Shown: piece after piece, positions 1 through 52,582 of the stretch | How the letters are laid out: each line of letters begins with the position of its first letter | How positions within the stretch are numbered: position 1 is the first letter of the stretch | NCBI GenBank assembly: GCA_017436325.1 | Contig: JAFSDI010000001.1 | Coordinates: 1 to 52,582 of the forward strand | Length of the DNA stretch: 52,582 nt | Source: Alphaproteobacteria bacterium | Lineage (GTDB): Bacteria; Pseudomonadota; Alphaproteobacteria; Rs-D84 | Direction of reading: 5' to 3' | Position numbers and translations under genes: made by a program | The notes under the pieces: generated by a model | Databases searched by the model: none | What the model saw: only the letters and a program-made list of their open reading frames with translations | Told to the model about the DNA's origin: nothing

Positions 1-24
1 AGCAGCAGCAGCAGCAGCAGCCGC
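1..24 (+). repeat. GCA trinucleotide tract encoding poly-alanine
   Basis: Six to seven perfect AGC/GCA units open the window and encode Ala in the partial CDS. Such tracts can change length by slippage in steps that keep frame. The true length is unknown because the window cuts it. Confidence 0.8.
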
Positions 25-313
25 TTTAAAAGCTTTAAAAGAAGCATGCGATGAAGACAATTACATTGATGAAAGCGATAAAAATTGGTTCCAAAATTGG
101 GGTGGCGCAGTCACAATTGGTACTGGCACCGCACTGTTGGGTGGCTTTACCACATACAAAATTGTCCAAAGTGCACAAGACACTAAACTTGATAAAGCTG
201 AACAAGAAGCATATCAAGAATTTATGGACAATATCGGGTCAAAAATCCGTTGCTTTATCGGCGCTGACGAAGTTGGCACATATGGCGATATGATTTCAAC
301 CCAAATGGAATAG
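1..313 (+). CDS. C-terminal part of an unknown protein (5' end outside window)
   Basis: An open frame enters from the window edge (frame starting at base 2) and ends at TAG 311-313, giving 103 residues. It opens with a run of eight alanines encoded mostly by a tandem GCA repeat, then a short charged stretch, a Gly/Thr-rich hydrophobic segment (GTGTALLGGF) that could cross a membrane, and an amphipathic tail with a single late Cys (IRCFIGADE). The layout of a Gly-rich hydrophobic segment followed by a polar helical tail is also seen in the secreted protein at 4620-5486, but I see no clear alignment. A strong terminator follows directly. I do not recognise the family. The frame is supported by its read-through of the whole stretch and by the terminator placed 29 bases after the stop. 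Confidence 0.7.
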   Translation, partial: AAAAAAAALKALKEACDEDNYIDESDKNWFQNWGGAVTIGTGTALLGGFTTYKIVQSAQDTKLDKAEQEAYQEFMDNIGSKIRCFIGADEVGTYGDMISTQME

Positions 314-341
314 AAATATTCCAAATATCAATCGACAAAAT

Positions 342-366
342 CCCCCGTTCTCCGCGGGGGTATTTT
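342..366 (+). terminator. Rho-independent terminator after the partial CDS
   Basis: The stem CCCCCG/CGGGGG (with one extra C in the 3' part) closes a short loop and is followed by TATTTT. It separates the unknown upstream gene from ppa. Confidence 0.8.
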
Positions 367-470
367 CATACCACCCCCCCCAGCCCACTATAATTCGCCC
401 ATATTGCATATATATTGAAAACAATTTTTTTTCTGATAGACTATCAACAACAAAACAAAAGGTATATAAA

Positions 471-1013
471 ATGAACCTAGAAGAAATGTCACCTGGCAAA
501 ATGCCACCAAAAAAAATGAATGCAATTATTGAAATTCCTGAAAACGGCCACGTTAAATATGAAATTGACAAAGATTCCGGCCTGCTAAAAGTTGACCGTA
601 TTCTGCATGCACCAATGGCATATCCTGCGAACTATGGTTATTTCCCAGGCACACTTGGCGAAGATGGCGACCCACTTGACTGTGTTGTTGTATGTAATGC
701 CCCCCTGCGCCCAGGTGTATTAATCGAAGTTCGCCCAATTGGCGCCCTGTTAATGAAAGACCAAGCCGGCGGGGACGAAAAAATAATCTGCGTTCCACGT
801 GATAAAATTGACCTTTATTATGAAAACATCGAACATATTGAACAACTGCCTATGATTTTACGTTCCAAAATAGAATATTTCTTTCAGCACTACAAAGACC
901 TGCAACCCAACAAATGGTCGCACGTATCAGGCTGGGCAGATCGTGAAACAGCAGATAAAATTATAATGGAAAGCATACATCGTTTTTCCTTGCAGCATAA
1001 TACAGACAAATAA
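471..1013 (+). CDS. ppa: Inorganic pyrophosphatase, family I
   Basis: Hydrolyses pyrophosphate to phosphate in the cytoplasm, pulling biosynthetic reactions forward. The 180-residue length is typical of bacterial family I enzymes. The active-site signature DGDPLD lies at residues 65-70, and R43, Y55 and E31 fall at the positions expected from the E. coli enzyme, so the metal- and PPi-binding site looks intact. The ATG at 471 is chosen because an AAAGG ribosome site lies about eight bases upstream; the short Lys-rich start (MSPGKMPPKK) matches the usual N-terminus. A possible promoter (TTGAAA 415-420, TAGACT 437-442, 16-base spacer) precedes it. The gene stands alone between a terminator and the efp promoter. 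Confidence 0.96.
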   Translation: MNLEEMSPGKMPPKKMNAIIEIPENGHVKYEIDKDSGLLKVDRILHAPMAYPANYGYFPGTLGEDGDPLDCVVVCNAPLRPGVLIEVRPIGALLMKDQAGGDEKIICVPRDKIDLYYENIEHIEQLPMILRSKIEYFFQHYKDLQPNKWSHVSGWADRETADKIIMESIHRFSLQHNTDK

Positions 1014-1018
1014 AATCC

Positions 1019-1046
1019 TTGCGTTTAACAACGATATTTTTATAAT
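1019..1046 (+). promoter_or_regulatory. Sigma-70-type promoter of efp
   Basis: TTGCGT (1019-1024) and TATAAT (1041-1046) are separated by 16 bases and sit about 30 bases before the efp start. The gap between ppa and efp holds nothing else, so efp is probably transcribed from here. Confidence 0.7.
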
Positions 1047-1076
1047 CAAAACATTAAATTAAAAGAGGTAAAATTT

Positions 1077-1646
1077 ATGGCATCATATATTGCAAATGAT
1101 ATGCGTGTTGGCTGGGTAATTTCCCACAACGGCAAACGTTATTCCGTCACTTCTATTACCAAGGTAAAACCTGGCAAGGGTGGCGCATTTGTTCAGGCGG
1201 ACTTACGCGATATCGATTCTGGTAACAAGGGTGGCGATCGCTGGCGCGCAGAAGACAAGGTTGAAAAACTAATGGTCGAAGATTTCGATTGCCAGTATCT
1301 GTACGCAGATGGCACAGACGCATTCTTTATGAACTTATCAGACTATGAACAATTTACAATGTCTGTTGATTCATTAGGCGAAGCAATGAAGTTCTTGGCA
1401 CCAGAAATGGTTGTCAAAGCAAACTTTGTCGAAGGTCAACCTGTTTCAATATCACTGCCAAAAACAGTTATCGCAACAGTTGATGAAACAGAACCTGCAT
1501 TAAAGGGACAAACTGTTTCCAGCAGTGGTGGCAAACCAGCAATACTTGACAATGGTGTTCGCGTTCAGGTTCCATTGTTTATCGAACAAGGCGAAAAAAT
1601 TGTAGTCAATACAGAAACACTTGAATATGTAGAACGCGCAAAATAA
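1077..1646 (+). CDS. efp: Translation elongation factor P
   Basis: Binds the ribosome between the P and E sites and rescues stalling at polyproline. The 189-residue protein has the three-domain EF-P layout: the KOW-like domain carries PGKGGAF with the conserved Lys34 at the tip, followed by an OB domain and the C-terminal OB domain (PLFIEQGEKIVVNTETLEY). Lys34 is the residue modified in many bacteria (lysylation or others); no EpmA/EpmB gene is visible in this window, so its modification state is open. The ATG at 1077 has AGAGGT upstream. A single-gene unit, between its own promoter and a strong terminator. Confidence 0.97.
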   Translation: MASYIANDMRVGWVISHNGKRYSVTSITKVKPGKGGAFVQADLRDIDSGNKGGDRWRAEDKVEKLMVEDFDCQYLYADGTDAFFMNLSDYEQFTMSVDSLGEAMKFLAPEMVVKANFVEGQPVSISLPKTVIATVDETEPALKGQTVSSSGGKPAILDNGVRVQVPLFIEQGEKIVVNTETLEYVERAK

Positions 1647-1670
1647 ATTCATAAAAAAAATATTTATCCC

Positions 1671-1700
1671 CCCCGATAATACCTTTATCGGGGTATTTTT
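1671..1700 (+). terminator. Rho-independent terminator of efp
   Basis: Nine-base-pair stem (1671-1679 with 1685-1693), five-base loop, then TATTTTT. Confidence 0.9.
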
Positions 1701-1754
1701 ATCCCCTCTTCCTTGTAAATCTATAAATTAAATAGAATGATTTAGATATATATA

Positions 1755-1808
1755 ATGTCGGCAACGCAGTGTACAAACGCTACATGAGTTGTCGGGACCG
1801 TCCGCAGA
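1755..1808. other. Unassigned GC-rich structured patch between efp and dnaA
   Basis: About 54 bases, clearly richer in G+C than the surrounding AT-rich spacer, lie just after a TATATATAAT sequence. The ends can pair partly (GTC and CAAC near 1755 with GTTG and GAC near 1790-1799), and GGACCGTCC is a near-perfect small palindrome. No ORF fits. It could be a short RNA read on the plus strand, or a 3' element of dnaA transcripts. I assign no function. Confidence 0.3.
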
Positions 1809-1829
1809 TGAATTATTATAATTTATTTT

Positions 1830-3119
1830 TTACTTGCAGTCTGCGATAAATTGTTCTATCTGCGCTGCTAAAACCAAATCTGTTGCCTTTTGCTTTTCAA
1901 TCTGCTTAACCGCATATAAAACAGTTGCATGATCACGTCCACCAACAAAATTGCCAATTTCTGCCAAAGATAAAGATGTAGCATTCTTTAATACAACCAT
2001 CATCACTTGACGCGCAAAAACCAAATTACGACTGCGACCATTTCCACAGACCGCATCATATGAAACACCTAATTTTTCACACATATCACGAACCATCGCA
2101 TTTGGTGTTTTAACAGCTGTTAAAGTATCTGCTAATAAACGTTTTGCAACATCAATATCAACATCTGTGCCCATCAAATCAACATAAGTCTTGATTTTTG
2201 TAGCAATACCAGCAACCAAATGACCATCATTTGCAACACGTGCAGCCAATGTTGCTGCAACATCTGCCTTAACACCGGCGCGTTGCAAGATAACAGACTT
2301 TACATACGTATTTGGTACTGCAACATCCGCAACCAAACCAGATGCCAAAACCCCTTGTGCGTGTCTATCAAAACCCGTCAAGTTATTTGGCGCGACATCT
2401 GCAGTCAAAACAACATTCTTACCCGCATTACGCAAATCAACAATCAATTGCAAAAATTCTTCTGTTGATGCTTTTTTCCCGGCCAATGCCTGAACATCAT
2501 CTAAGACAAACAAATTGCAATTACGACAAAAATCTTTAAAAGCAAAAACATTATGTTCCTTTAAACTGCGTGTAAATTCAGAAACAAACTGTGCACCTGT
2601 CATTTTTACAACACGCCCATCACATGCACCTGCGACACAATCTGCCAACAAAGACTTACCACAACCGGCTGCGCCATAAATAAACAATTGTGAAAAAGGC
2701 GCATTACCTGTTGCTAATTTTTTACATGCACAAACAACAAAAGCATTTTCATCAGAAGTAACAAAAGAATCAAACAAAACGACATCCGCAACAACTGGTT
2801 TTGCAACAGGTGCATAAACCTGTGCCTGATTGTCATTTGCGATTGTTGTTGCAACGCGTGCTGAATTATTACGAACGACGATATCCAATCCTAATCCAAA
2901 CCCTGCTGCTACATCAGCCAAAACAGATTTATGAACACTTGAAATAAAATCAGCCGAAAATTGATTTTGCGCACACAAAACTAAATTATCATTTACAACA
3001 TCAAATGTCAGTGGTGCAATCCAAGAAGTATACGAAGCAGAATCCATTTTTGCGGCAATCGCACCCTTGATGCTTTCTAAGTTAATCAATTGTGATTTTG
3101 TCGCTGTTTGTGTCTGCAT
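1830..3119 (-). CDS. dnaA: Chromosomal replication initiator DnaA (divergent)
   Basis: Initiates chromosome replication by binding DnaA boxes and melting the origin. The protein has 429 residues: a short domain I (about 10-85), a brief linker, the AAA+ domain with Walker A GAAGCGKS (149-156) and Walker B LFVLDD (203-208), and a C-terminal helix-turn-helix domain with RSR (about 362-364) and the DnaA signature GGRDHATVL (393-401). Domain IV is canonical, so box recognition should be kept. The AAA+ core is not: the usual SRF before GL, which carries the arginine finger, reads GVLASGL (256-262), and the sensor II Arg position appears to be Lys (near 308). The start has AAAGGAG eight bases upstream. 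dprA lies upstream on the same strand after a 373-base gap. An inactive or altered ATP-dependent oligomerisation cycle is an inference. Confidence 0.9.
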   Translation of the reverse strand: MQTQTATKSQLINLESIKGAIAAKMDSASYTSWIAPLTFDVVNDNLVLCAQNQFSADFISSVHKSVLADVAAGFGLGLDIVVRNNSARVATTIANDNQAQVYAPVAKPVVADVVLFDSFVTSDENAFVVCACKKLATGNAPFSQLFIYGAAGCGKSLLADCVAGACDGRVVKMTGAQFVSEFTRSLKEHNVFAFKDFCRNCNLFVLDDVQALAGKKASTEEFLQLIVDLRNAGKNVVLTADVAPNNLTGFDRHAQGVLASGLVADVAVPNTYVKSVILQRAGVKADVAATLAARVANDGHLVAGIATKIKTYVDLMGTDVDIDVAKRLLADTLTAVKTPNAMVRDMCEKLGVSYDAVCGNGRSRNLVFARQVMMVVLKNATSLSLAEIGNFVGGRDHATVLYAVKQIEKQKATDLVLAAQIEQFIADCK

Positions 3120-3492
3120 GCTGTTTCTCCTTTCCTTCCTTCCGAGAAAGAGTTTCCTGCCTGAACAAGGATGTAAAAACCACCCCAGAAAAATACATAT
3201 TAATTCTATTTTCTTTTGTTTTTCTGCCTTTCACCAGAATCCAAAAAAAATTTTCACAGTTGATTTCTATGCCTAAACTGATCACAGAATTAATAAATAT
3301 TTTTATTCCTACGTTTAACTCTCTCGCTTTATTTTGTTTGTTTATTTCGTTTTGGATACGTTTGATAATTTAGAATATAAAAAAGATTTTACAACTAAAT
3401 ATTAACGAATTTTTGAACATTTATTTTTTGACAACGATTCGTTTTTTTCCCTGTTTTCTGCCGTTTGTATATACAGTGTATATACATAAACA
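3120..3492. other. AT-rich spacer between dprA and dnaA, no gene
   Basis: This 373-base gap holds the dnaA ribosome site (complement of 3124-3130), T-rich runs and the tandem palindrome at 3467-3485. I searched by eye for DnaA boxes (TTATNCACA) and saw only poor matches such as TTTTCACAG near 3251, so I do not call an origin. Small ORFs reading across it have no ribosome sites and look spurious. An AACGATTCGTT near-palindrome lies at about 3433-3443. Confidence 0.6.
3467..3485. repeat. Two GTATATAC palindromes one helical turn apart
   Basis: GTATATAC occurs at 3467-3474 and again at 3478-3485, an 11-base repeat period that places both half-sites on the same DNA face. It lies eight bases beyond the dprA stop, in the long spacer upstream of dnaA. 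It has the form of a dimer-of-dimers operator; the binding protein is unknown. Confidence 0.5.
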
Positions 3493-4524
3493 TCATAACA
3501 AACGAATATATCCGCCATCAACTTTCTGAACCAAACCCTGCAATTCCAAGACAACCAAATCCCGTTTTATTTCCATAATTGATTTTTTGACAACATCTGC
3601 CAATACAGATTCAGACACAGGATTTGTTCCTAGCATATCAAGAAGATTATTTTCCCCATCATCATTTAGTGAATTTTTTTCTTTAAAATTGTCATTATTT
3701 TCTATTTCTGAAAAATCAGACAGCCCAAGACATAACTTTGCCTGTCCTGAACGAATCAGTGAATTTGGCCCAACTGCGCGCAAATCTGCAGGATGCGATG
3801 GTATGGCCCACAATTCGCGTTCATAATCAATTGCGAATCGGGCGGTTGTCATCGAACCAGACTTCAAGTCCGCCTCACCCAAAATAAGCTTATTACACAA
3901 TGCCGCGACCCAACGATTACGCTGAACAAAGTTTGTTGCAACCGGCACAAACCCAACAGGCATTTCACTAATTACTGCGCCCCGTTGTAAAATTTCACAA
4001 TACAGCGATTCGTTTTCCAGTGGCCAAATATAATCAACCCCACCTGCCAATACCGCAATTGTTTGCGAATCACCAACTGCACGCAATGCGCCACGATGTG
4101 ACGCAGTATCTGTTCCAATCGCCATACCAGAAACAATTGCTGCGCCAGTATTAACAATACCTTCGGCCAAATTCGCAACAAATCCCATTCCTGCAATTGT
4201 TGCATGTCGCGTACCAACTATTGACACTAATGGCTTTTTTAAAACATCCAAATTACCACGTACTGTAATTACAGGGGGATGATTTTTTACCATACGTAAA
4301 TTTTCTGGATATCGCACATCATCATCAGACAAATAAACAACCCCCAGTTTTTCTGCCATTTCCATTTCACGACAAACAGTATCATGCAAAACCACATCTG
4401 CATTCAACGATTCTGCAGCCAACGCCACCGAACCGAATCGCTTTATCAGTGCATTATACTTTACTGGCCCAATCCCAGGTGTACGTAAAATCAATAATTT
4501 ATTAAACAAATCTGACATACTCAT
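3493..4524 (-). CDS. dprA: DNA processing protein DprA/Smf
   Basis: Loads RecA on incoming single-stranded DNA during transformation and is widely kept even where competence is unproven. The 343 residues include an N-terminal helix-hairpin-helix (TPGIGPVKYNAL), the Rossmann-like domain with SIVGTR and SGMAIGTD, the RNR motif (FVQRNRWVAAL) and KSGSMTTA for ssDNA binding, then an acidic, Asn-rich linker (about 250-280) and a C-terminal winged helix (ending DGGYIRLL). Family motifs are intact. Two in-frame ATGs (4524, 4518) are possible; I keep the first. The gene probably shares transcription with dnaA downstream, though the long spacer may hold a separate promoter. Confidence 0.95.
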   Translation of the reverse strand: MSMSDLFNKLLILRTPGIGPVKYNALIKRFGSVALAAESLNADVVLHDTVCREMEMAEKLGVVYLSDDDVRYPENLRMVKNHPPVITVRGNLDVLKKPLVSIVGTRHATIAGMGFVANLAEGIVNTGAAIVSGMAIGTDTASHRGALRAVGDSQTIAVLAGGVDYIWPLENESLYCEILQRGAVISEMPVGFVPVATNFVQRNRWVAALCNKLILGEADLKSGSMTTARFAIDYERELWAIPSHPADLRAVGPNSLIRSGQAKLCLGLSDFSEIENNDNFKEKNSLNDDGENNLLDMLGTNPVSESVLADVVKKSIMEIKRDLVVLELQGLVQKVDGGYIRLL

Positions 4525-4570
4525 AATATATATAACCTTTTTAAATAAATAAAGAATAATATAATCAATA

Positions 4571-4595
4571 AAAAATCCACATATAAAATGTGGAC
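4571..4595 (-). terminator. Terminator of the 4620-5486 gene
   Basis: Stem TCCACAT/ATGTGGA (4576-4582 with 4588-4594), read on the minus strand, is followed by a T-rich run TTTTTTATT. It isolates the secreted-protein gene from dprA. Confidence 0.75.
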
Positions 4596-4619
4596 AAAGA
4601 ATTAATTAATATCCTACAA

Positions 4620-5486
4620 CTATTTTAAAGAAAACAACCCTTTATATTTAATACAGGCTGACGGCATATCAGCATCAGCTGCAATACCATAGGTATTCTT
4701 ATAATTGTCACATTTTTTCTTTAATTCAGCTAAATTATTTATAAAACTTTTATATTGTGCCTCATTCTCATTTTTTAATGTTAACAACTGTGAACGCAAC
4801 AATTGTGTTTCAGACAGATTTTCATTATATTGCCCTTCAACATTACCGCCAATCATTTCATTACCAAATAATTCCATCGCACCAACCCCCAGACCGGCCC
4901 CTGCAACGACTGATGCAACAGTTCCCAATGTACGTCCCTTTTTTTTCACATCTAATATATATTGCTTTAACGTATCATAATCAGCCCAATCGCCACACGT
5001 AACGACCTGCCCTATTTCAAAGTATTTTGCAGGTATATTTGAAACATTAATTTTTGGATCATTAGATTTTAATGCTGTCTTAACAAAACAAGTATTATTT
5101 TCTGGCTGTTCAACATCTTCAACCATTGTCGCATAATTACTTGTATCGCTATAACGTGATGCCCAAACAAAGGTATTAGTAACACCAATATTATTATTAA
5201 TACAGGCCATACGTTCTTTTTCGCGCATATCCTTATTTACAGACAACATTTCATCAGGATTAATTTGAACATTTGCATTCACATCACCTGCTTTTAAACT
5301 TGGCTTACTAACAACCACAGAATCAGCAGAATTCATCAGCGCCTGTGCAGAAATTTGTTGTTTTGACATAACACCTGCGCGTGGGGCAGACAGCATTTTT
5401 TCAGATAACGATGGTCGTGCTGAATTTGCATCACATATAACAAAAATGAACATACATCCATAAAAAAAAGCTAAATTCTTTTTCAT
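4620..5486 (-). CDS. Secreted or periplasmic protein of unknown function
   Basis: 288 residues. A signal peptide (MKKNLAFFYGCMFIFVICDANS) is followed by a polar region, an internal part with several cysteines (ACINNN, NNTCFV, VTCGDWADY), a Gly-rich hydrophobic segment (VASVVAGAGLGVGAMELF, about 195-212) that could span or insert into a membrane, and a helical, coiled-coil-like tail (QLLTLKNENEAQYKSF) with two more cysteines. The even number of spaced cysteines suggests disulfides outside the cytoplasm. I do not recognise the family. An extended -10 promoter (TGCTATAAT, complement of 5522-5530) lies upstream and a terminator downstream, so it is a single-gene unit. Confidence 0.75.
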   Translation of the reverse strand: MKKNLAFFYGCMFIFVICDANSARPSLSEKMLSAPRAGVMSKQQISAQALMNSADSVVVSKPSLKAGDVNANVQINPDEMLSVNKDMREKERMACINNNIGVTNTFVWASRYSDTSNYATMVEDVEQPENNTCFVKTALKSNDPKINVSNIPAKYFEIGQVVTCGDWADYDTLKQYILDVKKKGRTLGTVASVVAGAGLGVGAMELFGNEMIGGNVEGQYNENLSETQLLRSQLLTLKNENEAQYKSFINNLAELKKKCDNYKNTYGIAADADMPSACIKYKGLFSLK

Positions 5487-5521
5487 AATGAAACTACTTC
5501 CTACATCAATTTTTCTATTAT

Positions 5522-5530
5522 ATTATAGCA
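5522..5530 (-). promoter_or_regulatory. Extended -10 promoter for the 4620-5486 gene
   Basis: On the minus strand TGC precedes a consensus TATAAT (5522-5527), about 36 bases before the start codon. No good -35 is visible, as is common for extended -10 promoters. Confidence 0.55.
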
Positions 5531-5584
5531 TAAATTGATAAAAAAATAAAGACATTTCGGCAACAACCCAACATCACACAGATT

Positions 5585-6172
5585 TTACTTTTTCCATTTC
5601 CATTCAATTTTCGATTCGGTTTTAGTAATTAATCGTTTAATATTTTCACGATGACGCCACATACACAACAGCCCAATCGCCAAAAAAGCCCAACCTACAT
5701 TTACATTTATTGCAAATCCCAACAAAGGTATCAGACAAAAAACAACAGTTGCCCCCAACGAAGAAATCCCTGAATACAATGCCACCAGCAACCATTCTAT
5801 TGCACAAACAACAAAACACAACGGCGATACAGCCAACATAACACCGAACAAGGAACTAATCCCCTTGCCACCTTTAAATCGCAACCAAATTGGATAACAA
5901 TGTCCAACAATTGCGGCAAAACCACACCATGCACCGAACGCCCCGCCGGCAATATAATTACCCAACCAAACTGCCAAAACAGCCTTTAACATATCCAACA
6001 ACCAAACCAAGCCGGCCATACGCAATCCACCGACACGCATCACATTGGTTGCACCGATATTTCCACTGCCAACTTTTCTTAAATCCCCTTTTCCAGTCAA
6101 TTTTGTCAGCAATAAGCCCATTGGAATACTGCCCAACAAATAAGAAATTAATAATCCAATTAAATACATCAT
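5585..6172 (-). CDS. plsY: Acyl-phosphate:glycerol-3-phosphate acyltransferase PlsY
   Basis: Transfers an acyl group from acyl-phosphate to glycerol-3-phosphate in the inner membrane, the first step of phospholipid synthesis. The 195 residues have about five hydrophobic membrane segments and all three family motifs: GSIPMGLL near the N-terminus, GSGNIGATNVMR (about 37-48) and the glycine-rich KGGKG (about 103-107). Length is normal. The ATG at 6172 (followed by a second ATG) has AAGGA upstream. It is divergent from rpsT, with which it shares a 73-base intergenic region holding a possible minus-strand promoter (TTGTTA, 16 bases, TATAAA). No PlsX is in view. Confidence 0.95.
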   Translation of the reverse strand: MMYLIGLLISYLLGSIPMGLLLTKLTGKGDLRKVGSGNIGATNVMRVGGLRMAGLVWLLDMLKAVLAVWLGNYIAGGAFGAWCGFAAIVGHCYPIWLRFKGGKGISSLFGVMLAVSPLCFVVCAIEWLLVALYSGISSLGATVVFCLIPLLGFAINVNVGWAFLAIGLLCMWRHRENIKRLITKTESKIEWKWKK

Positions 6173-6245
6173 GTTATTTTTCCTTGATTTTATATTTGTT
6201 TCTTATAAAATAACAAAATCAAATCGAAAATAAAAGGAAAATAAC

Positions 6246-6506
6246 GTGGCGAATCATAAGTCATCTAAAAAAAGAATTTTGGTTTCGGCCAAAAAGAACG
6301 CGATAAATACTGCGCGCCGCAGTGCTGTTAAGACAGCAACTAAAAAGGCACTTGTTGCCATCACATCTGGCGACAAGGCAGCCGCTGTTGTTGCAACACG
6401 CAGCGCAGAAAGCAAAATCATGAAGGCAGCCGGCAAAGTAATGCCAAAAAAACGCGCCGCCCGCAAGATTTCGCGTTTGGCCAAAAAAGTTTCCAAAATG
6501 GCTTAA
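6246..6506 (+). CDS. rpsT: 30S ribosomal protein S20
   Basis: Primary binding protein of 16S rRNA, stabilising the 30S body. The 86 residues are strongly basic and helical, begin MANHKSSKKRI as S20 proteins do, and contain KSAKK-like and GKVMPKKRAARKISRL segments. The start codon is GTG at 6246 with AAAAGGAAAATAAC upstream; S20 genes often use a non-ATG start linked to autoregulation in E. coli (established there, only possible here). A strong terminator follows. Monocistronic. Confidence 0.97.
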   Translation: MANHKSSKKRILVSAKKNAINTARRSAVKTATKKALVAITSGDKAAAVVATRSAESKIMKAAGKVMPKKRAARKISRLAKKVSKMA

Positions 6507-6513
6507 AAAAACA

Positions 6514-6541
6514 AAAAAATTCCCCAATCGGGGAATTTTTT
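6514..6541. terminator. Terminator of rpsT (symmetrical)
   Basis: A perfect stem with ATTCCCC and GGGGAAT arms around an AATC loop, flanked by A-runs and T-runs on the two sides. It ends rpsT transcription and could also act on the minus strand for the secreted gene at 6618-6944. Confidence 0.9.
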
Positions 6542-6617
6542 CTTTCCATATAGAATTTTATATTTATTGTTTCCACAATTCATATTACATCAAAATAAAC
6601 AACATAAAAATTATTCA

Positions 6618-6944
6618 TTATGCCTCTGGTCTTGTTAGAGATTCATTCTCATAATTCTCTACGCCTTCCCAACGATATGTCACATTACCTCCCTCTAACT
6701 CAACAACCAGAATAAACTTCCCGTCTACATTCACTTGTTCACGCGGGTCTGGAATTGCAGATTCTGCTAACTCCACTGCTCTGTCTGCTGTTTCCTTTAC
6801 CGCCGCCAATGCATCAGCCAAATTTGTAAACCCATCTGGCACTACACCAATTTTTTCATCAAAGAATCCACGCGAAATAATCGATGCACCTGCTGTACCA
6901 GCTGCTATAAATCCCAATACTGTTGTAAAAAGTAACTTTTTCAT
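6618..6944 (-). CDS. Small secreted protein of the SRGFF family
   Basis: 108 residues. The ATG at 6944 is chosen over an upstream GTG (6953) because the GTG is part of the ribosome site AAAGGGTG. A signal peptide (MKKLLFTTVLGFIAAGTAGA) precedes the mature start SIISRGFFDEKIG. A short heptad-like helix (NLADALAAVKETADRAVELA) leads to the C-terminal beta module (DGKFILVVELEGGNVTYRWEGVE). The same three parts occur in the proteins at 37297-38049 and 51867-52582, which have a larger variable middle, so this is a short family member. It lies 30 bases downstream of the terminator of a structured leader RNA. Function unknown; surface exposure or export is inferred from the signal peptide. Confidence 0.8.
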   Translation of the reverse strand: MKKLLFTTVLGFIAAGTAGASIISRGFFDEKIGVVPDGFTNLADALAAVKETADRAVELAESAIPDPREQVNVDGKFILVVELEGGNVTYRWEGVENYENESLTRPEA

Positions 6945-6973
6945 TTCTATCACCCTTTTTTTCTTTTATATTA

Positions 6974-7005
6974 AAACAAAAACCGCCACAGGAATTCTTA
7001 GCGGT
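6974..7005 (-). terminator. Terminator ending leader RNA copy 1
   Basis: Minus-strand stem ACCGC/GCGGT (7001-7005, 6982-6986) followed by TTTTTGTTTT. It lies only 30 bases before the start codon of the secreted gene, so transcripts must pass it to express that gene. Confidence 0.8.
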
Positions 7006-7212
7006 CGGGGAGTTAGCAAATCACGTCATTACTGATTCTGTCGCTTTTAGTGATAAATCACCTGTTGTATAACGACCAGCCCCCCGACCTATCTCAGTCA
7101 GGGCACAATAGAATACGATGCAAATACGAAAAAGTCGGATTACGACGCACAACATATTTGCACCGAATGACGAAGGCCTGCTACAGCCCCGAAACCAATT
7201 CCCATCGGTTTC
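6974..7212 (-). ncRNA. Structured leader RNA, class 1 copy 1
   Basis: Homologous to 38071-38336. Read on the minus strand from a likely start near 7212 it forms: P1 (7207-7212 with 7191-7196, GAAACC/GGUUUC, loop with GGGAAUU), a conserved 16-base element (7175-7190), a 12-bp P3 (7154-7165 with 7116-7127) enclosing a conserved GUCGUAAUCCGAC hairpin (7134-7146), P4 (7096-7103 with 7082-7089), P5 (7073-7079 with 7038-7043, holding a GUGAU/AUCAC hairpin), and a terminator (stem 7001-7005 with 6982-6986 and U-run to 6974). The segment 7003-7012 (CUCCCCGACC) can pair instead with the P4 3' arm and overlaps the terminator stem. No ORF here has a ribosome site. Confidence 0.75.
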
Positions 7213-7219
7213 AAAACAT

Positions 7220-7248
7220 ATTATACAAATATCACCTATTCTTTGCAA
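7220..7248 (-). promoter_or_regulatory. Promoter of leader RNA copy 1
   Basis: TTGCAA (7243-7248) and a consensus TATAAT (7220-7225) are 17 bases apart on the minus strand. The spacing to the first paired base of P1 is the same as in copy 2, which supports both promoter and RNA start. Confidence 0.8.
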
Positions 7249-7264
7249 ACATAAAAAACACAAC

Positions 7265-7289
7265 AAAAAAGCGCGCATTATATGCGCGC
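7265..7289 (-). terminator. Terminator of the pilus-like operon
   Basis: Eight-base-pair stem GCGCGCAT/ATGCGCGC (7282-7289 with 7271-7278), followed on the minus strand by TTTTTTG. It lies just after the stop codon at 7296. Confidence 0.85.
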
Positions 7290-7295
7290 AATTAA

Positions 7296-7649
7296 TTATT
7301 CAAACCAAATAAACGCATGACCTGATGGTGGTGTACCTGTCGGCTGTACCGTTGCAATTGTATTAAAACGCGCATCATTACCCGCGGCCACAGTATTTTG
7401 TACTGTACCAACCGGCAAACGTCCCACTGCAACAGTACCCGATGTTATATTATTTGCATTTGTTTGATCTACATTTTGCACATTAGCCAAACCAACCTGC
7501 CCCTTTGTAACAGAGTGCGGATTATCAGCATTATTTGCATGCACATCCAATTGCTGTTGCATATACGCAGAACTTGGAATACTTGCATTTGCATTCATCC
7601 CCGTAACAGTCATCAACAAAGCAGACGTTATAAAAGTTTTTTTAAACAT
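7296..7649 (-). CDS. Secreted protein with phage tail-fibre repeat motif
   Basis: 117 residues: a signal peptide (MFKKTFITSALLMTVTGMNANA), then NPHSVTKGQVGLANVQNVDQ and SGTVAVGRLPVG followed by NTVAAGNDARFN. This string is the repeat typical of phage tail fibres and collar proteins (NPHxVTKxQVGLxNVxN, then SGTLxxxRLP). Such repeats form trimeric beta-fibres in phages, but here the motif is fused to a bacterial export signal. A good ribosome site (GGGAGG) precedes the ATG at 7649. It is the last gene of an operon with a PilN-type secretin and a TcpQ-like protein, so a role as an exported minor fibre or adhesin component is plausible but not shown. The mature start (ASIPSSAYMQQQL) faintly resembles the SRGFF family. 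Confidence 0.75.
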   Translation of the reverse strand: MFKKTFITSALLMTVTGMNANASIPSSAYMQQQLDVHANNADNPHSVTKGQVGLANVQNVDQTNANNITSGTVAVGRLPVGTVQNTVAAGNDARFNTIATVQPTGTPPSGHAFIWFE

Positions 7650-7673
7650 AAAAGGCCTCCCTCATTTATATTA

Positions 7674-9302
7674 TTAATTCAATGGCGCACCCCAATTCTG
7701 CTGAATTCCACGTTCAACATCCATCGGACTGACCAACACTTGTGGTGTTAAGATAACAACCAAAACCTCTCTTGTTGCAGATGATTCACGCGAACCAGAC
7801 AGTGCCATAAAGTCCGGATTTCCCAACCCATAACGCGTGTCCTCATTTGTCTGTTTTTCAAACCCAGACAAGACCAACATCTGACCAGATTCCATAATAA
7901 TTTCCTGCATAAAACTACGCTCTTCAACCTCTGGCAACTGCAGAGTAACCTCTCCAATTGTTTGTGTTGACATACGCAATAATTCACGCACAGACATACG
8001 GAATAGCAGTAATATTTTACCATTTTCCAAAACATTTGGCAACAACTGCATTGTAAATCCTGTTTCTAGGTCATCTTGATCAACCGTACTGGATTCAACA
8101 GTTGTAAAATTACGTGATTCGAATCGTTTGATATATCCTGTTGTACGTGTATTACTAACCGGCGCCACACGATTTGAGCGTGTTGTCACCCCAACATTCG
8201 TAACCAAAGAAACCTTACCTTGTTTTGCCAATGCTTCAATCAATGCTGCACTACCTGCGACCCCTGACAAAGAACCATTCATAATTTGATCTTGAGTATA
8301 CGCCCCTTCGACAACTGTACCACCTTCGATATGCGTTGCACCTGTCAGCGCAGATACCGCATTTGATAAAACAGCAATATTCATTGAACTTGCCTCAGTC
8401 GATGCCAAGTTATTTTTTGGATTTGCAACAATATTCAATCCAGACGCAGAATTAATCGCGGCCGCCAAATTTAATCCAAACGCAGTATCATTTGATAATG
8501 TTACCTGCAAAACCTTTACATCAATCGTTACCAATTGGCTTAAACGTTTATTTTGTCTGTCGATATATTCACCAACACGCGCCAAAACAGACGGTGATGC
8601 TGTCACGGTTATCGTTCCCAAACTGCGCGATACAGTAAAGTCAGCATTACTACTTCTGCCTAATATAGAAGATATCGCATTTTCAACTTCATCCCATTCT
8701 TTTAACGTAGATTGTAATGAAACCTCGTTTGCGTTATCCGTTGACACAGATGTCTGATAAGACACCTCTGTCCCTAAGGCATACAATGTAAATGTACGCG
8801 TTTCTGTTTCATAGAAAACAATAGAATTTTTATCATAATACCACAACAAATCCAAATCTGTTGCGACCTGTGATAACAAACCTGACAACTTTCCAGTATA
8901 TGCAACATTAACTAATTTTCTAAGTTTTTCTTCTGAAACCTGACCATCAATTTTCACAGGAATTCCGGTTATAGAATAAATATCATTTGCCAAAACTTGC
9001 AACGAAACCGGCTCGTTCAACAAAATAGTAACCCCTGTATCCGATTCGAATTTTGCAGGCAAATTATTACGATGTTCTAATACAACAGACTTGTTCCCCA
9101 GCCAAACTCCTTCTGAGACAGAAACAGTATCGCCACTTGCAACCTTTGCACGCGGATTTTTCGCCATCTCAAACGCATCATAGGCATTAACAAAATCTTG
9201 ATCGACTGTTGCAGCCACCTTGGCCGATTCACGTTTTGCACAACCTGCAACGACCAACGCCCCCAACACACACACAGTAAAAATCTTTAATCTTTTCAGC
9301 AT
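7674..9302 (-). CDS. PilN-type secretin lipoprotein (type IVb pilus family)
   Basis: 542 residues, predicted to form the outer-membrane ring through which a type IVb pilus or pseudopilus passes. A lipoprotein signal ends in VVAGC (Cys about 21). A small N-terminal secretin domain lies about 85-170 (VTILLNEPVSLQVLANDIY to the VNVAYTGKLSGLLSQVATDL region), a second domain about 190-260 (SLGTITVTASPSVLARVGEY), and the secretin core about 265-530, with VLSGFEKQ and the closing REVLVVILTPQVL typical of the family. Ribosome site AGGAG is eight bases before the ATG. It is 32 bases downstream of the TcpQ-like gene, its expected partner. No pilin, ATPase or platform gene is in the window, so the rest of the machine lies elsewhere or is missing. 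Confidence 0.88.
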   Translation of the reverse strand: MLKRLKIFTVCVLGALVVAGCAKRESAKVAATVDQDFVNAYDAFEMAKNPRAKVASGDTVSVSEGVWLGNKSVVLEHRNNLPAKFESDTGVTILLNEPVSLQVLANDIYSITGIPVKIDGQVSEEKLRKLVNVAYTGKLSGLLSQVATDLDLLWYYDKNSIVFYETETRTFTLYALGTEVSYQTSVSTDNANEVSLQSTLKEWDEVENAISSILGRSSNADFTVSRSLGTITVTASPSVLARVGEYIDRQNKRLSQLVTIDVKVLQVTLSNDTAFGLNLAAAINSASGLNIVANPKNNLASTEASSMNIAVLSNAVSALTGATHIEGGTVVEGAYTQDQIMNGSLSGVAGSAALIEALAKQGKVSLVTNVGVTTRSNRVAPVSNTRTTGYIKRFESRNFTTVESSTVDQDDLETGFTMQLLPNVLENGKILLLFRMSVRELLRMSTQTIGEVTLQLPEVEERSFMQEIIMESGQMLVLSGFEKQTNEDTRYGLGNPDFMALSGSRESSATREVLVVILTPQVLVSPMDVERGIQQNWGAPLN

Positions 9303-9334
9303 AACATTATCTCCTAAATAGAAATTTAAACTCT

Positions 9335-10666
9335 CTATTCATCAACAGTTGAAATCACCAAAACCCTATTTCCCTTATAAAATTTCGCATATGGCACTGG
9401 GGTTGCACGGCCAAAATTACGAACCAATGCAGACGCCACATCAACAAAACGTCCTTTAAAGACCGCACTTGCCTCAATCGGGTATTCACGTGACGTTGTC
9501 CAAACCAAATCCCAACCTTCCTTATCTGCCCAAGACTGTAAAACCTGACGCAATGTTTGACCATTAACAACAACCCACGAACGAACCTGGTCCTTCAAAA
9601 CAATCGGTGCTTCTGCATCTGCAGACACATCCACCGCAATTTCAGTTTCTTCTTCTATATCAACCAGCGAATTATCAGCATAGAATGTATCCATCGGCAT
9701 CGCATCCAACACTTCTGCATTACCATTTACTTCTACAAACTCACCAGAATCGACAATCAATTCACTTTCATATGATGTAACAACAACCTTTCCATCATCA
9801 GCAACCGAAACAACAACACTGCCATCACCAGACGTTGCAACAACATCACCACCAGCAGTGGTAACAATATCTTCATTAACACCCAATACCGGTGCAGCAT
9901 TATCACCACGCGCCACAGCATTACTGCCACCGGTCACCGCCACAACATCACCACCCTTTTGGGCCACCCGACTAGCCCCCGTAGCAGTCACAACACCATC
10001 TGCCGAAATAACAATATTACCATCAGGCATAGAAACAGTTATACTCTTGCCATCAGACGACACAACAGCATTACCATTATCTAAAACCGCTTTTTTTACA
10101 TCAGCGCCCCCCACAACCGACTGCTTCATATTATTTTTTACAGCAAAAGCATTGTATTCATCTGCACCCCTGCCACAAACCTTGCGCCCACTGCGCGACA
10201 CAGCCAGCACACTGCCACCATCATCTTCTAGAACTTCGCGATGCAACAATGGCATCTCTGTACCAGACAAACACTCATCATCAAAACCAACAGGAATCTG
10301 ATTACCATGCAACATATTTGCACCACCAGACCAACCAGTAAACTCACCACGCGCGCCAATATTAAAATTATTTTCAATAATCAAATCTTCGCCCACTTTT
10401 GAAACAATGCGAATATTATCATCTCGGCGTTTTATCTTTGGATTACCTTTAAACCCCACCTCAACATCAGCCTCTGACCCGACCAATGGCCACGCAGGCA
10501 CTTTATTAAAAACCACCTGTTCTTGTTCCGCATAAGTCATATCTTCTGGAACATAATTTTCATCATAAAAAACTTCTGACGTAACAACCTGTTGCAAATC
10601 ATCGGACGCAAAGCACCCACCAGCCGCAGCCGCAAACATCGCAAAAAACAAGACCTTACGGAACAT
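9335..10666 (-). CDS. TcpQ/PilL C-terminal-domain protein, secretin partner
   Basis: 443 residues from the ATG at 10666 (the upstream GTG at 10672 lies against the ribosome site AAGGAAGG and is not used). A signal peptide (MFRKVLFFAMFAAAAGG, with a Cys that may be a lipid site) is followed by a long middle of short beta-forming repeats rich in Val, Asp and Gly (about 190-300, for example GKSITVSMPDGNIVISADG). The C-terminal ~85 residues match the TcpQ/PilL-C fold: SWVVVNGQTLRQVLQSWADK, GWDLVWTT, YPIEA and FKGRFVDVASALVRNF. In type IVb pili this domain stabilises the secretin. It starts the operon, from a strong promoter at 10699-10727. Confidence 0.82.
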   Translation of the reverse strand: MFRKVLFFAMFAAAAGGCFASDDLQQVVTSEVFYDENYVPEDMTYAEQEQVVFNKVPAWPLVGSEADVEVGFKGNPKIKRRDDNIRIVSKVGEDLIIENNFNIGARGEFTGWSGGANMLHGNQIPVGFDDECLSGTEMPLLHREVLEDDGGSVLAVSRSGRKVCGRGADEYNAFAVKNNMKQSVVGGADVKKAVLDNGNAVVSSDGKSITVSMPDGNIVISADGVVTATGASRVAQKGGDVVAVTGGSNAVARGDNAAPVLGVNEDIVTTAGGDVVATSGDGSVVVSVADDGKVVVTSYESELIVDSGEFVEVNGNAEVLDAMPMDTFYADNSLVDIEEETEIAVDVSADAEAPIVLKDQVRSWVVVNGQTLRQVLQSWADKEGWDLVWTTSREYPIEASAVFKGRFVDVASALVRNFGRATPVPYAKFYKGNRVLVISTVDE

Positions 10667-10698
10667 AAACACCTTCCTTTCTTCCTACTTTATTAATT

Positions 10699-10727
10699 AT
10701 TATAGCAATTTGACCGAATCTGTGCAA
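10699..10727 (-). promoter_or_regulatory. Promoter of the pilus-like operon
   Basis: Minus strand: TTGCAC (10722-10727), 17-base spacer, TATAAT (10699-10704) with TGC before it (extended -10). Close to consensus in all parts. Confidence 0.8.
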
Positions 10728-10788
10728 GACCTAAAAACAACTGCAAAAAAATTCAAAAAAGATAAATTTCTGCGAATCGATAAAAGTA

Positions 10789-10797
10789 TGCTATACT
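10789..10797 (+). promoter_or_regulatory. Extended -10 promoter of the suf operon
   Basis: TGCTATACT (TG at 10789-10790, -10 at 10792-10797), 43 bases before the first gene. No convincing -35. It probably drives 10841-15386. Confidence 0.6.
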
Positions 10798-10840
10798 AAC
10801 AAACAAAACACAAAGAAGAACAAAAGGAAAAATAAAAACA

Positions 10841-11383
10841 ATGCAAAGTGCTATTATTCTAATTTTATTAACCATAATTGCAATCGCGACAGGCGCCCTG
10901 TCGATATACATACGCCGAACAAACACCCACATTACAAATCTTAACAAAGCACTGGAACATCAATACAATCTGTTGGTAAAGATTCAATCGACACTAAAAA
11001 ACAAATCAGCAACAAATGCCGTTGCCGAACACGCAGAGATGATATATCAAGATTTACTACAGAACCTGATACCAATTATGGCGGCAATTGACATTATGCC
11101 ACGCAACACACCTGAACACGCATTATGGCGTGCGCTTGGCGGCATAATGGATGAATATGCAAAAAATCCATTTGCGCTTGAAAAATTACGTCGCGCAATA
11201 AAATTAGATTCCGAAGTAATTCGAAACATTGACAACTATATGCGCCGTGCAGACATTTTTTTACACCATCTAACAACGACAGAACCTGATGGACTGCTGT
11301 CATCGACATTTACAGACGGCCTGTTGGGACAATCACTTGCATTTTTCGCCCAGGCCAAACAGCTTGCCAATCAAAGTGATTAA
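10841..11383 (+). CDS. Membrane-anchored protein of unknown function, first gene of the suf operon
   Basis: 180 residues. One N-terminal membrane segment (SAIILILLTIIAIATGALSIYI) is followed by a helical cytoplasmic part with few hydrophobic stretches, including LIPIMAAIDIMPRNTPEHALW and a C-terminal helix (AFFAQAKQLANQ). No cysteines or motif that I recognise. AAAAGG upstream supports the ATG at 10841. The stop is two bases before sufB, so it is probably co-translated with it. Whether it is functionally linked to Fe-S assembly is unknown. Confidence 0.75.
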   Translation: MQSAIILILLTIIAIATGALSIYIRRTNTHITNLNKALEHQYNLLVKIQSTLKNKSATNAVAEHAEMIYQDLLQNLIPIMAAIDIMPRNTPEHALWRALGGIMDEYAKNPFALEKLRRAIKLDSEVIRNIDNYMRRADIFLHHLTTTEPDGLLSSTFTDGLLGQSLAFFAQAKQLANQSD

Positions 11384-11385
11384 TT

Positions 11386-12714
11386 ATGCCAAAACTATCC
11401 AGCGCACTTATCACAGAAATATCAAAACTACGTCACGAACCAGAATGGTTACTGCAATGGCGCCTGTCTGCCTTTGACCAGTGGCAAAAGATGTCAGCAC
11501 CAACATGGGGTGAATTAAAAATACCTGAAATAAATTTTGACGAATTAAATTATTATAATGCACCAGGCGCAATTGACAATTCAGACCTTGAAAAAATATA
11601 CGATAAGATGGGGCTGCCAGACAGCGAAAAAAAAGCCCTGCTTGGTATGGCAACAGACACAGTCATAGACAGTCGTTCTGTACACACATCATACCAAACA
11701 GAACTAAAAAAACTAGGTATTATATTCCTGCCATTTTCAGATGCCGTTCAACAATACCCTGAATTAGTAAAAAAACATCTTGGGACAGTTGTCCCGACTA
11801 ATGACAACTATTATGCCGCGCTAAATGCTGCAGTATTTTCAGATGGAACATTCGTATATATCCCCCCAGAAACAAAATGCCCAATTGATTTAGCCAGTTA
11901 CTTCAGAATAGAAACTGCGAAAATCGGGCAATTTGAACGCACCCTTATAATCGCAGACACAGGCTCAGAATTAACGTATATGGAAGGATGCAGCGCCCCC
12001 CGCCGCCCCAACCACCAACTGCACAGTGGTGTTGTCGAAATTATCGTAAAACAAAATGCCACCGTAAAATACGCAACTGTTCAAAATTGGTATTCAGGCA
12101 AATTTGATGGCACCAAGAATACCGGCGGAATCCTAAATTTTGTTACTAAACGTGGTCGCTGTGATGAAAATGCAAAATTATTATGGACACAAATGGAAAT
12201 TGGATCTGCATTAACCTGGAAATACCCATCAACTATTTTATCTGGGAAAAATTCATTCAGTGATTTTTACTCTCTATCAATAACGCGTGACGGACAAATG
12301 GCAGATACGGGCACCAAGATGATTCACATTGGCGATAACAGCACATCAAACATAGTTTCATATGGTGTTGCGACAGACTTTTCGACCCAGACATTTCGCA
12401 GTTTAATTTCATTTATTGGCCACGACTGTACCAATGCATCAAAATGCGACAGCAAAATCATTGGCCATAACGCAACTGCGAACACCCTGCCCCATATAAT
12501 ACACGGTGGAACAAACAACAACATATCACACGAAGCAACAACAGGTGCCATAGATGCCGCAACACTAACTTATTTAAATATGGCTGGCATAGAAACAGAC
12601 AGTGCAATCGCATTAATTATCGGCGCAACTGCCAGCCCCGTATTATCAAGACTGCCGATGGAATTTCTAGTTGAATCGAAACAACTAATTCAAATGGCAC
12701 TATCAAAGGACTAA
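11386..12714 (+). CDS. sufB: Fe-S cluster assembly scaffold SufB
   Basis: Core scaffold of the SUF system; with SufC it assembles Fe-S clusters in the cytoplasm. The 442 residues are shorter than the common 470-495. The C-terminal half has the family core: MEGCSAP, HSGVVEIIV, NFVTKRGRC (with the Cys region used for sulfur handling), GSALTWKYPS, ADTGTKMIHIG and the closing DSAIALIIGAT. The N-terminal region is reduced. sufC follows after four bases. No sufD gene is seen in the operon or elsewhere in the window, so SufB may act as a homodimer with SufC here. Cysteine desulfurase and SufE lie 23 kb away at 34.6-36.4 kb. Confidence 0.95.
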   Translation: MPKLSSALITEISKLRHEPEWLLQWRLSAFDQWQKMSAPTWGELKIPEINFDELNYYNAPGAIDNSDLEKIYDKMGLPDSEKKALLGMATDTVIDSRSVHTSYQTELKKLGIIFLPFSDAVQQYPELVKKHLGTVVPTNDNYYAALNAAVFSDGTFVYIPPETKCPIDLASYFRIETAKIGQFERTLIIADTGSELTYMEGCSAPRRPNHQLHSGVVEIIVKQNATVKYATVQNWYSGKFDGTKNTGGILNFVTKRGRCDENAKLLWTQMEIGSALTWKYPSTILSGKNSFSDFYSLSITRDGQMADTGTKMIHIGDNSTSNIVSYGVATDFSTQTFRSLISFIGHDCTNASKCDSKIIGHNATANTLPHIIHGGTNNNISHEATTGAIDAATLTYLNMAGIETDSAIALIIGATASPVLSRLPMEFLVESKQLIQMALSKD

Positions 12715-12718
12715 GGAA

Positions 12719-13396
12719 ATGCTAACTATTGAAAATCTAACTGTAAATTTTGGCGACAAAGAATTATTACACAACATAAATATGCGCATAAAATCCGGCG
12801 CACGTCATTTACTATGTGGTCACAATGGTTCTGGCAAATCAAGTCTTGTACGCACAATTGCAGGGGACCCAGATTATACAATTACATCGGGGAAAATAAT
12901 ATTCAACGACACAGACATTACAAACGAAGGCCCCACCAGACGTGCCTTACTAGGAATATTTCTTGGTGCACAACACGTGCCAGAAATTGCAGGCTTATCC
13001 GTGCTAAGTTTTCTTAAACACTCATGTATTGCGCACAAACATTTTCAAACAGGTCACGAACTATCAATGGGTGAATTCTTAGAAAATCTTGAAAGATATC
13101 GCACCCAACTAAACATTCCTCGCGAATGGTTAAACCGCAGTATGAATCTTGGTTTTTCTGGTGGCGAACGCAAACGACTGATGTTACTGCAATTATTGAT
13201 GACGCAACCACTATTTGCAATACTTGACGAACCAGATTCAGGTGCAGACACATCAACCCAGCAAACAATCGCTGATACAATAAAATCAATGTCAAACACA
13301 ACATTTTTATTTATCAGTCATCAAACTGCATTTACAAACTTAATTTCACCAACAGACACAACAACTTTATCTGACGGAAAAATTATGCTACAATAA
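12719..13396 (+). CDS. sufC: Fe-S assembly ATPase SufC
   Basis: ABC-type ATPase that drives conformational change of the SufB scaffold. 225 residues with Walker A GHNGSGKS (about 34-41), the SufC-specific GAQHVPEIAGLSV region, the ABC signature GFSGGERKR (about 143-151), Walker B with FAILDEPDSGAD, and the switch His in FLFISHQTAF. It is slightly shorter than typical (about 250). AAGGA lies just before the ATG. Position next to sufB confirms the role. Confidence 0.96.
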   Translation: MLTIENLTVNFGDKELLHNINMRIKSGARHLLCGHNGSGKSSLVRTIAGDPDYTITSGKIIFNDTDITNEGPTRRALLGIFLGAQHVPEIAGLSVLSFLKHSCIAHKHFQTGHELSMGEFLENLERYRTQLNIPREWLNRSMNLGFSGGERKRLMLLQLLMTQPLFAILDEPDSGADTSTQQTIADTIKSMSNTTFLFISHQTAFTNLISPTDTTTLSDGKIMLQ

Positions 13397-13423
13397 CAAC
13401 AAACAAGAATCAAAGGATAACAT

Positions 13424-14350
13424 ATGACACAAAATTCAAACCTAAGACTTTCCGATTGGCTATTTTGGCGCCCATTAAAATTTTCAGCATCAATATTCAT
13501 ATTAACGACAATCGCCACATTTCTATACACTGGATTTTTTGTCTTGCTTGGAACAAATATATCACCAATTCCACTCATATTAATAATGACGTGCATCTTC
13601 ATTTATTGCACAGCCAAATTAATAAAGAAACTGCCGCAATCAGATATGAATCAAACATCATTTATCGCGATTCACAACGCACAAACAATTCTATATTGTA
13701 TTTATCTGCTTATATCGTACACAATACTTATCAAGTATATACAATCTAGCATTAATAATTTACTATTATTGCAACACGCACCGACACTATTTACATCCGT
13801 ATTACTAACATTTTTTGTGTTATTCTTTTTATCGATGCTTGGGCTACTTATTTCGAACCTATACGCTAAATATCGCCGTATACGCGCAATTGGTATCCCG
13901 ACACATAAAATAATTTTAAGCATACCTTTTGGTTTTTCTGCACTATGGCTGGCTGGATATATCCTGCCTGAAAAAGACAACAAAAAACAAATCAAAAACA
14001 TAAAATCAAAATGGTATCAAAACTTCACAAGTTGGATTGTATCCAACCAAACAAATACTATATTATCATTTATATTAATCACAATTTGTTCGGGTTTGTT
14101 ATTTAATTTTAACAAAACACTATTAACACTAATGTACAGTTTAATCTTTGGCATATGGGTTATTCAAATTGGTGTCAAGAAATTCACAAAACAGATTAAT
14201 AACGCATATGCAAATATGGCTATTATTTCAAATATATTGCTGATTATAATTCTTTTAACCATCAAAATCAGCACACCAACAATCGCCCCAGATGTACACG
14301 TAAACATCATTGAAACAACACAAATCAACACAGGACTTACAAATGAATAA
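13424..14350 (+). CDS. Polytopic membrane protein of unknown function
   Basis: 308 residues with about six or seven membrane segments (for example FSASIFILTTIATFLYTGFF, IPLILIMTCIFIYC, LFTSVLLTFFVLFFLSMLGL, ILSFILITICSGLLF, IISNILLIIILLTI). Short basic loops, no cysteine pairs and no transporter signature that I recognise. AAGGA precedes the ATG. It overlaps the next gene by eight bases, which suggests tight co-expression with the AI-2E-type exporter. Function unknown; it sits where sufD would often be found but bears no resemblance to it. Confidence 0.75.
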   Translation: MTQNSNLRLSDWLFWRPLKFSASIFILTTIATFLYTGFFVLLGTNISPIPLILIMTCIFIYCTAKLIKKLPQSDMNQTSFIAIHNAQTILYCIYLLISYTILIKYIQSSINNLLLLQHAPTLFTSVLLTFFVLFFLSMLGLLISNLYAKYRRIRAIGIPTHKIILSIPFGFSALWLAGYILPEKDNKKQIKNIKSKWYQNFTSWIVSNQTNTILSFILITICSGLLFNFNKTLLTLMYSLIFGIWVIQIGVKKFTKQINNAYANMAIISNILLIIILLTIKISTPTIAPDVHVNIIETTQINTGLTNE

Positions 14351-15386
14351 ACTATTAATATTTATCGGACTAATACTAACCTTGTGGTTTGGTCGCTCTA
14401 TCATAATACCATTATTAATTGCCACATTTTTATGGTATCTGATGAACGCGATATCTGATTATTATCGCAAGATATTTCCAACAGAAAAATCACAAAAATA
14501 CAACAGCAAGCCATGGCAAATAACATTCAATTGGCTGTCTGGCATTGGTACACTTATAACTGTAATAGCTGTTGGTTATCTATTTGTTACACAAATTCGT
14601 CCGATGTTTTCAGAATTACTTGCAGCCCTTCCTGCATTACAAGAAAAACTTATTACTTTTGGCACCTACCTATCAAATTCTGTTGGCATAAAATTTGACG
14701 CGAATATGATACCAAACATAACAAAGATTGCTGCAAACATCGGCTCATCTGTTGCCAGCCTTGCAGCATCAATGGGAATGGTTTTTGTATATATGATATT
14801 TATGTTCATTGAACAAAGTACATTTAATCAAAAATTCCAAGCAATGTTTCCAAACAAGCGCCAATCCAAAAAAATACGCTATATAATCGACAGCATTGAT
14901 ACAAATATGAAAAAATATTTATTTGTTAAAACTGCTATTTCCGGCATAACTGGTGTTGCTTCGTATATATGGTTGCAACTAATTAATGTTGAATTTGCAG
15001 GCGTCTGGGCGTTTATTGTATTCATAACCAGCTATATCCCAACAATTGGTGCAATTGTTGCATGCAGTCTGCCAATTTTATATTCGCTTGTATCCGGCCC
15101 ATCATTACAACAACCGATATTAACCGCCATCGGACTTATTGGATTACAGATATTATTTGGCAATATCATCGAACCAAAATTAACAGGCAAGACATTAAAT
15201 CTTTCCACACTTGCGATATTAATCAACCTTGTATTTTGGGGAATGGTATGGGGTATCGCAGGTATGTTTTTCAGTGTACCAATCTTGGTTGCAGTTCTTA
15301 TTATCTGTGCCCAATTTGACACAACGCGCCCCATTGCAATACTATTATCTGCTGATGGAAATATCCCCGACAAAAACGAAGATTAA
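14343..15386 (+). CDS. AI-2E family transporter (PerM/YdiK type)
   Basis: 347 residues from the ATG at 14343, chosen because AGGA lies seven bases upstream; a TTG further upstream (14310) lies inside the preceding gene and has no ribosome site. The layout fits the family: three N-terminal membrane segments, a long periplasmic-side helical region (about 75-140), and a C-terminal block of segments with YIPTIGAIVACSLPILYSLV and GNIIEPKLTGKTLNLSTLAILI, the family's hallmark stretch. Family members export small molecules, or sodium in exchange for protons in some cases. The substrate here is unknown. Confidence 0.9.
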   Translation: MNKLLIFIGLILTLWFGRSIIIPLLIATFLWYLMNAISDYYRKIFPTEKSQKYNSKPWQITFNWLSGIGTLITVIAVGYLFVTQIRPMFSELLAALPALQEKLITFGTYLSNSVGIKFDANMIPNITKIAANIGSSVASLAASMGMVFVYMIFMFIEQSTFNQKFQAMFPNKRQSKKIRYIIDSIDTNMKKYLFVKTAISGITGVASYIWLQLINVEFAGVWAFIVFITSYIPTIGAIVACSLPILYSLVSGPSLQQPILTAIGLIGLQILFGNIIEPKLTGKTLNLSTLAILINLVFWGMVWGIAGMFFSVPILVAVLIICAQFDTTRPIAILLSADGNIPDKNED

Positions 15387-15401
15387 AAAGTTCTATACGC
15401 A

Positions 15402-15432
15402 TAAAAACCGGTCTTTTTTTCAATTAAGACCG
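15402..15432 (-). terminator. Terminator of ruvX
   Basis: Minus strand: CGGTCTT (15426-15432, within the last codons of ruvX) pairs with AAGACCG (15409-15415), followed by GTTTTT. The stop codon lies inside the hairpin. Confidence 0.75.
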
Positions 15433-15873
15433 ATTAATTATTGCAATTGCATTTTCCAATATTACACGCGCAGATTCTGAATCTAATCTTTCCTTTATAT
15501 CACGCAGTCTGACCCGCCCCATTTCTTCTTGGGCAACAACCGAAGTCAAATTTTCTTCCAGCATACAAATTGGCAAATCAATTTTTTCCGACAACTGCGT
15601 TACAAATTCCCGCACCAAAGCAGTTGTCTCAGAATCACTGCCATCATTATGCACAGGCAATCCCACAATAATTCCGACCACACCCTCTTCCACTGCAGAT
15701 TTTGCAATAATATCTGCCCAATTATTTTGACCAGACTTAAAATTTAACACAGGACGCATAAAAACAAATTGTCGCGTTGCATCTGATACCGCCAACCCAA
15801 TGCGCCGCATTCCCCAGTCAACCCCTAAAACGCGCCCCAAACGCGGAAAAACCTTGAAATCTGATAAAATCAT
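15424..15873 (-). CDS. ruvX: YqgF/RuvX family resolvase-like nuclease
   Basis: 149 residues of the RNase H-like fold. The first acidic motif is GVDWGMRRIGLAVSD (about 17-31), the second strand carries GIIVGLPVHNDG, and the last motif DSESARVILENAIAI holds the final Asp. The family acts in pre-16S rRNA processing and has been proposed as a Holliday junction resolvase. AAGGA is upstream of the ATG at 15873. It is divergent from gatC, with only 37 bases between starts, so control regions must overlap. Confidence 0.93.
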   Translation of the reverse strand: MILSDFKVFPRLGRVLGVDWGMRRIGLAVSDATRQFVFMRPVLNFKSGQNNWADIIAKSAVEEGVVGIIVGLPVHNDGSDSETTALVREFVTQLSEKIDLPICMLEENLTSVVAQEEMGRVRLRDIKERLDSESARVILENAIAIINRS

Positions 15874-15910
15874 AGTATAATTCCTTTACTTTACAAATAT
15901 AGGATTGAAA

Positions 15911-16207
15911 ATGGCATTTAGCAAGCAACAATTACAAAAATTCGCTGATTTAATACAGATTGAAATAACCCCCGAAGAAATGGAAAAAATGAACATTGAT
16001 TCTGTTGTTGAATGGCTGGATAAATTAAAGCAAATTGATACAACTGGTGTAAAACCTTTACTAAATCCATCTGAACATAAATTACCCACACGCGCAGACA
16101 TTGTCACAGATGGCAACATTCGCGACTTGATTCTGGCAAACACACCTGATAATGCCGGCACATCACGCGGTTATTTTGCGGTACCAAAAATTATGGACGG
16201 AGAATAA
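15911..16207 (+). CDS. gatC: Glu/Asp-tRNA amidotransferase subunit C
   Basis: 98 residues from the ATG at 15911; AGGA six bases upstream decides against a TTG at 15905. GatC wraps around GatA and stabilises the GatCAB complex that converts Glu-tRNA(Gln) and Asp-tRNA(Asn). Family features: FADLIQIEITPEE at the N-terminus, VVEWLDKLKQIDTTGVKPL in the middle and a C-terminal part ending in GYFAVPKIMDGE (VPxxx motif). Two unrelated genes separate it from gatA. Confidence 0.95.
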   Translation: MAFSKQQLQKFADLIQIEITPEEMEKMNIDSVVEWLDKLKQIDTTGVKPLLNPSEHKLPTRADIVTDGNIRDLILANTPDNAGTSRGYFAVPKIMDGE

Positions 16208-16208
16208 A

Positions 16209-16640
16209 ATGACAAACAACAAAAAAGACATCCCTGTCAATTTTGTCGCATACGAACCATATTCTGAACAGCCCGATGTTATTGCAAACCTGGGCTATAT
16301 ATCATTCACAGAATTGAAAAAAATCATGAACGCATTCAGCACAGAAAAAGCAAAACTAAATGCGTGCATCTACTGCCTGTCTGCTGAATACAATGACACT
16401 GTTCGCTTTGGACGAACGGCATGGCATCAACGTCGTTACAATTCATTAGACCTTAGCCAAATGTTTTGGCTTGATAACAACCCACAGTGTGGAAATATAA
16501 CCCGCCAATTGAACGAAATAGCAAAAATAAAACATTGTGCACGCAATTTGAAAAACGGCAAATGCTGCGACGAATTCATCCGCAATACATTGGGCACTAT
16601 TTTGTTCCCCCAGCATTATGCAAAGGAAAAACAAAAATAA
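16209..16640 (+). CDS. Unknown protein between gatC and gatA (1)
   Basis: 143 residues from the ATG at 16209, which follows the gatC stop by one base and has GGAG upstream. No signal peptide or membrane segment. Seven cysteines are spread along the chain (ACIYC, PQCGN, KHCARN, GKCCDEF), enough for metal binding but not in a pattern I know. The stretch TVRFGRTAWHQRRYNSLDLS is basic and aromatic. Codon use looks like its neighbours. Function unknown; its place in the gat operon suggests co-expression only. Confidence 0.7.
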   Translation: MTNNKKDIPVNFVAYEPYSEQPDVIANLGYISFTELKKIMNAFSTEKAKLNACIYCLSAEYNDTVRFGRTAWHQRRYNSLDLSQMFWLDNNPQCGNITRQLNEIAKIKHCARNLKNGKCCDEFIRNTLGTILFPQHYAKEKQK

Positions 16641-16653
16641 AACAGGCACAACA

Positions 16654-17238
16654 ATGAAACCCAATAAAAAACATTTAAGAAACTTTGACAACCTATCAAA
16701 CCAGATAATAGTCGCTTCTGTAAATTACGATTTTCAGGCTGACAAACTTGCAAAAAGACACAATATAAATTTTAATGCAGAAGACTTACTAGACCGCCCA
16801 GAATATTATGAATATCTGGAAGATTTGGGACAGTTTTTGGCAGAATACGAAATTCAACAATCTGTTTTAAATGCAAAACGTGTTGCCGAATTACTAATCG
16901 GATACAACATTGCACATCGTGGTAAAAAACTGCACCCATCCAAGATAACCAAGAAATTAAGCAAACTGCCCGAAGCGTACGCCGAAACAATTTATCATGC
17001 AATAAATGACGACCATTTTAATTCACCCGTATTAACAGCCCAACCATATTTACATTCCGTTCTTTACGAAAAATATGGCGTTCTTTTGTTGGACACGAAA
17101 TACTTTGAATACCTGCATGCGCTATTGAACAATCCCCGTATACAACCGTCACAAAAACAACGCGAAAAAATTATCGCAAAATTGAAATTGTTTCACAGTG
17201 CAACCGTCAAATCCTATTTGAACAACAAACAAAAATAA
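16654..17238 (+). CDS. Unknown helical protein between gatC and gatA (2)
   Basis: 194 residues from the ATG at 16654 (AGG eight bases upstream). An alternative ATG at 16618 would overlap the previous gene by 23 bases and add a Lys-rich leader. The protein is highly charged and mostly helical, with no cysteine, no membrane segment and no export signal; stretches such as PEYYEYLEDLGQFLAEYEIQ and KLHPSKITKKLSKLPEAYAE suggest a helical bundle. gatA begins 12 bases after the stop. I do not recognise the family. Confidence 0.68.
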   Translation: MKPNKKHLRNFDNLSNQIIVASVNYDFQADKLAKRHNINFNAEDLLDRPEYYEYLEDLGQFLAEYEIQQSVLNAKRVAELLIGYNIAHRGKKLHPSKITKKLSKLPEAYAETIYHAINDDHFNSPVLTAQPYLHSVLYEKYGVLLLDTKYFEYLHALLNNPRIQPSQKQREKIIAKLKLFHSATVKSYLNNKQK

Positions 17239-17250
17239 AAGAAGAAAAAG

Positions 17251-18717
17251 ATGATTAACCTGACACTAAGCGAAGCTTTACAAAAATTAAACAATCGTGA
17301 AATTTCCGCTGTTGAACTAACACGTGCATATTTGGAACGTATTGAAAAATATGGTGCTGACCTAAATTGCTATATTACGACAACACCAGAACGCGCAATG
17401 GCGGATGCTGCGGCATCTGACGCGCGTCGTGCTGCGGGCGACACGCGTCCACTGGACGGGATTCCGATTGCAATGAAAGACCTGTTTGCCACGCGTGGCA
17501 TACGCACAACGGCGGCATCACGCATATTGGAAAATTTTGTTCCAGAGTATGAGTCAACAATTTCGCAAAAATTTATTGATGCGGGAACTGTACTACTTGG
17601 CAAGGCCAACCTTGACGAATTTGCAATGGGCACATTCAGCAAGACCAGTTTCTTTGGCGCACCTGTCAACCCATGGCAATTTGAAAAACGTCTGACCGCA
17701 GGTGGTTCTTCTGGCGGTTCAACATCTGCTGTTGCAGGCGGTCTGGCATTGGCAGCAACTGGTACAGACACCGGTGGCTCAATTCGATTTCCTGCATCTA
17801 TCACGGGTCTGGTTGGTGTAAAGCCAACATACGGATTATGTTCACGTTGGGGCTGTATTGCATTTGCATCCAGTTTAGACACCCCTGGCCCAATTGCACG
17901 CACTGTTGATGATGCTGCACTTGTTTTATCTGCAATGGCTGGCCATGATGACAAAGATTCAACATCATGCAAATCAAATTTCACTTGCAACGAACCATTA
18001 TCACCAATTCTTGGCGATGGCAAAAAACTGCGTGTTGGTATAATTCGTGAATTTTCAAATGTCGAAGTTTCACCAGATATGAAATCAGCATTTGAAAAAC
18101 GAATCGCAGACTTAAAATCAATGGGTGCCGAAATAGTCGAAGTATCAATACCAAACATATTAGACGCATTGGCGGCATACCACATCATCGCCCCGGCTGA
18201 GGCATCATCAAATCTTGCACGTTATGATGGTATGCGTTATGGTCTGCGTATCGAAGGCAAAGACATCTATGACACATACAAAAAAACACGTGCTGCCGGT
18301 TTTGGTGACGAAGTAAAACGCCGTATAATTGTTGGCACTGCTGTCTTATCCAGCGAATCGTATGATGTATATTTTATGCAGGCTGCACGCGTTCGCCGTA
18401 TGATTGCAGACAGCTTTAACACCGCATTTGAACAATGTGATTTAATTGTTTGCCCATCTGGTGCAGGCACTGCAATGCCACTTGATTCTGATTTGACGCC
18501 ATTAGAATATTATGCATTGGATTTATTTACAGTCGCGATGAATCTGGCTGGCATTCCTGCCTGTACTGTTCCATGTGGATTGGCACAAAACGGTCTGCCA
18601 CTTGGTATGCAGGTTGTTGGTCGTCGCTTTGATGATATGCGTGTTCTGCAATTAGCAAAGCACATTGAAACGGCTGCCAACATTGACAATCGTCCAACAA
18701 CAATAATGGGGAAATAA
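17251..18717 (+). CDS. gatA: Glu/Asp-tRNA amidotransferase subunit A
   Basis: Hydrolyses glutamine and delivers ammonia to GatB for transamidation of mischarged tRNA. 488 residues, full length. The amidase catalytic triad is visible: Lys76 (IPIAMKDLF), Ser153 in GGSSGGSTSAVAGG, and Ser177 in GTDTGGSIRFPAS. GAGTAMPLD and GMQVVGRRFDD near the C-terminus are also family-typical. AGAAG is upstream of the ATG. gatB follows after 165 bases, an interval that contains a tRNA gene on the other strand. Confidence 0.97.
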   Translation: MINLTLSEALQKLNNREISAVELTRAYLERIEKYGADLNCYITTTPERAMADAAASDARRAAGDTRPLDGIPIAMKDLFATRGIRTTAASRILENFVPEYESTISQKFIDAGTVLLGKANLDEFAMGTFSKTSFFGAPVNPWQFEKRLTAGGSSGGSTSAVAGGLALAATGTDTGGSIRFPASITGLVGVKPTYGLCSRWGCIAFASSLDTPGPIARTVDDAALVLSAMAGHDDKDSTSCKSNFTCNEPLSPILGDGKKLRVGIIREFSNVEVSPDMKSAFEKRIADLKSMGAEIVEVSIPNILDALAAYHIIAPAEASSNLARYDGMRYGLRIEGKDIYDTYKKTRAAGFGDEVKRRIIVGTAVLSSESYDVYFMQAARVRRMIADSFNTAFEQCDLIVCPSGAGTAMPLDSDLTPLEYYALDLFTVAMNLAGIPACTVPCGLAQNGLPLGMQVVGRRFDDMRVLQLAKHIETAANIDNRPTTIMGK

Positions 18718-18736
18718 AAAATGACCGTTAAAACGG
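18714..18736 (-). terminator. Terminator after tRNA-Phe
   Basis: Minus strand CCGTT/AACGG hairpin followed by TCATTTTTTATTT, overlapping the gatA stop codon. Short stem but a good T-run. Confidence 0.55.
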
Positions 18737-18751
18737 CCTCATTAAAAAAAC

Positions 18752-18827
18752 TGGTGGCTAGGGACGGAATCGAACCGCCGACACAGGGATTTTCAGTCCC
18801 TTGCTCTACCAACTGAGCTACCTAGCC
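18752..18827 (-). tRNA. tRNA-Phe (GAA)
   Basis: 76 bases including an encoded CCA (complement of 18752-18754). Acceptor GGCTAGG/CCTAGCC, D arm GCTC...GAGC, anticodon loop CTGAAAA giving GAA, T arm with GGTTCGATT. All stems pair. It lies antisense to the gat operon between gatA and gatB. Confidence 0.97.
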
Positions 18828-18839
18828 AACGCGAAAGCA

Positions 18840-18868
18840 ATAATAAAATACTAAAAACAAAAAATCAA
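18840..18868 (-). promoter_or_regulatory. Promoter of tRNA-Phe
   Basis: Minus strand TTGATT (18863-18868), 17 bases, TATTAT (18840-18845), about 12 bases before the tRNA 5' end. It overlaps the ribosome-binding region of gatB on the other strand. Confidence 0.65.
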
Positions 18869-18882
18869 GGGAAAAAGATAAA

Positions 18883-20403
18883 ATGTTTACAATAAAAGGC
18901 AAAACAACAGATTGGGAAGTCGTAATTGGGCTTGAAACACACATCGAAGTGCTATCTAATTCAAAATTATTTAGTGGTGCATCTGCAGATTACAACCCAA
19001 CAGTATCTCCAAACACCCAGGTTTCTATGATTGATGTTGCAATGCCTGGGATGCTGCCGGTATTGAACGAACATTGTGTTGAACAAGCAATAAAATTCGG
19101 TCTTGGCATAAATGCAGAAATTTCCAGAACCAGTCGTTTTGCACGCAAACAATACTTTTACCCTGACCTGCCCCAAGGCTATCAAATCTCGCAACCTGCG
19201 GATGAACCACCTGTTGTTGGTCGTGGTTGGATTGAAATTATTGGGGACGATGGCAATCCTAAGAAAATTTTAATTGAACGCGCCCATATGGAACAGGACG
19301 CCGCCAAGAACAAACACGATATGCATCCAAATAAATCATTTGTAGATTTCAATCGCACTGGTGTTATGTTGCTAGAAATCGTAACATTTCTGGATACCAA
19401 GAACCCAGAAAACAATTCATACATAACATCCCCTGACGAAGCAGAACGCTATCTGCGCGCGATTCGTGAAATTGCACGCGCACTTGGGGTATCCAAGGCA
19501 AATATGGAAGAAGGCTCTATGCGTGCAGACGTAAATGTATCGGTCCGTCCTGTTGGTTCAACAGAATTTCGCACACGTACAGAAACAAAAAATATGGTAT
19601 CATTTAAATTTATCAAAACAGCAATTGAATTTGAGGCCCGCCGCCAAATTGAAATCTATGAAAACGGTGGCACCGTATCTCAGGACACAATGCGCTTTAA
19701 CCAAGAAGATGGCACAACAACAGTTATGCGCAGCAAAGAAGACGCATTGGATTACCGCTATTTCCCAGATCCAGATTTGTTACCAATTGAAATATCAGAC
19801 GAAACAATCGAACGCATTCGTGCAACTATGCCAGAACTGCCATCACAAACACGCACGCGCTATACGCACGATTTCGGGCTTTCTGAATACGATGCGGCAC
19901 GTCTAACCGAAACTGTTGACATTTCGCGTTGGTATGACACCGCCGTCAACAACAAAAAAGAAAATGCAAAAGCGATTGCAAACTGGATGATAAGTGAATT
20001 ATTTGCTCACCCTGAAAACTGGGATATAAAAAATGAAAAGTCTGGCATCATCAATGATATGCGTATTATCACACCATCTGATTTAGCTGAATTGGTTGAT
20101 ATGCTTTCCGAAAACACAATCAATGGAAAACAAGCCAAAGACATCTTCATCAAAATGCTAGATGGCGAAGCTGGCACACCACGTGAAATAGCAGACAAAT
20201 ATGGTATGAAGCAAATGACAGACACTGGCGCAATTGAAAAAATTATTGATGAAGTAATTGCAGCAAACCCTGCACAGGTTGAACAATACAAATCTGGCAA
20301 AGTTGGATTACTGGGATTCTTTGTCGGTAATGTAATGAAACGCACAGGCGGCACAGCAAACCCAGCCACAGTTAACGAAATTTTACAAAAGAAACTAGCA
20401 TAA
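18883..20403 (+). CDS. gatB: Glu/Asp-tRNA amidotransferase subunit B
   Basis: Binds mischarged tRNA, activates its side chain with ATP and performs the amidation. 506 residues. The cradle domain has IGLETHIEVLSNSKLFSG, the metal-binding region YFYPDLPQGYQISQ and FNRTGVMLLEI, then the helical and YqeY-like tail (GLLGFFVGNVMKRTGGTANP, ending EILQKKLA), which contacts the tRNA elbow. AAGGG lies 11 bases before the ATG, a rather wide spacing. With a single GltX in the window, a non-discriminating GluRS feeding GatCAB is a reasonable inference. Confidence 0.97.
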   Translation: MFTIKGKTTDWEVVIGLETHIEVLSNSKLFSGASADYNPTVSPNTQVSMIDVAMPGMLPVLNEHCVEQAIKFGLGINAEISRTSRFARKQYFYPDLPQGYQISQPADEPPVVGRGWIEIIGDDGNPKKILIERAHMEQDAAKNKHDMHPNKSFVDFNRTGVMLLEIVTFLDTKNPENNSYITSPDEAERYLRAIREIARALGVSKANMEEGSMRADVNVSVRPVGSTEFRTRTETKNMVSFKFIKTAIEFEARRQIEIYENGGTVSQDTMRFNQEDGTTTVMRSKEDALDYRYFPDPDLLPIEISDETIERIRATMPELPSQTRTRYTHDFGLSEYDAARLTETVDISRWYDTAVNNKKENAKAIANWMISELFAHPENWDIKNEKSGIINDMRIITPSDLAELVDMLSENTINGKQAKDIFIKMLDGEAGTPREIADKYGMKQMTDTGAIEKIIDEVIAANPAQVEQYKSGKVGLLGFFVGNVMKRTGGTANPATVNEILQKKLA

Positions 20404-20415
20404 AAGGAGCAAAAA

Positions 20416-20634
20416 ATGCAGAAAGCAAAAATAACAGTTATAACAGTTGAATACAGCCCAATAACCGGCACAAAAATTGTTGAAAAAGAAATCGATGTAA
20501 AAGCAATCGCATTACATGACGAAGAAACAAACAGAAACACGCAACGCGCAAAAACAATCAATGTACAATTCAAGGAATTAAAAAAACTAAACGCGCAACG
20601 CGCAAAAGCAATCGCACACACAAAACAACAGTAA
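20416..20634 (+). CDS. Small basic protein of unknown function
   Basis: 72 residues behind a strong ribosome site (AAAGGAG). The N-terminal half alternates beta-like residues (KITVITVEYSPITGTKIVEKE), the C-terminal half is a basic helix with two AQRAK repeats and many Lys. No motif recognised. It sits 12 bases after gatB in the same direction and is probably co-transcribed with gatB and miaB. Confidence 0.65.
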   Translation: MQKAKITVITVEYSPITGTKIVEKEIDVKAIALHDEETNRNTQRAKTINVQFKELKKLNAQRAKAIAHTKQQ

Positions 20635-20638
20635 AAAA

Positions 20639-20803
20639 ATGTATGACTTTATGCGCCTTTATCGCGAAATGAAATGCTTTGAAGCAAATTCAAAAATCAG
20701 CTATCGTTTAAACCGATTGCGGTATCAATACGCCCTGCGCGCACAAAACATTGCACAAAAACACAAAAAAAATATGTTATACCAACGAACACGACAAAAA
20801 TAA
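20639..20803 (+). CDS. Very small Arg/Tyr-rich protein
   Basis: 54 residues. It starts four bases after the previous stop and ends one base before the miaB ATG, exactly filling the gap. It is strongly basic with many Tyr and Arg (FMRLYREMKCFEANSKISYR, then LNRLRYQYALRAQN). No clear ribosome site, so translation would rely on coupling. The tight tiling between two genes and the absence of another use for the interval favour it being real, but a chance ORF is possible. Confidence 0.45.
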   Translation: MYDFMRLYREMKCFEANSKISYRLNRLRYQYALRAQNIAQKHKKNMLYQRTRQK

Positions 20804-20804
20804 A

Positions 20805-22112
20805 ATGCAAAAAACAGAAAAATTCTTTATTCAAACTTTTGGCTGTCAAATGAACGTTTATGATGGTTGGCGAATCGCAACAATGCTGGAACACCACGGA
20901 ATGGTGCGTACAGACAATGTTTCTGATGCCGACATTATTATACTAAACACATGCGCTGTTCGGGCCAAGGCAACAGATAAAGTATTTTCTGCACTGGGTC
21001 GTATTCGTCGCGCAAAAAAACCATCTGCATTATTTGGAATTGTTGGCTGTGTTGCACGTGAATCAGGCGCAGATGCATTTCGCAGAATCCCAGACTTAAA
21101 TTTCGTTCTGGGGCCGCAAAGTTACCACAAACTGCCCGACATATTACAAAACCCAGACACAAAATTACTAAACATTGATTTGGGGGGACTCGAAAAATTT
21201 GATGAATTACCACAAATGGAACGCAGTCCACGTGTTGCATATATCCCAATCCAAGAAGGTTGCAACCACTGTTGCACATATTGCATTGTACCATACACAC
21301 GCGGTCGCGAAATTTCGCGTGCATACAATGACGTTATACGCGACACTATACACGCCGCAAAAACAGGCGCAATTGAGATTTGTTTCCTTGGGCAAAATGT
21401 AAACGGATACAAATACACAGATGAAACTGGGCATACATATCGCCTGTCTGACTTAATTCGTGAAACTGCAAAAATCCCAGAAATTATGCGTATACGCTTC
21501 ACTTCCAGTTATCCAACAGAAATGACAGACGACCTAATTGAAATGTTTGCAATTGAACCAAAATTATTACCATTTCTAAATATGCCTATTCAAAGTGGTT
21601 CACAAAACATCTTAACAAAAATGAATCGACCGTATACGCTTGAATTGTACTGTGATATTATAAACAAACTAAAAATCGCCAGACCAGACATTCAAATTTC
21701 ATCTGATTTCATTGTTGGTTTCCCTGGTGAAACAGACCAAGATTTCGCAGAAACAATGCGTATAGCGCAAAAAATTAAATACATAAATTCATATTCATTC
21801 AAATATTCACCGCGCCCACATACAGCTGCGGCATTAATGCCAAATCAAGTACCAGAAATCACCAAAGCAGAAAGACTGGCAAAGCTGGACTCTTATTTAA
21901 ATGACGTGCAACGTGAATTTAACGAAAGTTGCATTGACAAGACATTATTATGCCTACTAGAAGGTCCAGACAAGACAGGCAAACACTTAATTTATCGTAC
22001 ACCATATATGCAACAATGCATTGTAGAACATATCGAAAATGCACCAGAACTTACTGACATAAAAATAACAGCAGCAAATAAAGCTTCGCTTCGTGGTAAA
22101 ATCATAAATTAA
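20805..22112 (+). CDS. miaB: tRNA-2-methylthio-N6-isopentenyladenosine synthase MiaB
   Basis: Radical-SAM methylthiotransferase acting on A37 of tRNAs reading UNN codons. 435 residues from the ATG at 20805; an upstream TTG (20751) would lie inside the small ORF and lacks a ribosome site. The N-terminal UPF0004 domain has QTFGCQMNVYD, LNTCAVR and GCVARE, whose cysteines hold the auxiliary cluster; the radical-SAM motif is GCNHCCTYC (CxxxCxxC with an extra Cys in the middle); SDFIVGFPGE follows; the TRAM domain at the end is short. Both clusters depend on the SUF genes in this window. Its last bases overlap the convergent autotransporter gene. Confidence 0.96.
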   Translation: MQKTEKFFIQTFGCQMNVYDGWRIATMLEHHGMVRTDNVSDADIIILNTCAVRAKATDKVFSALGRIRRAKKPSALFGIVGCVARESGADAFRRIPDLNFVLGPQSYHKLPDILQNPDTKLLNIDLGGLEKFDELPQMERSPRVAYIPIQEGCNHCCTYCIVPYTRGREISRAYNDVIRDTIHAAKTGAIEICFLGQNVNGYKYTDETGHTYRLSDLIRETAKIPEIMRIRFTSSYPTEMTDDLIEMFAIEPKLLPFLNMPIQSGSQNILTKMNRPYTLELYCDIINKLKIARPDIQISSDFIVGFPGETDQDFAETMRIAQKIKYINSYSFKYSPRPHTAAALMPNQVPEITKAERLAKLDSYLNDVQREFNESCIDKTLLCLLEGPDKTGKHLIYRTPYMQQCIVEHIENAPELTDIKITAANKASLRGKIIN

Positions 22113-23647
22113 AACGCAACATCAAATCTTGCAGAAACCTGATAAGCAAAATCATCATACCTGTGAACGATTGCAAATTCTAATCCGCCACCAATCATAT
22201 CTGCAACAGACCAAAATTTTCCATTAACTGCGACAACATATTCTTTGTCAGAATTCGCCACAAATCGTGCACCACAATCATACTGCAACCCCATAATATC
22301 ATACGTATAGCGCACTTCTGCACCACCCCTATACAACAAATATTTTTGCGTTAATCCTTGCATATCATACAAATTATATTCCATCCCTACTAACGGCATA
22401 AAAATCCAATTATTATTTAACTTAAAATCATATCCAAAATCTGCTAACGCATACCCCGACTTTAATACTGGATTATTATAAATTTTACCAGCATACAAAA
22501 CATCACCAACATTAAAATCAATTATACCAATTCCAAATTTTGTATTCAGTGACAAGCCTTGCCAAACCGATAAATTCGCCCCAGCAGCAAATGAATACGT
22601 CATAGCATCAAAACTATCTAACTCAGATAAATAGCGCATTGTTGCAATCTGTCCAACGATATAAAGCAAAGCTTTATCCTTATCGCCCATCACATAATTT
22701 AAATCCAAACCATAAATATCAAAATCTTCGGCAAACAATGCAAATGCATCAGCGCCAGACCTATCGCGTACAAATTGATTTTTATTAAGCGCATCAAGAA
22801 TCTTCACAGGATGTATCAACCGATTCGAATCAAACAGAACAGATTGCGACATAATATCGTCTATTTCATCAAGAGATTGTGCGGCATCCAATCTATTTAT
22901 TAAGTTATCATATCTGCCTGTAATGCGTAAATTATTTAAAAATCGCCCTGTATCGTTATTAAATATTTTTACATAATCAGTTTCACGTCTTTGCTCAACA
23001 TAAATCTTACCACCAGACAAATATGCAATTTCAGTAAATAAATTATCTTTATTTTCAGACATCAAAAAAATTTGTGCAGTCCCAAAAACATTATCAAATA
23101 AAACATCATCATAGATTTCTGATAAATCATCCATTTTTAAAATAATTGTACCACTTAATGTTAAATTTAAATTACGCAAATCTGCTAATGCTACACCATT
23201 AAAGTCCAATATTGAATCCTTGATATACACACTTTGTGCCCCAATTGCAAAATCTGAAACATCTGCAAATTTTAATCCACCATATACACAATCAATTACC
23301 AAACCATAATCGACATTAAAATCAATTAGATTAAACGAATCGCCATCAGAAATAATTTGAAAAACATTTGCACCATCATTCAAATAAAAATCTGAATTAA
23401 AATCAGCATAGTTCTTTATATACAAATTAACAGAATCAAGAAAAACATCTGTTTCTATTCTGCCATAATTTTCAAGAACAACTGATTTTTCTATGGTCAT
23501 TTTATCGGTAAAAACCCATGCACCCGATGCAATCACAGTATCTTCACTTATTGGCAAATTAGCACCAGCGACAGCCCCAGAAATAACCTTAGCGTCCGCT
23601 GGCAAGACACAAAGAACAACCATAAAAAGAATCAAAAATAAATTCAT
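22109..23647 (-). CDS. Autotransporter-like outer-membrane protein
   Basis: 512 residues. A signal peptide (MNLFLILFMVVLCVLPADA) precedes a passenger of about 230 residues with repeated short beta strands rich in Asp and Asn (ISDGDSFNLIDFNVDYGLV), as in pectate-lyase-like beta-helices. The last ~250 residues have alternating hydrophobic strands and end in SARFDVAF with a terminal Phe, the usual signature of an outer-membrane barrel. Smaller than most autotransporters. No ribosome site is seen: a hairpin with a T-run directly abuts the ATG. It could be adhesin or envelope-related; the specific function is unknown. Confidence 0.75.
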   Translation of the reverse strand: MNLFLILFMVVLCVLPADAKVISGAVAGANLPISEDTVIASGAWVFTDKMTIEKSVVLENYGRIETDVFLDSVNLYIKNYADFNSDFYLNDGANVFQIISDGDSFNLIDFNVDYGLVIDCVYGGLKFADVSDFAIGAQSVYIKDSILDFNGVALADLRNLNLTLSGTIILKMDDLSEIYDDVLFDNVFGTAQIFLMSENKDNLFTEIAYLSGGKIYVEQRRETDYVKIFNNDTGRFLNNLRITGRYDNLINRLDAAQSLDEIDDIMSQSVLFDSNRLIHPVKILDALNKNQFVRDRSGADAFALFAEDFDIYGLDLNYVMGDKDKALLYIVGQIATMRYLSELDSFDAMTYSFAAGANLSVWQGLSLNTKFGIGIIDFNVGDVLYAGKIYNNPVLKSGYALADFGYDFKLNNNWIFMPLVGMEYNLYDMQGLTQKYLLYRGGAEVRYTYDIMGLQYDCGARFVANSDKEYVVAVNGKFWSVADMIGGGLEFAIVHRYDDFAYQVSARFDVAF

Positions 23648-23682
23648 AAAAAAATCTTATCACAAGATTTTTTTCATAAAAG

Positions 23683-23716
23683 AAAAAAATGCCCCACAAA
23701 AAGATATGTGGGACAT
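23683..23716 (-). terminator. Terminator of the SOD-like lipoprotein gene
   Basis: Minus strand stem ATGTCCCACA/TGTGGGGCAT (23707-23716 with 23689-23698), then TTTTTTT. A second A/T-rich hairpin (about 23649-23675) follows just before the autotransporter start. Confidence 0.8.
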
Positions 23717-23748
23717 CGACACCTTTTATACACAACAGAAAGATAAAT

Positions 23749-24306
23749 TTACTTTTCCAATTTTCCCCATCCGGCTTTATAACCACCATCACGTTCCAGA
23801 TAGATATTTGCACCCTGTAACTGTGACGCAGTCACGCCCTGCAACATATAAGTTTGTTCCAGACGACCACTCTTACCGGTTTGCAACATTGGCATATCCA
23901 TACTTAACTTTTTTGCATTTGTACAGCATTTTGCATCATTATGACAAGAACCACATTGATATAATTTCACATGATATTGTACGCCTGGGCGCATATCCTT
24001 CAAATCAACCTTCATCTTTAAACCATTATCAGTCTGATGAAATTTGATATAGCCCATCTTTGATTCACCACCATTACTGCTGTGAGTATACATTTTTGCA
24101 TACAAATTATCAGTGTGCATATTTTCTGGCACCTGATAAAAAACGACAGCATCTGTTTCTACAACTTCAACTGCCTGTGGTTGTGCATAATGCACCATTT
24201 TCTTGTTATGATGTTTTTTTGTTGGGCAACCTGAACAACCGCTTAGCAGCACTACAGCCGCCAAAGCAGACACACCAACAAACATTTTTTTTGCCATAGT
24301 ATTCAT
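23749..24306 (-). CDS. Cys-rich lipoprotein, Cu/Zn-SOD-like fold possible
   Basis: 185 residues. GGAG six bases upstream fixes the ATG at 24306. A lipoprotein signal ends in LLSGC. After a His/Lys-rich linker comes a beta-rich domain: MGYIKFHQTDNGLKMKVDLK, MRPGVQYHVKLYQCGSC and a C-terminal IYLERDGGYKAGWGKLE. The order resembles Cu/Zn superoxide dismutase (gl-v-l-L-PG-HGFHIHexGxC), but only one His of the HxH copper motif remains (YHVK), so catalysis is doubtful. Additional cysteines (GSC, KCCTN) are not usual for SodC. It may be a SOD-fold derivative that binds metal or protein. Single-gene unit. Confidence 0.65.
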   Translation of the reverse strand: MNTMAKKMFVGVSALAAVVLLSGCSGCPTKKHHNKKMVHYAQPQAVEVVETDAVVFYQVPENMHTDNLYAKMYTHSSNGGESKMGYIKFHQTDNGLKMKVDLKDMRPGVQYHVKLYQCGSCHNDAKCCTNAKKLSMDMPMLQTGKSGRLEQTYMLQGVTASQLQGANIYLERDGGYKAGWGKLEK

Positions 24307-24495
24307 AAAGTTCTCCTTTTTTGTTCCTTATGGTTACGTTAAACATTATACATCATCAAAATATTTTTTTCGCTAGGTTTGATTGCCTAAAAACCCCAGA
24401 AACAATGCGTACAGCGCGATTTCAATCCTATTGTCATACAACATAACTTTATAATAATCTTATTTATACAAACAACTAAACCAAAAGGATAAAAT

Positions 24496-24852
24496 ATGTA
24501 TGAACTGATACAAAACTTAATTGCTTTTAAATATGCATGCAAAATTAATCACTGGTCAACAGATAAATATTCTGCCCATCTATTATTCGACCGTCTAACC
24601 GAAGACATCGACACATGGGTTGATGAAATTGCGGAAACATATTTTATGGCCATGGATAAAAAAACAGCATTCAAATCCGACCTATTAAATCCGAAATTTA
24701 TTGAACGCAATCTGGTAAAATCATGCGAACAAATTATTTCACGTCTTGAAGAACTTCAAAACTCTGACGAAACTAATGAAGGCTTAAATTCTTTACTAAG
24801 CGCAATCGAAGAAGGATTCTTAAACAAACTTGCACTTGCAAAATTAGTATAA
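24496..24852 (+). CDS. Small ferritin-like (Dps-like) helical protein
   Basis: 118 residues. AAAAGGA upstream supports the ATG. The N-terminal helix IAFKYACKINHWSTDKYSAH followed by LLFDRLTEDIDTWVDEIAE follows the Dps pattern (HWxxxxxxxxxxHxxxxxxxxxxxDEIAE), suggesting a four-helix ferritin-like fold with His, Asp and Glu at metal-binding positions. It is shorter than Dps (about 150-165) and resembles small phage or bacterial ferritin-like domains. Iron storage is not established. Monocistronic with a strong terminator. Confidence 0.65.
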   Translation: MYELIQNLIAFKYACKINHWSTDKYSAHLLFDRLTEDIDTWVDEIAETYFMAMDKKTAFKSDLLNPKFIERNLVKSCEQIISRLEELQNSDETNEGLNSLLSAIEEGFLNKLALAKLV

Positions 24853-24865
24853 AGAACAAATAAAA

Positions 24866-24905
24866 ATTCCCTTTTTGAACTGTATCTCAAAAAGGGGATT
24901 TTTTT
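24866..24905 (+). terminator. Terminator of the ferritin-like gene
   Basis: Long stem CCCTTTTTGA/TCAAAAAGGG with an eight-base loop, followed by seven T residues. Confidence 0.85.
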
Positions 24906-24907
24906 AT

Positions 24908-24930
24908 AAAAAAAACGCCCAAATGGGCGT
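24908..24930 (-). terminator. Terminator of the outer-membrane barrel gene
   Basis: Minus strand ACGCCC/GGGCGT hairpin (24925-24930 with 24915-24920), then an eight-T run, located six bases past the stop codon. Confidence 0.85.
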
Positions 24931-24936
24931 TTATAC

Positions 24937-25554
24937 TTAGAACATAAATCTAATACCAACATCGGCACCAAAATTATGTAGTCCTGATTCAATATCAACA
25001 TATGTATAGCGTGCTGCAACATCAACAGCAAAACGTTCCATATCAAATGTCATACCCATTGTCGCCATTGCTGAAACACGGGTTTTATCTTCTTTGTTAT
25101 ATGGAACTAAATCGCCTGAACTTTCTGTTGATGTAAACGCAACACCAACACCAAGTCCTGCGAATGGACGAACGATTTCATAAGAACCAAATTCCATATA
25201 ATTATTCCACAACAAGGTCTGCATTTTTGTCTTTACATCAATATTACCTGCTGTTGTTCCAAAATATTCTTGGTCTGACAATTTACCAAAATAAGACCAT
25301 TCAATTTCCGAACGAACGGTATCACAAACTTCCAAACCCATTGCAGCACGACCTTGGAATATAAAATCTGTCAAAGATTCTTTATTGCCATCATACTTAA
25401 AGTTCAGGTTTGTATAACTCATACCGCCTCTTAAGCCAACATACGGGTCCATACCCCACATTTGCCAGCTGCTGCCTTCATCTGGGTGATTAATTCCTGC
25501 GAATGCTGGACACGCCAACAATACAGCCAATGTTGAAACTGCTAACTTTTTCAT
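24937..25554 (-). CDS. Small outer-membrane beta-barrel protein
   Basis: 205 residues with signal peptide MKKLAVSTLAVLLACPAFA, then alternating amphipathic strands typical of an eight-stranded barrel: DPYVGLRGGMSYTN, RAAMGLEVCDTVRSEIEW, IVRPFAGLGVGVAFT, and final strands ending DVGIRFMF with a C-terminal Phe for BAM recognition. It belongs in the broad OmpA-like/Surf_Ag opacity-type barrel group. AAGGAG precedes the ATG. Function is unknown; such barrels are often abundant surface antigens in host-associated Alphaproteobacteria. Confidence 0.82.
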   Translation of the reverse strand: MKKLAVSTLAVLLACPAFAGINHPDEGSSWQMWGMDPYVGLRGGMSYTNLNFKYDGNKESLTDFIFQGRAAMGLEVCDTVRSEIEWSYFGKLSDQEYFGTTAGNIDVKTKMQTLLWNNYMEFGSYEIVRPFAGLGVGVAFTSTESSGDLVPYNKEDKTRVSAMATMGMTFDMERFAVDVAARYTYVDIESGLHNFGADVGIRFMF

Positions 25555-25678
25555 AACATCTCCTTTATTATTTTGTTTTTTATATCAAAGTTTCATGTCA
25601 ACACTATAACTGTAGCAATAAATCGATTAAAATTACATAGGTATGAATCCCTGATGTATACAGCAGGAACAAAGGCAT

Positions 25679-25711
25679 AGAAAAAAAACAACCGTTAAAA
25701 AAACGGCTGTT
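25679..25711 (-). terminator. Terminator after tRNA-Lys
   Basis: Minus strand AACAGCCGTT/AACGGTTGTT (25702-25711 with 25687-25696, one G-U pair), followed by eight T. Confidence 0.9.
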
Positions 25712-25717
25712 ATATTT

Positions 25718-25793
25718 TGGTGGACGCGCAGGGACTCGAACCCTGGACCCACTGATTAAGAGTCAGTTGCTCTACCAACTGAGCTACGCATCC
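25718..25793 (-). tRNA. tRNA-Lys (CTT)
   Basis: 76 bases with encoded CCA. Acceptor GGATGCG/CGCGTCC (one G-U), D arm GCTC/GAGC, anticodon loop CTCTTAA giving CTT, T loop TTCGAGT. All stems pair. It reads AAG codons; a TTT isoacceptor must lie elsewhere. Confidence 0.96.
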
Positions 25794-25823
25794 AAAACTG
25801 CATTTCTTCTATCAGCGGGACTT

Positions 25824-25851
25824 ATTATAAACAAAAATCTATAAAAATCAA
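25824..25851 (-). promoter_or_regulatory. Promoter of tRNA-Lys
   Basis: Minus strand TTGATT (25846-25851), 16 bases, TATAAT (25824-25829). GTCCCGC follows the -10, a GC-rich discriminator of the kind linked to stringent control of stable RNA; relevant because a DksA homologue is in this window (inference). Confidence 0.8.
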
Positions 25852-25876
25852 GTTTTTCTAAAAAACGAATCGCTTT

Positions 25877-27088
25877 TTATTTATCAGAACATAAATTACA
25901 CCTTTGGCGCAATTCTGTATTTTTAATATCATCGATATTTTGCGTTCCTGCCAACCACATAACACGTTCTAAATCTGTTTTTAAATAATCTAACACAGAC
26001 ACAACACCGCGCCAGCCACCTAATGCCAATCCATAAATCACCGGTCGCCCAATTGCGACAACATCTGCCCCCATTGCAATCGCTTTAAAGATATGTTGAC
26101 CACGACGAACACCACTATCAAATATAATTGGCACACGATTATTCACCCGTTTTGCAATATCCCCCAGCACTTCAAATGCCGCAGGCGCACCATCCAATTG
26201 ACGTCCACCATGATTAGAAACCCATATTGCATCTGCACCAGCCATAATTGCAATTTCTGCATCATCTGGATGCTGGATACCTTTGACAATCACGGGCAAA
26301 TCAGTCAATGATTTCACATACATAACATCATATGGTGACAATTCATTTTGTGCAGCCGCAAAGATTGCACCTATACCCTGTCCTTTGGTTTTTCCACTTT
26401 TCTTTGGCACATTTGGCAACGCCAAAGGGAATTTGAAATTATTTCTTGCATCACTTATACGATTACCCCCAATTGGCGCATCAACTGTTAAAATAATAGC
26501 CTGATATCCTAAACTTTCTGCCAGCATTATTAAGTCACGATTTGCAACATCATCTTTAGATAAATACAATTGAAACCATTGCGGTGCGCCATTACCCGCC
26601 TGTGCAATTTCCTCTAGTGTTGAACTTGCATATGTACTAACAGACATAATAGTTCCTGCAGCTGCAGCGCCACGCGCACTGCCAGCCTCGGCTGATATAT
26701 GCGCCAAACCATGTGCCGCAGCAGGTGCAACAATAACAGGCAAAGAAATATTTATTCCCAAAATAGACGTTTTTGTATTTGGCTGATTAACACCAGTCAA
26801 AACGCGCGGATAAATATCAACCATATCAAAGGCCAATTCATTTCGCCGCATCGTACTTTCTGTTTCTGCACCACCACGAATATAGTCAAATCCACCTGCT
26901 GGGATAATTTCTTTTGCCTGATTTTCTAAATCATCTATATCATATATAACAATTTTTTCATCACGATACGATGCCTTATAATCAGAACTATTTTCTGTGG
27001 CATCTGAAATATTAATAAATCGCACAACCAACCAAACCACAAACAACACAAGCAATATAGCACATAAAACTAAAATTATTTTTTTCAT
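25877..27088 (-). CDS. Membrane-anchored FMN 2-hydroxy-acid oxidase, lactate-oxidase-like
   Basis: 403 residues from the ATG at 27088 (AAGGG upstream; an ATG ten codons earlier lacks one). A single N-terminal membrane segment (IILVLCAILLVLFVVWLVV) anchors a TIM-barrel enzyme. Family motifs: GGFDYIRGGAETESTMRRN, SLPVIVAPAAAHGLAH, STYASSTLEEIA, APQWFQLYLSKDD, and the catalytic HGGRQLDG (His as base, Arg for the carboxylate). PAAAHGLAH and NGAPQWFQLY resemble the lactate oxidases of Firmicutes rather than LldD. The likely reaction is oxidation of L-lactate or a related 2-hydroxy acid with O2 or a quinone, on the outer face of the inner membrane if the anchor is as predicted. The orientation and acceptor are inferred. 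Confidence 0.85.
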   Translation of the reverse strand: MKKIILVLCAILLVLFVVWLVVRFINISDATENSSDYKASYRDEKIVIYDIDDLENQAKEIIPAGGFDYIRGGAETESTMRRNELAFDMVDIYPRVLTGVNQPNTKTSILGINISLPVIVAPAAAHGLAHISAEAGSARGAAAAGTIMSVSTYASSTLEEIAQAGNGAPQWFQLYLSKDDVANRDLIMLAESLGYQAIILTVDAPIGGNRISDARNNFKFPLALPNVPKKSGKTKGQGIGAIFAAAQNELSPYDVMYVKSLTDLPVIVKGIQHPDDAEIAIMAGADAIWVSNHGGRQLDGAPAAFEVLGDIAKRVNNRVPIIFDSGVRRGQHIFKAIAMGADVVAIGRPVIYGLALGGWRGVVSVLDYLKTDLERVMWLAGTQNIDDIKNTELRQRCNLCSDK

Positions 27089-27151
27089 ATTTTTCCCTTT
27101 TTTTATCCAGTTTAACATACGGGTTTAAAAAAAATAATTTGACAATATTCA

Positions 27152-27178
27152 TAAAAAAAAGCGCCAACAACAGGCGCT
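27152..27178 (-). terminator. Terminator of the suf-fts-tat operon
   Basis: Minus strand AGCGCC/GGCGCT hairpin (27173-27178 with 27160-27165) with a long T-run, five bases after the stop at 27183. Confidence 0.9.
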
Positions 27179-27182
27179 ATAT

Positions 27183-28301
27183 TTATTTTTTCATATAACT
27201 CGTTGGGTCATAAGCCTTGGTACCCTTACGTATTTCAAAGTGCAATTGTGGACTATCAACCTTCCCTGTTTCACCAACTGTTCCTATCTTTTGTCCAACA
27301 GAAACCTTTGTCCCGCGTTTTACATTCATTGAATCCATATGTGCATAGACCGTCATCCAACCTGCATCATGCTGAATAATAATCAGATTTCCCATACCCT
27401 TTATTTCATTCCCAGCATATGCAACAACGCCATTTTCTGCCGCATTTACAGTTGTCCCTTTTGACGCAGCTATATTAATTCCATCATTAAACAACCCATT
27501 ATTTTTTGCCCCATACGCAGACAATATTCTACCCTGAACTGGCCACGAAAACTTAGATGACGAGCGCGCATTAATCTTAGGTAATTTTTTTACCGGTTCT
27601 GCGACAGTCTTTTTTTCCACCTTTACAGATTCTTTTGTTTCTTCTGACACAGTTGCAAGTTTATCATTACCATACATTTGTGTTTTTTCCTTAACCTGCA
27701 CATCCTGTACGATTGGCGCATCTGCTAAATTTGGCACACGCAAAACCTGACCAACACTTAATTCGAATGGCGGTTTTAAATTATTCATAACAGCCAAATC
27801 ATTAACAGGGACCGAATACCTACGTGACAAAGAATACAATGTATCCCCAGATTCAACAACAACGCTTTTTAAATCCACACGTGTTTCAGTTTTTGCACCA
27901 ACAATTGGTTTTTTTACAACCAAAACATCTTCTGTTTCATCTTTTGGCAACGCACCATACATTGATGCCCCATCTACTTGTTTATCGTCAACAAATATTT
28001 CAGCACCAGAATCTAATTCATCTTGAATCTGTGGTGGCAAGATATAATCATCCACAGACGCATACAAAACATAATCTTGATTTTGCGGTGTACCATACAA
28101 ATCAGGCGCAGCATATACACCATAATCAGTTGCTGCAGAATTATAAATTTCTGGATGAGTATTTGGATCTGCCAACAATGCCGGATAGCGTGCAGAAATA
28201 AATTCGCCAACTGTATCAGGGAATGCAATAATTTTTGGTCTTAAATCACACGCAGTCTGCGTCAACAAGACCCCCATTAAAATCCACAAGACTTTTTTCA
28301 T
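27183..28301 (-). CDS. NlpD-like LysM and degenerate M23 protein
   Basis: 372 residues. A signal ending in TQTAC suggests a lipoprotein (the -3 residue is unusual). An acidic region is followed by a LysM domain (VVESGDTLYSLSRRYSVPVNDLAVMN, split here as VVESGDTLYSLSRRYS then VPVNDLAVMNNL; about 146-190) and a C-terminal LytM/M23 domain. The zinc ligands are lost: the HxxxD site reads NDGIN and the HxH site reads QLHF. Such inactive domains (NlpD, EnvC) activate cell-wall amidases during division rather than cutting peptidoglycan themselves. Co-transcription with ftsI supports a division role. Last gene of the long operon. Confidence 0.88.
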   Translation of the reverse strand: MKKVLWILMGVLLTQTACDLRPKIIAFPDTVGEFISARYPALLADPNTHPEIYNSAATDYGVYAAPDLYGTPQNQDYVLYASVDDYILPPQIQDELDSGAEIFVDDKQVDGASMYGALPKDETEDVLVVKKPIVGAKTETRVDLKSVVVESGDTLYSLSRRYSVPVNDLAVMNNLKPPFELSVGQVLRVPNLADAPIVQDVQVKEKTQMYGNDKLATVSEETKESVKVEKKTVAEPVKKLPKINARSSSKFSWPVQGRILSAYGAKNNGLFNDGINIAASKGTTVNAAENGVVAYAGNEIKGMGNLIIIQHDAGWMTVYAHMDSMNVKRGTKVSVGQKIGTVGETGKVDSPQLHFEIRKGTKAYDPTSYMKK

Positions 28302-28322
28302 AATACATATTATATCATAAAA

Positions 28323-29030
28323 TTAATCTTTTCGCATAAACAAAATACTAACTTCATACAGTAACCACAATGGCACAGCCAACAAAACCTGTGAAACAAT
28401 ATCTGGCGGCGTCAAAATTGCAGCGACAATAACAATTAAAATTATGGTATACCTGCGCATTTTCAAGACCGATTGACGTTTCAACACCCCGATTCTATTT
28501 AACAACACCAACAATAAAGGCAACTGAAACGCAACCCCAAAGACTTTTAATAAACCAATTGCAAATCGCAAATAATCACGCGCCACAGGCAACAAAACAC
28601 TTGGCACTGTATCGGTTTGATTTAAATCGATAAAAAATTTAAATGCGATTGGAAACAAAAAATAAAATGCAAATGCTGCCCCCATCAAAAACAATATTGG
28701 CGACAAGATTAAAATTGGCCAAATCAATTTTTTTTCATTTTTCTTTAATCCTGGGGCAACAAATGCCCACAAATGCCACAACGCAACAGGCAAAACAATC
28801 AACAATGCAAACAACGACGCCAACGAAAAACGAATCATCAAACCATCTGCCAAACCTGTATACAACAATTCACCATCTGGCCAGATATTTAACAAAGGCT
28901 GCGTTAAAAACAATTGCAACATTGGGGCCACATACCAACCAACAGCCAGCGCACCCAAAAAAAACACAGCAATCCACAAAATTCTGCGCCGCAATTCAGA
29001 AAAATGCTGTGACAAAGTCATTTTTTTCAT
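28323..29030 (-). CDS. tatC: Sec-independent translocase subunit TatC
   Basis: Recognises twin-arginine signal peptides and forms the core of the Tat translocase. 235 residues with six membrane segments; the N-terminal SQHFSELRRRILW and the LPFL-like core (VALWHLWAFVAPGLKKNEKK, which contains the conserved FxxPGLxxxE element) match the family. Its ATG overlaps the tatB stop by four bases (ATGA). No tatA is adjacent; TatB may serve both roles, or tatA lies elsewhere. Confidence 0.96.
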   Translation of the reverse strand: MKKMTLSQHFSELRRRILWIAVFFLGALAVGWYVAPMLQLFLTQPLLNIWPDGELLYTGLADGLMIRFSLASLFALLIVLPVALWHLWAFVAPGLKKNEKKLIWPILILSPILFLMGAAFAFYFLFPIAFKFFIDLNQTDTVPSVLLPVARDYLRFAIGLLKVFGVAFQLPLLLVLLNRIGVLKRQSVLKMRRYTIILIVIVAAILTPPDIVSQVLLAVPLWLLYEVSILFMRKD

Positions 29031-29323
29031 TTCTCGATTCCTTTACGGCTAATTTTTTTAGATTTTTTATTTACTTTTTTTACCACAGAAAATGTATCCA
29101 GCATTTCATCAGTTGTTGTTTTTATCAAATCATCAATCGGCTTTTCCAGTTCTATTTGATTTTTTATATTTTCGGTAGCATCCGTAATCTTCCATATAAA
29201 ATCACGCACAAACCTTACTGCCCGTGCCAAGAATTTTGCAACATCTGGCCAATTACGTGCCGGTATAACCAGCACCGCAACCAACAAAACAACAAAAAAT
29301 TCCGCCCAACTAATTCCGAACAT
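29027..29323 (-). CDS. tatB: Twin-arginine translocase TatB (TatA/B family)
   Basis: 98 residues: an N-terminal membrane helix (MFGISWAEFFVVLLVAVLVI) with the conserved Glu at position 8, a hinge, an amphipathic helix (DVAKFLARAVRFVRDFIWKI) and a basic tail. MFGISWAE is TatB-like. Translationally coupled to tatC by a four-base overlap. Confidence 0.9.
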   Translation of the reverse strand: MFGISWAEFFVVLLVAVLVIPARNWPDVAKFLARAVRFVRDFIWKITDATENIKNQIELEKPIDDLIKTTTDEMLDTFSVVKKVNKKSKKISRKGIEK

Positions 29324-29328
29324 AATTT

Positions 29329-29940
29329 TTAATCATAATAATCATCACCACCACTGGTATTAATAGTCTTGTGTCTTTGAATTTGAAAATAATCCTTGGC
29401 AAAATTTGTTTTTTTCACTAAATCATCAAATTCAACATCTGTTACAGCACCTGTTGCATCAACCACAGTCCACGAATTCAACATAATCGGTTTTTTATCA
29501 AAAACGACATTCATATATCCCAAACCTTCTTGTCCCTTGATATTCATTTTCAATGCGAAAGTATTTTTATAATCAGTCGTTTCAATCACATTAATATCTG
29601 CACTTTTCAGATTAATATTTTTTCTAACCAAGATACCCGCTGGTGTACTGGTTAATGGAACAGTTGTAATTTGGTCCAAGGACTTATCAAAAAAATACAA
29701 ATCTGTTCCATCTGCAATTAATTGAACCGGCATATTATCATAATCCAACCTGACGCGTCCTGGGCGCATCATTGAAAAAGTTCCCTGCTCTTTACGACCG
29801 TTTGCAGTTTGAACAAATTGCCCTGACAGACCAGTTATAGAATTCAAATATTTTTCTGCTTCATTAACCAAAGTCTCATCAATTGCCGCATACGCATTTA
29901 TTGAGAACAAAACAGCTATCAGACACAAGATTTTTTTCAT
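29329..29940 (-). CDS. lolA: Outer-membrane lipoprotein carrier LolA
   Basis: Carries lipoproteins across the periplasm from LolCDE to the outer membrane. 203 residues: signal peptide MKKILCLIAVLFSINAYA, then the family strands GLSGQFVQT, QGTFSMMRPGRVRLDY, LYFFDKSLDQITTVPL and a C-terminal SWTVVDATGAVTDVEFDDL. Length is normal. Several lipoproteins in the window (7674, 23749, 27183) would be clients. Confidence 0.93.
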   Translation of the reverse strand: MKKILCLIAVLFSINAYAAIDETLVNEAEKYLNSITGLSGQFVQTANGRKEQGTFSMMRPGRVRLDYDNMPVQLIADGTDLYFFDKSLDQITTVPLTSTPAGILVRKNINLKSADINVIETTDYKNTFALKMNIKGQEGLGYMNVVFDKKPIMLNSWTVVDATGAVTDVEFDDLVKKTNFAKDYFQIQRHKTINTSGGDDYYD

Positions 29941-29942
29941 AA

Positions 29943-30893
29943 TTATTCCTTTCTAAATAATTCCAACACGCGCTTTTTAACATTTTCCAAGGTATCGCGC
30001 ACAACCGCCCCTGCTGCACGTTCGTGTCCACCACCCCCCAAAGCCTCTGCGATATGATTTATCGGGTTTTTACGACTACGAATAGACAAACCGACCTGTT
30101 CTTCTTTCTGTTCTTTTAACAAGACAATAAATTCCACACCTTTAATTTGCCCTAACAAATTTAATGCAATCTCACCACGTCCATCAAGATACTTATAATC
30201 CTTTTTATAAACGGTGGCTACAACCAAACGTCCATTATAAAAGAATTCTGCCTCTGCTGCTGTTCTTGACTCTAATTGCACAGCCTTGCGTGGTTTATTA
30301 TTCATCAATTCAATCAAATTACGAATATTTATACCAACATCCACCAACGCTGCCATTACACTAAATGCACGACTATCGCGTACAAATTTAAAGTTTCCTG
30401 TATCTGTCAAAATTGCCAACGCCAATAAATTAGCAGTCTGCAAATCAACCTCTAAATTACCAGCCTTTATAATCTGATACACAATAACTGCAGTTGCCGC
30501 AGCGGTTTCATCATCCAGACACAAATCACCAATTGGATTATCATTTTTATGATGATCAATCTCTATAACAAACTTTGCAGATTCAACCGCAGCCATTGGC
30601 CCACCAATATGCACTGGATTTCCATAATCCATAACAATCGCTAAATCAAACGGCTCTATCAACTCAACCCGCTCATAATAACGCAACCGCTTACGCAACG
30701 GGACATTATCCAATGCATCCGGAATATTACCATCATACAAACACACAGGACTAATTCCAAAATTTGTTTCTATCAAATGTGCCATCGCCAACACACTGCA
30801 CATAGAATCACCATCTGGATTTTTATGTCCTGCGATTACAATAGACTTTGCACCTTTTACTTTTTCGAAAAACTCAAAAATTTTTTGTTCCAT
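29943..30893 (-). CDS. DHH/DHHA1 phosphoesterase, NrnA-like
   Basis: 316 residues. Motifs in order: HKNPDGDS (about 22-29), an Asp-containing strand (LAIVMDYG), the DHH motif EIDHHKND, a second DHH-domain Asp (ILTDTGNF), and the DHHA1 GGGHERAAGA near the C-terminus. NrnA-type enzymes degrade short oligoribonucleotides and dephosphorylate pAp. It lies 16 bases after recJ, another DHH enzyme, so two related nucleases are made together. c-di-AMP hydrolysis is an alternative for this family. Confidence 0.9.
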   Translation of the reverse strand: MEQKIFEFFEKVKGAKSIVIAGHKNPDGDSMCSVLAMAHLIETNFGISPVCLYDGNIPDALDNVPLRKRLRYYERVELIEPFDLAIVMDYGNPVHIGGPMAAVESAKFVIEIDHHKNDNPIGDLCLDDETAAATAVIVYQIIKAGNLEVDLQTANLLALAILTDTGNFKFVRDSRAFSVMAALVDVGINIRNLIELMNNKPRKAVQLESRTAAEAEFFYNGRLVVATVYKKDYKYLDGRGEIALNLLGQIKGVEFIVLLKEQKEEQVGLSIRSRKNPINHIAEALGGGGHERAAGAVVRDTLENVKKRVLELFRKE

Positions 30894-30909
30894 TTAATAA
30901 CACTTTCAT

Positions 30910-32640
30910 TTAAACGGCAATATCTTCTAAAAAGAATTGCGCATTAACCCGTCCATTATATTCATTTTCCTTTAAATGCCCCAGCATCATTATTTTAGTG
31001 TTTGTATTTTCATCGTCCAGTAAAAAATTACCAACCGCAGTACCAACCAAATTGAAACCAACAAAAGGCAATTGATTACCTGCACTGGTCATAACAGCGC
31101 CACGCAAGTGTGCCCCATTTCCCATAATTGTTGCCCCACGCAAAACCGCTCCATGCAAGACCAACATTGGCTCTGGATTACCTTGTCCAAACGGTTCAAT
31201 TCCCATCAGTTTTTTTACCAACCGCATTGTCGCCCCCCCTGCATCCAATTCTGCATCAACCAAGACTTCTGGTGCGGGCATTTCGCCATTTAATTGTTGT
31301 TTTACTGCATTTTCTAAGAATTCGCAAAACGCCTGTTCATTTTCAGCTTGCAATGAAAATCCTGCCGCAGCCGCATGCCCACCACCTTCACTAATCACAC
31401 CTGCAGCCAAGGCATCGTGAATAATCTTTCCTAAATCAACACCTGCAATAGAACGTCCCGACCCATTAATCATCCCATCAGTTCTGGTTGCAACACATGA
31501 CGGCAAATTATATTTATCTTTTAAACGTCCTGCGATAATACCCATCACACCACCGTGCCAATTATCACCACAAACAAACAAACTGCACTTTCCAGATGCA
31601 CAACAATTATCCGCCATATCAATTGCACGCAACATTATCGAATTTTGAATATCGATTCGTTCCTGATTCATTTCGTGCAATTTATTAGCTAAATCATACG
31701 CAATCAACGGATTATCCGTCAGCAACAATTCCAGCGCAGGCCCCGCAGAATCCAAACGTCCTGCTGCATTCAATCGCGGCCCCAGCGCAAATCCAACCGC
31801 ATAAACAGAAACCTTTTTTATACCTGCAACCTGCATTAACACGCGCAGTCCCAAATTCTGTTGTAAATTCAAAACTTTTAATCCCGTCGTTACAAAGGCG
31901 CGATTCAACCCAATTAATGGCATAGTATCACAAATAGTTCCCAACGCGACCAAATCCATAAAACCCATTAATTCGGAATTATCAATACCAAAACCACGTG
32001 CCTTCATTTCACGGTTCAATGCAACCAAAGTCAAAAACGCAACACCAACACCAGCCAAATAATTCAATCCAGACGTATCATCTAAACGCTTTGGATTTAC
32101 CACGGCATCTGCATCAGGCAATTGATTATCAGGCGAATGATGATCTGTGACAACGACATTCATTCCCAGACTTTTTGCGAATGCTATTTCATTATTTCCA
32201 CTGATACCACAATCAACAGTTATCATTAATTTAACACCTGTATTTGCGATATCCTGTACAGCATCGTTATTCAATCCATAACCTTCGCCTTCACGTGTTG
32301 GCAAGTGCCATATAACATCTGCCCCCAGCAATTTCAGATACTTTATCATAATTGCAGTTGATGTAATACCATCAACATCATAATCACCATAGATTGCAAT
32401 TTTCTGATTATTTTCAAGCGCATCTGCAATAATATTAACAGCCTTGCACATATCCTGCAGCACGAACGGATCAGGCATATACTCTTTAATACTTGGATTC
32501 AAGAACATTGTTATATCATCGTCAGATTTTATTCCACGACGCATCAATATTTTTTTGACCAAGTCAGTATCATCATCAAAATTATCATCTGCCACCACCC
32601 ATGTTTTTCCCAACATGGATTTTTCTACTATCTTTCTCAA
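30910..32640 (-). CDS. recJ: Single-stranded-DNA exonuclease RecJ
   Basis: 5'-3' ssDNA exonuclease used in recombination and repair. 576 residues: YGDYDVDGITSTA, VDCGISG and VVTDHHSPD in the DHH domain, then the DHHA1 domain (SEGGGHAAAAGFSL) and a C-terminal OB fold (MMLGHLKENEYNGRVNAQFF). The start is uncertain: TTG 32640 (AGAGAAG upstream) or ATG 32616 (before LGKTWVV, closer to the usual RecJ N-terminus). It lies 42 bases after ftsI. Confidence 0.94.
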   Translation of the reverse strand: MRKIVEKSMLGKTWVVADDNFDDDTDLVKKILMRRGIKSDDDITMFLNPSIKEYMPDPFVLQDMCKAVNIIADALENNQKIAIYGDYDVDGITSTAIMIKYLKLLGADVIWHLPTREGEGYGLNNDAVQDIANTGVKLMITVDCGISGNNEIAFAKSLGMNVVVTDHHSPDNQLPDADAVVNPKRLDDTSGLNYLAGVGVAFLTLVALNREMKARGFGIDNSELMGFMDLVALGTICDTMPLIGLNRAFVTTGLKVLNLQQNLGLRVLMQVAGIKKVSVYAVGFALGPRLNAAGRLDSAGPALELLLTDNPLIAYDLANKLHEMNQERIDIQNSIMLRAIDMADNCCASGKCSLFVCGDNWHGGVMGIIAGRLKDKYNLPSCVATRTDGMINGSGRSIAGVDLGKIIHDALAAGVISEGGGHAAAAGFSLQAENEQAFCEFLENAVKQQLNGEMPAPEVLVDAELDAGGATMRLVKKLMGIEPFGQGNPEPMLVLHGAVLRGATIMGNGAHLRGAVMTSAGNQLPFVGFNLVGTAVGNFLLDDENTNTKIMMLGHLKENEYNGRVNAQFFLEDIAV

Positions 32641-32681
32641 CGTCTTCTCTTTTTTATTATCAAAGACATTATAATCGAAAA

Positions 32682-34316
32682 TTATTCAAATAGCAACGGC
32701 AGGATATTATCAAGAATTTTTCCCGTAACCGGTACTGCATTCCATGCTGCTGTACGCAGTCCCCAAGACTCTTTTGTTCCATGTGGTTCATCCAACACCA
32801 CCAATATAGTATATTGTGGCGCATCAACTGGAAAGACCCCTGCAAATGCGGTCACATTTCTTTTTCTATCAATTTTTCCATTTGGTCCATACTTTTCAGC
32901 AGTTGCTGTTTTTCCACCAATTTTAATACCTGCGACACGCGCCTGTTTTGCAGTTGTTTCTTCTGCGACCCGAAACATAACATCACGCAATTTTGCAGAA
33001 ATATCATCTGCCAAGACCTCTTTACCATGCACCGCACCAACACCACGTTTCTGAAAAGTTGGTTGAATATAAAATCCACCATTTGTCACCGCATTAACAG
33101 CCAACAACAAATGCATTGGTGTCACAGAAATTCCATGTCCAAACGAAACAGTTGCACGTTCCACTGGCCCCCATTTTCTTGGCATTAACGTACGCTCTGT
33201 ACGTCCGAATTCCAGTTCCAATGGTCTATCCATATGTAATCTTTCAAAAAAAGCCTGTTGTGTACCATCTGGCAAATCCAGCGCGATTTGTGCACTTCCG
33301 ACATTACAAGAATACATCATAATTTCTTCAACCCCCAGATTTGGGCGTGGTGGTTTAAAACTTCTAACATCAGATATTTTTGCCGCAGGCCTTCCAAACT
33401 TATCTTGAATAACAAAAGGCTCTTTAACATAATATTCTTTATCGATATTATTTTCCATTGCCATTGCTGTATTAAATATTTTGAATATAGATCCTAATTC
33501 ATAAACATTTCGCATTGGTTTAAAAGTTCTATTTGCCACAGGATCGATTCCCAAATTTTCTGGGTCAAAATCAGGCAACGAAACCATTGCTATAATTTCC
33601 CCAGTACGCGAATTCATTAACATACCCATCGCAGCCTTAGTCTGATATTTTTGCATTGCGAACGACAATTGTTCATAAAACGCGGACTGGATTCGTGAAT
33701 CCAACGACAAACGTAACGGGTCTTTATTTTCCATCAAATAATCATCAAAGACACTTTCTGCGCCTTGGATACCATGACCTGTTTGATTAACATACCCCAC
33801 CACATGTGAAAACATTCTGCGTTTTGGATATTTTCGCGTCTGTACTGGGTCAATTTCCAATCCTGACAATCGTGCATCTTTTATTATTTTTCTTTGTTTT
33901 TCAGTTGCAAATTTCTTCAACATCACAAATTTTTGTGATGAATTAACCAAACTTGTTGCCTCTGCCAAGGAATATTCATAAGGCAATGCTTGATGTATTG
34001 TACGTGCAATTTCTTCTCTATCCTCGTCACGCATAAATTTTTTTACCAGTTGAATATGCCCAGACTCCACATTTTTTGCCAAAATTTCACCATTTCTATC
34101 AACAATATCGGCCCGCATTACATTCCATTCTTTAAATCCCGCGCCACGCCGTGCGGCATCAGACCCCTGAATTCCCAGTTGCAATGTACGCAAACCGAAC
34201 ACAACAAAAGCAACAAAAAAAACGGCATATACGATACGTAAACGACCTGCGGCCGACCTGTCTGCGCGCCCGCCATAAAAGCCGTGTTTAAAAATATCCT
34301 TACCAACTTCGAACAT
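32682..34316 (-). CDS. ftsI: Peptidoglycan transpeptidase FtsI (PBP3)
   Basis: Septal transpeptidase. 544 residues from the ATG at 34316, whose A overlaps the last base of the ftsL stop (TGATG); the TTG one codon earlier is not used. One N-terminal membrane segment (LRIVYAVFFVAFVVFGLRTL), the dimerisation domain with RADIVDRNGEILAKN and RKYPKRRMFSHVVGYV, then the transpeptidase domain: active Ser in ELGSIFK, SCN as the second motif, and GGKTATAEK where KTGTA is expected. The Gly of KTG is therefore Ala. All other features are normal. Confidence 0.95.
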   Translation of the reverse strand: MFEVGKDIFKHGFYGGRADRSAAGRLRIVYAVFFVAFVVFGLRTLQLGIQGSDAARRGAGFKEWNVMRADIVDRNGEILAKNVESGHIQLVKKFMRDEDREEIARTIHQALPYEYSLAEATSLVNSSQKFVMLKKFATEKQRKIIKDARLSGLEIDPVQTRKYPKRRMFSHVVGYVNQTGHGIQGAESVFDDYLMENKDPLRLSLDSRIQSAFYEQLSFAMQKYQTKAAMGMLMNSRTGEIIAMVSLPDFDPENLGIDPVANRTFKPMRNVYELGSIFKIFNTAMAMENNIDKEYYVKEPFVIQDKFGRPAAKISDVRSFKPPRPNLGVEEIMMYSCNVGSAQIALDLPDGTQQAFFERLHMDRPLELEFGRTERTLMPRKWGPVERATVSFGHGISVTPMHLLLAVNAVTNGGFYIQPTFQKRGVGAVHGKEVLADDISAKLRDVMFRVAEETTAKQARVAGIKIGGKTATAEKYGPNGKIDRKRNVTAFAGVFPVDAPQYTILVVLDEPHGTKESWGLRTAAWNAVPVTGKILDNILPLLFE

Positions 34317-34612
34317 CAAATACCTTCTCTATTTGGCAAATCACCAATCCAAACAGTCCTAGAAAATGCAACCGTCTTTGATTTTGGTGCAATCATATCA
34401 ACAGAATTTCGCAAAATTTCTGGTGTTATACTTGATGCGAAATCCGCTTCTTTGATTGCGATTTGTTGTTGCAAATAAACAATTTCCTTTTGCACCAGAT
34501 TTATCTGCCTGCCCTGCGTACGAAAAGCCACAGGAAAAATAACAACACTAAACATCAAGACCGTTCCAAAAAACCAAACACCGATTCGGAACATTTTTTC
34601 ATCATCTCTCAT
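34316..34612 (-). CDS. FtsL-like small division protein
   Basis: 98 residues from the ATG at 34612 (AGGA upstream; earlier and later ATGs are possible). One membrane segment (WFFGTVLMFSVVIFPVAF), then a coiled-coil stretch (NLVQKEIVYLQQQIAIKE) and a C-terminal tail. Size, topology and position directly before ftsI are those of FtsL, which recruits FtsI/FtsW. Sequence similarity in this family is low, so the call rests on context. Confidence 0.8.
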   Translation of the reverse strand: MRDDEKMFRIGVWFFGTVLMFSVVIFPVAFRTQGRQINLVQKEIVYLQQQIAIKEADFASSITPEILRNSVDMIAPKSKTVAFSRTVWIGDLPNREGI

Positions 34613-34638
34613 TTTCCTGCCTTTTTTGGAACATTTTA

Positions 34639-35013
34639 TCACAAATTTTTAAAAAAACGAATCATAGAATTAACACCATTTAAACGTGCCGCCCCCAGAT
34701 TTAAATTCAATGAATTAAATTCACTTTCTAAATCTAAAGATTTTATCTCTGAATAATTTTTTCCGTCAATCATCGCCAAGAACAACGCAACAATTCCACG
34801 CACAACAGCCGAATCTGCAGATGCAAAGAACTGTCCATCTTTTCTACATATTTGCACAAACGAAGAACATCCAACAATTTCACTACAATCTGCATCTGCT
34901 GGAATTGGTACCAGCATTTTACCAAAATCCATAAGTAATTCTAATTTTTCAACCGGACTATCCAAAATTGCCAAAGAATTCTTCATATCCTGATAAGTCA
35001 TATTATTTACCAT
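34639..35013 (-). CDS. sufE: Cysteine desulfuration protein SufE
   Basis: Accepts persulfide from SufS and passes it to SufB. 124 residues: KLELLMDFGKMLVPIPA, then EIVGCSSFVQI with the acceptor Cys, and a C-terminal helical part (ARLNGVNSMI with R). The start overlaps sufT by seven bases; a second ATG (35001) is also possible. It precedes the ftsL-like gene in the same operon. Confidence 0.94.
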   Translation of the reverse strand: MVNNMTYQDMKNSLAILDSPVEKLELLMDFGKMLVPIPADADCSEIVGCSSFVQICRKDGQFFASADSAVVRGIVALFLAMIDGKNYSEIKSLDLESEFNSLNLNLGAARLNGVNSMIRFFKNL

Positions 35014-35321
35014 CCATCATTAATCAAATCCAATTCAACACGTGCAGCATCTGACATTTTTGATAAATCCCATGGTGGGTCCCAGACCAAATCAACACGC
35101 ACATTTTTTTCACCTACGACCCGTTGCACAGCATCTTTTACCTGTGCTAACAACTCTTCCATCATTGGGCACGTTGGGCTGGTAAAAGTCATTTTTATAC
35201 CGACCCCATCATCTAAGATATCAATATCATAAATCAATCCCATATCCCACACATTAACTGGAATTTCTGGGTCATATACTGTTTTAAGCGCATCGATAAT
35301 ATCATTTTTTTCAATTTTCAT
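35007..35321 (-). CDS. sufT: MIP18/DUF59 family Fe-S protein SufT
   Basis: 104 residues with DPEIPVNVWDMGLIYDI and FTSPTCPMMEELLAQV, the DPE-N-LG and TxxxCP motifs of the family. SufT helps mature Fe-S proteins under demand. It overlaps sufS by four bases and sufE by seven, so the three are translationally coupled. Confidence 0.93.
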   Translation of the reverse strand: MKIEKNDIIDALKTVYDPEIPVNVWDMGLIYDIDILDDGVGIKMTFTSPTCPMMEELLAQVKDAVQRVVGEKNVRVDLVWDPPWDLSKMSDAARVELDLINDGW

Positions 35322-36418
35322 TTAACAATCTCTTTCACCGATTTCACAAAATATTTTACATCATCAATTGTATTATATGCCCCCACAGACATTCTAATTG
35401 CCCCATCAAATCCCATCAATTTAAATATCCATGATGCGCACATATTTCCGACACGCAGACACACTTCACGCGCCCCCATCAATGTTCCAAAATCCAAAAT
35501 ATGCATATCATCAACAACAAAAGTCAACACAGCCGCATCACGTTGTGTTAATAATTTTACCCTTTCTATTTTTTGTAATTCATCATACGCATACTTAATC
35601 AAATCAAGACTTGGTCTATTTTGCACCAATTCATCTATCGCCTGTGCCAGTCCTGCAATTTGTGTTAACGGCAAAGTCCCAGCCTCATAAACATCTGGTG
35701 GCAAATTCCATACAATATTATTATCTTGAATTTTATTAACCATTCCCCCACCAAATTTTACAGGCTGAAAATCTTCGGGATTTTTTATATACAAAACCCC
35801 GACACCTGTATCTGCGCCAATTTTATGTCCAGACCAACAAACAAAATCACAATCCCATTCACGCACATCAATTTTATTATGAACAACAAATTGTGCAGCA
35901 TCAACAATCGTAATAACATTTGGATTTTTTTGACGTGCAGCCCTAACGATTTGCGCAACATCTTGTGGCATTCCCAAAACATTAGACATTGCTGTTATTA
36001 CAAACACATCAGCATATGGTATATTATTCACATCAATATTCATCATATCATCCAACGGACAAATACCAACGACCCCTGCCCGCGCCTGCAGTCTGTGAAC
36101 GAACGGCAATCTTGCACTATGATGGTCGATATCAGACACCAATAATTTTGTTCGTGCAGACATCTGAACCATATTTGCCACCATATTCATTGCATCTGTT
36201 GTCCCAGCGGTAAAAACAATCTGATCGGTACGTGCGTTCAAGAACGCTGCAACTCTTGCACGCGAACGCGCGACCATATCATCAACAGCCACTGCCCGCG
36301 CACAAATTCCACGTCCTGCATTTGCATAATTACGCGTCAAAAAGTCAATCTCTGTACGAATAACAGATTCGGATTTTTGATAAGTTGCTGCTGCATCTAA
36401 GTATATGATTTTATTCAT
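35318..36418 (-). CDS. sufS: Cysteine desulfurase SufS
   Basis: PLP enzyme releasing sulfur from cysteine for Fe-S assembly. 366 residues, shorter than most SufS (about 405). YLDAAAT at the N-terminus, FTAGTTDAMN, DIDHHSARLP, the PLP Lys in CWSGHKIGADTG, GGGMV, EAGTLP and the active-site Cys in RVGNMCASW. The class II desulfurase pattern (GHK-GxxG and late Cys) is kept. First gene of the 11-gene operon, behind the promoter at 36446-36473. Confidence 0.94.
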   Translation of the reverse strand: MNKIIYLDAAATYQKSESVIRTEIDFLTRNYANAGRGICARAVAVDDMVARSRARVAAFLNARTDQIVFTAGTTDAMNMVANMVQMSARTKLLVSDIDHHSARLPFVHRLQARAGVVGICPLDDMMNIDVNNIPYADVFVITAMSNVLGMPQDVAQIVRAARQKNPNVITIVDAAQFVVHNKIDVREWDCDFVCWSGHKIGADTGVGVLYIKNPEDFQPVKFGGGMVNKIQDNNIVWNLPPDVYEAGTLPLTQIAGLAQAIDELVQNRPSLDLIKYAYDELQKIERVKLLTQRDAAVLTFVVDDMHILDFGTLMGAREVCLRVGNMCASWIFKLMGFDGAIRMSVGAYNTIDDVKYFVKSVKEIVK

Positions 36419-36445
36419 TTATGATTTCTCTTGCATTTTAATTCG

Positions 36446-36473
36446 ATTATAATACACTCTTTTCGAATATCAA
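36446..36473 (-). promoter_or_regulatory. Promoter of the sufS operon
   Basis: Minus strand TTGATA (36468-36473), 16 bases, TATAAT (36446-36451). The -10 is nearly symmetrical (ATTATAAT), so a plus-strand TATAAT (36448-36453) for thioredoxin overlaps it; the two operons are probably fired divergently from one AT-rich core. Confidence 0.65.
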
Positions 36474-36495
36474 CAAATACATAAAGGAGAAAATT

Positions 36496-36810
36496 ATGGC
36501 AATATTACACGCAAACGACACAAACATCGATACACTTATTGGTGATGGCATCACATTGGTTGATTTTTGGGCATCATGGTGTGGTCCATGTCGTATGTTT
36601 GGTCCAATTTTCGAATCAGTGTCTGAGGTTTCAGATGCCAGATTTATAAAATTTGAAATCAATGAAGCGAATCGTCAAACACCAACCAAATATGGCATCC
36701 GCAGCATTCCATCTATCCTGGCATTCAAGAACGGCGAATTAGTCGAAGCACGCACAGGCCTAATGGACAAAGAAACACTATTATCTTGGATAGAAGAGCT
36801 AAAGGGGTAA
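36496..36810 (+). CDS. trxA: Thioredoxin
   Basis: 104 residues with the active site WCGPC in VDFWASWCGPCRMFGP, then the cis-Pro loop (SIPSILAFKNGELV). Canonical Trx length. AAAGGAG ribosome site. Cytoplasmic disulfide reductase; the neighbour is a DksA homologue four bases downstream. Confidence 0.96.
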   Translation: MAILHANDTNIDTLIGDGITLVDFWASWCGPCRMFGPIFESVSEVSDARFIKFEINEANRQTPTKYGIRSIPSILAFKNGELVEARTGLMDKETLLSWIEELKG

Positions 36811-36813
36811 AAA

Positions 36814-37245
36814 ATGTCTTCTGAAAACTATAAAACAATTGAACTTCCTGCGAATTACACACCAACGCAGTCCGAACCATATATGTGCCCAATGCATTTA
36901 GCATACTTTTACAATGTATTAAACGCACAGAAAGAAGAACTGCTTAGTGAACATGATTCTGTATTAAACGCGGTACGTTTGGCTGAAAAGACCGCTGCAG
37001 TCGGTGCTGGGGACGAATCAGACAGCGCAACATACAACCAAGACATCACAATGGATTTGCGTATATCTGAACGTAATAATAAATTATTACAAAAAATAAA
37101 TGCCGCCCTTGACCGCATTGAAAACGGTACATTTGGGTACAGTGTTGTTTCTGGTGATGAAATCGGGATTCAGCGTATGATTGCCCGCCCACTTGCAACC
37201 ATGACAGTTGAGGAGCAAGAAGAATACGAATCCCATAAAAATTAA
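36814..37245 (+). CDS. dksA: DksA/TraR family regulator lacking zinc cysteines
   Basis: 143 residues. The protein begins with an N-terminal region, then the coiled coil with the tip motif DESDSAT (DxxDxA) and the globular part FGYSVVSGDEIGIQRM followed by ARPLATMTVEEQEE. This aligns with E. coli DksA ([27 protein letters not shown]), but all four zinc cysteines are replaced (Ser, Ser, Thr, Glu). DksA binds RNA polymerase and, with ppGpp, lowers stable-RNA transcription. The tip Asp/Ala residues needed for activity are kept, so a zinc-independent DksA is inferred. Translated with thioredoxin; a terminator follows. Confidence 0.9.
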   Translation: MSSENYKTIELPANYTPTQSEPYMCPMHLAYFYNVLNAQKEELLSEHDSVLNAVRLAEKTAAVGAGDESDSATYNQDITMDLRISERNNKLLQKINAALDRIENGTFGYSVVSGDEIGIQRMIARPLATMTVEEQEEYESHKN

Positions 37246-37270
37246 AAACAAAAAACTTTCATTTTTCTCA

Positions 37271-37298
37271 AATCCCCCTTTCGGGGGATTGATTTTTT
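37271..37298 (+). terminator. Terminator of the trxA-dksA unit
   Basis: Stem AATCCCCC/GGGGGATT (37271-37278 with 37283-37290), loop TTTC, then GATTTTTTA. Confidence 0.9.
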
Positions 37299-38049
37299 AT
37301 TCCATTTCAGCACGATCGATTGATTCCCATGCATACGTCGTTTGATCTCCTTCTTTAACCGCGGTTAATACGTACTTTCCATTACTGGCGGTGGCAGACA
37401 GATTATTTATCTTGCCGTCAATCTTGGCATCAACAGCGCGCAATGCATCCGCTAAATTGTCATAGCCCGCGATTTTGTTTTCCGAATCTATTGTCCCGAT
37501 TTTAGCGGCATTCTCGTCAACTTTGGTTGTTAAAGTTGGCAAACCATATGCTTTTCTGCCGTTCATGTCGTTAGTGCCATAAAACAATAAATCATAAAAA
37601 CTGAACCGCGATCCACAATTATTGAAAAGCAATTCGTAATCATTAAATATATCGGTAAGTCTGACAGGCCAGTGTAAATCTTCTCTTGAAGGGGATAACA
37701 AGCGACTGACAATTCCATAAAATCCAGGAAAGTCATAATCCGTATAATTTAATTCTATAAATTCTGATATAGACTTTGGCATTCTGCTATTAACATTATT
37801 CTTATAATACTCCTCACTAAAAAGCAAAGTTATATCATCACCTAAAGCATCCCTATACGTCAATTCTGCCGGTGTTCCCACAATTTCTAACAATGTGGTT
37901 AGGTCGCTTTGGTTTGCTTTTAAATCAAGGGCAGTGTTTGTGGCATAATTCTCCATCGCTTCTTCAAAAAATCCACGTGATACAATCGATGCGGTTGCAG
38001 CGCCCGTGAAGGTTATACCAAGAATAGTACTAACTAAAAATTTTTTCAT
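37297..38049 (-). CDS. Secreted SRGFF-family protein
   Basis: 250 residues. Signal peptide MKKFLVSTILGITFTGAATA, mature start SIVSRGFFEEAMENYAT, a variable middle of about 150 residues with an inserted region rich in Tyr and Leu, a heptad-like helix (NLADALRAVDAKIDGKI) and the C-terminal beta module NGKYVLTAVKEGDQTTYAWES. Paralogue of 51867-52582: both ends match closely in protein sequence, but synonymous sites differ freely in the shared C-terminus, so protein-level selection, not recent conversion, keeps the ends alike. AGGAG eight bases before the ATG. Behind the second class 1 leader RNA. Role unknown. Confidence 0.8.
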   Translation of the reverse strand: MKKFLVSTILGITFTGAATASIVSRGFFEEAMENYATNTALDLKANQSDLTTLLEIVGTPAELTYRDALGDDITLLFSEEYYKNNVNSRMPKSISEFIELNYTDYDFPGFYGIVSRLLSPSREDLHWPVRLTDIFNDYELLFNNCGSRFSFYDLLFYGTNDMNGRKAYGLPTLTTKVDENAAKIGTIDSENKIAGYDNLADALRAVDAKIDGKINNLSATASNGKYVLTAVKEGDQTTYAWESIDRAEME

Positions 38050-38070
38050 ATTTTAAACTCCTGTTGTTAA

Positions 38071-38102
38071 ATTAAAACACCGCAAAGAGAATTCTATGCG
38101 GT
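38071..38102 (-). terminator. Terminator ending leader RNA copy 2
   Basis: Minus strand ACCGCA/TGCGGT stem followed by GTTTTAATTT. The 5' arm overlaps the CCCCGACC segment that can pair with the P4 3' arm instead. Confidence 0.75.
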
Positions 38103-38336
38103 CGGGGAGTTAGCAAATCATAACATCAATGACTCTGCCCGTTTTTAGTGCAAAACACCTGTTATATACCGGACAGCCCCCCGACTTTTTTCTTAGTCAG
38201 GGACAAATCAAGATAACGATGCAAATATGGAAAAACACTTGTCGGATTACGACACACTTAATATATGCCTTTGATATATTTGCATCGGATGTTATAGGCC
38301 TGCTACAGCCCCGAATCCAATTCCCACTGGACTCAC
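38071..38336 (-). ncRNA. Structured leader RNA, class 1 copy 2
   Basis: Homologue of 6974-7212. On the minus strand: P1 GAGUCCA/UGGAUUC (38328-38334 with 38313-38319), the identical 16-base element (38297-38312), P3 12 bp (38276-38287 with 38217-38228) around the GUCGUAAUCCGAC hairpin (38241-38253), P4 (38195-38202 with 38179-38186), P5 CUGUCCG/CGGGCAG (38170-38176 with 38135-38141), then a GAUUUGCUAACUCCCCGACC segment conserved in both copies and the terminator (38097-38102 with 38079-38084, U-rich run to 38071). Stem sequences differ from copy 1 while pairing is kept. The gene start is 22 bases beyond the terminator. Confidence 0.78.
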
Positions 38337-38341
38337 AAAAC

Positions 38342-38369
38342 ATTATAATAAAAATTGAAAATTAATCAA
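38342..38369 (-). promoter_or_regulatory. Promoter of leader RNA copy 2
   Basis: Minus strand TTGATT (38364-38369), 16 bases, TATAAT (38342-38347). The predicted start is within two bases of the start of P1. Confidence 0.8.
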
Positions 38370-38465
38370 ACAATAAATTATCTAGTATTAACCAGATTAT
38401 CACAATCACCAAAATTCTTATCATAACAAGGCAATATGTGACAATCTAGTTCTATCATTAATACA
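38370..38465. other. AT-rich spacer upstream of leader copy 2
   Basis: No ORF and no clear hairpin. It separates the leader promoter from the end of the Cys-rich gene at 38466-38801; no terminator for that gene is obvious. Confidence 0.5.
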
Positions 38466-38801
38466 CTATCGCATTTTACTATTCTTACAAGTTTTTCTGC
38501 ACACCCCCAGTGCATACAAATAAGCCTTGTCCGCATAATCAAAATCGAGCCTTATGCCATCAGTACTTTTTTGAACTCTTTCATACAGGAATTCACTACC
38601 CAATTTTTTATCACCCACATACATTGCTGGCTTTATAAACACTGTTTGATCTCCATTTTTTATTGAATAGTTTCCATCAATCACCATACGCAAAGAAATC
38701 TTACAATGTTCTGCGCACCCATCACAACATATATCGGGCGTTAATTCATCAGCCATTTCAATATGCTCTGCTCTTTTTACATAATCACAATCATACGACA
38801 T
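38466..38801 (-). CDS. Small Cys-rich protein, tandem paralogue 1
   Basis: 111 residues. AAAGGAG six bases before the ATG. No signal peptide or membrane segment. The motif ICCDGCAEHCKIS (CCxxCxxxC) near residue 24 and a C-terminal VCRKTCKNSK supply six cysteines and a His, suggesting a metal site or disulfide-rich fold. The middle is beta-rich (MYVGDKKLGSEFLYERVQKS). The next gene encodes a clear paralogue. Function unknown. Confidence 0.72.
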   Translation of the reverse strand: MSYDCDYVKRAEHIEMADELTPDICCDGCAEHCKISLRMVIDGNYSIKNGDQTVFIKPAMYVGDKKLGSEFLYERVQKSTDGIRLDFDYADKAYLYALGVCRKTCKNSKMR

Positions 38802-38817
38802 TTATAACTCCTTTCCT

Positions 38818-39165
38818 TTATCTTAGTTTACTATATTTACATACTTTTCTGCACATTGCCAACGCATAACGATACGCAACATCCGCAAAAAACAATTCCA
38901 TTCTTACACCATCACCAACCTTTTGAATACTTGCTGATATATATTCTGCATCCGGCAACTTCTTATCACCCACGAACATAACAGGTTCTGCATATATAAT
39001 CTGATTTTTTTCTGATTTATTATATCCCTTGTTATTAATTTCCAGCTGTACAGACATCTGACAATGTTCCGCACATCCATCACAACACAAATCATCTGGT
39101 AATATCAGTGCCCGCTCTATAACAGTTGGACTAACACTCTTTGTAGTGTCACGTTCATACGGCAT
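38818..39165 (-). CDS. Small Cys-rich protein, tandem paralogue 2
   Basis: 115 residues. Shares LCCDGCAEHCQMS, FVGDKKLPDAEYISASIQK and MCRKVCKYSKLR with paralogue 1, so cysteine positions, length and both ends are conserved while the rest has diverged. Ribosome site AAAAGG is somewhat distant (about 11 bases). Probably co-transcribed with 38466-38801 and hlyIII. Function unknown. Confidence 0.72.
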   Translation of the reverse strand: MPYERDTTKSVSPTVIERALILPDDLCCDGCAEHCQMSVQLEINNKGYNKSEKNQIIYAEPVMFVGDKKLPDAEYISASIQKVGDGVRMELFFADVAYRYALAMCRKVCKYSKLR

Positions 39166-39182
39166 AATTCAAAAACCTTTTG

Positions 39183-39920
39183 TTATAAATCCAAGATACT
39201 GCCAAACAATACCGCAAAAAAGAAACACACACTGCCCCCAATAACGAACAAATGCCATACCGCGTGCGAAAATTTCATCCCACGCCACAAATAGAAAATC
39301 ACACCAATTGTATAAGACAATCCACCCGCCAAAATAAACCACAATCCACGAATCGGGATATTACGAATCATCGCAGGCAATATAAACAACAATGTCCAAC
39401 CCATAATCAGATACAATGCCACCATCCACCTTGGCTGACGCTTTGGATTTTTTATTTTCATATACGACCCAAACAACACAATTGCCCACAAAATACCGAA
39501 CACAGTCCAACCAATCCAGCCACGTAAATTCACCAATAAAAACGGTGTATACGTACCTGCAATTAATGCATATATTGCAACACTGTCCCATACTTCAAAA
39601 AAGCATTCGTGTTTTTTTCCAATTGTTGCATGACACATTGTTGAACCAAAATATAACGTAATCATTGTCACACCGAATATCGCACACGAAACAATTGCCC
39701 ATGGGTCGCCTTTGATTCCTGCGAACACCACCAACAGTGTCAGTGCCGCAATCGCCAATCCAACACCAATACCATGCGTCAAGATATTTAGAACTTCTTC
39801 TGTATGCGTACTTGGTTTTTCCCAACGAAATAAACCTGTTGCGCGCAAGACCTTTAACAACTGTGAACCATGTTCATCTTTTTTTACTGCGCGAATTCTT
39901 GCTCTTTTTTCTTTTGTCAT
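39183..39920 (-). CDS. Hemolysin III / PAQR family membrane protein
   Basis: 245 residues with seven membrane segments. Family motifs with the likely metal ligands: EEVLNILTHGIGVG, STMCHATIGKKHE, DSVAIYALIAGTYTPF and KFSHAVWHLFVIGG. PAQR/YqfA proteins are linked to membrane-lipid homeostasis and, in some bacteria, haemolysis; the enzymatic role here is not known. Its ATG overlaps the gltX stop by four bases (ATGA), so it is translationally coupled. Confidence 0.93.
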   Translation of the reverse strand: MTKEKRARIRAVKKDEHGSQLLKVLRATGLFRWEKPSTHTEEVLNILTHGIGVGLAIAALTLLVVFAGIKGDPWAIVSCAIFGVTMITLYFGSTMCHATIGKKHECFFEVWDSVAIYALIAGTYTPFLLVNLRGWIGWTVFGILWAIVLFGSYMKIKNPKRQPRWMVALYLIMGWTLLFILPAMIRNIPIRGLWFILAGGLSYTIGVIFYLWRGMKFSHAVWHLFVIGGSVCFFFAVLFGSILDL

Positions 39921-41494
39921 TTTATTACCTTTTCGATTCGTTTAATTACGCGTTCACCGCCCATAACATTCATAATTGAATACAGGTCTGGTGTATTTGT
40001 GCGACCAGATAATGCCACACGCAAATTCATTGCCACATCACCATTTTTAAGACCTGTTTTTTCAGCAACCGCAACAATTTTTGCCCACCAAGTGTCTTTA
40101 TCATCTGTCGGATTATATGTTGCCAAGAATTCACGCAACGCATCCTGATTAAATTGATATTCTGTATTCGGCACAAACAATTCATCCCAGAAAAATGCAA
40201 CGTTTTCCAAAGTCTGCGACCAAGTGATAAAGTCTTTACGTACACGCTTTGGATTATCGCGTTCAATACCCAAAACGCCCGTCAGATATTTTTCATCTGC
40301 GACCTGCATTTTGTTTATATCTGTCCCGTATTCATTTGCCCATACGACAACGCGACCAACCAATTCTGGCACAGACAGCGAACCGATAAACTCCTTGGCC
40401 CACCATTCCAGTTTTTTCATATCGAACAACGCACCAGACATAGGAATTTTTTTTGCACGCATTTCATAATCCCAAAATGATTCAACTTGTCCTTTCATTT
40501 TTGCTTCTTCATAACCAGACGCAGCAATATTTCCTAGGTATTCAACAACAGCATCAACTGGCCACCCTGCCTGCAAAAAGAAAGCAACATTTGCCTCTGG
40601 GTCTTTACGTTTAGACAATTTTCTTTGCTTTCCCGATTCCTCATCAATTTTATCAATTGTTGACGTATGAATATACAACGGTGCCACCCAACCCATCATA
40701 CGAAACAATTGCGCATGTAATGGCAAAGACGGCAACCATTCTTCACCACGAATAACGTGCGTTGTACGCATAAAATGGTCATCACACAGATGTGCAAAAT
40801 GATACGTTGGCAAACCATCATTCGACTTAACCAAGACAATATCTTCATTATTTTCTGGAAACCCAATTGAACCACGTACCGCATCTTTACAGAAAATTCT
40901 TTGTTCTGGATTTCCCATTGAATACAAACGAATCGTTGGAACGCCGCCTTTATCAAGACGTTCTATAATTTCATTTTCTGTTAAATCTCTATCACGTGCA
41001 AATTCACCATATATACCTGTTGCAAATCCTGCAGCTTTTTGATTTTCACGAATCTGTTCCATATCTTCTGCACTTAAAAAGCAAGGATATGCGAATCCAC
41101 GTTCTAACAAATCAGCAACAACAGAATGATAGATATCTTTACGCTGCGATTGATAATAAGGACCATAAACAGGATTATTATCATAAGCCAAACCGAAACG
41201 GTGCATAGACTCTTCAATAATTTTCACAGCATCTGCAACTTCGCGTTTTGTATCAGTATCTTCGATACGCAACATAAACACCCCACCAGATTGTTGTGCC
41301 AACTTACAATCTATTAATGCACCATATAAACCACCGATATGCATATAACCTGTTGGACTTGGGGCGAATCGGGTCACCATTGCACCATCTGGCAAATTAC
41401 GCGGTGGGAACATTTCTTCCAGTTGTTCAATTGTATACTTTGGCGCACCACCCAAAACACGCGCAATTAAATCTTTTGATAAACCATTTCTCAT
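39917..41494 (-). CDS. gltX: Glutamyl-tRNA synthetase
   Basis: Charges tRNA-Glu, and with GatCAB present probably tRNA-Gln as well. 525 residues, longer than the common ~470, partly from a 40-residue N-terminal extension (LSKDLIARVLGGAPKYTIEQ). Motifs: PSPTGYMHIGG (the HIGH motif), RIEDTDTKRE, and the KMSKS equivalent RKLSKRKD. The C-terminal half is helical and diverged. AAGGA eight bases before the ATG. The extension and the Firmicutes-like MHIGGLYGAL layout make it unlike the usual alphaproteobacterial GltX. The non-discriminating role is an inference. Confidence 0.94.
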   Translation of the reverse strand: MRNGLSKDLIARVLGGAPKYTIEQLEEMFPPRNLPDGAMVTRFAPSPTGYMHIGGLYGALIDCKLAQQSGGVFMLRIEDTDTKREVADAVKIIEESMHRFGLAYDNNPVYGPYYQSQRKDIYHSVVADLLERGFAYPCFLSAEDMEQIRENQKAAGFATGIYGEFARDRDLTENEIIERLDKGGVPTIRLYSMGNPEQRIFCKDAVRGSIGFPENNEDIVLVKSNDGLPTYHFAHLCDDHFMRTTHVIRGEEWLPSLPLHAQLFRMMGWVAPLYIHTSTIDKIDEESGKQRKLSKRKDPEANVAFFLQAGWPVDAVVEYLGNIAASGYEEAKMKGQVESFWDYEMRAKKIPMSGALFDMKKLEWWAKEFIGSLSVPELVGRVVVWANEYGTDINKMQVADEKYLTGVLGIERDNPKRVRKDFITWSQTLENVAFFWDELFVPNTEYQFNQDALREFLATYNPTDDKDTWWAKIVAVAEKTGLKNGDVAMNLRVALSGRTNTPDLYSIMNVMGGERVIKRIEKVIK

Positions 41495-41540
41495 ACATAT
41501 AATCCTTGTTTTTTAATAAACTCAATTCTATACTAAAATT

Positions 41541-42161
41541 ATGGAAAAACAAGAAATAAGAACATTTGGTCGCCGTCACGGCAAGAAATTATCTGCCCGT
41601 CAACAATCATTGATTGACAATATTTTACCAACCCTGTATCCCACAACTGGGGACATTCTTGAAATTGGATTTGGTGCCGGCGAACACGTACGTGATTTGG
41701 CACGCAACCACCCAGACAAAACAATAATTGGTGCAGAACCATTTATGAATGGCGTGGCAAGTCTGTTGTCTGCAATAACCGATGAAAAGACCAATCAAGT
41801 TTTGAACGAATATAAAAACATTCGCATATGGGCGGACGATGTTCGTGATTTTCTACGTAAAAACGATTCGAAATTTTCACAAATTTGGGTACTGCACCCC
41901 GACCCTTGGCCCAAGGCACGCCACGTAAAGCGCCGTTTACTATCATCTGATTTTTTAACACTTTTATCAAAACATTTGGCAACAAATGGTGAAATAATTA
42001 TTGGCACAGACCATTGGGAATATTTTGACTGGATTCTTATGCAAACCAAATCAGCAAATCTGCACGCAACGATTGCAAATCTAGACATAATCCAGACGCG
42101 ATACCAGCATAAAAACAAGGCGGGTACCGATTCGCCAAAATATCTAATCATCAAAAATTAA
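41541..42161 (+). CDS. trmB: tRNA (guanine-N7-)-methyltransferase TrmB
   Basis: Methylates G46 in the tRNA variable loop. 206 residues: RTFGRRHGKKLSARQQ, the SAM-binding motif DILEIGFGAGEHV, GAEPFMNGV and the catalytic VLHPDPWPKARHVKRRL, then GTDHWEYFDW. Length and motifs are full. Convergent with the next gene, overlapping by 11 bases. Confidence 0.95.
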   Translation: MEKQEIRTFGRRHGKKLSARQQSLIDNILPTLYPTTGDILEIGFGAGEHVRDLARNHPDKTIIGAEPFMNGVASLLSAITDEKTNQVLNEYKNIRIWADDVRDFLRKNDSKFSQIWVLHPDPWPKARHVKRRLLSSDFLTLLSKHLATNGEIIIGTDHWEYFDWILMQTKSANLHATIANLDIIQTRYQHKNKAGTDSPKYLIIKN

Positions 42162-42825
42162 CAAAGAATTTTAATTTATTTACCAACTGTGGTTGCATCT
42201 GTTCGGCCATACGCACAACCTGCTCTATACGCACAGAATCCGGCGCAAACGCAAAATTCAATTCAAAATCGTTATTGTTATTCCACGCATTCAGCATTGC
42301 ATAAATTCGCCCAACAAAATCAGATTTATCTCCTGTATCTTTTGGAAACACAAATAATATCGAATTTGCATTTATCTTTCGGACCTTTGCAAACAAATCA
42401 TTCCAATCAAAAGGGCCAATTTGACTTAAATCCAATCCAATAGACAAATCCTTATCAAAGAACAAATCATCTCTTATTGCGCACAAGAAATCAACAAAGG
42501 CCCCCAATTCAGAAAAATCCAAAAACACCTGTGCCCCATCTGCACCTTGCTTAAAAGTCTGATTAATATTTTTTACAACATCAGAAATAACTGCTTCATT
42601 TATTTTTTTATCAGACACATAAAACCGTGACATAATCTTGGTTGTTCCATCTTCCAGCCACGGCCAAACCACAGACACTGACGCTGGCGCAACAGATAAT
42701 ACAGGCATCACCTGCTCAGTAACAATCTGTACAGCCTGTGCCAAATCAGCAGATTCCTTGTCTGCTGCGCACCACAAACACCACGATATTTCAATTTTAT
42801 CATCAAGAAGCTTTTTTTCCATCAT
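42151..42825 (-). CDS. Unknown cytoplasmic protein
   Basis: 224 residues from the ATG at 42825, chosen because an upstream start (42978) would run deep into the divergent gene at 42869. No signal peptide or membrane segment. Contains KIEISWCLWCAADKESADLA at the N-terminus, and alternating helix and strand further on, with DLSIGLDLSQIGPFDWNDLF and SILFVFPKDTGDKSDF. An alpha/beta fold is likely. I recognise no family. No good ribosome site; the 43-base gap to the plus-strand gene must hold promoters for both. Confidence 0.6.
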   Translation of the reverse strand: MMEKKLLDDKIEISWCLWCAADKESADLAQAVQIVTEQVMPVLSVAPASVSVVWPWLEDGTTKIMSRFYVSDKKINEAVISDVVKNINQTFKQGADGAQVFLDFSELGAFVDFLCAIRDDLFFDKDLSIGLDLSQIGPFDWNDLFAKVRKINANSILFVFPKDTGDKSDFVGRIYAMLNAWNNNNDFELNFAFAPDSVRIEQVVRMAEQMQPQLVNKLKFFVNF

Positions 42826-42868
42826 TGTACTTTTTAGTTTATCACAAATATGATACAATTGAAACATA

Positions 42869-43774
42869 ATGAAAAATAAATTCGATAAATTTTTACTAAT
42901 TTTTTTATGGCTTATTATCGCCACCCTTGCGACCTGTTTTTGGTTCAATATAAAATTTGGTTTTAATATATTTTCCAAGGAAAATTGGGATTACCTTGCA
43001 TATATGCAGGCATCACAGCAATCTGTAACACCACTATTTTATATATCACTGATAGTATCAGTATTTTTATCAATCTTTGGCCTATATTTATTATTACGTC
43101 CACGCCGCAGGATAATAAAAATATCAACCAAAACACAACACAACCAAGACACTAATATTTCCACTACCAGCCATCAACAGGCATCAACAGGCACAAATTA
43201 TTTTGCCCCCGTACCAGAACGTCCGAAACGATTAAATCAACAACAAATTTTACCTGTCCCCACCAATCAGCCTATTCAACGGTCTGCCACACATACCATC
43301 CCGACAACTGCACCTGTTCCCACGGCACAAAACGCATTTATTAATCCGACTGCCCCTGAAATAAAATGGAACAAACAAGAAATAACACATATTTTTGAAT
43401 CTGCAGGTTATGTTATAAAAGCCCCTCCTAAAATTAACGGTCTGCAAACCATACTTTTTGCGATTGGCACAAACGAAACCATCTGGATTGGTGCCACAGA
43501 TTGCGATACTGCGACCCTATCAGACCGAATCGCCACAATACAACAAATATTTTCCGACACACTTGAAGATATTGAAATAGATATAAATGCATTTATCATG
43601 AACAAAACGCCAATTGCACCAACCGCAAATATATTAGTATTTGACAACACTCATACATTAGACGAATATATAAAGGCACACCCAAACCCACAACTAACAA
43701 CAGAAGAGCAAGAAAACTTTGACGCATTTTCTTCTTACATATCCACTGTAATTGAATACCTAGGACGAATCTAA
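42869..43774 (+). CDS. Two-membrane-segment protein with proline-rich linker
   Basis: 301 residues: membrane segments at about 8-28 (LLIFLWLIIATLATCFW) and 52-75 (SVTPLFYISLIVSVFLSIFG), a basic turn (RPRRRI), a Gln/Thr/Pro-rich disordered linker (about 95-165), and a C-terminal alpha/beta domain (ILFAIGTNETIWIGATDCDT). The topology of membrane hairpin, flexible linker and folded cytoplasmic domain suggests a tether for a cytosolic domain. Family not recognised. The next gene starts within its stop codon (TAATG). Confidence 0.7.
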   Translation: MKNKFDKFLLIFLWLIIATLATCFWFNIKFGFNIFSKENWDYLAYMQASQQSVTPLFYISLIVSVFLSIFGLYLLLRPRRRIIKISTKTQHNQDTNISTTSHQQASTGTNYFAPVPERPKRLNQQQILPVPTNQPIQRSATHTIPTTAPVPTAQNAFINPTAPEIKWNKQEITHIFESAGYVIKAPPKINGLQTILFAIGTNETIWIGATDCDTATLSDRIATIQQIFSDTLEDIEIDINAFIMNKTPIAPTANILVFDNTHTLDEYIKAHPNPQLTTEEQENFDAFSSYISTVIEYLGRI

Positions 43775-44280
43775 TGCAATTAACACAAAGCGCTGCAGAA
43801 AAACTTATCGAAGAACTTGGTATAAAAAATATACCATTAATATCTGTGCGCCCTGTTTATACAACAGTATCACCCGATTGGTTTTCTGTATACAAACGCC
43901 TATGCAAACAATTTATGACATCATTAACAGACTCGGTTGAAACACTTGCATTTATGAATCTAACCCAAGACGAATTTATGAATCTAATTATGGGCAAGGC
44001 ACTGCCTGCAAATATGTCATTTCGCTTTCGCATTCCGCTATCGTGGGGTGGCGCACTGGATATAGACAATATGTTTTTATGCCACACCTTTCCACACTCA
44101 TATAATATGGATAGATTTATCATACAACAAAGTGGGAACGAAACGGTATGGTTGCCTAACCCTGCGAAAAAGATATACCTGCCATCACAATCATCTTTAA
44201 GTTCTGCTGGTGGCAATGGTACCGAAGACAGACTAACAGAAACAATCGCATCACAAATTGCCAGCAATCGGGATTTCTAA
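43774..44280 (+). CDS. Unknown protein, faint HNH-like core
   Basis: 168 residues, starting one base inside the preceding stop. The segment FRFRIPLSWGGALDIDNMFL, with CHTFPHSYN following, follows the shape of LHH/HNH nuclease cores (HxxPLxxGGxxDxxNLxL...H), but the first His is not present where expected, so a nuclease would be altered or inactive. The C-terminus is low-complexity (SQSSLSSAGG). A SUKH-like gene follows, which is a common immunity partner of nuclease toxins, but no toxin secretion domain is present. Confidence 0.55.
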   Translation: MQLTQSAAEKLIEELGIKNIPLISVRPVYTTVSPDWFSVYKRLCKQFMTSLTDSVETLAFMNLTQDEFMNLIMGKALPANMSFRFRIPLSWGGALDIDNMFLCHTFPHSYNMDRFIIQQSGNETVWLPNPAKKIYLPSQSSLSSAGGNGTEDRLTETIASQIASNRDF

Positions 44281-44285
44281 ACAAT

Positions 44286-44723
44286 ATGACAATATGCACT
44301 GAATTTTTAAAATCAATACATACACGTGGCGCAACATTTACATCACCTGTTCCGACACAACAATTATCATTAACAAATGCGGCGCTTCAGCGCGGTCGCT
44401 ATGCAATGTTGCCTGATTTTTTAATTCAATTATACACTAACACTGGCGGCGTAAATCTGGGTTCAGGGTATATTTTTGGTCCAAATGATGTTATATACAC
44501 CCCCCCATTTGTAATCCCCAGCATAATAAAAGTAAACAATGATGTTGGGCCACTTGGCAAAACAGCCGGCAAAACAATATTTGGTCGTAATGATTTATTT
44601 TGGTTTGCCTATGATGCATTTGGCATATGCTATATGTTGGACAATTTGACACTTAAAGCAATACGAAAATATGACGACCCGTTCAAGGCATTAAACGATT
44701 GCTTAATCGCAGGAAAGCTATAA
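44286..44723 (+). CDS. SUKH/SMI1-KNR4-like protein
   Basis: 145 residues. The pattern MLPDFLIQLYTNTGGVNLGS followed by GYIFGP and GKTIFGRNDLFWFAYDAFG fits the SUKH superfamily (LPxxlixLYxxxGG and a later GD-like strand with hydrophobic aromatic residues). SUKH proteins are often immunity proteins in polymorphic toxin systems, but many are cellular adaptors. Operon position: third of four tightly packed genes. Confidence 0.65.
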   Translation: MTICTEFLKSIHTRGATFTSPVPTQQLSLTNAALQRGRYAMLPDFLIQLYTNTGGVNLGSGYIFGPNDVIYTPPFVIPSIIKVNNDVGPLGKTAGKTIFGRNDLFWFAYDAFGICYMLDNLTLKAIRKYDDPFKALNDCLIAGKL

Positions 44724-44724
44724 A

Positions 44725-44943
44725 ATGAAAAAATTATCCGTATCATTATCTGGTCATCAAACCAGCATTACACTTGAACCAGAATTCATAGATGCCTTGC
44801 ACGCGTTATCCAAACGTCAAGGAAAATCCGTTGCATCAATCATCAGCGAACTTGATTCCACACGCACACCAGACGTAAATCTTTCATCTGCTGTCCGCGT
44901 ATGGATATTAAAGCAAACACTTTTACTTATCGGACAAAATTAA
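44725..44943 (+). CDS. Ribbon-helix-helix domain protein (RHH_4 type)
   Basis: 72 residues: a beta strand (LSVSLSGHQTSITLEPEFID), then helix ALHALSKRQGKSVASIISEL, and NLSSAVRVWILKQTL. This matches the single-domain RHH_4 proteins common in Alphaproteobacteria. It could repress its own cluster. It starts one base after the SUKH-like stop. Convergent with the YbeY-Lnt gene. Confidence 0.82.
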   Translation: MKKLSVSLSGHQTSITLEPEFIDALHALSKRQGKSVASIISELDSTRTPDVNLSSAVRVWILKQTLLLIGQN

Positions 44944-45012
44944 TTTTCCTTTGCTGTCGAATAAAAGGCCCCTCTTCCTTTCACATACCCACCCGCATCT
45001 ATTGGCGACCAA

Positions 45013-47019
45013 TCATCTATTAAATTTTTTTGACACGCCCCACAAACACAATCCAGAAAATACCAATATTACAATCATCCAGAAATTCATCCCCAGCATT
45101 CTATATGGCGTATTATGTGCCCCCCAAACAAACCCATCCAAAACGCCAGATTGTGCAACCGGCAATTGTGACAACACATTACCATCTGACAAAACAAACG
45201 CACTAATACCCGAATAATTTGCCCGAATTACAGGCACACCTGATTCAATTGCATACCTGCGCACCATATCCAGATGCTGATATGTACCTGGGGTATTACC
45301 AAACCAATTATCATTTGTTATATTTATAATTGCGTCCGGTGTTTTAGAATCGTCTGGTATAACAGCACCTGAAAAAATAATTTCATAACAAATTGCTGGT
45401 GCAAATACAAAATCCTGGAATTCGATTAATTCTGGTCCGCTTCCTGCACCTAAGTTTACAGGACTTGGCAATATTCCCAATGGACTATATTCGCCAAATG
45501 GAACCAAATGAGATTTTGAATATATTTTTTTTATTTGTCCTGATTTGTCTGCAAAAACCATTGAATTATATAATTCTGCCCCATCATAAAAAGATGCCCC
45601 AATTATAATATCTGTTTCCAACATATATGCCAATGGCATAAAATCATTTTCCAAAACAGTATATGGATACGATGTTTCTGGGAAGACAATCAAATCTGGT
45701 TTTTCACCCATTATCGCCATATGAAACAATTGTTGTAAATTCTCTTCTGCATTTTTCAATGCAGACTCTCTGTCATGTGTTGCTTTTTTTTCTTGGGATT
45801 GTGCGGGCTGAACAATTCGCACATATTTTTGATTTTGATTAAAGTCCTGATTTACCTGTGTAATATTATTTTGTCCCCACCAGCATCCAAACAATGCCAT
45901 CAAAACAAATACCACAAATACAACCCACGCATATATTGATTTAAAATTCCTTAGCAATTCAACCCCCGCAGCAACAATACCGACAAGGACAAACGTTAAT
46001 CCCAATGCCCCCCACAAAGACATAGAATTTGCAAGCATCGGAAATCCCAGACTAATATTCGCAATTGGGTTCCATGGAAAACCTGTAAACATCCATTCGC
46101 GCCCCCACAGTACCAATGTCCAAACCACAGCAAACAAAATCGCGCTATACGCATAATTTCTTCGTATACAAGAAATCGCAACAAATGGCCAAGAAAAAAT
46201 AAACACCCCTGCAATCATTAAACCAAGCAATGCTGGAATTGTCCAAACTGCAAATTTACTTGTCAATTCTGGCACGACATAAATTGAATTCAACACCCAC
46301 CAAAACATCGACAAGGCATATACTGCACCAAATGGTGCAACATGCAAAATCGATTTCCAAAAACCACAACTATTTTTATTTCTGACTGTCAACCAATATG
46401 CCCCACCAATTCCAATCAATGTACACCACCATTGATAAAACGGTGCGAACCCCAACGCCGCAATCCCACCAAACAAAGCATACAGCGCATATTGCCAAAA
46501 ACCATTTTCCTTTATCTTTATCTTTTTTAATCGTGCCACGATACCCCCACCAGGACAACAATCCGCATCACAACACGCGAAATATTCATCATCATCCTGA
46601 TATGGGTTTTTTATTCCCATTTTCTTTAGTATTTTAATTTCTTTATCTTCCATTTCCGCGGCATCATCATCGTTAATATGATCATATCCCAACAAATGCA
46701 ACACACCATGAACCATCATATGTGCGATATGATTTTCGACAGGGATATTTTCTATTTGTGCTTCTTTTTTAACAGTATCGATTGATATATAAATATCCCC
46801 CAACAAAACATCATCACCCAATTCAAAAGACAACACATTTGTTGGTTTATTTATATTTCTATATTTGTTATTTATTTTCTGAATTTCTTTATCATTGGTC
46901 AATATCACAGACACTTCAGAATTTTCATATTTTTTTCCGACAACTGCATTTGCGATTTTTTCAAAATTTATTTTATACTTATTCCAACGTTTATCATGCA
47001 CATCGACCAAGACTTTCAT
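45013..47019 (-). CDS. Fused rRNA endonuclease YbeY and apolipoprotein N-acyltransferase Lnt
   Basis: 668 residues in one unbroken frame. Residues 1-140 are YbeY: INNKYRNINKPTNVLSFE and the zinc motif HMMVHGVLHLLGYDH (H104, H108, H114), an endoribonuclease of 16S rRNA maturation. A linker with CCDADCC (149-155) leads into Lnt (about 171-668): several membrane segments, then the nitrilase domain with FPETSYP (Glu), KSHLVPFGEYSPLG (Lys) and FAPAICYEIIF (Cys), the catalytic triad. Lnt N-acylates lipoproteins in the inner membrane. YbeY and Lnt are often close neighbours with a CorC gene between; here they form one polypeptide. Whether it is cleaved is unknown. Confidence 0.93.
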   Translation of the reverse strand: MKVLVDVHDKRWNKYKINFEKIANAVVGKKYENSEVSVILTNDKEIQKINNKYRNINKPTNVLSFELGDDVLLGDIYISIDTVKKEAQIENIPVENHIAHMMVHGVLHLLGYDHINDDDAAEMEDKEIKILKKMGIKNPYQDDDEYFACCDADCCPGGGIVARLKKIKIKENGFWQYALYALFGGIAALGFAPFYQWWCTLIGIGGAYWLTVRNKNSCGFWKSILHVAPFGAVYALSMFWWVLNSIYVVPELTSKFAVWTIPALLGLMIAGVFIFSWPFVAISCIRRNYAYSAILFAVVWTLVLWGREWMFTGFPWNPIANISLGFPMLANSMSLWGALGLTFVLVGIVAAGVELLRNFKSIYAWVVFVVFVLMALFGCWWGQNNITQVNQDFNQNQKYVRIVQPAQSQEKKATHDRESALKNAEENLQQLFHMAIMGEKPDLIVFPETSYPYTVLENDFMPLAYMLETDIIIGASFYDGAELYNSMVFADKSGQIKKIYSKSHLVPFGEYSPLGILPSPVNLGAGSGPELIEFQDFVFAPAICYEIIFSGAVIPDDSKTPDAIINITNDNWFGNTPGTYQHLDMVRRYAIESGVPVIRANYSGISAFVLSDGNVLSQLPVAQSGVLDGFVWGAHNTPYRMLGMNFWMIVILVFSGLCLWGVSKKFNR

Positions 47020-47036
47020 AATTTCCCCTTTATCAT

Positions 47037-48884
47037 TTAGGCATTAAAAGTTGTTTCTTTACCATACAGAAATATATCTTGTTTTGCATTTTTCTGACGA
47101 ATTTGCTGAATTCCGGAATTAAAAGCAGTTTTTTTAGCATCATCTGTCAGTTTTTTATTTATTCTATTTTTTAAATCATTATAACTGTTTCCTGAATATT
47201 TCTGCGCCCTTTCGATTGCATTATTAGCCTCTTTATAAAATTTCTGCTTTCTTTTATTTTCTGTATCCCCAATTTTTTCATAACACAAGGCCAAATTATA
47301 ATAAACATAGCCCTTATTTGCATTTGGCGCATTGTCAAAGTATTCAGATTTTATAAACTTTTCTATTACACGCACGCCTTTTTTAGGTTTGCCCATTTTA
47401 TAATAAGCCAAAGATATATTACTATAAACAATATAATTTTCAGGATTTGCCTCCAACGCTTCTTCAAATTTTTGTATTGCTTCTTTATATTGTTCCTTAT
47501 GATAAAGTTCTTCACCTATTTCATTAATTTTGTCAGATTCAGACACCTCATACTTCACAGAATTTGCCAACTGTTGGGCTGCGAAATAATCAATTGTTGA
47601 TCCATCAAAAATTTCCCCTGCCAAGATTGTATTTACTTCCTGTTCCGTCAAATAATCACGTACCTTTAATTGTTCTGTTCCCTTTGTTTTCTTATGCTGC
47701 GGTCTTTGCAAAACATCCTCTATATCAGGTATTCTTAGCACACCAACAGGCCTCGCATTGCCTCCTTTACCATCATAAACCAGCAAATCTCCTTTATTCA
47801 TTGTTTCAGGGTTATAGACCGATAAATATGCCGAATCTTGCTTTAATATAGCACTTATTTCATACGGTGCTTCTGCCATACAGTTTAAAATAACATCATC
47901 AGAAATATCCCCCAATGCATACAACGCGCACACAGAATACTTATTTGACATTCCGCCCCATTGTGTACCGCGTACTTTCCCATACTGCCGAACAAAAACA
48001 TTCATTATTTCTTCTATTGTTTTTCCAGCATTAACTGCATCACGCACAGGAATACCTGAATTACCTTTAAGCGAATAAGTACTTTCGCCTGCATTATATG
48101 CCGCCACCACCAAAGTAATAAACAACTTTGCATCCATCGGCACATTAAAAGCTTCTTTCATCTTTGGATAAATCTTTTCACGCGTCCATGCATCCGCCAA
48201 GGCTCTAGCCTCTTCAACAGACACTCTCAAACCGTTTACTATTGGTCGTCCCAGTATTTTTTTTGCAAATTTACGATGCACTTCATCATCAATAATAAAA
48301 CCTGTCCCTATTGTTTTCGTACCACTTGTTCCATTATCATAGTACATTTTTTGCACATACCCTTCGGTCAAGAACAAATGAGAAATCACATACGGCTGTA
48401 TTGCATTAATTTGTTTCTCCCACTCTTCATTTGAAACATTTGGATTAATTTTAAAATTATCAAATGACATTGCTTTTTTTCGTGCTTTCTCTTCTTTTTT
48501 CTGCTTATAATCTTCGATTTTATCCCTTGTAAAATCTACGATTTCATTCCCCATCCACATCAAAACCGGAATCATATAGTACAACATATACGATGCCAAT
48601 GCTGGATTATTTTTTGCAAATCCTGCTTTCTTTTTATTTTTTAATCCGCGTTCCATCGCGCGCAACAGCGGATTATCCAGCGCCACACCATTAAACAACC
48701 GTGTAAAATATTCCATCAACCACAATGAAACCACACCAGAATACTTTGCAGTATCAGCAAGCACTTTTGCCTTTTTCGGTTGCAAGGTTACTAATTTTTT
48801 TCGCCCTGTTTTAAAGGCATCTGCAACAAGCCTTGGTCCATTTCCAATTTTTTCTATTCTTGTCTGTTGTTTATTTTTCATCAT
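47037..48884 (-). CDS. GH24 lysozyme-like domain with C-terminal TPR repeats
   Basis: 615 residues. The basic N-terminus (1-45) precedes two hydrophobic stretches (SGVVSLWLMEYFTRLF and ASYMLYYMIPVLMWMG), probably membrane segments. Residues about 160-350 match phage lysozymes: HLFLTEGYVQKMYYDNG with Glu174 and Asp183 (nine apart, as in T4 lysozyme), then TKTIGTGF with Thr191, and VAAYNAGESTYS. Residues 445-560 carry TPR repeats (GEELYHKEQYKEAIQKFEEA, ENYIVYSNISLAYYKMG). A peptidoglycan-cutting enzyme tethered to the inner membrane with a protein-binding tail is inferred. It lies between a MucR-like regulator and YbeY-Lnt. Confidence 0.78.
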   Translation of the reverse strand: MMKNKQQTRIEKIGNGPRLVADAFKTGRKKLVTLQPKKAKVLADTAKYSGVVSLWLMEYFTRLFNGVALDNPLLRAMERGLKNKKKAGFAKNNPALASYMLYYMIPVLMWMGNEIVDFTRDKIEDYKQKKEEKARKKAMSFDNFKINPNVSNEEWEKQINAIQPYVISHLFLTEGYVQKMYYDNGTSGTKTIGTGFIIDDEVHRKFAKKILGRPIVNGLRVSVEEARALADAWTREKIYPKMKEAFNVPMDAKLFITLVVAAYNAGESTYSLKGNSGIPVRDAVNAGKTIEEIMNVFVRQYGKVRGTQWGGMSNKYSVCALYALGDISDDVILNCMAEAPYEISAILKQDSAYLSVYNPETMNKGDLLVYDGKGGNARPVGVLRIPDIEDVLQRPQHKKTKGTEQLKVRDYLTEQEVNTILAGEIFDGSTIDYFAAQQLANSVKYEVSESDKINEIGEELYHKEQYKEAIQKFEEALEANPENYIVYSNISLAYYKMGKPKKGVRVIEKFIKSEYFDNAPNANKGYVYYNLALCYEKIGDTENKRKQKFYKEANNAIERAQKYSGNSYNDLKNRINKKLTDDAKKTAFNSGIQQIRQKNAKQDIFLYGKETTFNA

Positions 48885-48885
48885 T

Positions 48886-49242
48886 TTACTTCCTTCCTAG
48901 GCCACTTTTTTTTGCAATTTTACTACGTTTTTTCGCATAATCGGGTGCTACAAACGGATAATCATTTGGCAAGCCCCACTTTTCCCGATATTGTTGCGGT
49001 GTCATATTAAATCTTCGTTTAATATACCTACGCAACATAATATGCCATGTACCATCTTCCAGACACTGTATTTTATCGTGCTGAACAGAATCATCAATTT
49101 GTTGTTGTGTAACAGATGTTCCACGCAGAATTTCACGCGCATTACGCACAGCCTGTTCCATTGTCAATTTTGGATTTGCGGCGATTGCTGCTGCTGCTAA
49201 ATTTGCGACCGCCAATGTAAAATCAGAATTTTTATTTACCAA
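48886..49242 (-). CDS. MucR/Ros family regulator, zinc ligands altered
   Basis: 118 residues. TTG start with AGAAG upstream; the first in-frame ATG is 26 codons later. KIQCLEDGTWHIMLRRYIKR is the MucR zinc-finger region (CLEDGxxxxxLKRHLxxH), and TPQQYREKWGLPNDYPFVAP then YAKKRSKIAKKSGLGR complete the match. MucR proteins regulate virulence, motility and exopolysaccharide genes. The His residues of the finger are replaced (RHL becomes RRY; HY becomes RF), so classical zinc binding is not possible, though the DNA-binding and dimer parts are conserved. Adjacent to the GH24-TPR gene. Confidence 0.88.
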   Translation of the reverse strand: MVNKNSDFTLAVANLAAAAIAANPKLTMEQAVRNAREILRGTSVTQQQIDDSVQHDKIQCLEDGTWHIMLRRYIKRRFNMTPQQYREKWGLPNDYPFVAPDYAKKRSKIAKKSGLGRK

Positions 49243-49313
49243 CTTGCGCTTCTTTTATTTATTTAATACAATTAATTATAACACAAATAAACAGCAAATA
49301 AAAGTCCAGTATA

Positions 49314-50582
49314 ATGACACGTCCACTTTCAGATTTAATGCGTCCCAACACAATTGACGAAGTAATTGGTCAAACAAACCTACTTGGCGAAAACGGTCTT
49401 ATTCGCCGTATGGTTGACAATCAAAAATTATCTAATTTAATATTATGGGGCCCCCCTGGTTGTGGCAAAACAACAATTGCGCGCGCGCTGGCCAATTCCA
49501 CAGTTATGGACTTTGTACCGATGTCCGCAGTATTTTCTGGGACCGCGGACATAAAGAAAGCGATGGATACCGCACGTATGAAGCGCGACATTGGACAAAA
49601 CACATTATTATTTATTGATGAAATACATCGCTTTAACAAGACACAACAAGACACCCTGTTACCATATCTTGAAGACGGCACAGTTGTATTTATTGGTGCG
49701 ACCACAGAAAACCCCAGTTTTAATTTAAACAATGCATTATTATCACGCTGTCATATTGGTGTATTATCTGGTCTTTCAACCGAAGATTTATTAACATTAA
49801 TTTCACGTGCGGAAAAATTTCTTGGAAAAACATTACCACTAACATCTGATGCACGAACACATCTTGCCCAGATGGCAGATGGTGATGCACGCTTTTTATT
49901 AAATACTATTGAATATATATCGAATGCAAATTTCAAGACCGACCTAACCCCAGACAATCTTGATTCTGCGATACAAAAACGCGCACCATTATCTGACAAG
50001 GCCGGCGATGAACACTATAATTTAATTTCCGCATTACACAAATCATTACGCGCCAGCGATACAGACGCGGCATTATATTGGGCGGCACGTATGATGACAT
50101 CTGGTCAAGATCCAAAATACATATTTCGCCGTCTTACGCGCTTTGCTGTCGAAGATATTGGTCTTGCCGATCCAAACGCATTACAAATTGCAATCGCCGC
50201 CTGGTCTGCATACGAAAGGCTGGGCAGTCCCGAAGGGGATTTAGCCCTAACACAGCTTGTGATATATCTGGGGACTGCACCAAAAAGTGTCGGAAACTAT
50301 CGCGCGCAAAAGGCCGCATATGCTGCTGCACGCGCCACCGGCAGTCTTATGCCCCCACGAAACATATTAAATGCACCGACCAAAATGATGAAAGAGCTAG
50401 GTTATAATGCCGGCTATATATACGAACCGGACACAGCATCAGGCTTTTCTGGTCAGAACTGCTTTCCAGAATCGATGGGGCGACAAAAATTTTACGAACC
50501 GGTTGAACGTGGTTTTGAACGCGAGATAAAAAAGCGCCTTGATTATTGGGACACCCTGCGCCATAAACTAAACAAAAAGTAA
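49314..50582 (+). CDS. rarA: Replication-associated AAA+ ATPase RarA/MgsA
   Basis: 422 residues of the clamp-loader-like RarA family, which acts at stalled replication forks. RPLSDLMRPNTIDEVIGQ at the N-terminus, Walker A GPPGCGKTT, Walker B with LLFIDEIHRFNKTQQD and IGATTENPSF, arginine-finger and sensor region, and the MgsA C-terminal domain (ending FEREIKKRLDYWDTLRHK). Full length. It stops three bases before the convergent fabD stop. Confidence 0.96.
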   Translation: MTRPLSDLMRPNTIDEVIGQTNLLGENGLIRRMVDNQKLSNLILWGPPGCGKTTIARALANSTVMDFVPMSAVFSGTADIKKAMDTARMKRDIGQNTLLFIDEIHRFNKTQQDTLLPYLEDGTVVFIGATTENPSFNLNNALLSRCHIGVLSGLSTEDLLTLISRAEKFLGKTLPLTSDARTHLAQMADGDARFLLNTIEYISNANFKTDLTPDNLDSAIQKRAPLSDKAGDEHYNLISALHKSLRASDTDAALYWAARMMTSGQDPKYIFRRLTRFAVEDIGLADPNALQIAIAAWSAYERLGSPEGDLALTQLVIYLGTAPKSVGNYRAQKAAYAAARATGSLMPPRNILNAPTKMMKELGYNAGYIYEPDTASGFSGQNCFPESMGRQKFYEPVERGFEREIKKRLDYWDTLRHKLNKK

Positions 50583-50585
50583 AAA

Positions 50586-51554
50586 CTAACGGGTTTTGGC
50601 CAGTTTCCTTGAAATATCATCCAAGACAAATTTCAAATCCGCACTTTTATCTGTATTTCTTGCCACACAACCGACATTCGCCCTGTTGACAAGCCCACTA
50701 AGTGTACGCCCCGCCCCCAATTCATAGGCATATTTGATATTATGTTCTGGGAATTTCTTTACAATTTCCGCCCAACGCACCCCATGCGTTAACTGACTGC
50801 ACAACATATCGCGAATTTTTTCAGGCTCATCGACAACATCCGCCACATGATTCGAGAACCATTTTATCTTTGGCTTATTTATTTGCACATCACGAATATC
50901 TGCGCGCAATTCTGCTTCTGCATCTTTCATCAGCGCACAATGTGCAGGATAAGCAACATTCATACGACGCACCAATTTTACACCACGCGCCTTTAATTTC
51001 CTTGTTAATTCATCCAAAGAATTATTATACCCACTGACAACGAATTGATTATCTGCATTTATATTTGAAATTTGGGCAAACCCATTTGGCAGAACTGAAT
51101 TAACCAGCTCTAACAAACTATCTCTATCGATTCCGACAACAACAATCATACCTGCATTATCTGGGGATTTTTTATACATATAATACGACCGTTTTTTTAA
51201 CAACCCCACCGCATCAGCCATACTTAAACTGCCTGCGCAATACAATGCAGAATATTGTCCTATTGAATGCCCAGTAATTGCATACGCGATATCACACAAA
51301 GGCCTTTTGATTTCATCTTCTATGACACTGGCAACTGCGACAGAATTTGCAAAAATTGCCACAGCTGCATTTTCTGGCGCATTCAAAACACAATCTGAAC
51401 CATGATGCATAATTTTTACGATATCTGTTTTCAAAACATCTGACACCATTTCAAAGGCATAACGGGCACTGGCGAAATCGCGCCAAATTTCTGCCCCCAT
51501 ACCAACAAATTGCGACCCCTGTCCTGGAAAAAGAAATACTATATTATCTTGCAT
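50586..51554 (-). CDS. fabD: Malonyl-CoA-ACP transacylase FabD
   Basis: 322 residues from the ATG at 51554 (before QDNIVFLFPGQGSQ), chosen because FabD proteins start at this block; the frame extends 18 codons further without support. Active-site Ser in GHSIGQYSAL, then NADNQFVVSG, with YPAHCALM holding the catalytic His. It moves malonyl from CoA to acyl carrier protein, the first committed step of fatty acid elongation. The other fab genes are not in the window. Confidence 0.95.
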   Translation of the reverse strand: MQDNIVFLFPGQGSQFVGMGAEIWRDFASARYAFEMVSDVLKTDIVKIMHHGSDCVLNAPENAAVAIFANSVAVASVIEDEIKRPLCDIAYAITGHSIGQYSALYCAGSLSMADAVGLLKKRSYYMYKKSPDNAGMIVVVGIDRDSLLELVNSVLPNGFAQISNINADNQFVVSGYNNSLDELTRKLKARGVKLVRRMNVAYPAHCALMKDAEAELRADIRDVQINKPKIKWFSNHVADVVDEPEKIRDMLCSQLTHGVRWAEIVKKFPEHNIKYAYELGAGRTLSGLVNRANVGCVARNTDKSADLKFVLDDISRKLAKTR

Positions 51555-51621
51555 AACGAACACCACAATAAACCCAAAAGTAAAACTTGTCAACATTTCA
51601 TAAAACAAATAATAAAAAAAC

Positions 51622-51651
51622 TTGATTTTATATAAGTAATAATACTATCAT
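51622..51651 (+). promoter_or_regulatory. Possible promoter of the third leader
   Basis: TTGATT (51622-51627), 18 bases, TATCAT (51646-51651). Both boxes are weaker than in the class 1 promoters. Confidence 0.5.
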
Positions 51652-51657
51652 TCATAT

Positions 51658-51837
51658 AACGATTTAACTAATCGTTGGGTCTAACTAACCCACAAAACAT
51701 CGATGTCAGTCAAGACATAAAAAACAATCCAACCAAACTATGGTTGGGGTGCGTGATATATATAAATAAGCGCGACAATCTTCGATGTATTGTTAGTTAG
51801 CTCCAACCTTCTTTATTAAAAGCAAGAAGGTTTCTTT
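51658..51837 (+). ncRNA. Structured leader RNA of the third SRGFF-family gene
   Basis: No sequence match with the class 1 leaders, but heavily paired: AACGATT/AATCGTT (51658-51664 with 51670-51676), a long-range CTAACTAAC/GTTAGTTAG (51681-51689 with 51792-51800), ACATCGA/TCGATGT inside it (51697-51703 with 51782-51788), a TGTC/GACA hairpin (51704-51717), and CCAACC/GGTTGG (51729-51734 with 51742-51747). Then CCAACC recurs (51803-51808), overlapping the 5' arm of a terminator-like hairpin AACCTTCTT/AAGAAGGTT (51805-51813 with 51824-51832, followed by TCTTTA). The gene starts 30 bases later behind AAGGAG. Confidence 0.65.
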
Positions 51838-51866
51838 ATACACAAGAAAGATTAAAGGAGACACTA

Positions 51867-52582
51867 ATGAAGAAACTTTTAACCGCCGGCATATTTGGCA
51901 CACTATTAACCATCACAGGCGGCGCAGATGCATCAATTGTATCACGCGGATTTTTTGAAGAACAAATTGGAAATTATGCAACTCTTGATTTGCTAAATTC
52001 CAAGGCAAATCAAAGCGACCTAACCAACCTATCAAACATAGTCGGCACCCCGACCGAGATGACGTATATGAACCTTTCTTTCGATAGAGACATGTATGAA
52101 CTTTTTGGAGAAACTTATTGGCAACAATATGGAGATACAGCCGTCCCAACAAATGATATTTCTGAATTTATTCGATTAAGTTATACAGACACGACTTTTC
52201 CAGGAATAGCTGGTATACTGGTACGACTGTTTGCAACTCAGCAACGAGATGATGAAAATTGGCCAATCAGATTATTTACTATATTTGATGATTATTCAGA
52301 CCTTTATAGAAATAGTGGTGGGACATATTTTTATGAATATATTACTGATGGAGGAAATTCTTCTAGTGGGATAGTTTATGGTTTAAGAAAATTAACTAAT
52401 GAAGTTAAAAAAATCGGTACATTACCGGCGGGCTATGATAGTGTTGGGGCGGCCTTAGAGGCAATTAATGCCAAGGTTGATAATAAAATCACCAATCTAT
52501 CTGCCACCGCCAGCAATGGTAAATATGTCTTAACCGCGGTCAAAGAAGGCGACCAAACAACATACGCATGGGAATCAATTGA
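51867..52582 (+). CDS. Secreted SRGFF-family protein (3' end outside window)
   Basis: 238 complete codons to the window edge. Signal peptide MKKLLTAGIFGTLLTITG with GADA before SIVSRGFFEEQIGNYATL. The variable middle is unlike that of 37297-38049 apart from short anchors (VGTP, ISEFI, FPG, WPIRL, DDY), and the C-terminal module NGKYVLTAVKEGDQTTYAWES is identical at the protein level. GGAG is six bases before the ATG. Preceded by its own structured leader with terminator. Same unknown role as the paralogues. Confidence 0.8.
   Translation, partial: MKKLLTAGIFGTLLTITGGADASIVSRGFFEEQIGNYATLDLLNSKANQSDLTNLSNIVGTPTEMTYMNLSFDRDMYELFGETYWQQYGDTAVPTNDISEFIRLSYTDTTFPGIAGILVRLFATQQRDDENWPIRLFTIFDDYSDLYRNSGGTYFYEYITDGGNSSSGIVYGLRKLTNEVKKIGTLPAGYDSVGAALEAINAKVDNKITNLSATASNGKYVLTAVKEGDQTTYAWESI

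Follow-up and report, generated by a model that had tools for sequence, protein, structure and literature searches.

Architecture of the leaders in the window

The window, i.e. the whole 52,582-nt stretch of contig JAFSDI010000001.1 that was analysed, contains three copies of one leader, each followed by a gene (Table 1). The ribosome-binding site (RBS) of the 108-aa gene behind copy 1 lies at about 6956-6951, and the 111-aa version of this ORF uses a GTG further upstream as its start codon. The 5′ end of the copy 1 RNA would lie at P1. Helix P5 of copy 1 closes a domain resembling the Rfam family sRNA-Xcc1, which comprises P6, P7, P8, and UAUACAACAG. Matches to Phe_leader at 6510-6571 were regarded as spurious; this segment lies between two convergent genes and forms an ordinary, bidirectional terminator hairpin.

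Table 1. Leader copies, their predicted elements, and the genes behind them.
Feature	Position (strand)	Details
Leader copy 1	7212-6975 (-)	
Predicted promoter, copy 1	7220..7249 (-)	TTTGCA 7249-7244, 18 nt, TATAAT 7225-7220
P1 hairpin	7191..7212 (-)	GAAACCGAUGGGAAUUGGUUUC; conserved in alignment
5′ target strand	7166..7190 (-)	GGGG 7190-7187, UAGCAGG 7183-7177, CGUCAUU 7172-7166
P3 stem-loop	7116..7165 (-)	CGGUGCAAAUA.../GUAUUUGCAUCG
P4 hairpin	7082..7103 (-)	CCCUGACU 7103-7096 / GGUCGGGG 7089-7082 (shared strand)
Rival helix P5	7003..7089 (-)	GGUCGGGG 7089-7082 / CCCCGACC 7010-7003; covariation in relatives
3′ antisense strand	7007..7030 (-)	AAUGACG 7030-7024, UUUGCUA 7020-7014, CCCC 7010-7007
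Predicted intrinsic terminator	6975..7005 (-)	ACCGC 7005-7001 / GCGGU 6986-6982; U tract UUUUUGUU 6982-6975
Gene behind copy 1	6618..6944 (-)	108 aa; ATG 6944; signal-peptide-like start MKKLLFTTVLGFIAAGTAGASIISRGFFDE
Leader copy 2	38072..38334 (-)	P4 38202-38196/38185-38179; P5 38185-38179/38107-38101; terminator 38102-38097/38084-38079
Gene behind copy 2	37297..38049 (-)	250 aa; N- and C-terminal motifs of the family
Leader copy 3	51661..51837 (+)	Strongly diverged letters, same helix relations
Target, copy 3	51674-51703 (+)	
Antisense, copy 3	51782-51799 (+)	
P4, copy 3	51729..51747 (+)	CCAACC 51729-51734 / GGUUGG 51742-51747
P5, copy 3	51742..51808 (+)	GGUUGGGG 51742-51749 / CUCCAACC 51801-51808
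Terminator, copy 3	51805..51832 (+)	AACCUUCUU 51805-51813 / AAGAAGGUU 51824-51832
Gene behind copy 3	51867..52582 (+)	Runs past the window end; same secreted-protein family

The initial annotation had read copy 1 as a transcription attenuator in which a segment overlapping the terminator competes for the 3′ arm of P4. This layout was reproduced throughout: the segment 7012-7003 is CUCCCCGACC, its CCCCGACC forms a perfect 8-bp pairing with GGUCGGGG, P5 would take 3 nt of the terminator stem, and the terminator lies 30 nt ahead of the ATG. P4 and the terminator can form together, and formation of P5 would preclude both P4 and pairing at the base of the terminator. As had also been stated, copy 2 keeps every one of these relations. 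The annotation had named these two copies; a third is present in the window, with a 4-nt overlap between P5 and the terminator, and 51 are present in the genome. A perfect 8-bp pair occurred at least once in 23% of dinucleotide shuffles of copy 1 (mean 0.37); the match alone is, therefore, weak evidence, and the weight comes from the comparison of copies. The z scores of the minimum free energy (MFE) were -6.3, -6.3, and -5.6 for copies 1, 2, and 3, respectively.

Copies in the genome and the genes behind them

A blastn-type search located 54 matches in the genome to which the window belongs (42 contigs, 1.04 Mb), and the 51 leader copies were obtained with R1, a covariance model made from the 3′ domains of 36 copies. 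A TATAAT-like -10 box was found in all 30 regular copies and a TTTACA/TTGACA-like -35 box in 29 of them, with predicted spacers of 16-19 nt and a median of 7 nt from the -10 box to P1. The distance from the terminator to the gene start had a median of 26 nt in this genome (n = 42) and 22 nt in relatives (n = 66). The order of predicted promoter, leader, and intrinsic terminator directly before a gene is that of an intrinsic-terminator attenuator.

The leaders sit before genes for mostly secreted or surface proteins. In this genome, most of the downstream genes, including the three in the window, form one family that starts with MKK..., contains ASI(I/V)SRGFFDE, and carries a C-terminal GKYVLT...GD..TY.WE, with variable middles. 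Searches of Pfam and NCBIfam gave no name for the downstream family, except for a pair of PLD-like nucleases. According to a crude hydrophobicity rule, 37 of 42 downstream genes have signal-like N-termini vs 15 of 43 other genes of the window. Downstream genes in relatives encode outer-membrane barrels, autotransporters, surface antigens, PAP2 proteins, a sulfatase, glycosyltransferases, and two DNA methylases.

Several further observations were made on these genes. Paralogs of the secreted-protein family often lie close to the end of an assembled contig. Two secreted PLD-like/NucT-type nucleases are preceded by compact leader variants that scored 43-53 bits (L058:4905-5438 and L059:2132-2659, both on the plus strand). 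At L110, L115, and L197 of relatives, this leader type directly precedes DNA methyltransferase genes (C-5 cytosine type and EcoRI type), which may point to a connection with mobile or defence genes. One of the proteins encoded downstream in relatives (set A6) gave a match to the second Mtd domain; Mtd is the variable tropism protein of a diversity-generating retroelement.

P4, P5, and the terminator are maintained by compensatory changes

Within the genome, P4 is paired in 96% of the alignment cells, and two-sided changes were seen in P6, P7, and the sixth terminator pair. P4 is kept at P ≤ 0.05 in 37 of 41 copies of this genome and in 51 of 65 other copies, with weak P4 in a few (L133, L147, and L057+). 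P5 is nearly invariant within the genome, and its covariation comes from relatives. We used for this an alignment of 70 copies from relatives (A3), which was fitted to a model containing P5 and so leans towards that model; 95.8% of its cells were paired (33-48% in slid controls), with two-sided changes in 24 of 27 pairs overall and in five of the seven P5 pairs.

The strand shared by P4 and P5 takes nine forms in relatives (e.g. GUCGGGG, GUUGGGG, GUUGGGU, GACUGGG, GCCGGGG, and GUCGGGA), and its upstream and downstream partners both track these changes, as illustrated by the P4/shared/P5 triplets of L119 (GCCCGGC / GUCGGGC / GCCCGAC) and L158 (CUCCAAC / GUUGGAG / CUCCAAC). Permutation z values in relatives were -8.4 for P4, -8.3 for P5, and -11.5 for the terminator. 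In 64 of 68 sequences from relatives, 1-4 nt (median 3 nt) belong to both the 3′ arm of P5 and the terminator stem; because the overlap is this short, P5 may weaken rather than abolish the terminator. The alternative pairing is exclusive with the terminator, and both P5 and the terminator covary, which is again the form of an intrinsic-terminator attenuator.

Dispersed copies, several of them close to contig ends, would also be left by a mobile or recombinational DNA repeat, such as a MITE or a cassette site, that has no role as RNA. This explanation is extremely improbable, as every helix shows compensatory changes, and these concern the RNA strand of a transcription unit that has a predicted promoter. 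By sequence comparison, the leaders have two mutually exclusive sets of predicted helices, one of target-antisense, P4, and terminator and the other of P5 and P8, and both sets carry compensatory changes.

Target and antisense strands match within each copy

The MFE folds contained a further helix, missed by the initial annotation, between the 5′ target and a strand of the 3′ domain; in copy 1, the target strand pairs with 7030-7007. The target directly follows P1 and has the form GGGG-CUG-U-NNN-A-GGCC-N8, and the antisense in the 3′ domain has the form N8-UGAUUU-NNN-AAC-U-CCCC. N8 and NNN vary between copies and match within each copy. The NNN triples were complementary in all 37 copies compared, which have 37 distinct codes. 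The own target-antisense duplexes had an energy of -25.9 kcal/mol vs -15.6 ± 0.5 kcal/mol for permuted pairs (20,000 permutations, best -17.9). The duplex of copy 3 reached -27.0 kcal/mol (shuffled mean -10.2, best of 1,000 shuffles -22.2). Most relatives in the order and class have the same matched pair. Since the target-antisense pairing also uses CCCC, the 5′ GGGG and the shared GUCGGGG compete for CCCCGAC.

The antisense strand was also compared with the RBS of the gene behind it. Duplex energies in this genome were -13.8 for own pairs vs -13.6 for cross pairs; the target lies upstream and not, as in C4 RNAs, downstream; an antisense match to the downstream RBS was seen in only a few relatives. 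These results bear on a reading in which the leaders are stand-alone trans-acting sRNAs of the C4/sRNA-Xcc1 type, with the genes behind them served by other promoters or by leaky termination. Each copy has its own predicted promoter and a strong predicted terminator, sRNA-Xcc1 has been seen on Northern blots as an RNA of ~88 nt (PMC2996969), and multicopy C4-like sRNAs are known in Acinetobacter (PMC5320573). However, the leaders always lie on the same strand as and directly ahead of a gene, the 20-30 nt between terminator and start leave hardly any room for a second promoter, and each antisense strand fits its own 5′ strand with a private code. We, therefore, consider stand-alone sRNAs unlikely.

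Predicted energetics and a model of attenuation

The energies in this section are nearest-neighbour predictions and not measurements. For the full leader, the fold with target-antisense, P4, and terminator is predicted to be the more stable one in 36 of 37 copies, by a mean of 13.8 kcal/mol, and the 3′ domain alone is predicted to be nearly balanced between the two folds. When the 5′ target was left out and the terminator had yet to be made, P5 was predicted to be favoured in 28 of 37 copies (mean -2.9 kcal/mol). In the model folds, the target-antisense helix would decide between the two states, and a gap of about 14 kcal/mol towards OFF would mean that turning the gene on needs an input.

Each leader is probably a cis-acting antisense attenuator; the structure is strongly supported, and we infer the direction and the signal. 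Transcription would start at the predicted position at P1 and produce, in this order, the target strand (GGGG, the 3-nt code, and the code of about 8 nt), P3, P4, the module with the sRNA-Xcc1 fold, and the terminator. A loop and the 3′ segment of the module are complementary to the target strand made earlier. In the putative default OFF state, target and antisense would be paired, CCCC would be held by the 5′ GGGG, P4 would hold the shared strand, and the terminator would form. In the putative ON state, the target would be occupied, or its pairing delayed, so that P5 closes at the moment of decision; with P5 closed, P4 would melt, the base of the terminator would lose 2-4 nt to P5, and RNA polymerase would read on. 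Candidates for occupying the target are a protein that contacts P1 or the conserved UAUACAACAG/AAC nucleotides, an RNA acting in trans, and the speed of elongation.

The target strand could also be freed or blocked by a ribosome translating a short ORF in the 5′ domain. An AUG or GUG is present in the P1 loop of most copies, whereas the frame and length are not kept (11 to 82 codons, with scattered stops), an RBS is lacking, and several copies have no start codon. The search for a conserved short ORF with an RBS in the leader gave none; attenuation by a leader peptide was rejected as very improbable.

Returning to antisense attenuation, the codes could serve as a system of private addresses. 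RNAs with a matching code, i.e. terminated leaders or incoming RNAs of phages or mobile elements, would turn on single genes in trans via the target strand, and about 50 genes for secreted proteins would stand behind domesticated phage-type antisense modules with their own codes. We offer this extension as a speculation that is doubtful at present.

Distribution and relation to sRNA-Xcc1

The leader was found in 49 of 59 searched genomes, including its own, and in 27 of 385 sampled genomes of the class, with hundreds of copies in other gut Alphaproteobacteria; the named carriers are metagenome-assembled genomes from the gut, among them Candidatus Enterousia. In uncultured gut Alphaproteobacteria (Candidatus Enterousia and relatives), the leaders form a class of cis-regulatory RNA that can reach 51 copies in a genome of 1 Mb.

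The only Rfam family matched by the leaders was sRNA-Xcc1 (RF02221), below its gathering threshold of 53 bits in the own genome. Copy 1 scored 30.5 bits over 7089-6995 (model positions 1-87 of 87), and sub-threshold matches over the full model length were obtained for six of the 10 copies tested, with up to 40.1 bits for copies of this genome. The same-genus locus L152 scored 57.8 bits, which is above the threshold. The 3′ domain and sRNA-Xcc1 have in common a 9-bp closing stem (P5), a hairpin with an AUACAA internal loop and an inner hairpin (P6/P7), a second hairpin (P8), and an unpaired segment ahead of the closing 3′ arm. The closing stem and the two inner hairpins with the AUACAA element were all present in the leaders, and P5 to P8 covary. 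Unlike sRNA-Xcc1, the leaders add a 5′ domain (P1, target, P3, and P4) and a terminator, and their antisense target lies upstream and not downstream.

RF02221 was found in 58 of 398 sampled genomes of Pseudomonadota, in 39 of them above the threshold. A 19-base piece of its core occurs in at least 120 viral contigs; a search of viral contigs for the exact core of the alphaproteobacterial type gave no match. In beta- and gammaproteobacteria and prophages, sRNA-Xcc1 lies just ahead of anti-repressor and SymE genes; this position was noticed for the RF02221 loci L162-L191 and the viral contigs L270-L349. At 25 RF02221 loci, all but one outside the genus, the next same-strand gene often encoded a phage anti-repressor or a related regulator (Rha 4, Bro-N 3, P22_AR_N 1, KilA-N 1) or SymE (2). 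A position directly upstream of symE has been noted in Xanthomonas integrons (PMC12444791). The P8 loop and the segment before the closing arm of RF02221 RNAs are complementary to the RBS region of the next gene, e.g. CUUGUGUC with GACACAAG right after AGGAG. Own matches between loop and RBS exceeded cross-locus matches at the beta- and gammaproteobacterial loci (Wilcoxon P = 6.6e-6). A duplex-level test of RBS pairing was weak for 65 copies from viral contigs, with -24.9 for own vs -20.7 for cross duplexes and only nine of 65 in the best 5%, because much of the match is conserved between copies. These observations suggest that sRNA-Xcc1 has a cis-acting, C4-like role rather than that of the trans-acting sRNA described in the literature.

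Comparison with riboswitches and C4 RNAs

The initial annotation had proposed a ligand- or factor-controlled on/off switch. The layout of a switch was borne out, and many copies and species show it to be under strong selection; for control by a ligand or factor, our searches found no ligand-type evidence. A riboswitch-like leader would bind a metabolite or protein through the conserved unpaired UAUACAACAG, AAA, and AAC of the P5 domain and UGGGAA of P1, and thereby stabilise P5. These unpaired positions rank among the most conserved, and the presence of a single element ahead of many genes of related function resembles a regulon. However, the conserved loops may be structural, and the same core stands before phage anti-repressors, SymE, methylases, porins, and surface antigens, which have no common metabolic theme; binding of this kind is, therefore, rather improbable. 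No Rfam riboswitch model matched the leaders. Like transcription-attenuating riboswitches and T-boxes, the leaders have a promoter, a terminator, and exclusive alternative helices. They differ in having a switching helix formed by copy-specific antisense pairing, in lacking a known ligand domain, and in reaching 51 copies in 1 Mb.

The antisense attenuator that we favour has closer counterparts among phage RNAs. In phage C4 antisense RNA, which is cut out by RNase P (PMC5320573), the a′ and b′ loops face the RBS of ant (PMC5320573, PMC12197685). Like C4 of phages P1 and P7 (RF01695, in a clan with c4-2), the leaders place a module with two short variable antisense segments (a′ and b′ in C4) ahead of the controlled gene. 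In C4, the target is the RBS of the downstream ant, whereas the leaders carry the target in their own 5′ part and use a predicted intrinsic terminator as the read-out. The leaders were not classified as C4 because the Rfam C4 models (RF01695 and RF02944) gave no match on any leader tested, even at permissive thresholds. Group 1 C4-like sRNAs of Acinetobacter baumannii likewise have many chromosomal copies and a variable a′ loop (PMC5320573); unlike these, for which trans action was proposed, each leader carries its own matching target and gene.

The leaders probably share this module with phage RNAs of the C4/sRNA-Xcc1 type or acquired it from them; in those RNAs, both of the segments are directed at the RBS of the gene that follows. 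Taken together, the comparison suggests a wide class of phage-linked antisense leaders that act in cis and that include sRNA-Xcc1, a family regarded as a trans-acting virulence sRNA; it also suggests that modules of this kind were converted into transcription attenuators.

Follow-up and report, generated by a model that had tools for sequence, protein, structure and literature searches.

The 52,582-nt stretch of DNA analysed here (the window) carries two related leader RNAs, which we read as members of a branch of C4-type antisense-RNA precursors that has diverged and multiplied, kin to phage C4 through a common layout. Their membership of a structured RNA family is virtually certain. The best explanation as a whole, which we consider reasonably probable, is a precursor leader of the C4/sRNA-Xcc1 type, most likely attenuating genes for exported proteins.

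Both copies and all their elements lie on the minus strand, copy 1 from 38336 to 38074 (263 nt modelled) and copy 2 from 7214 to 6977 (238 nt modelled). They aligned over their full length with 72% identity (blastn; alignment A2), and their fold energies were far below those of shuffled sequences (z −5.36 and −4.45 for copies 1 and 2, respectively). A covariance model of the window-type RNA (R1, with rough E-values) matched them with 228.7 and 218.0 bits. An earlier note on this DNA had proposed two homologous leader RNAs whose stems change in sequence while keeping their pairing. The alignment bears out the homology, and the stem changes listed in the note are present.

Each copy is preceded by a promoter scoring 10/12 in a consensus scan, TTGATT-16-TATAAT for copy 1 (38342..38369) and TTGCAA-17-TATAAT for copy 2 (7220..7248). 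The RNA begins with the P1 hairpin (38313..38334 and 7191..7212; fold and helix 1 pair counts), followed by a 5′ pairing strand resembling a1b1 of phage P1. In copy 1 this strand reads GGGG-CUGU-AGC-AGGCCU-AUAACAUC (38288..38312) and complements positions 38104-38127, the 3′ antisense-like strand resembling a′b′, GAUGUUAU-GAUUU-GCU-AACU-CCCC (38104..38127). The corresponding strands of copy 2 are found at 7166..7190 and 7007..7030 (helices 2-4 in both copies). Enclosed between them are three further elements: the P3 hairpin (38217..38287, containing GUCGUAAUCCGAC, and 7117..7165; helix 5 and fold), the P4 hairpin (38179..38202, CCCUGACU/AGUCGGGG, and 7082..7103; helix 6), and P5 with its inner hairpin (38135..38176 and 7038..7079; helix 7). 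The 3′ side of P4 in copy 1 has an alternative pairing with 38100-38107, forming an acceptor-like stem; the alternative partner in copy 2 is at 7003-7010. An intrinsic terminator, stem plus T-run, closes each copy (38071..38102 and 6974..7005; helix 8 and sequence). The gene behind copy 1 (37297..38049) is an ORF of 250 aa with a signal-peptide-like start (..ASIVSRGFFEE..), for which no Pfam family was found, and the gene behind copy 2 (6618..6944) is an ORF of 108 aa (..ASIISRGFFDE..) with no Pfam family above cut-off.

The window belongs to a metagenome-assembled genome (G000) of 1,037,644 bases (1.04 Mb) in 42 contigs, which is 95.8% complete. Searching this genome with copy 1 gave 50 matching pieces, from which ~41 copies were located, 36 of them complete and the window pair among them. 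This number is probably a lower bound, because several contig ends lie in or beside copies. Whole stems recur in otherwise different copies of this genome (L028, L030 and L033; L029, L032, L035 and L037), and their sequences look as though recombination had swapped modules among them.

Across the 36 complete copies, 96.0% of the cells in the 55-pair structure were paired, and pairing fell to 44-46% when the partner was shifted by one column. Two-sided changes numbered 238, compared with a mean of 69 in shuffled alignments, and none of 500 shuffles reached 238, a figure that is not to be read as a probability, because the structure was largely derived from the same alignment and the copies are related. 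Covariation was strongest in two helices that the earlier note had not named and whose sequence differs in nearly every copy while pairing is kept. The NNN triplet, a 3-bp helix, was paired in 36/36 copies (20, 10 and 21 two-sided changes), and the N8 helix (7-8 bp) had two-sided changes at all seven counted pairs. In a cross-family alignment, which was fitted to the covariance model, 92.7% of the cells were paired, with 835 two-sided changes against 244 shuffled. The N8 helix was paired in 99.5% across families, with 25-39 two-sided changes per pair. Pairing was possible in 96.1% of the cells for the acceptor-like stem GGUCGGGG/CCCCGACC and in 93.8% for the P4 hairpin; the two are mutually exclusive, since one strand is common to both. 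In the five copies folded, the full-length RNA preferred the closed P2+P4 form by ~8-13 kcal/mol, so that a change of form would need processing or a partner.

Throughout the genome, each copy has a promoter of its own in front and an intrinsic terminator behind, and lies some tens of bases 5′ of a gene. A −10 hexamer with at least five of six consensus positions precedes P1 in 33/36 copies, mostly 4-6 nt upstream, and the hairpin ACCGC(A)/(U)GCGGU with a T-run is present in nearly all 36. The −10 element before P1 and the terminator end, each described in the earlier note for both copies, recur in most copies of this genome, and together with the pair counts they strongly support the note's picture of a structured RNA with compensatory changes between promoter and terminator. 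A simple terminator scan of the window failed to pick up these hairpins, probably because of their long loop. Downstream of the antisense-like strand the order is terminator hairpin, T-run, ribosome-binding site and gene. The downstream proteins belong to several unrelated families with signal-peptide-like starts, and the distance to the gene is near constant. By a crude hydrophobicity measure, with start codons picked by rule, 35 of 37 downstream proteins had a strongly hydrophobic N-terminus, compared with 18 of 42 window ORFs; genus-wide, 79% of the downstream proteins passed the same measure. No Pfam family scored above cut-off for the downstream proteins tested. One strongly diverged copy (L033:1132-1382, minus strand) lies 5′ of a 119-aa protein which by eye resembles VirB2/TrbC pilin, with no Pfam match, and retains a partial antisense match to the start of its own gene.

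Comparison with Rfam, proposed in the earlier note, gave no family at gathering score in the window copies, and a known family as their identity was rejected, with every score below threshold. The best weak match was sRNA-Xcc1 (RF02221), with 27.0 and 30.5 bits against a gathering score of 53. At E<0.01 the same model matched seven copies elsewhere in or within the window's genome, and it matched relatives at the corresponding place (L138, 44.1 bits, E 1.1e-4; L119, 37.7 bits; L277, 37.6 bits). In the opposite direction, R1 recovered an sRNA-Xcc1 locus (L165) end to end with E 4.4e-5. Homology at the same place was thus found in both search directions, and by sequence comparison the kinship of the two RNAs is well supported. 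Both have the acceptor-like stem, a P5-like stem with AUACAA and a GAUUU..AAC..CCCC 3′ strand, and genomic sRNA-Xcc1 loci also have an upstream complementary strand, present in nearly all of the 30 loci inspected (L158-L187). Unlike the window-type RNA, the Rfam model spans only an 87-nt 3′ domain. The RNAs of the window's genome, at 27-40 bits (cut-off 53), have P1 and a large P3 in addition and carry a terminator at their 3′ end, ahead of the gene; no downstream target copy accompanies the window copies.

sRNA-Xcc1 itself, carried in integron cassettes upstream of symE (PMC12444791), appears to be a C4-type antisense RNA, though Rfam lists it outside the C4 clan. Genes at its loci are often of the antirepressor type and include those for Bro-N, KilA-N, P22_AR and Rha proteins. 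In sRNA-Xcc1 loci of other proteobacteria, an internal terminator-like hairpin was seen between the a1b1-like strand and the C4-like domain.

In phage P1 the annotated order is a1, b1, c4 (77 nt), a2, b2 and icd, and c4-a1b1 is listed as a motif (PMC2864571). The P1 sequence matched both RF01695 (C4) and RF03163 (c4-a1b1). In the window copies RF01695 gave no match up to E 10 and RF03163 gave none, and R1 found only fragments in the immI region of P1 (10.8 bits). Kinship to C4 therefore runs through the layout and sRNA-Xcc1 rather than through a direct match. The window type and the C4 RNAs of P1/P7 share the order promoter, a1b1 strand, C4-like domain and gene, and in both an antisense strand is complementary to the upstream strand and an acceptor-like stem occurs. 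In the window-type RNAs this complementarity of the a1b1-like to the a′b′-like strand is seen in the own-genome and the cross-family helices, and the acceptor-like stem is present and pairable. In contrast to P1 and the sRNA-Xcc1 loci, where a terminator-like hairpin comes before the C4 domain, it comes after this domain in the window type, and no a2b2 target lies where the gene behind the window copies begins. Control of a phage antirepressor operon was not found either: the window's genome has no Bro-N antirepressor gene, and the downstream genes have export-like starts. Acinetobacter baumannii has a large group of C4-like sRNAs, Group 1, which likewise comprises many C4-type RNAs in one genome with a variable specificity region (PMC5320573). 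Those RNAs fit the C4 motif of Rfam and have been described as sRNAs, whereas the window RNAs form another branch and are leaders of genes. The earlier note had inferred a new class, knowing of no described family with these motifs. The RNA is structured, as that note held, and escapes every Rfam threshold, but its 3′ half is recognisably related to sRNA-Xcc1 and it has the a1b1/C4 layout of P1, which makes it a new branch of an RNA type already known and not a class of its own.

Targets in cis were searched for by comparing the antisense strand with the start region of the downstream gene, a test run in several variants with different windows, so that the values given below are per variant and uncorrected. 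At many of the 30 sRNA-Xcc1 loci a second copy lies near the start of the downstream gene, with a run of at least 7 nt in 18 of 30 compared with 14.5% of mismatched pairs, and duplex energies agree with a downstream target (0/5000 permutations). Among 129 distinct copies from the genus of the window's genome, the antisense strand pairs better with the start of its own gene than with the starts of other copies' genes (z −3.36, 8/20000). Only 17 of these 129 ranked in the top 5% (6.5 expected; L094, L041 and L199 are examples), so most genus copies show no cis target. The class-level permutation value was 50/5000; in family f4 the cis target was not significant. The shuffled-antisense control was weak in all groups. 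The window copies have only 6 and 5 nt in common with their own downstream regions and show no cis target. Over the window's genome as a whole, cis antisense targeting was rejected as not significant, whether judged from shared words, from duplex energy or against shuffled antisense strands (303/5000; 5.51 vs 5.43 nt).

The mechanism we propose starts with the leader's own promoter, which would drive an RNA of ~240-265 nt. Its 5′ strand, GGGG-NNN-N8 as in a1b1 of P1, would pair with the 3′ strand, N8′-UGAUUU-NNN′-CCCC as in a′b′. P4 is predicted to carry the 5′ side of the acceptor-like stem, GGUCGGGG, whose alternative partner CCCCGACC lies on the same 3′ strand. Because the P4 strand has this alternative partner, two forms are conceivable, a closed precursor and a C4-like domain, and an enzyme such as RNase P, which processes C4 (PMC5320573), could free the latter. 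In some relatives the antisense strand could pair across the beginning of the downstream gene. In the window's genome the leader would act as an attenuator, keeping genes for exported proteins low unless transcription reads through. Since the intrinsic terminator follows immediately, the downstream gene would be transcribed only by read-through, barring an undetected promoter. With a terminator directly before the gene and the cis target missing, attenuation is the most likely role of the window copies and our best guess, the main rival being antisense action in trans.

According to that rival, the RNAs are trans-acting antisense sRNAs, terminated and possibly trimmed, whose a′b′ strand silences other genes, their location merely reflecting the site of duplication. 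C4 acts on other copies of its target, as established for P1/P7 (PMC5320573), and here the a′b′ strand differs in nearly every copy, the terminator closes the RNA and most copies are without a cis target. Location as a mere duplication site fits poorly with downstream genes of unrelated families, nearly all with export-like starts and at a near-constant distance, as would be expected from control in cis. Hfq was not found in the window's genome, a slight argument against a trans sRNA of the classical kind. We regard action in trans as unlikely, if the most serious of the alternatives. Less probable still is an attenuator of the riboswitch kind, sensing a metabolite or protein, functionally unrelated to C4 and controlling the terminator through alternative folds. 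Such a device would account for the two mutually exclusive stems, both of which are kept, for a terminator directly before the gene whose stem overlaps CCCCGACC, and for conserved loop letters such as UAUACAACAG. Yet the downstream genes share no common pathway across relatives, the RNA is akin in sequence to sRNA-Xcc1, and change is fastest in its long paired strands, which does not resemble a ligand pocket.

It is very improbable that the copies are mainly substrates of recombination, in which a conserved leader lets surface-protein genes swap or be replaced and has little regulatory role. Modules common to otherwise different copies and the many contig ends within copies agree with this explanation, but every copy has two-sided compensatory changes, indicating selection on RNA pairing that DNA homology alone would not need. 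Integron attC sites folding as single-stranded DNA, suggested by the carriage of sRNA-Xcc1 in integron cassettes (PMC12444791) and by the structured, variable stems, were rejected, as the copies are scattered, with promoter and terminator, and the window's genome has no integron integrase above cut-off (weaker recombinase matches occurred in 14/14 control genomes as well).

In the covariance-model search of related genomes that the earlier note had suggested, R1 found the RNA in 34 of 35 genus members, the window's genome included, and matched further families of the order (at most 35 candidates scored per genome). The genus appears to be a gut lineage. With stricter filters and at most 6 candidates scored per genome, 23 of 337 Alphaproteobacteria genomes in a class sample matched at E<=0.001. 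Named genomes among the matches listed in a pattern scan were Rhizobium, Brucella, Paracoccus, Methylobacterium, Nitrobacter, Sphingomonas and others; some Acidobacteriota were also among the matches listed. R1 matched nearly all of the pattern-scan loci examined. Among the phage contigs scanned, nine carried a GC-rich pattern and none the window type.

A broader reading, offered tentatively and with more doubt than the attenuating leader itself, is that an uncatalogued, widespread alphaproteobacterial branch of C4-type RNAs gates accessory genes (exported proteins, surface-sugar enzymes and regulators of conjugation, TraM among them). Within small gut alphaproteobacteria, this branch would have grown into a genome-wide regulon of ~40 surface-protein genes with a private pairing code per leader. 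The analysis joins three separate records: C4, the antisense RNA of phages; sRNA-Xcc1; and an RNA of Alphaproteobacteria that escapes every Rfam threshold despite its presence in Rhizobium, Brucella, Paracoccus and Methylobacterium, among other named genera. Should the leader indeed control its gene, a phage immunity device would have been reused many times for surface proteins and regulators of mobile elements. None of the papers searched dealt with this RNA of Alphaproteobacteria or with a leader RNA of traM.

Several single loci are worth recording. Four Acidobacteriota contigs (L285, L287, L291 and L333) match both the pattern and R1, and their sequences suggest that the RNA has spread beyond Pseudomonadota. 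A GC-rich alphaproteobacterial form lies 5′ of traM in Hoeflea (L331; Prok-TraM, PF09228). In Rhizobium (L344) the GC-rich form precedes a protein near-identical to that of the Hoeflea locus, and the form also occurs on the Agrobacterium vitis plasmid pTiCG78 (L313). The GC-rich form at L277, L307, L312 and other such loci has another conserved hairpin, GCGGGGGCGYACCGC, on its 3′ side and often a small protein behind it, of which a single one was tested and matched PF10074 (RovC_DNA-bd).
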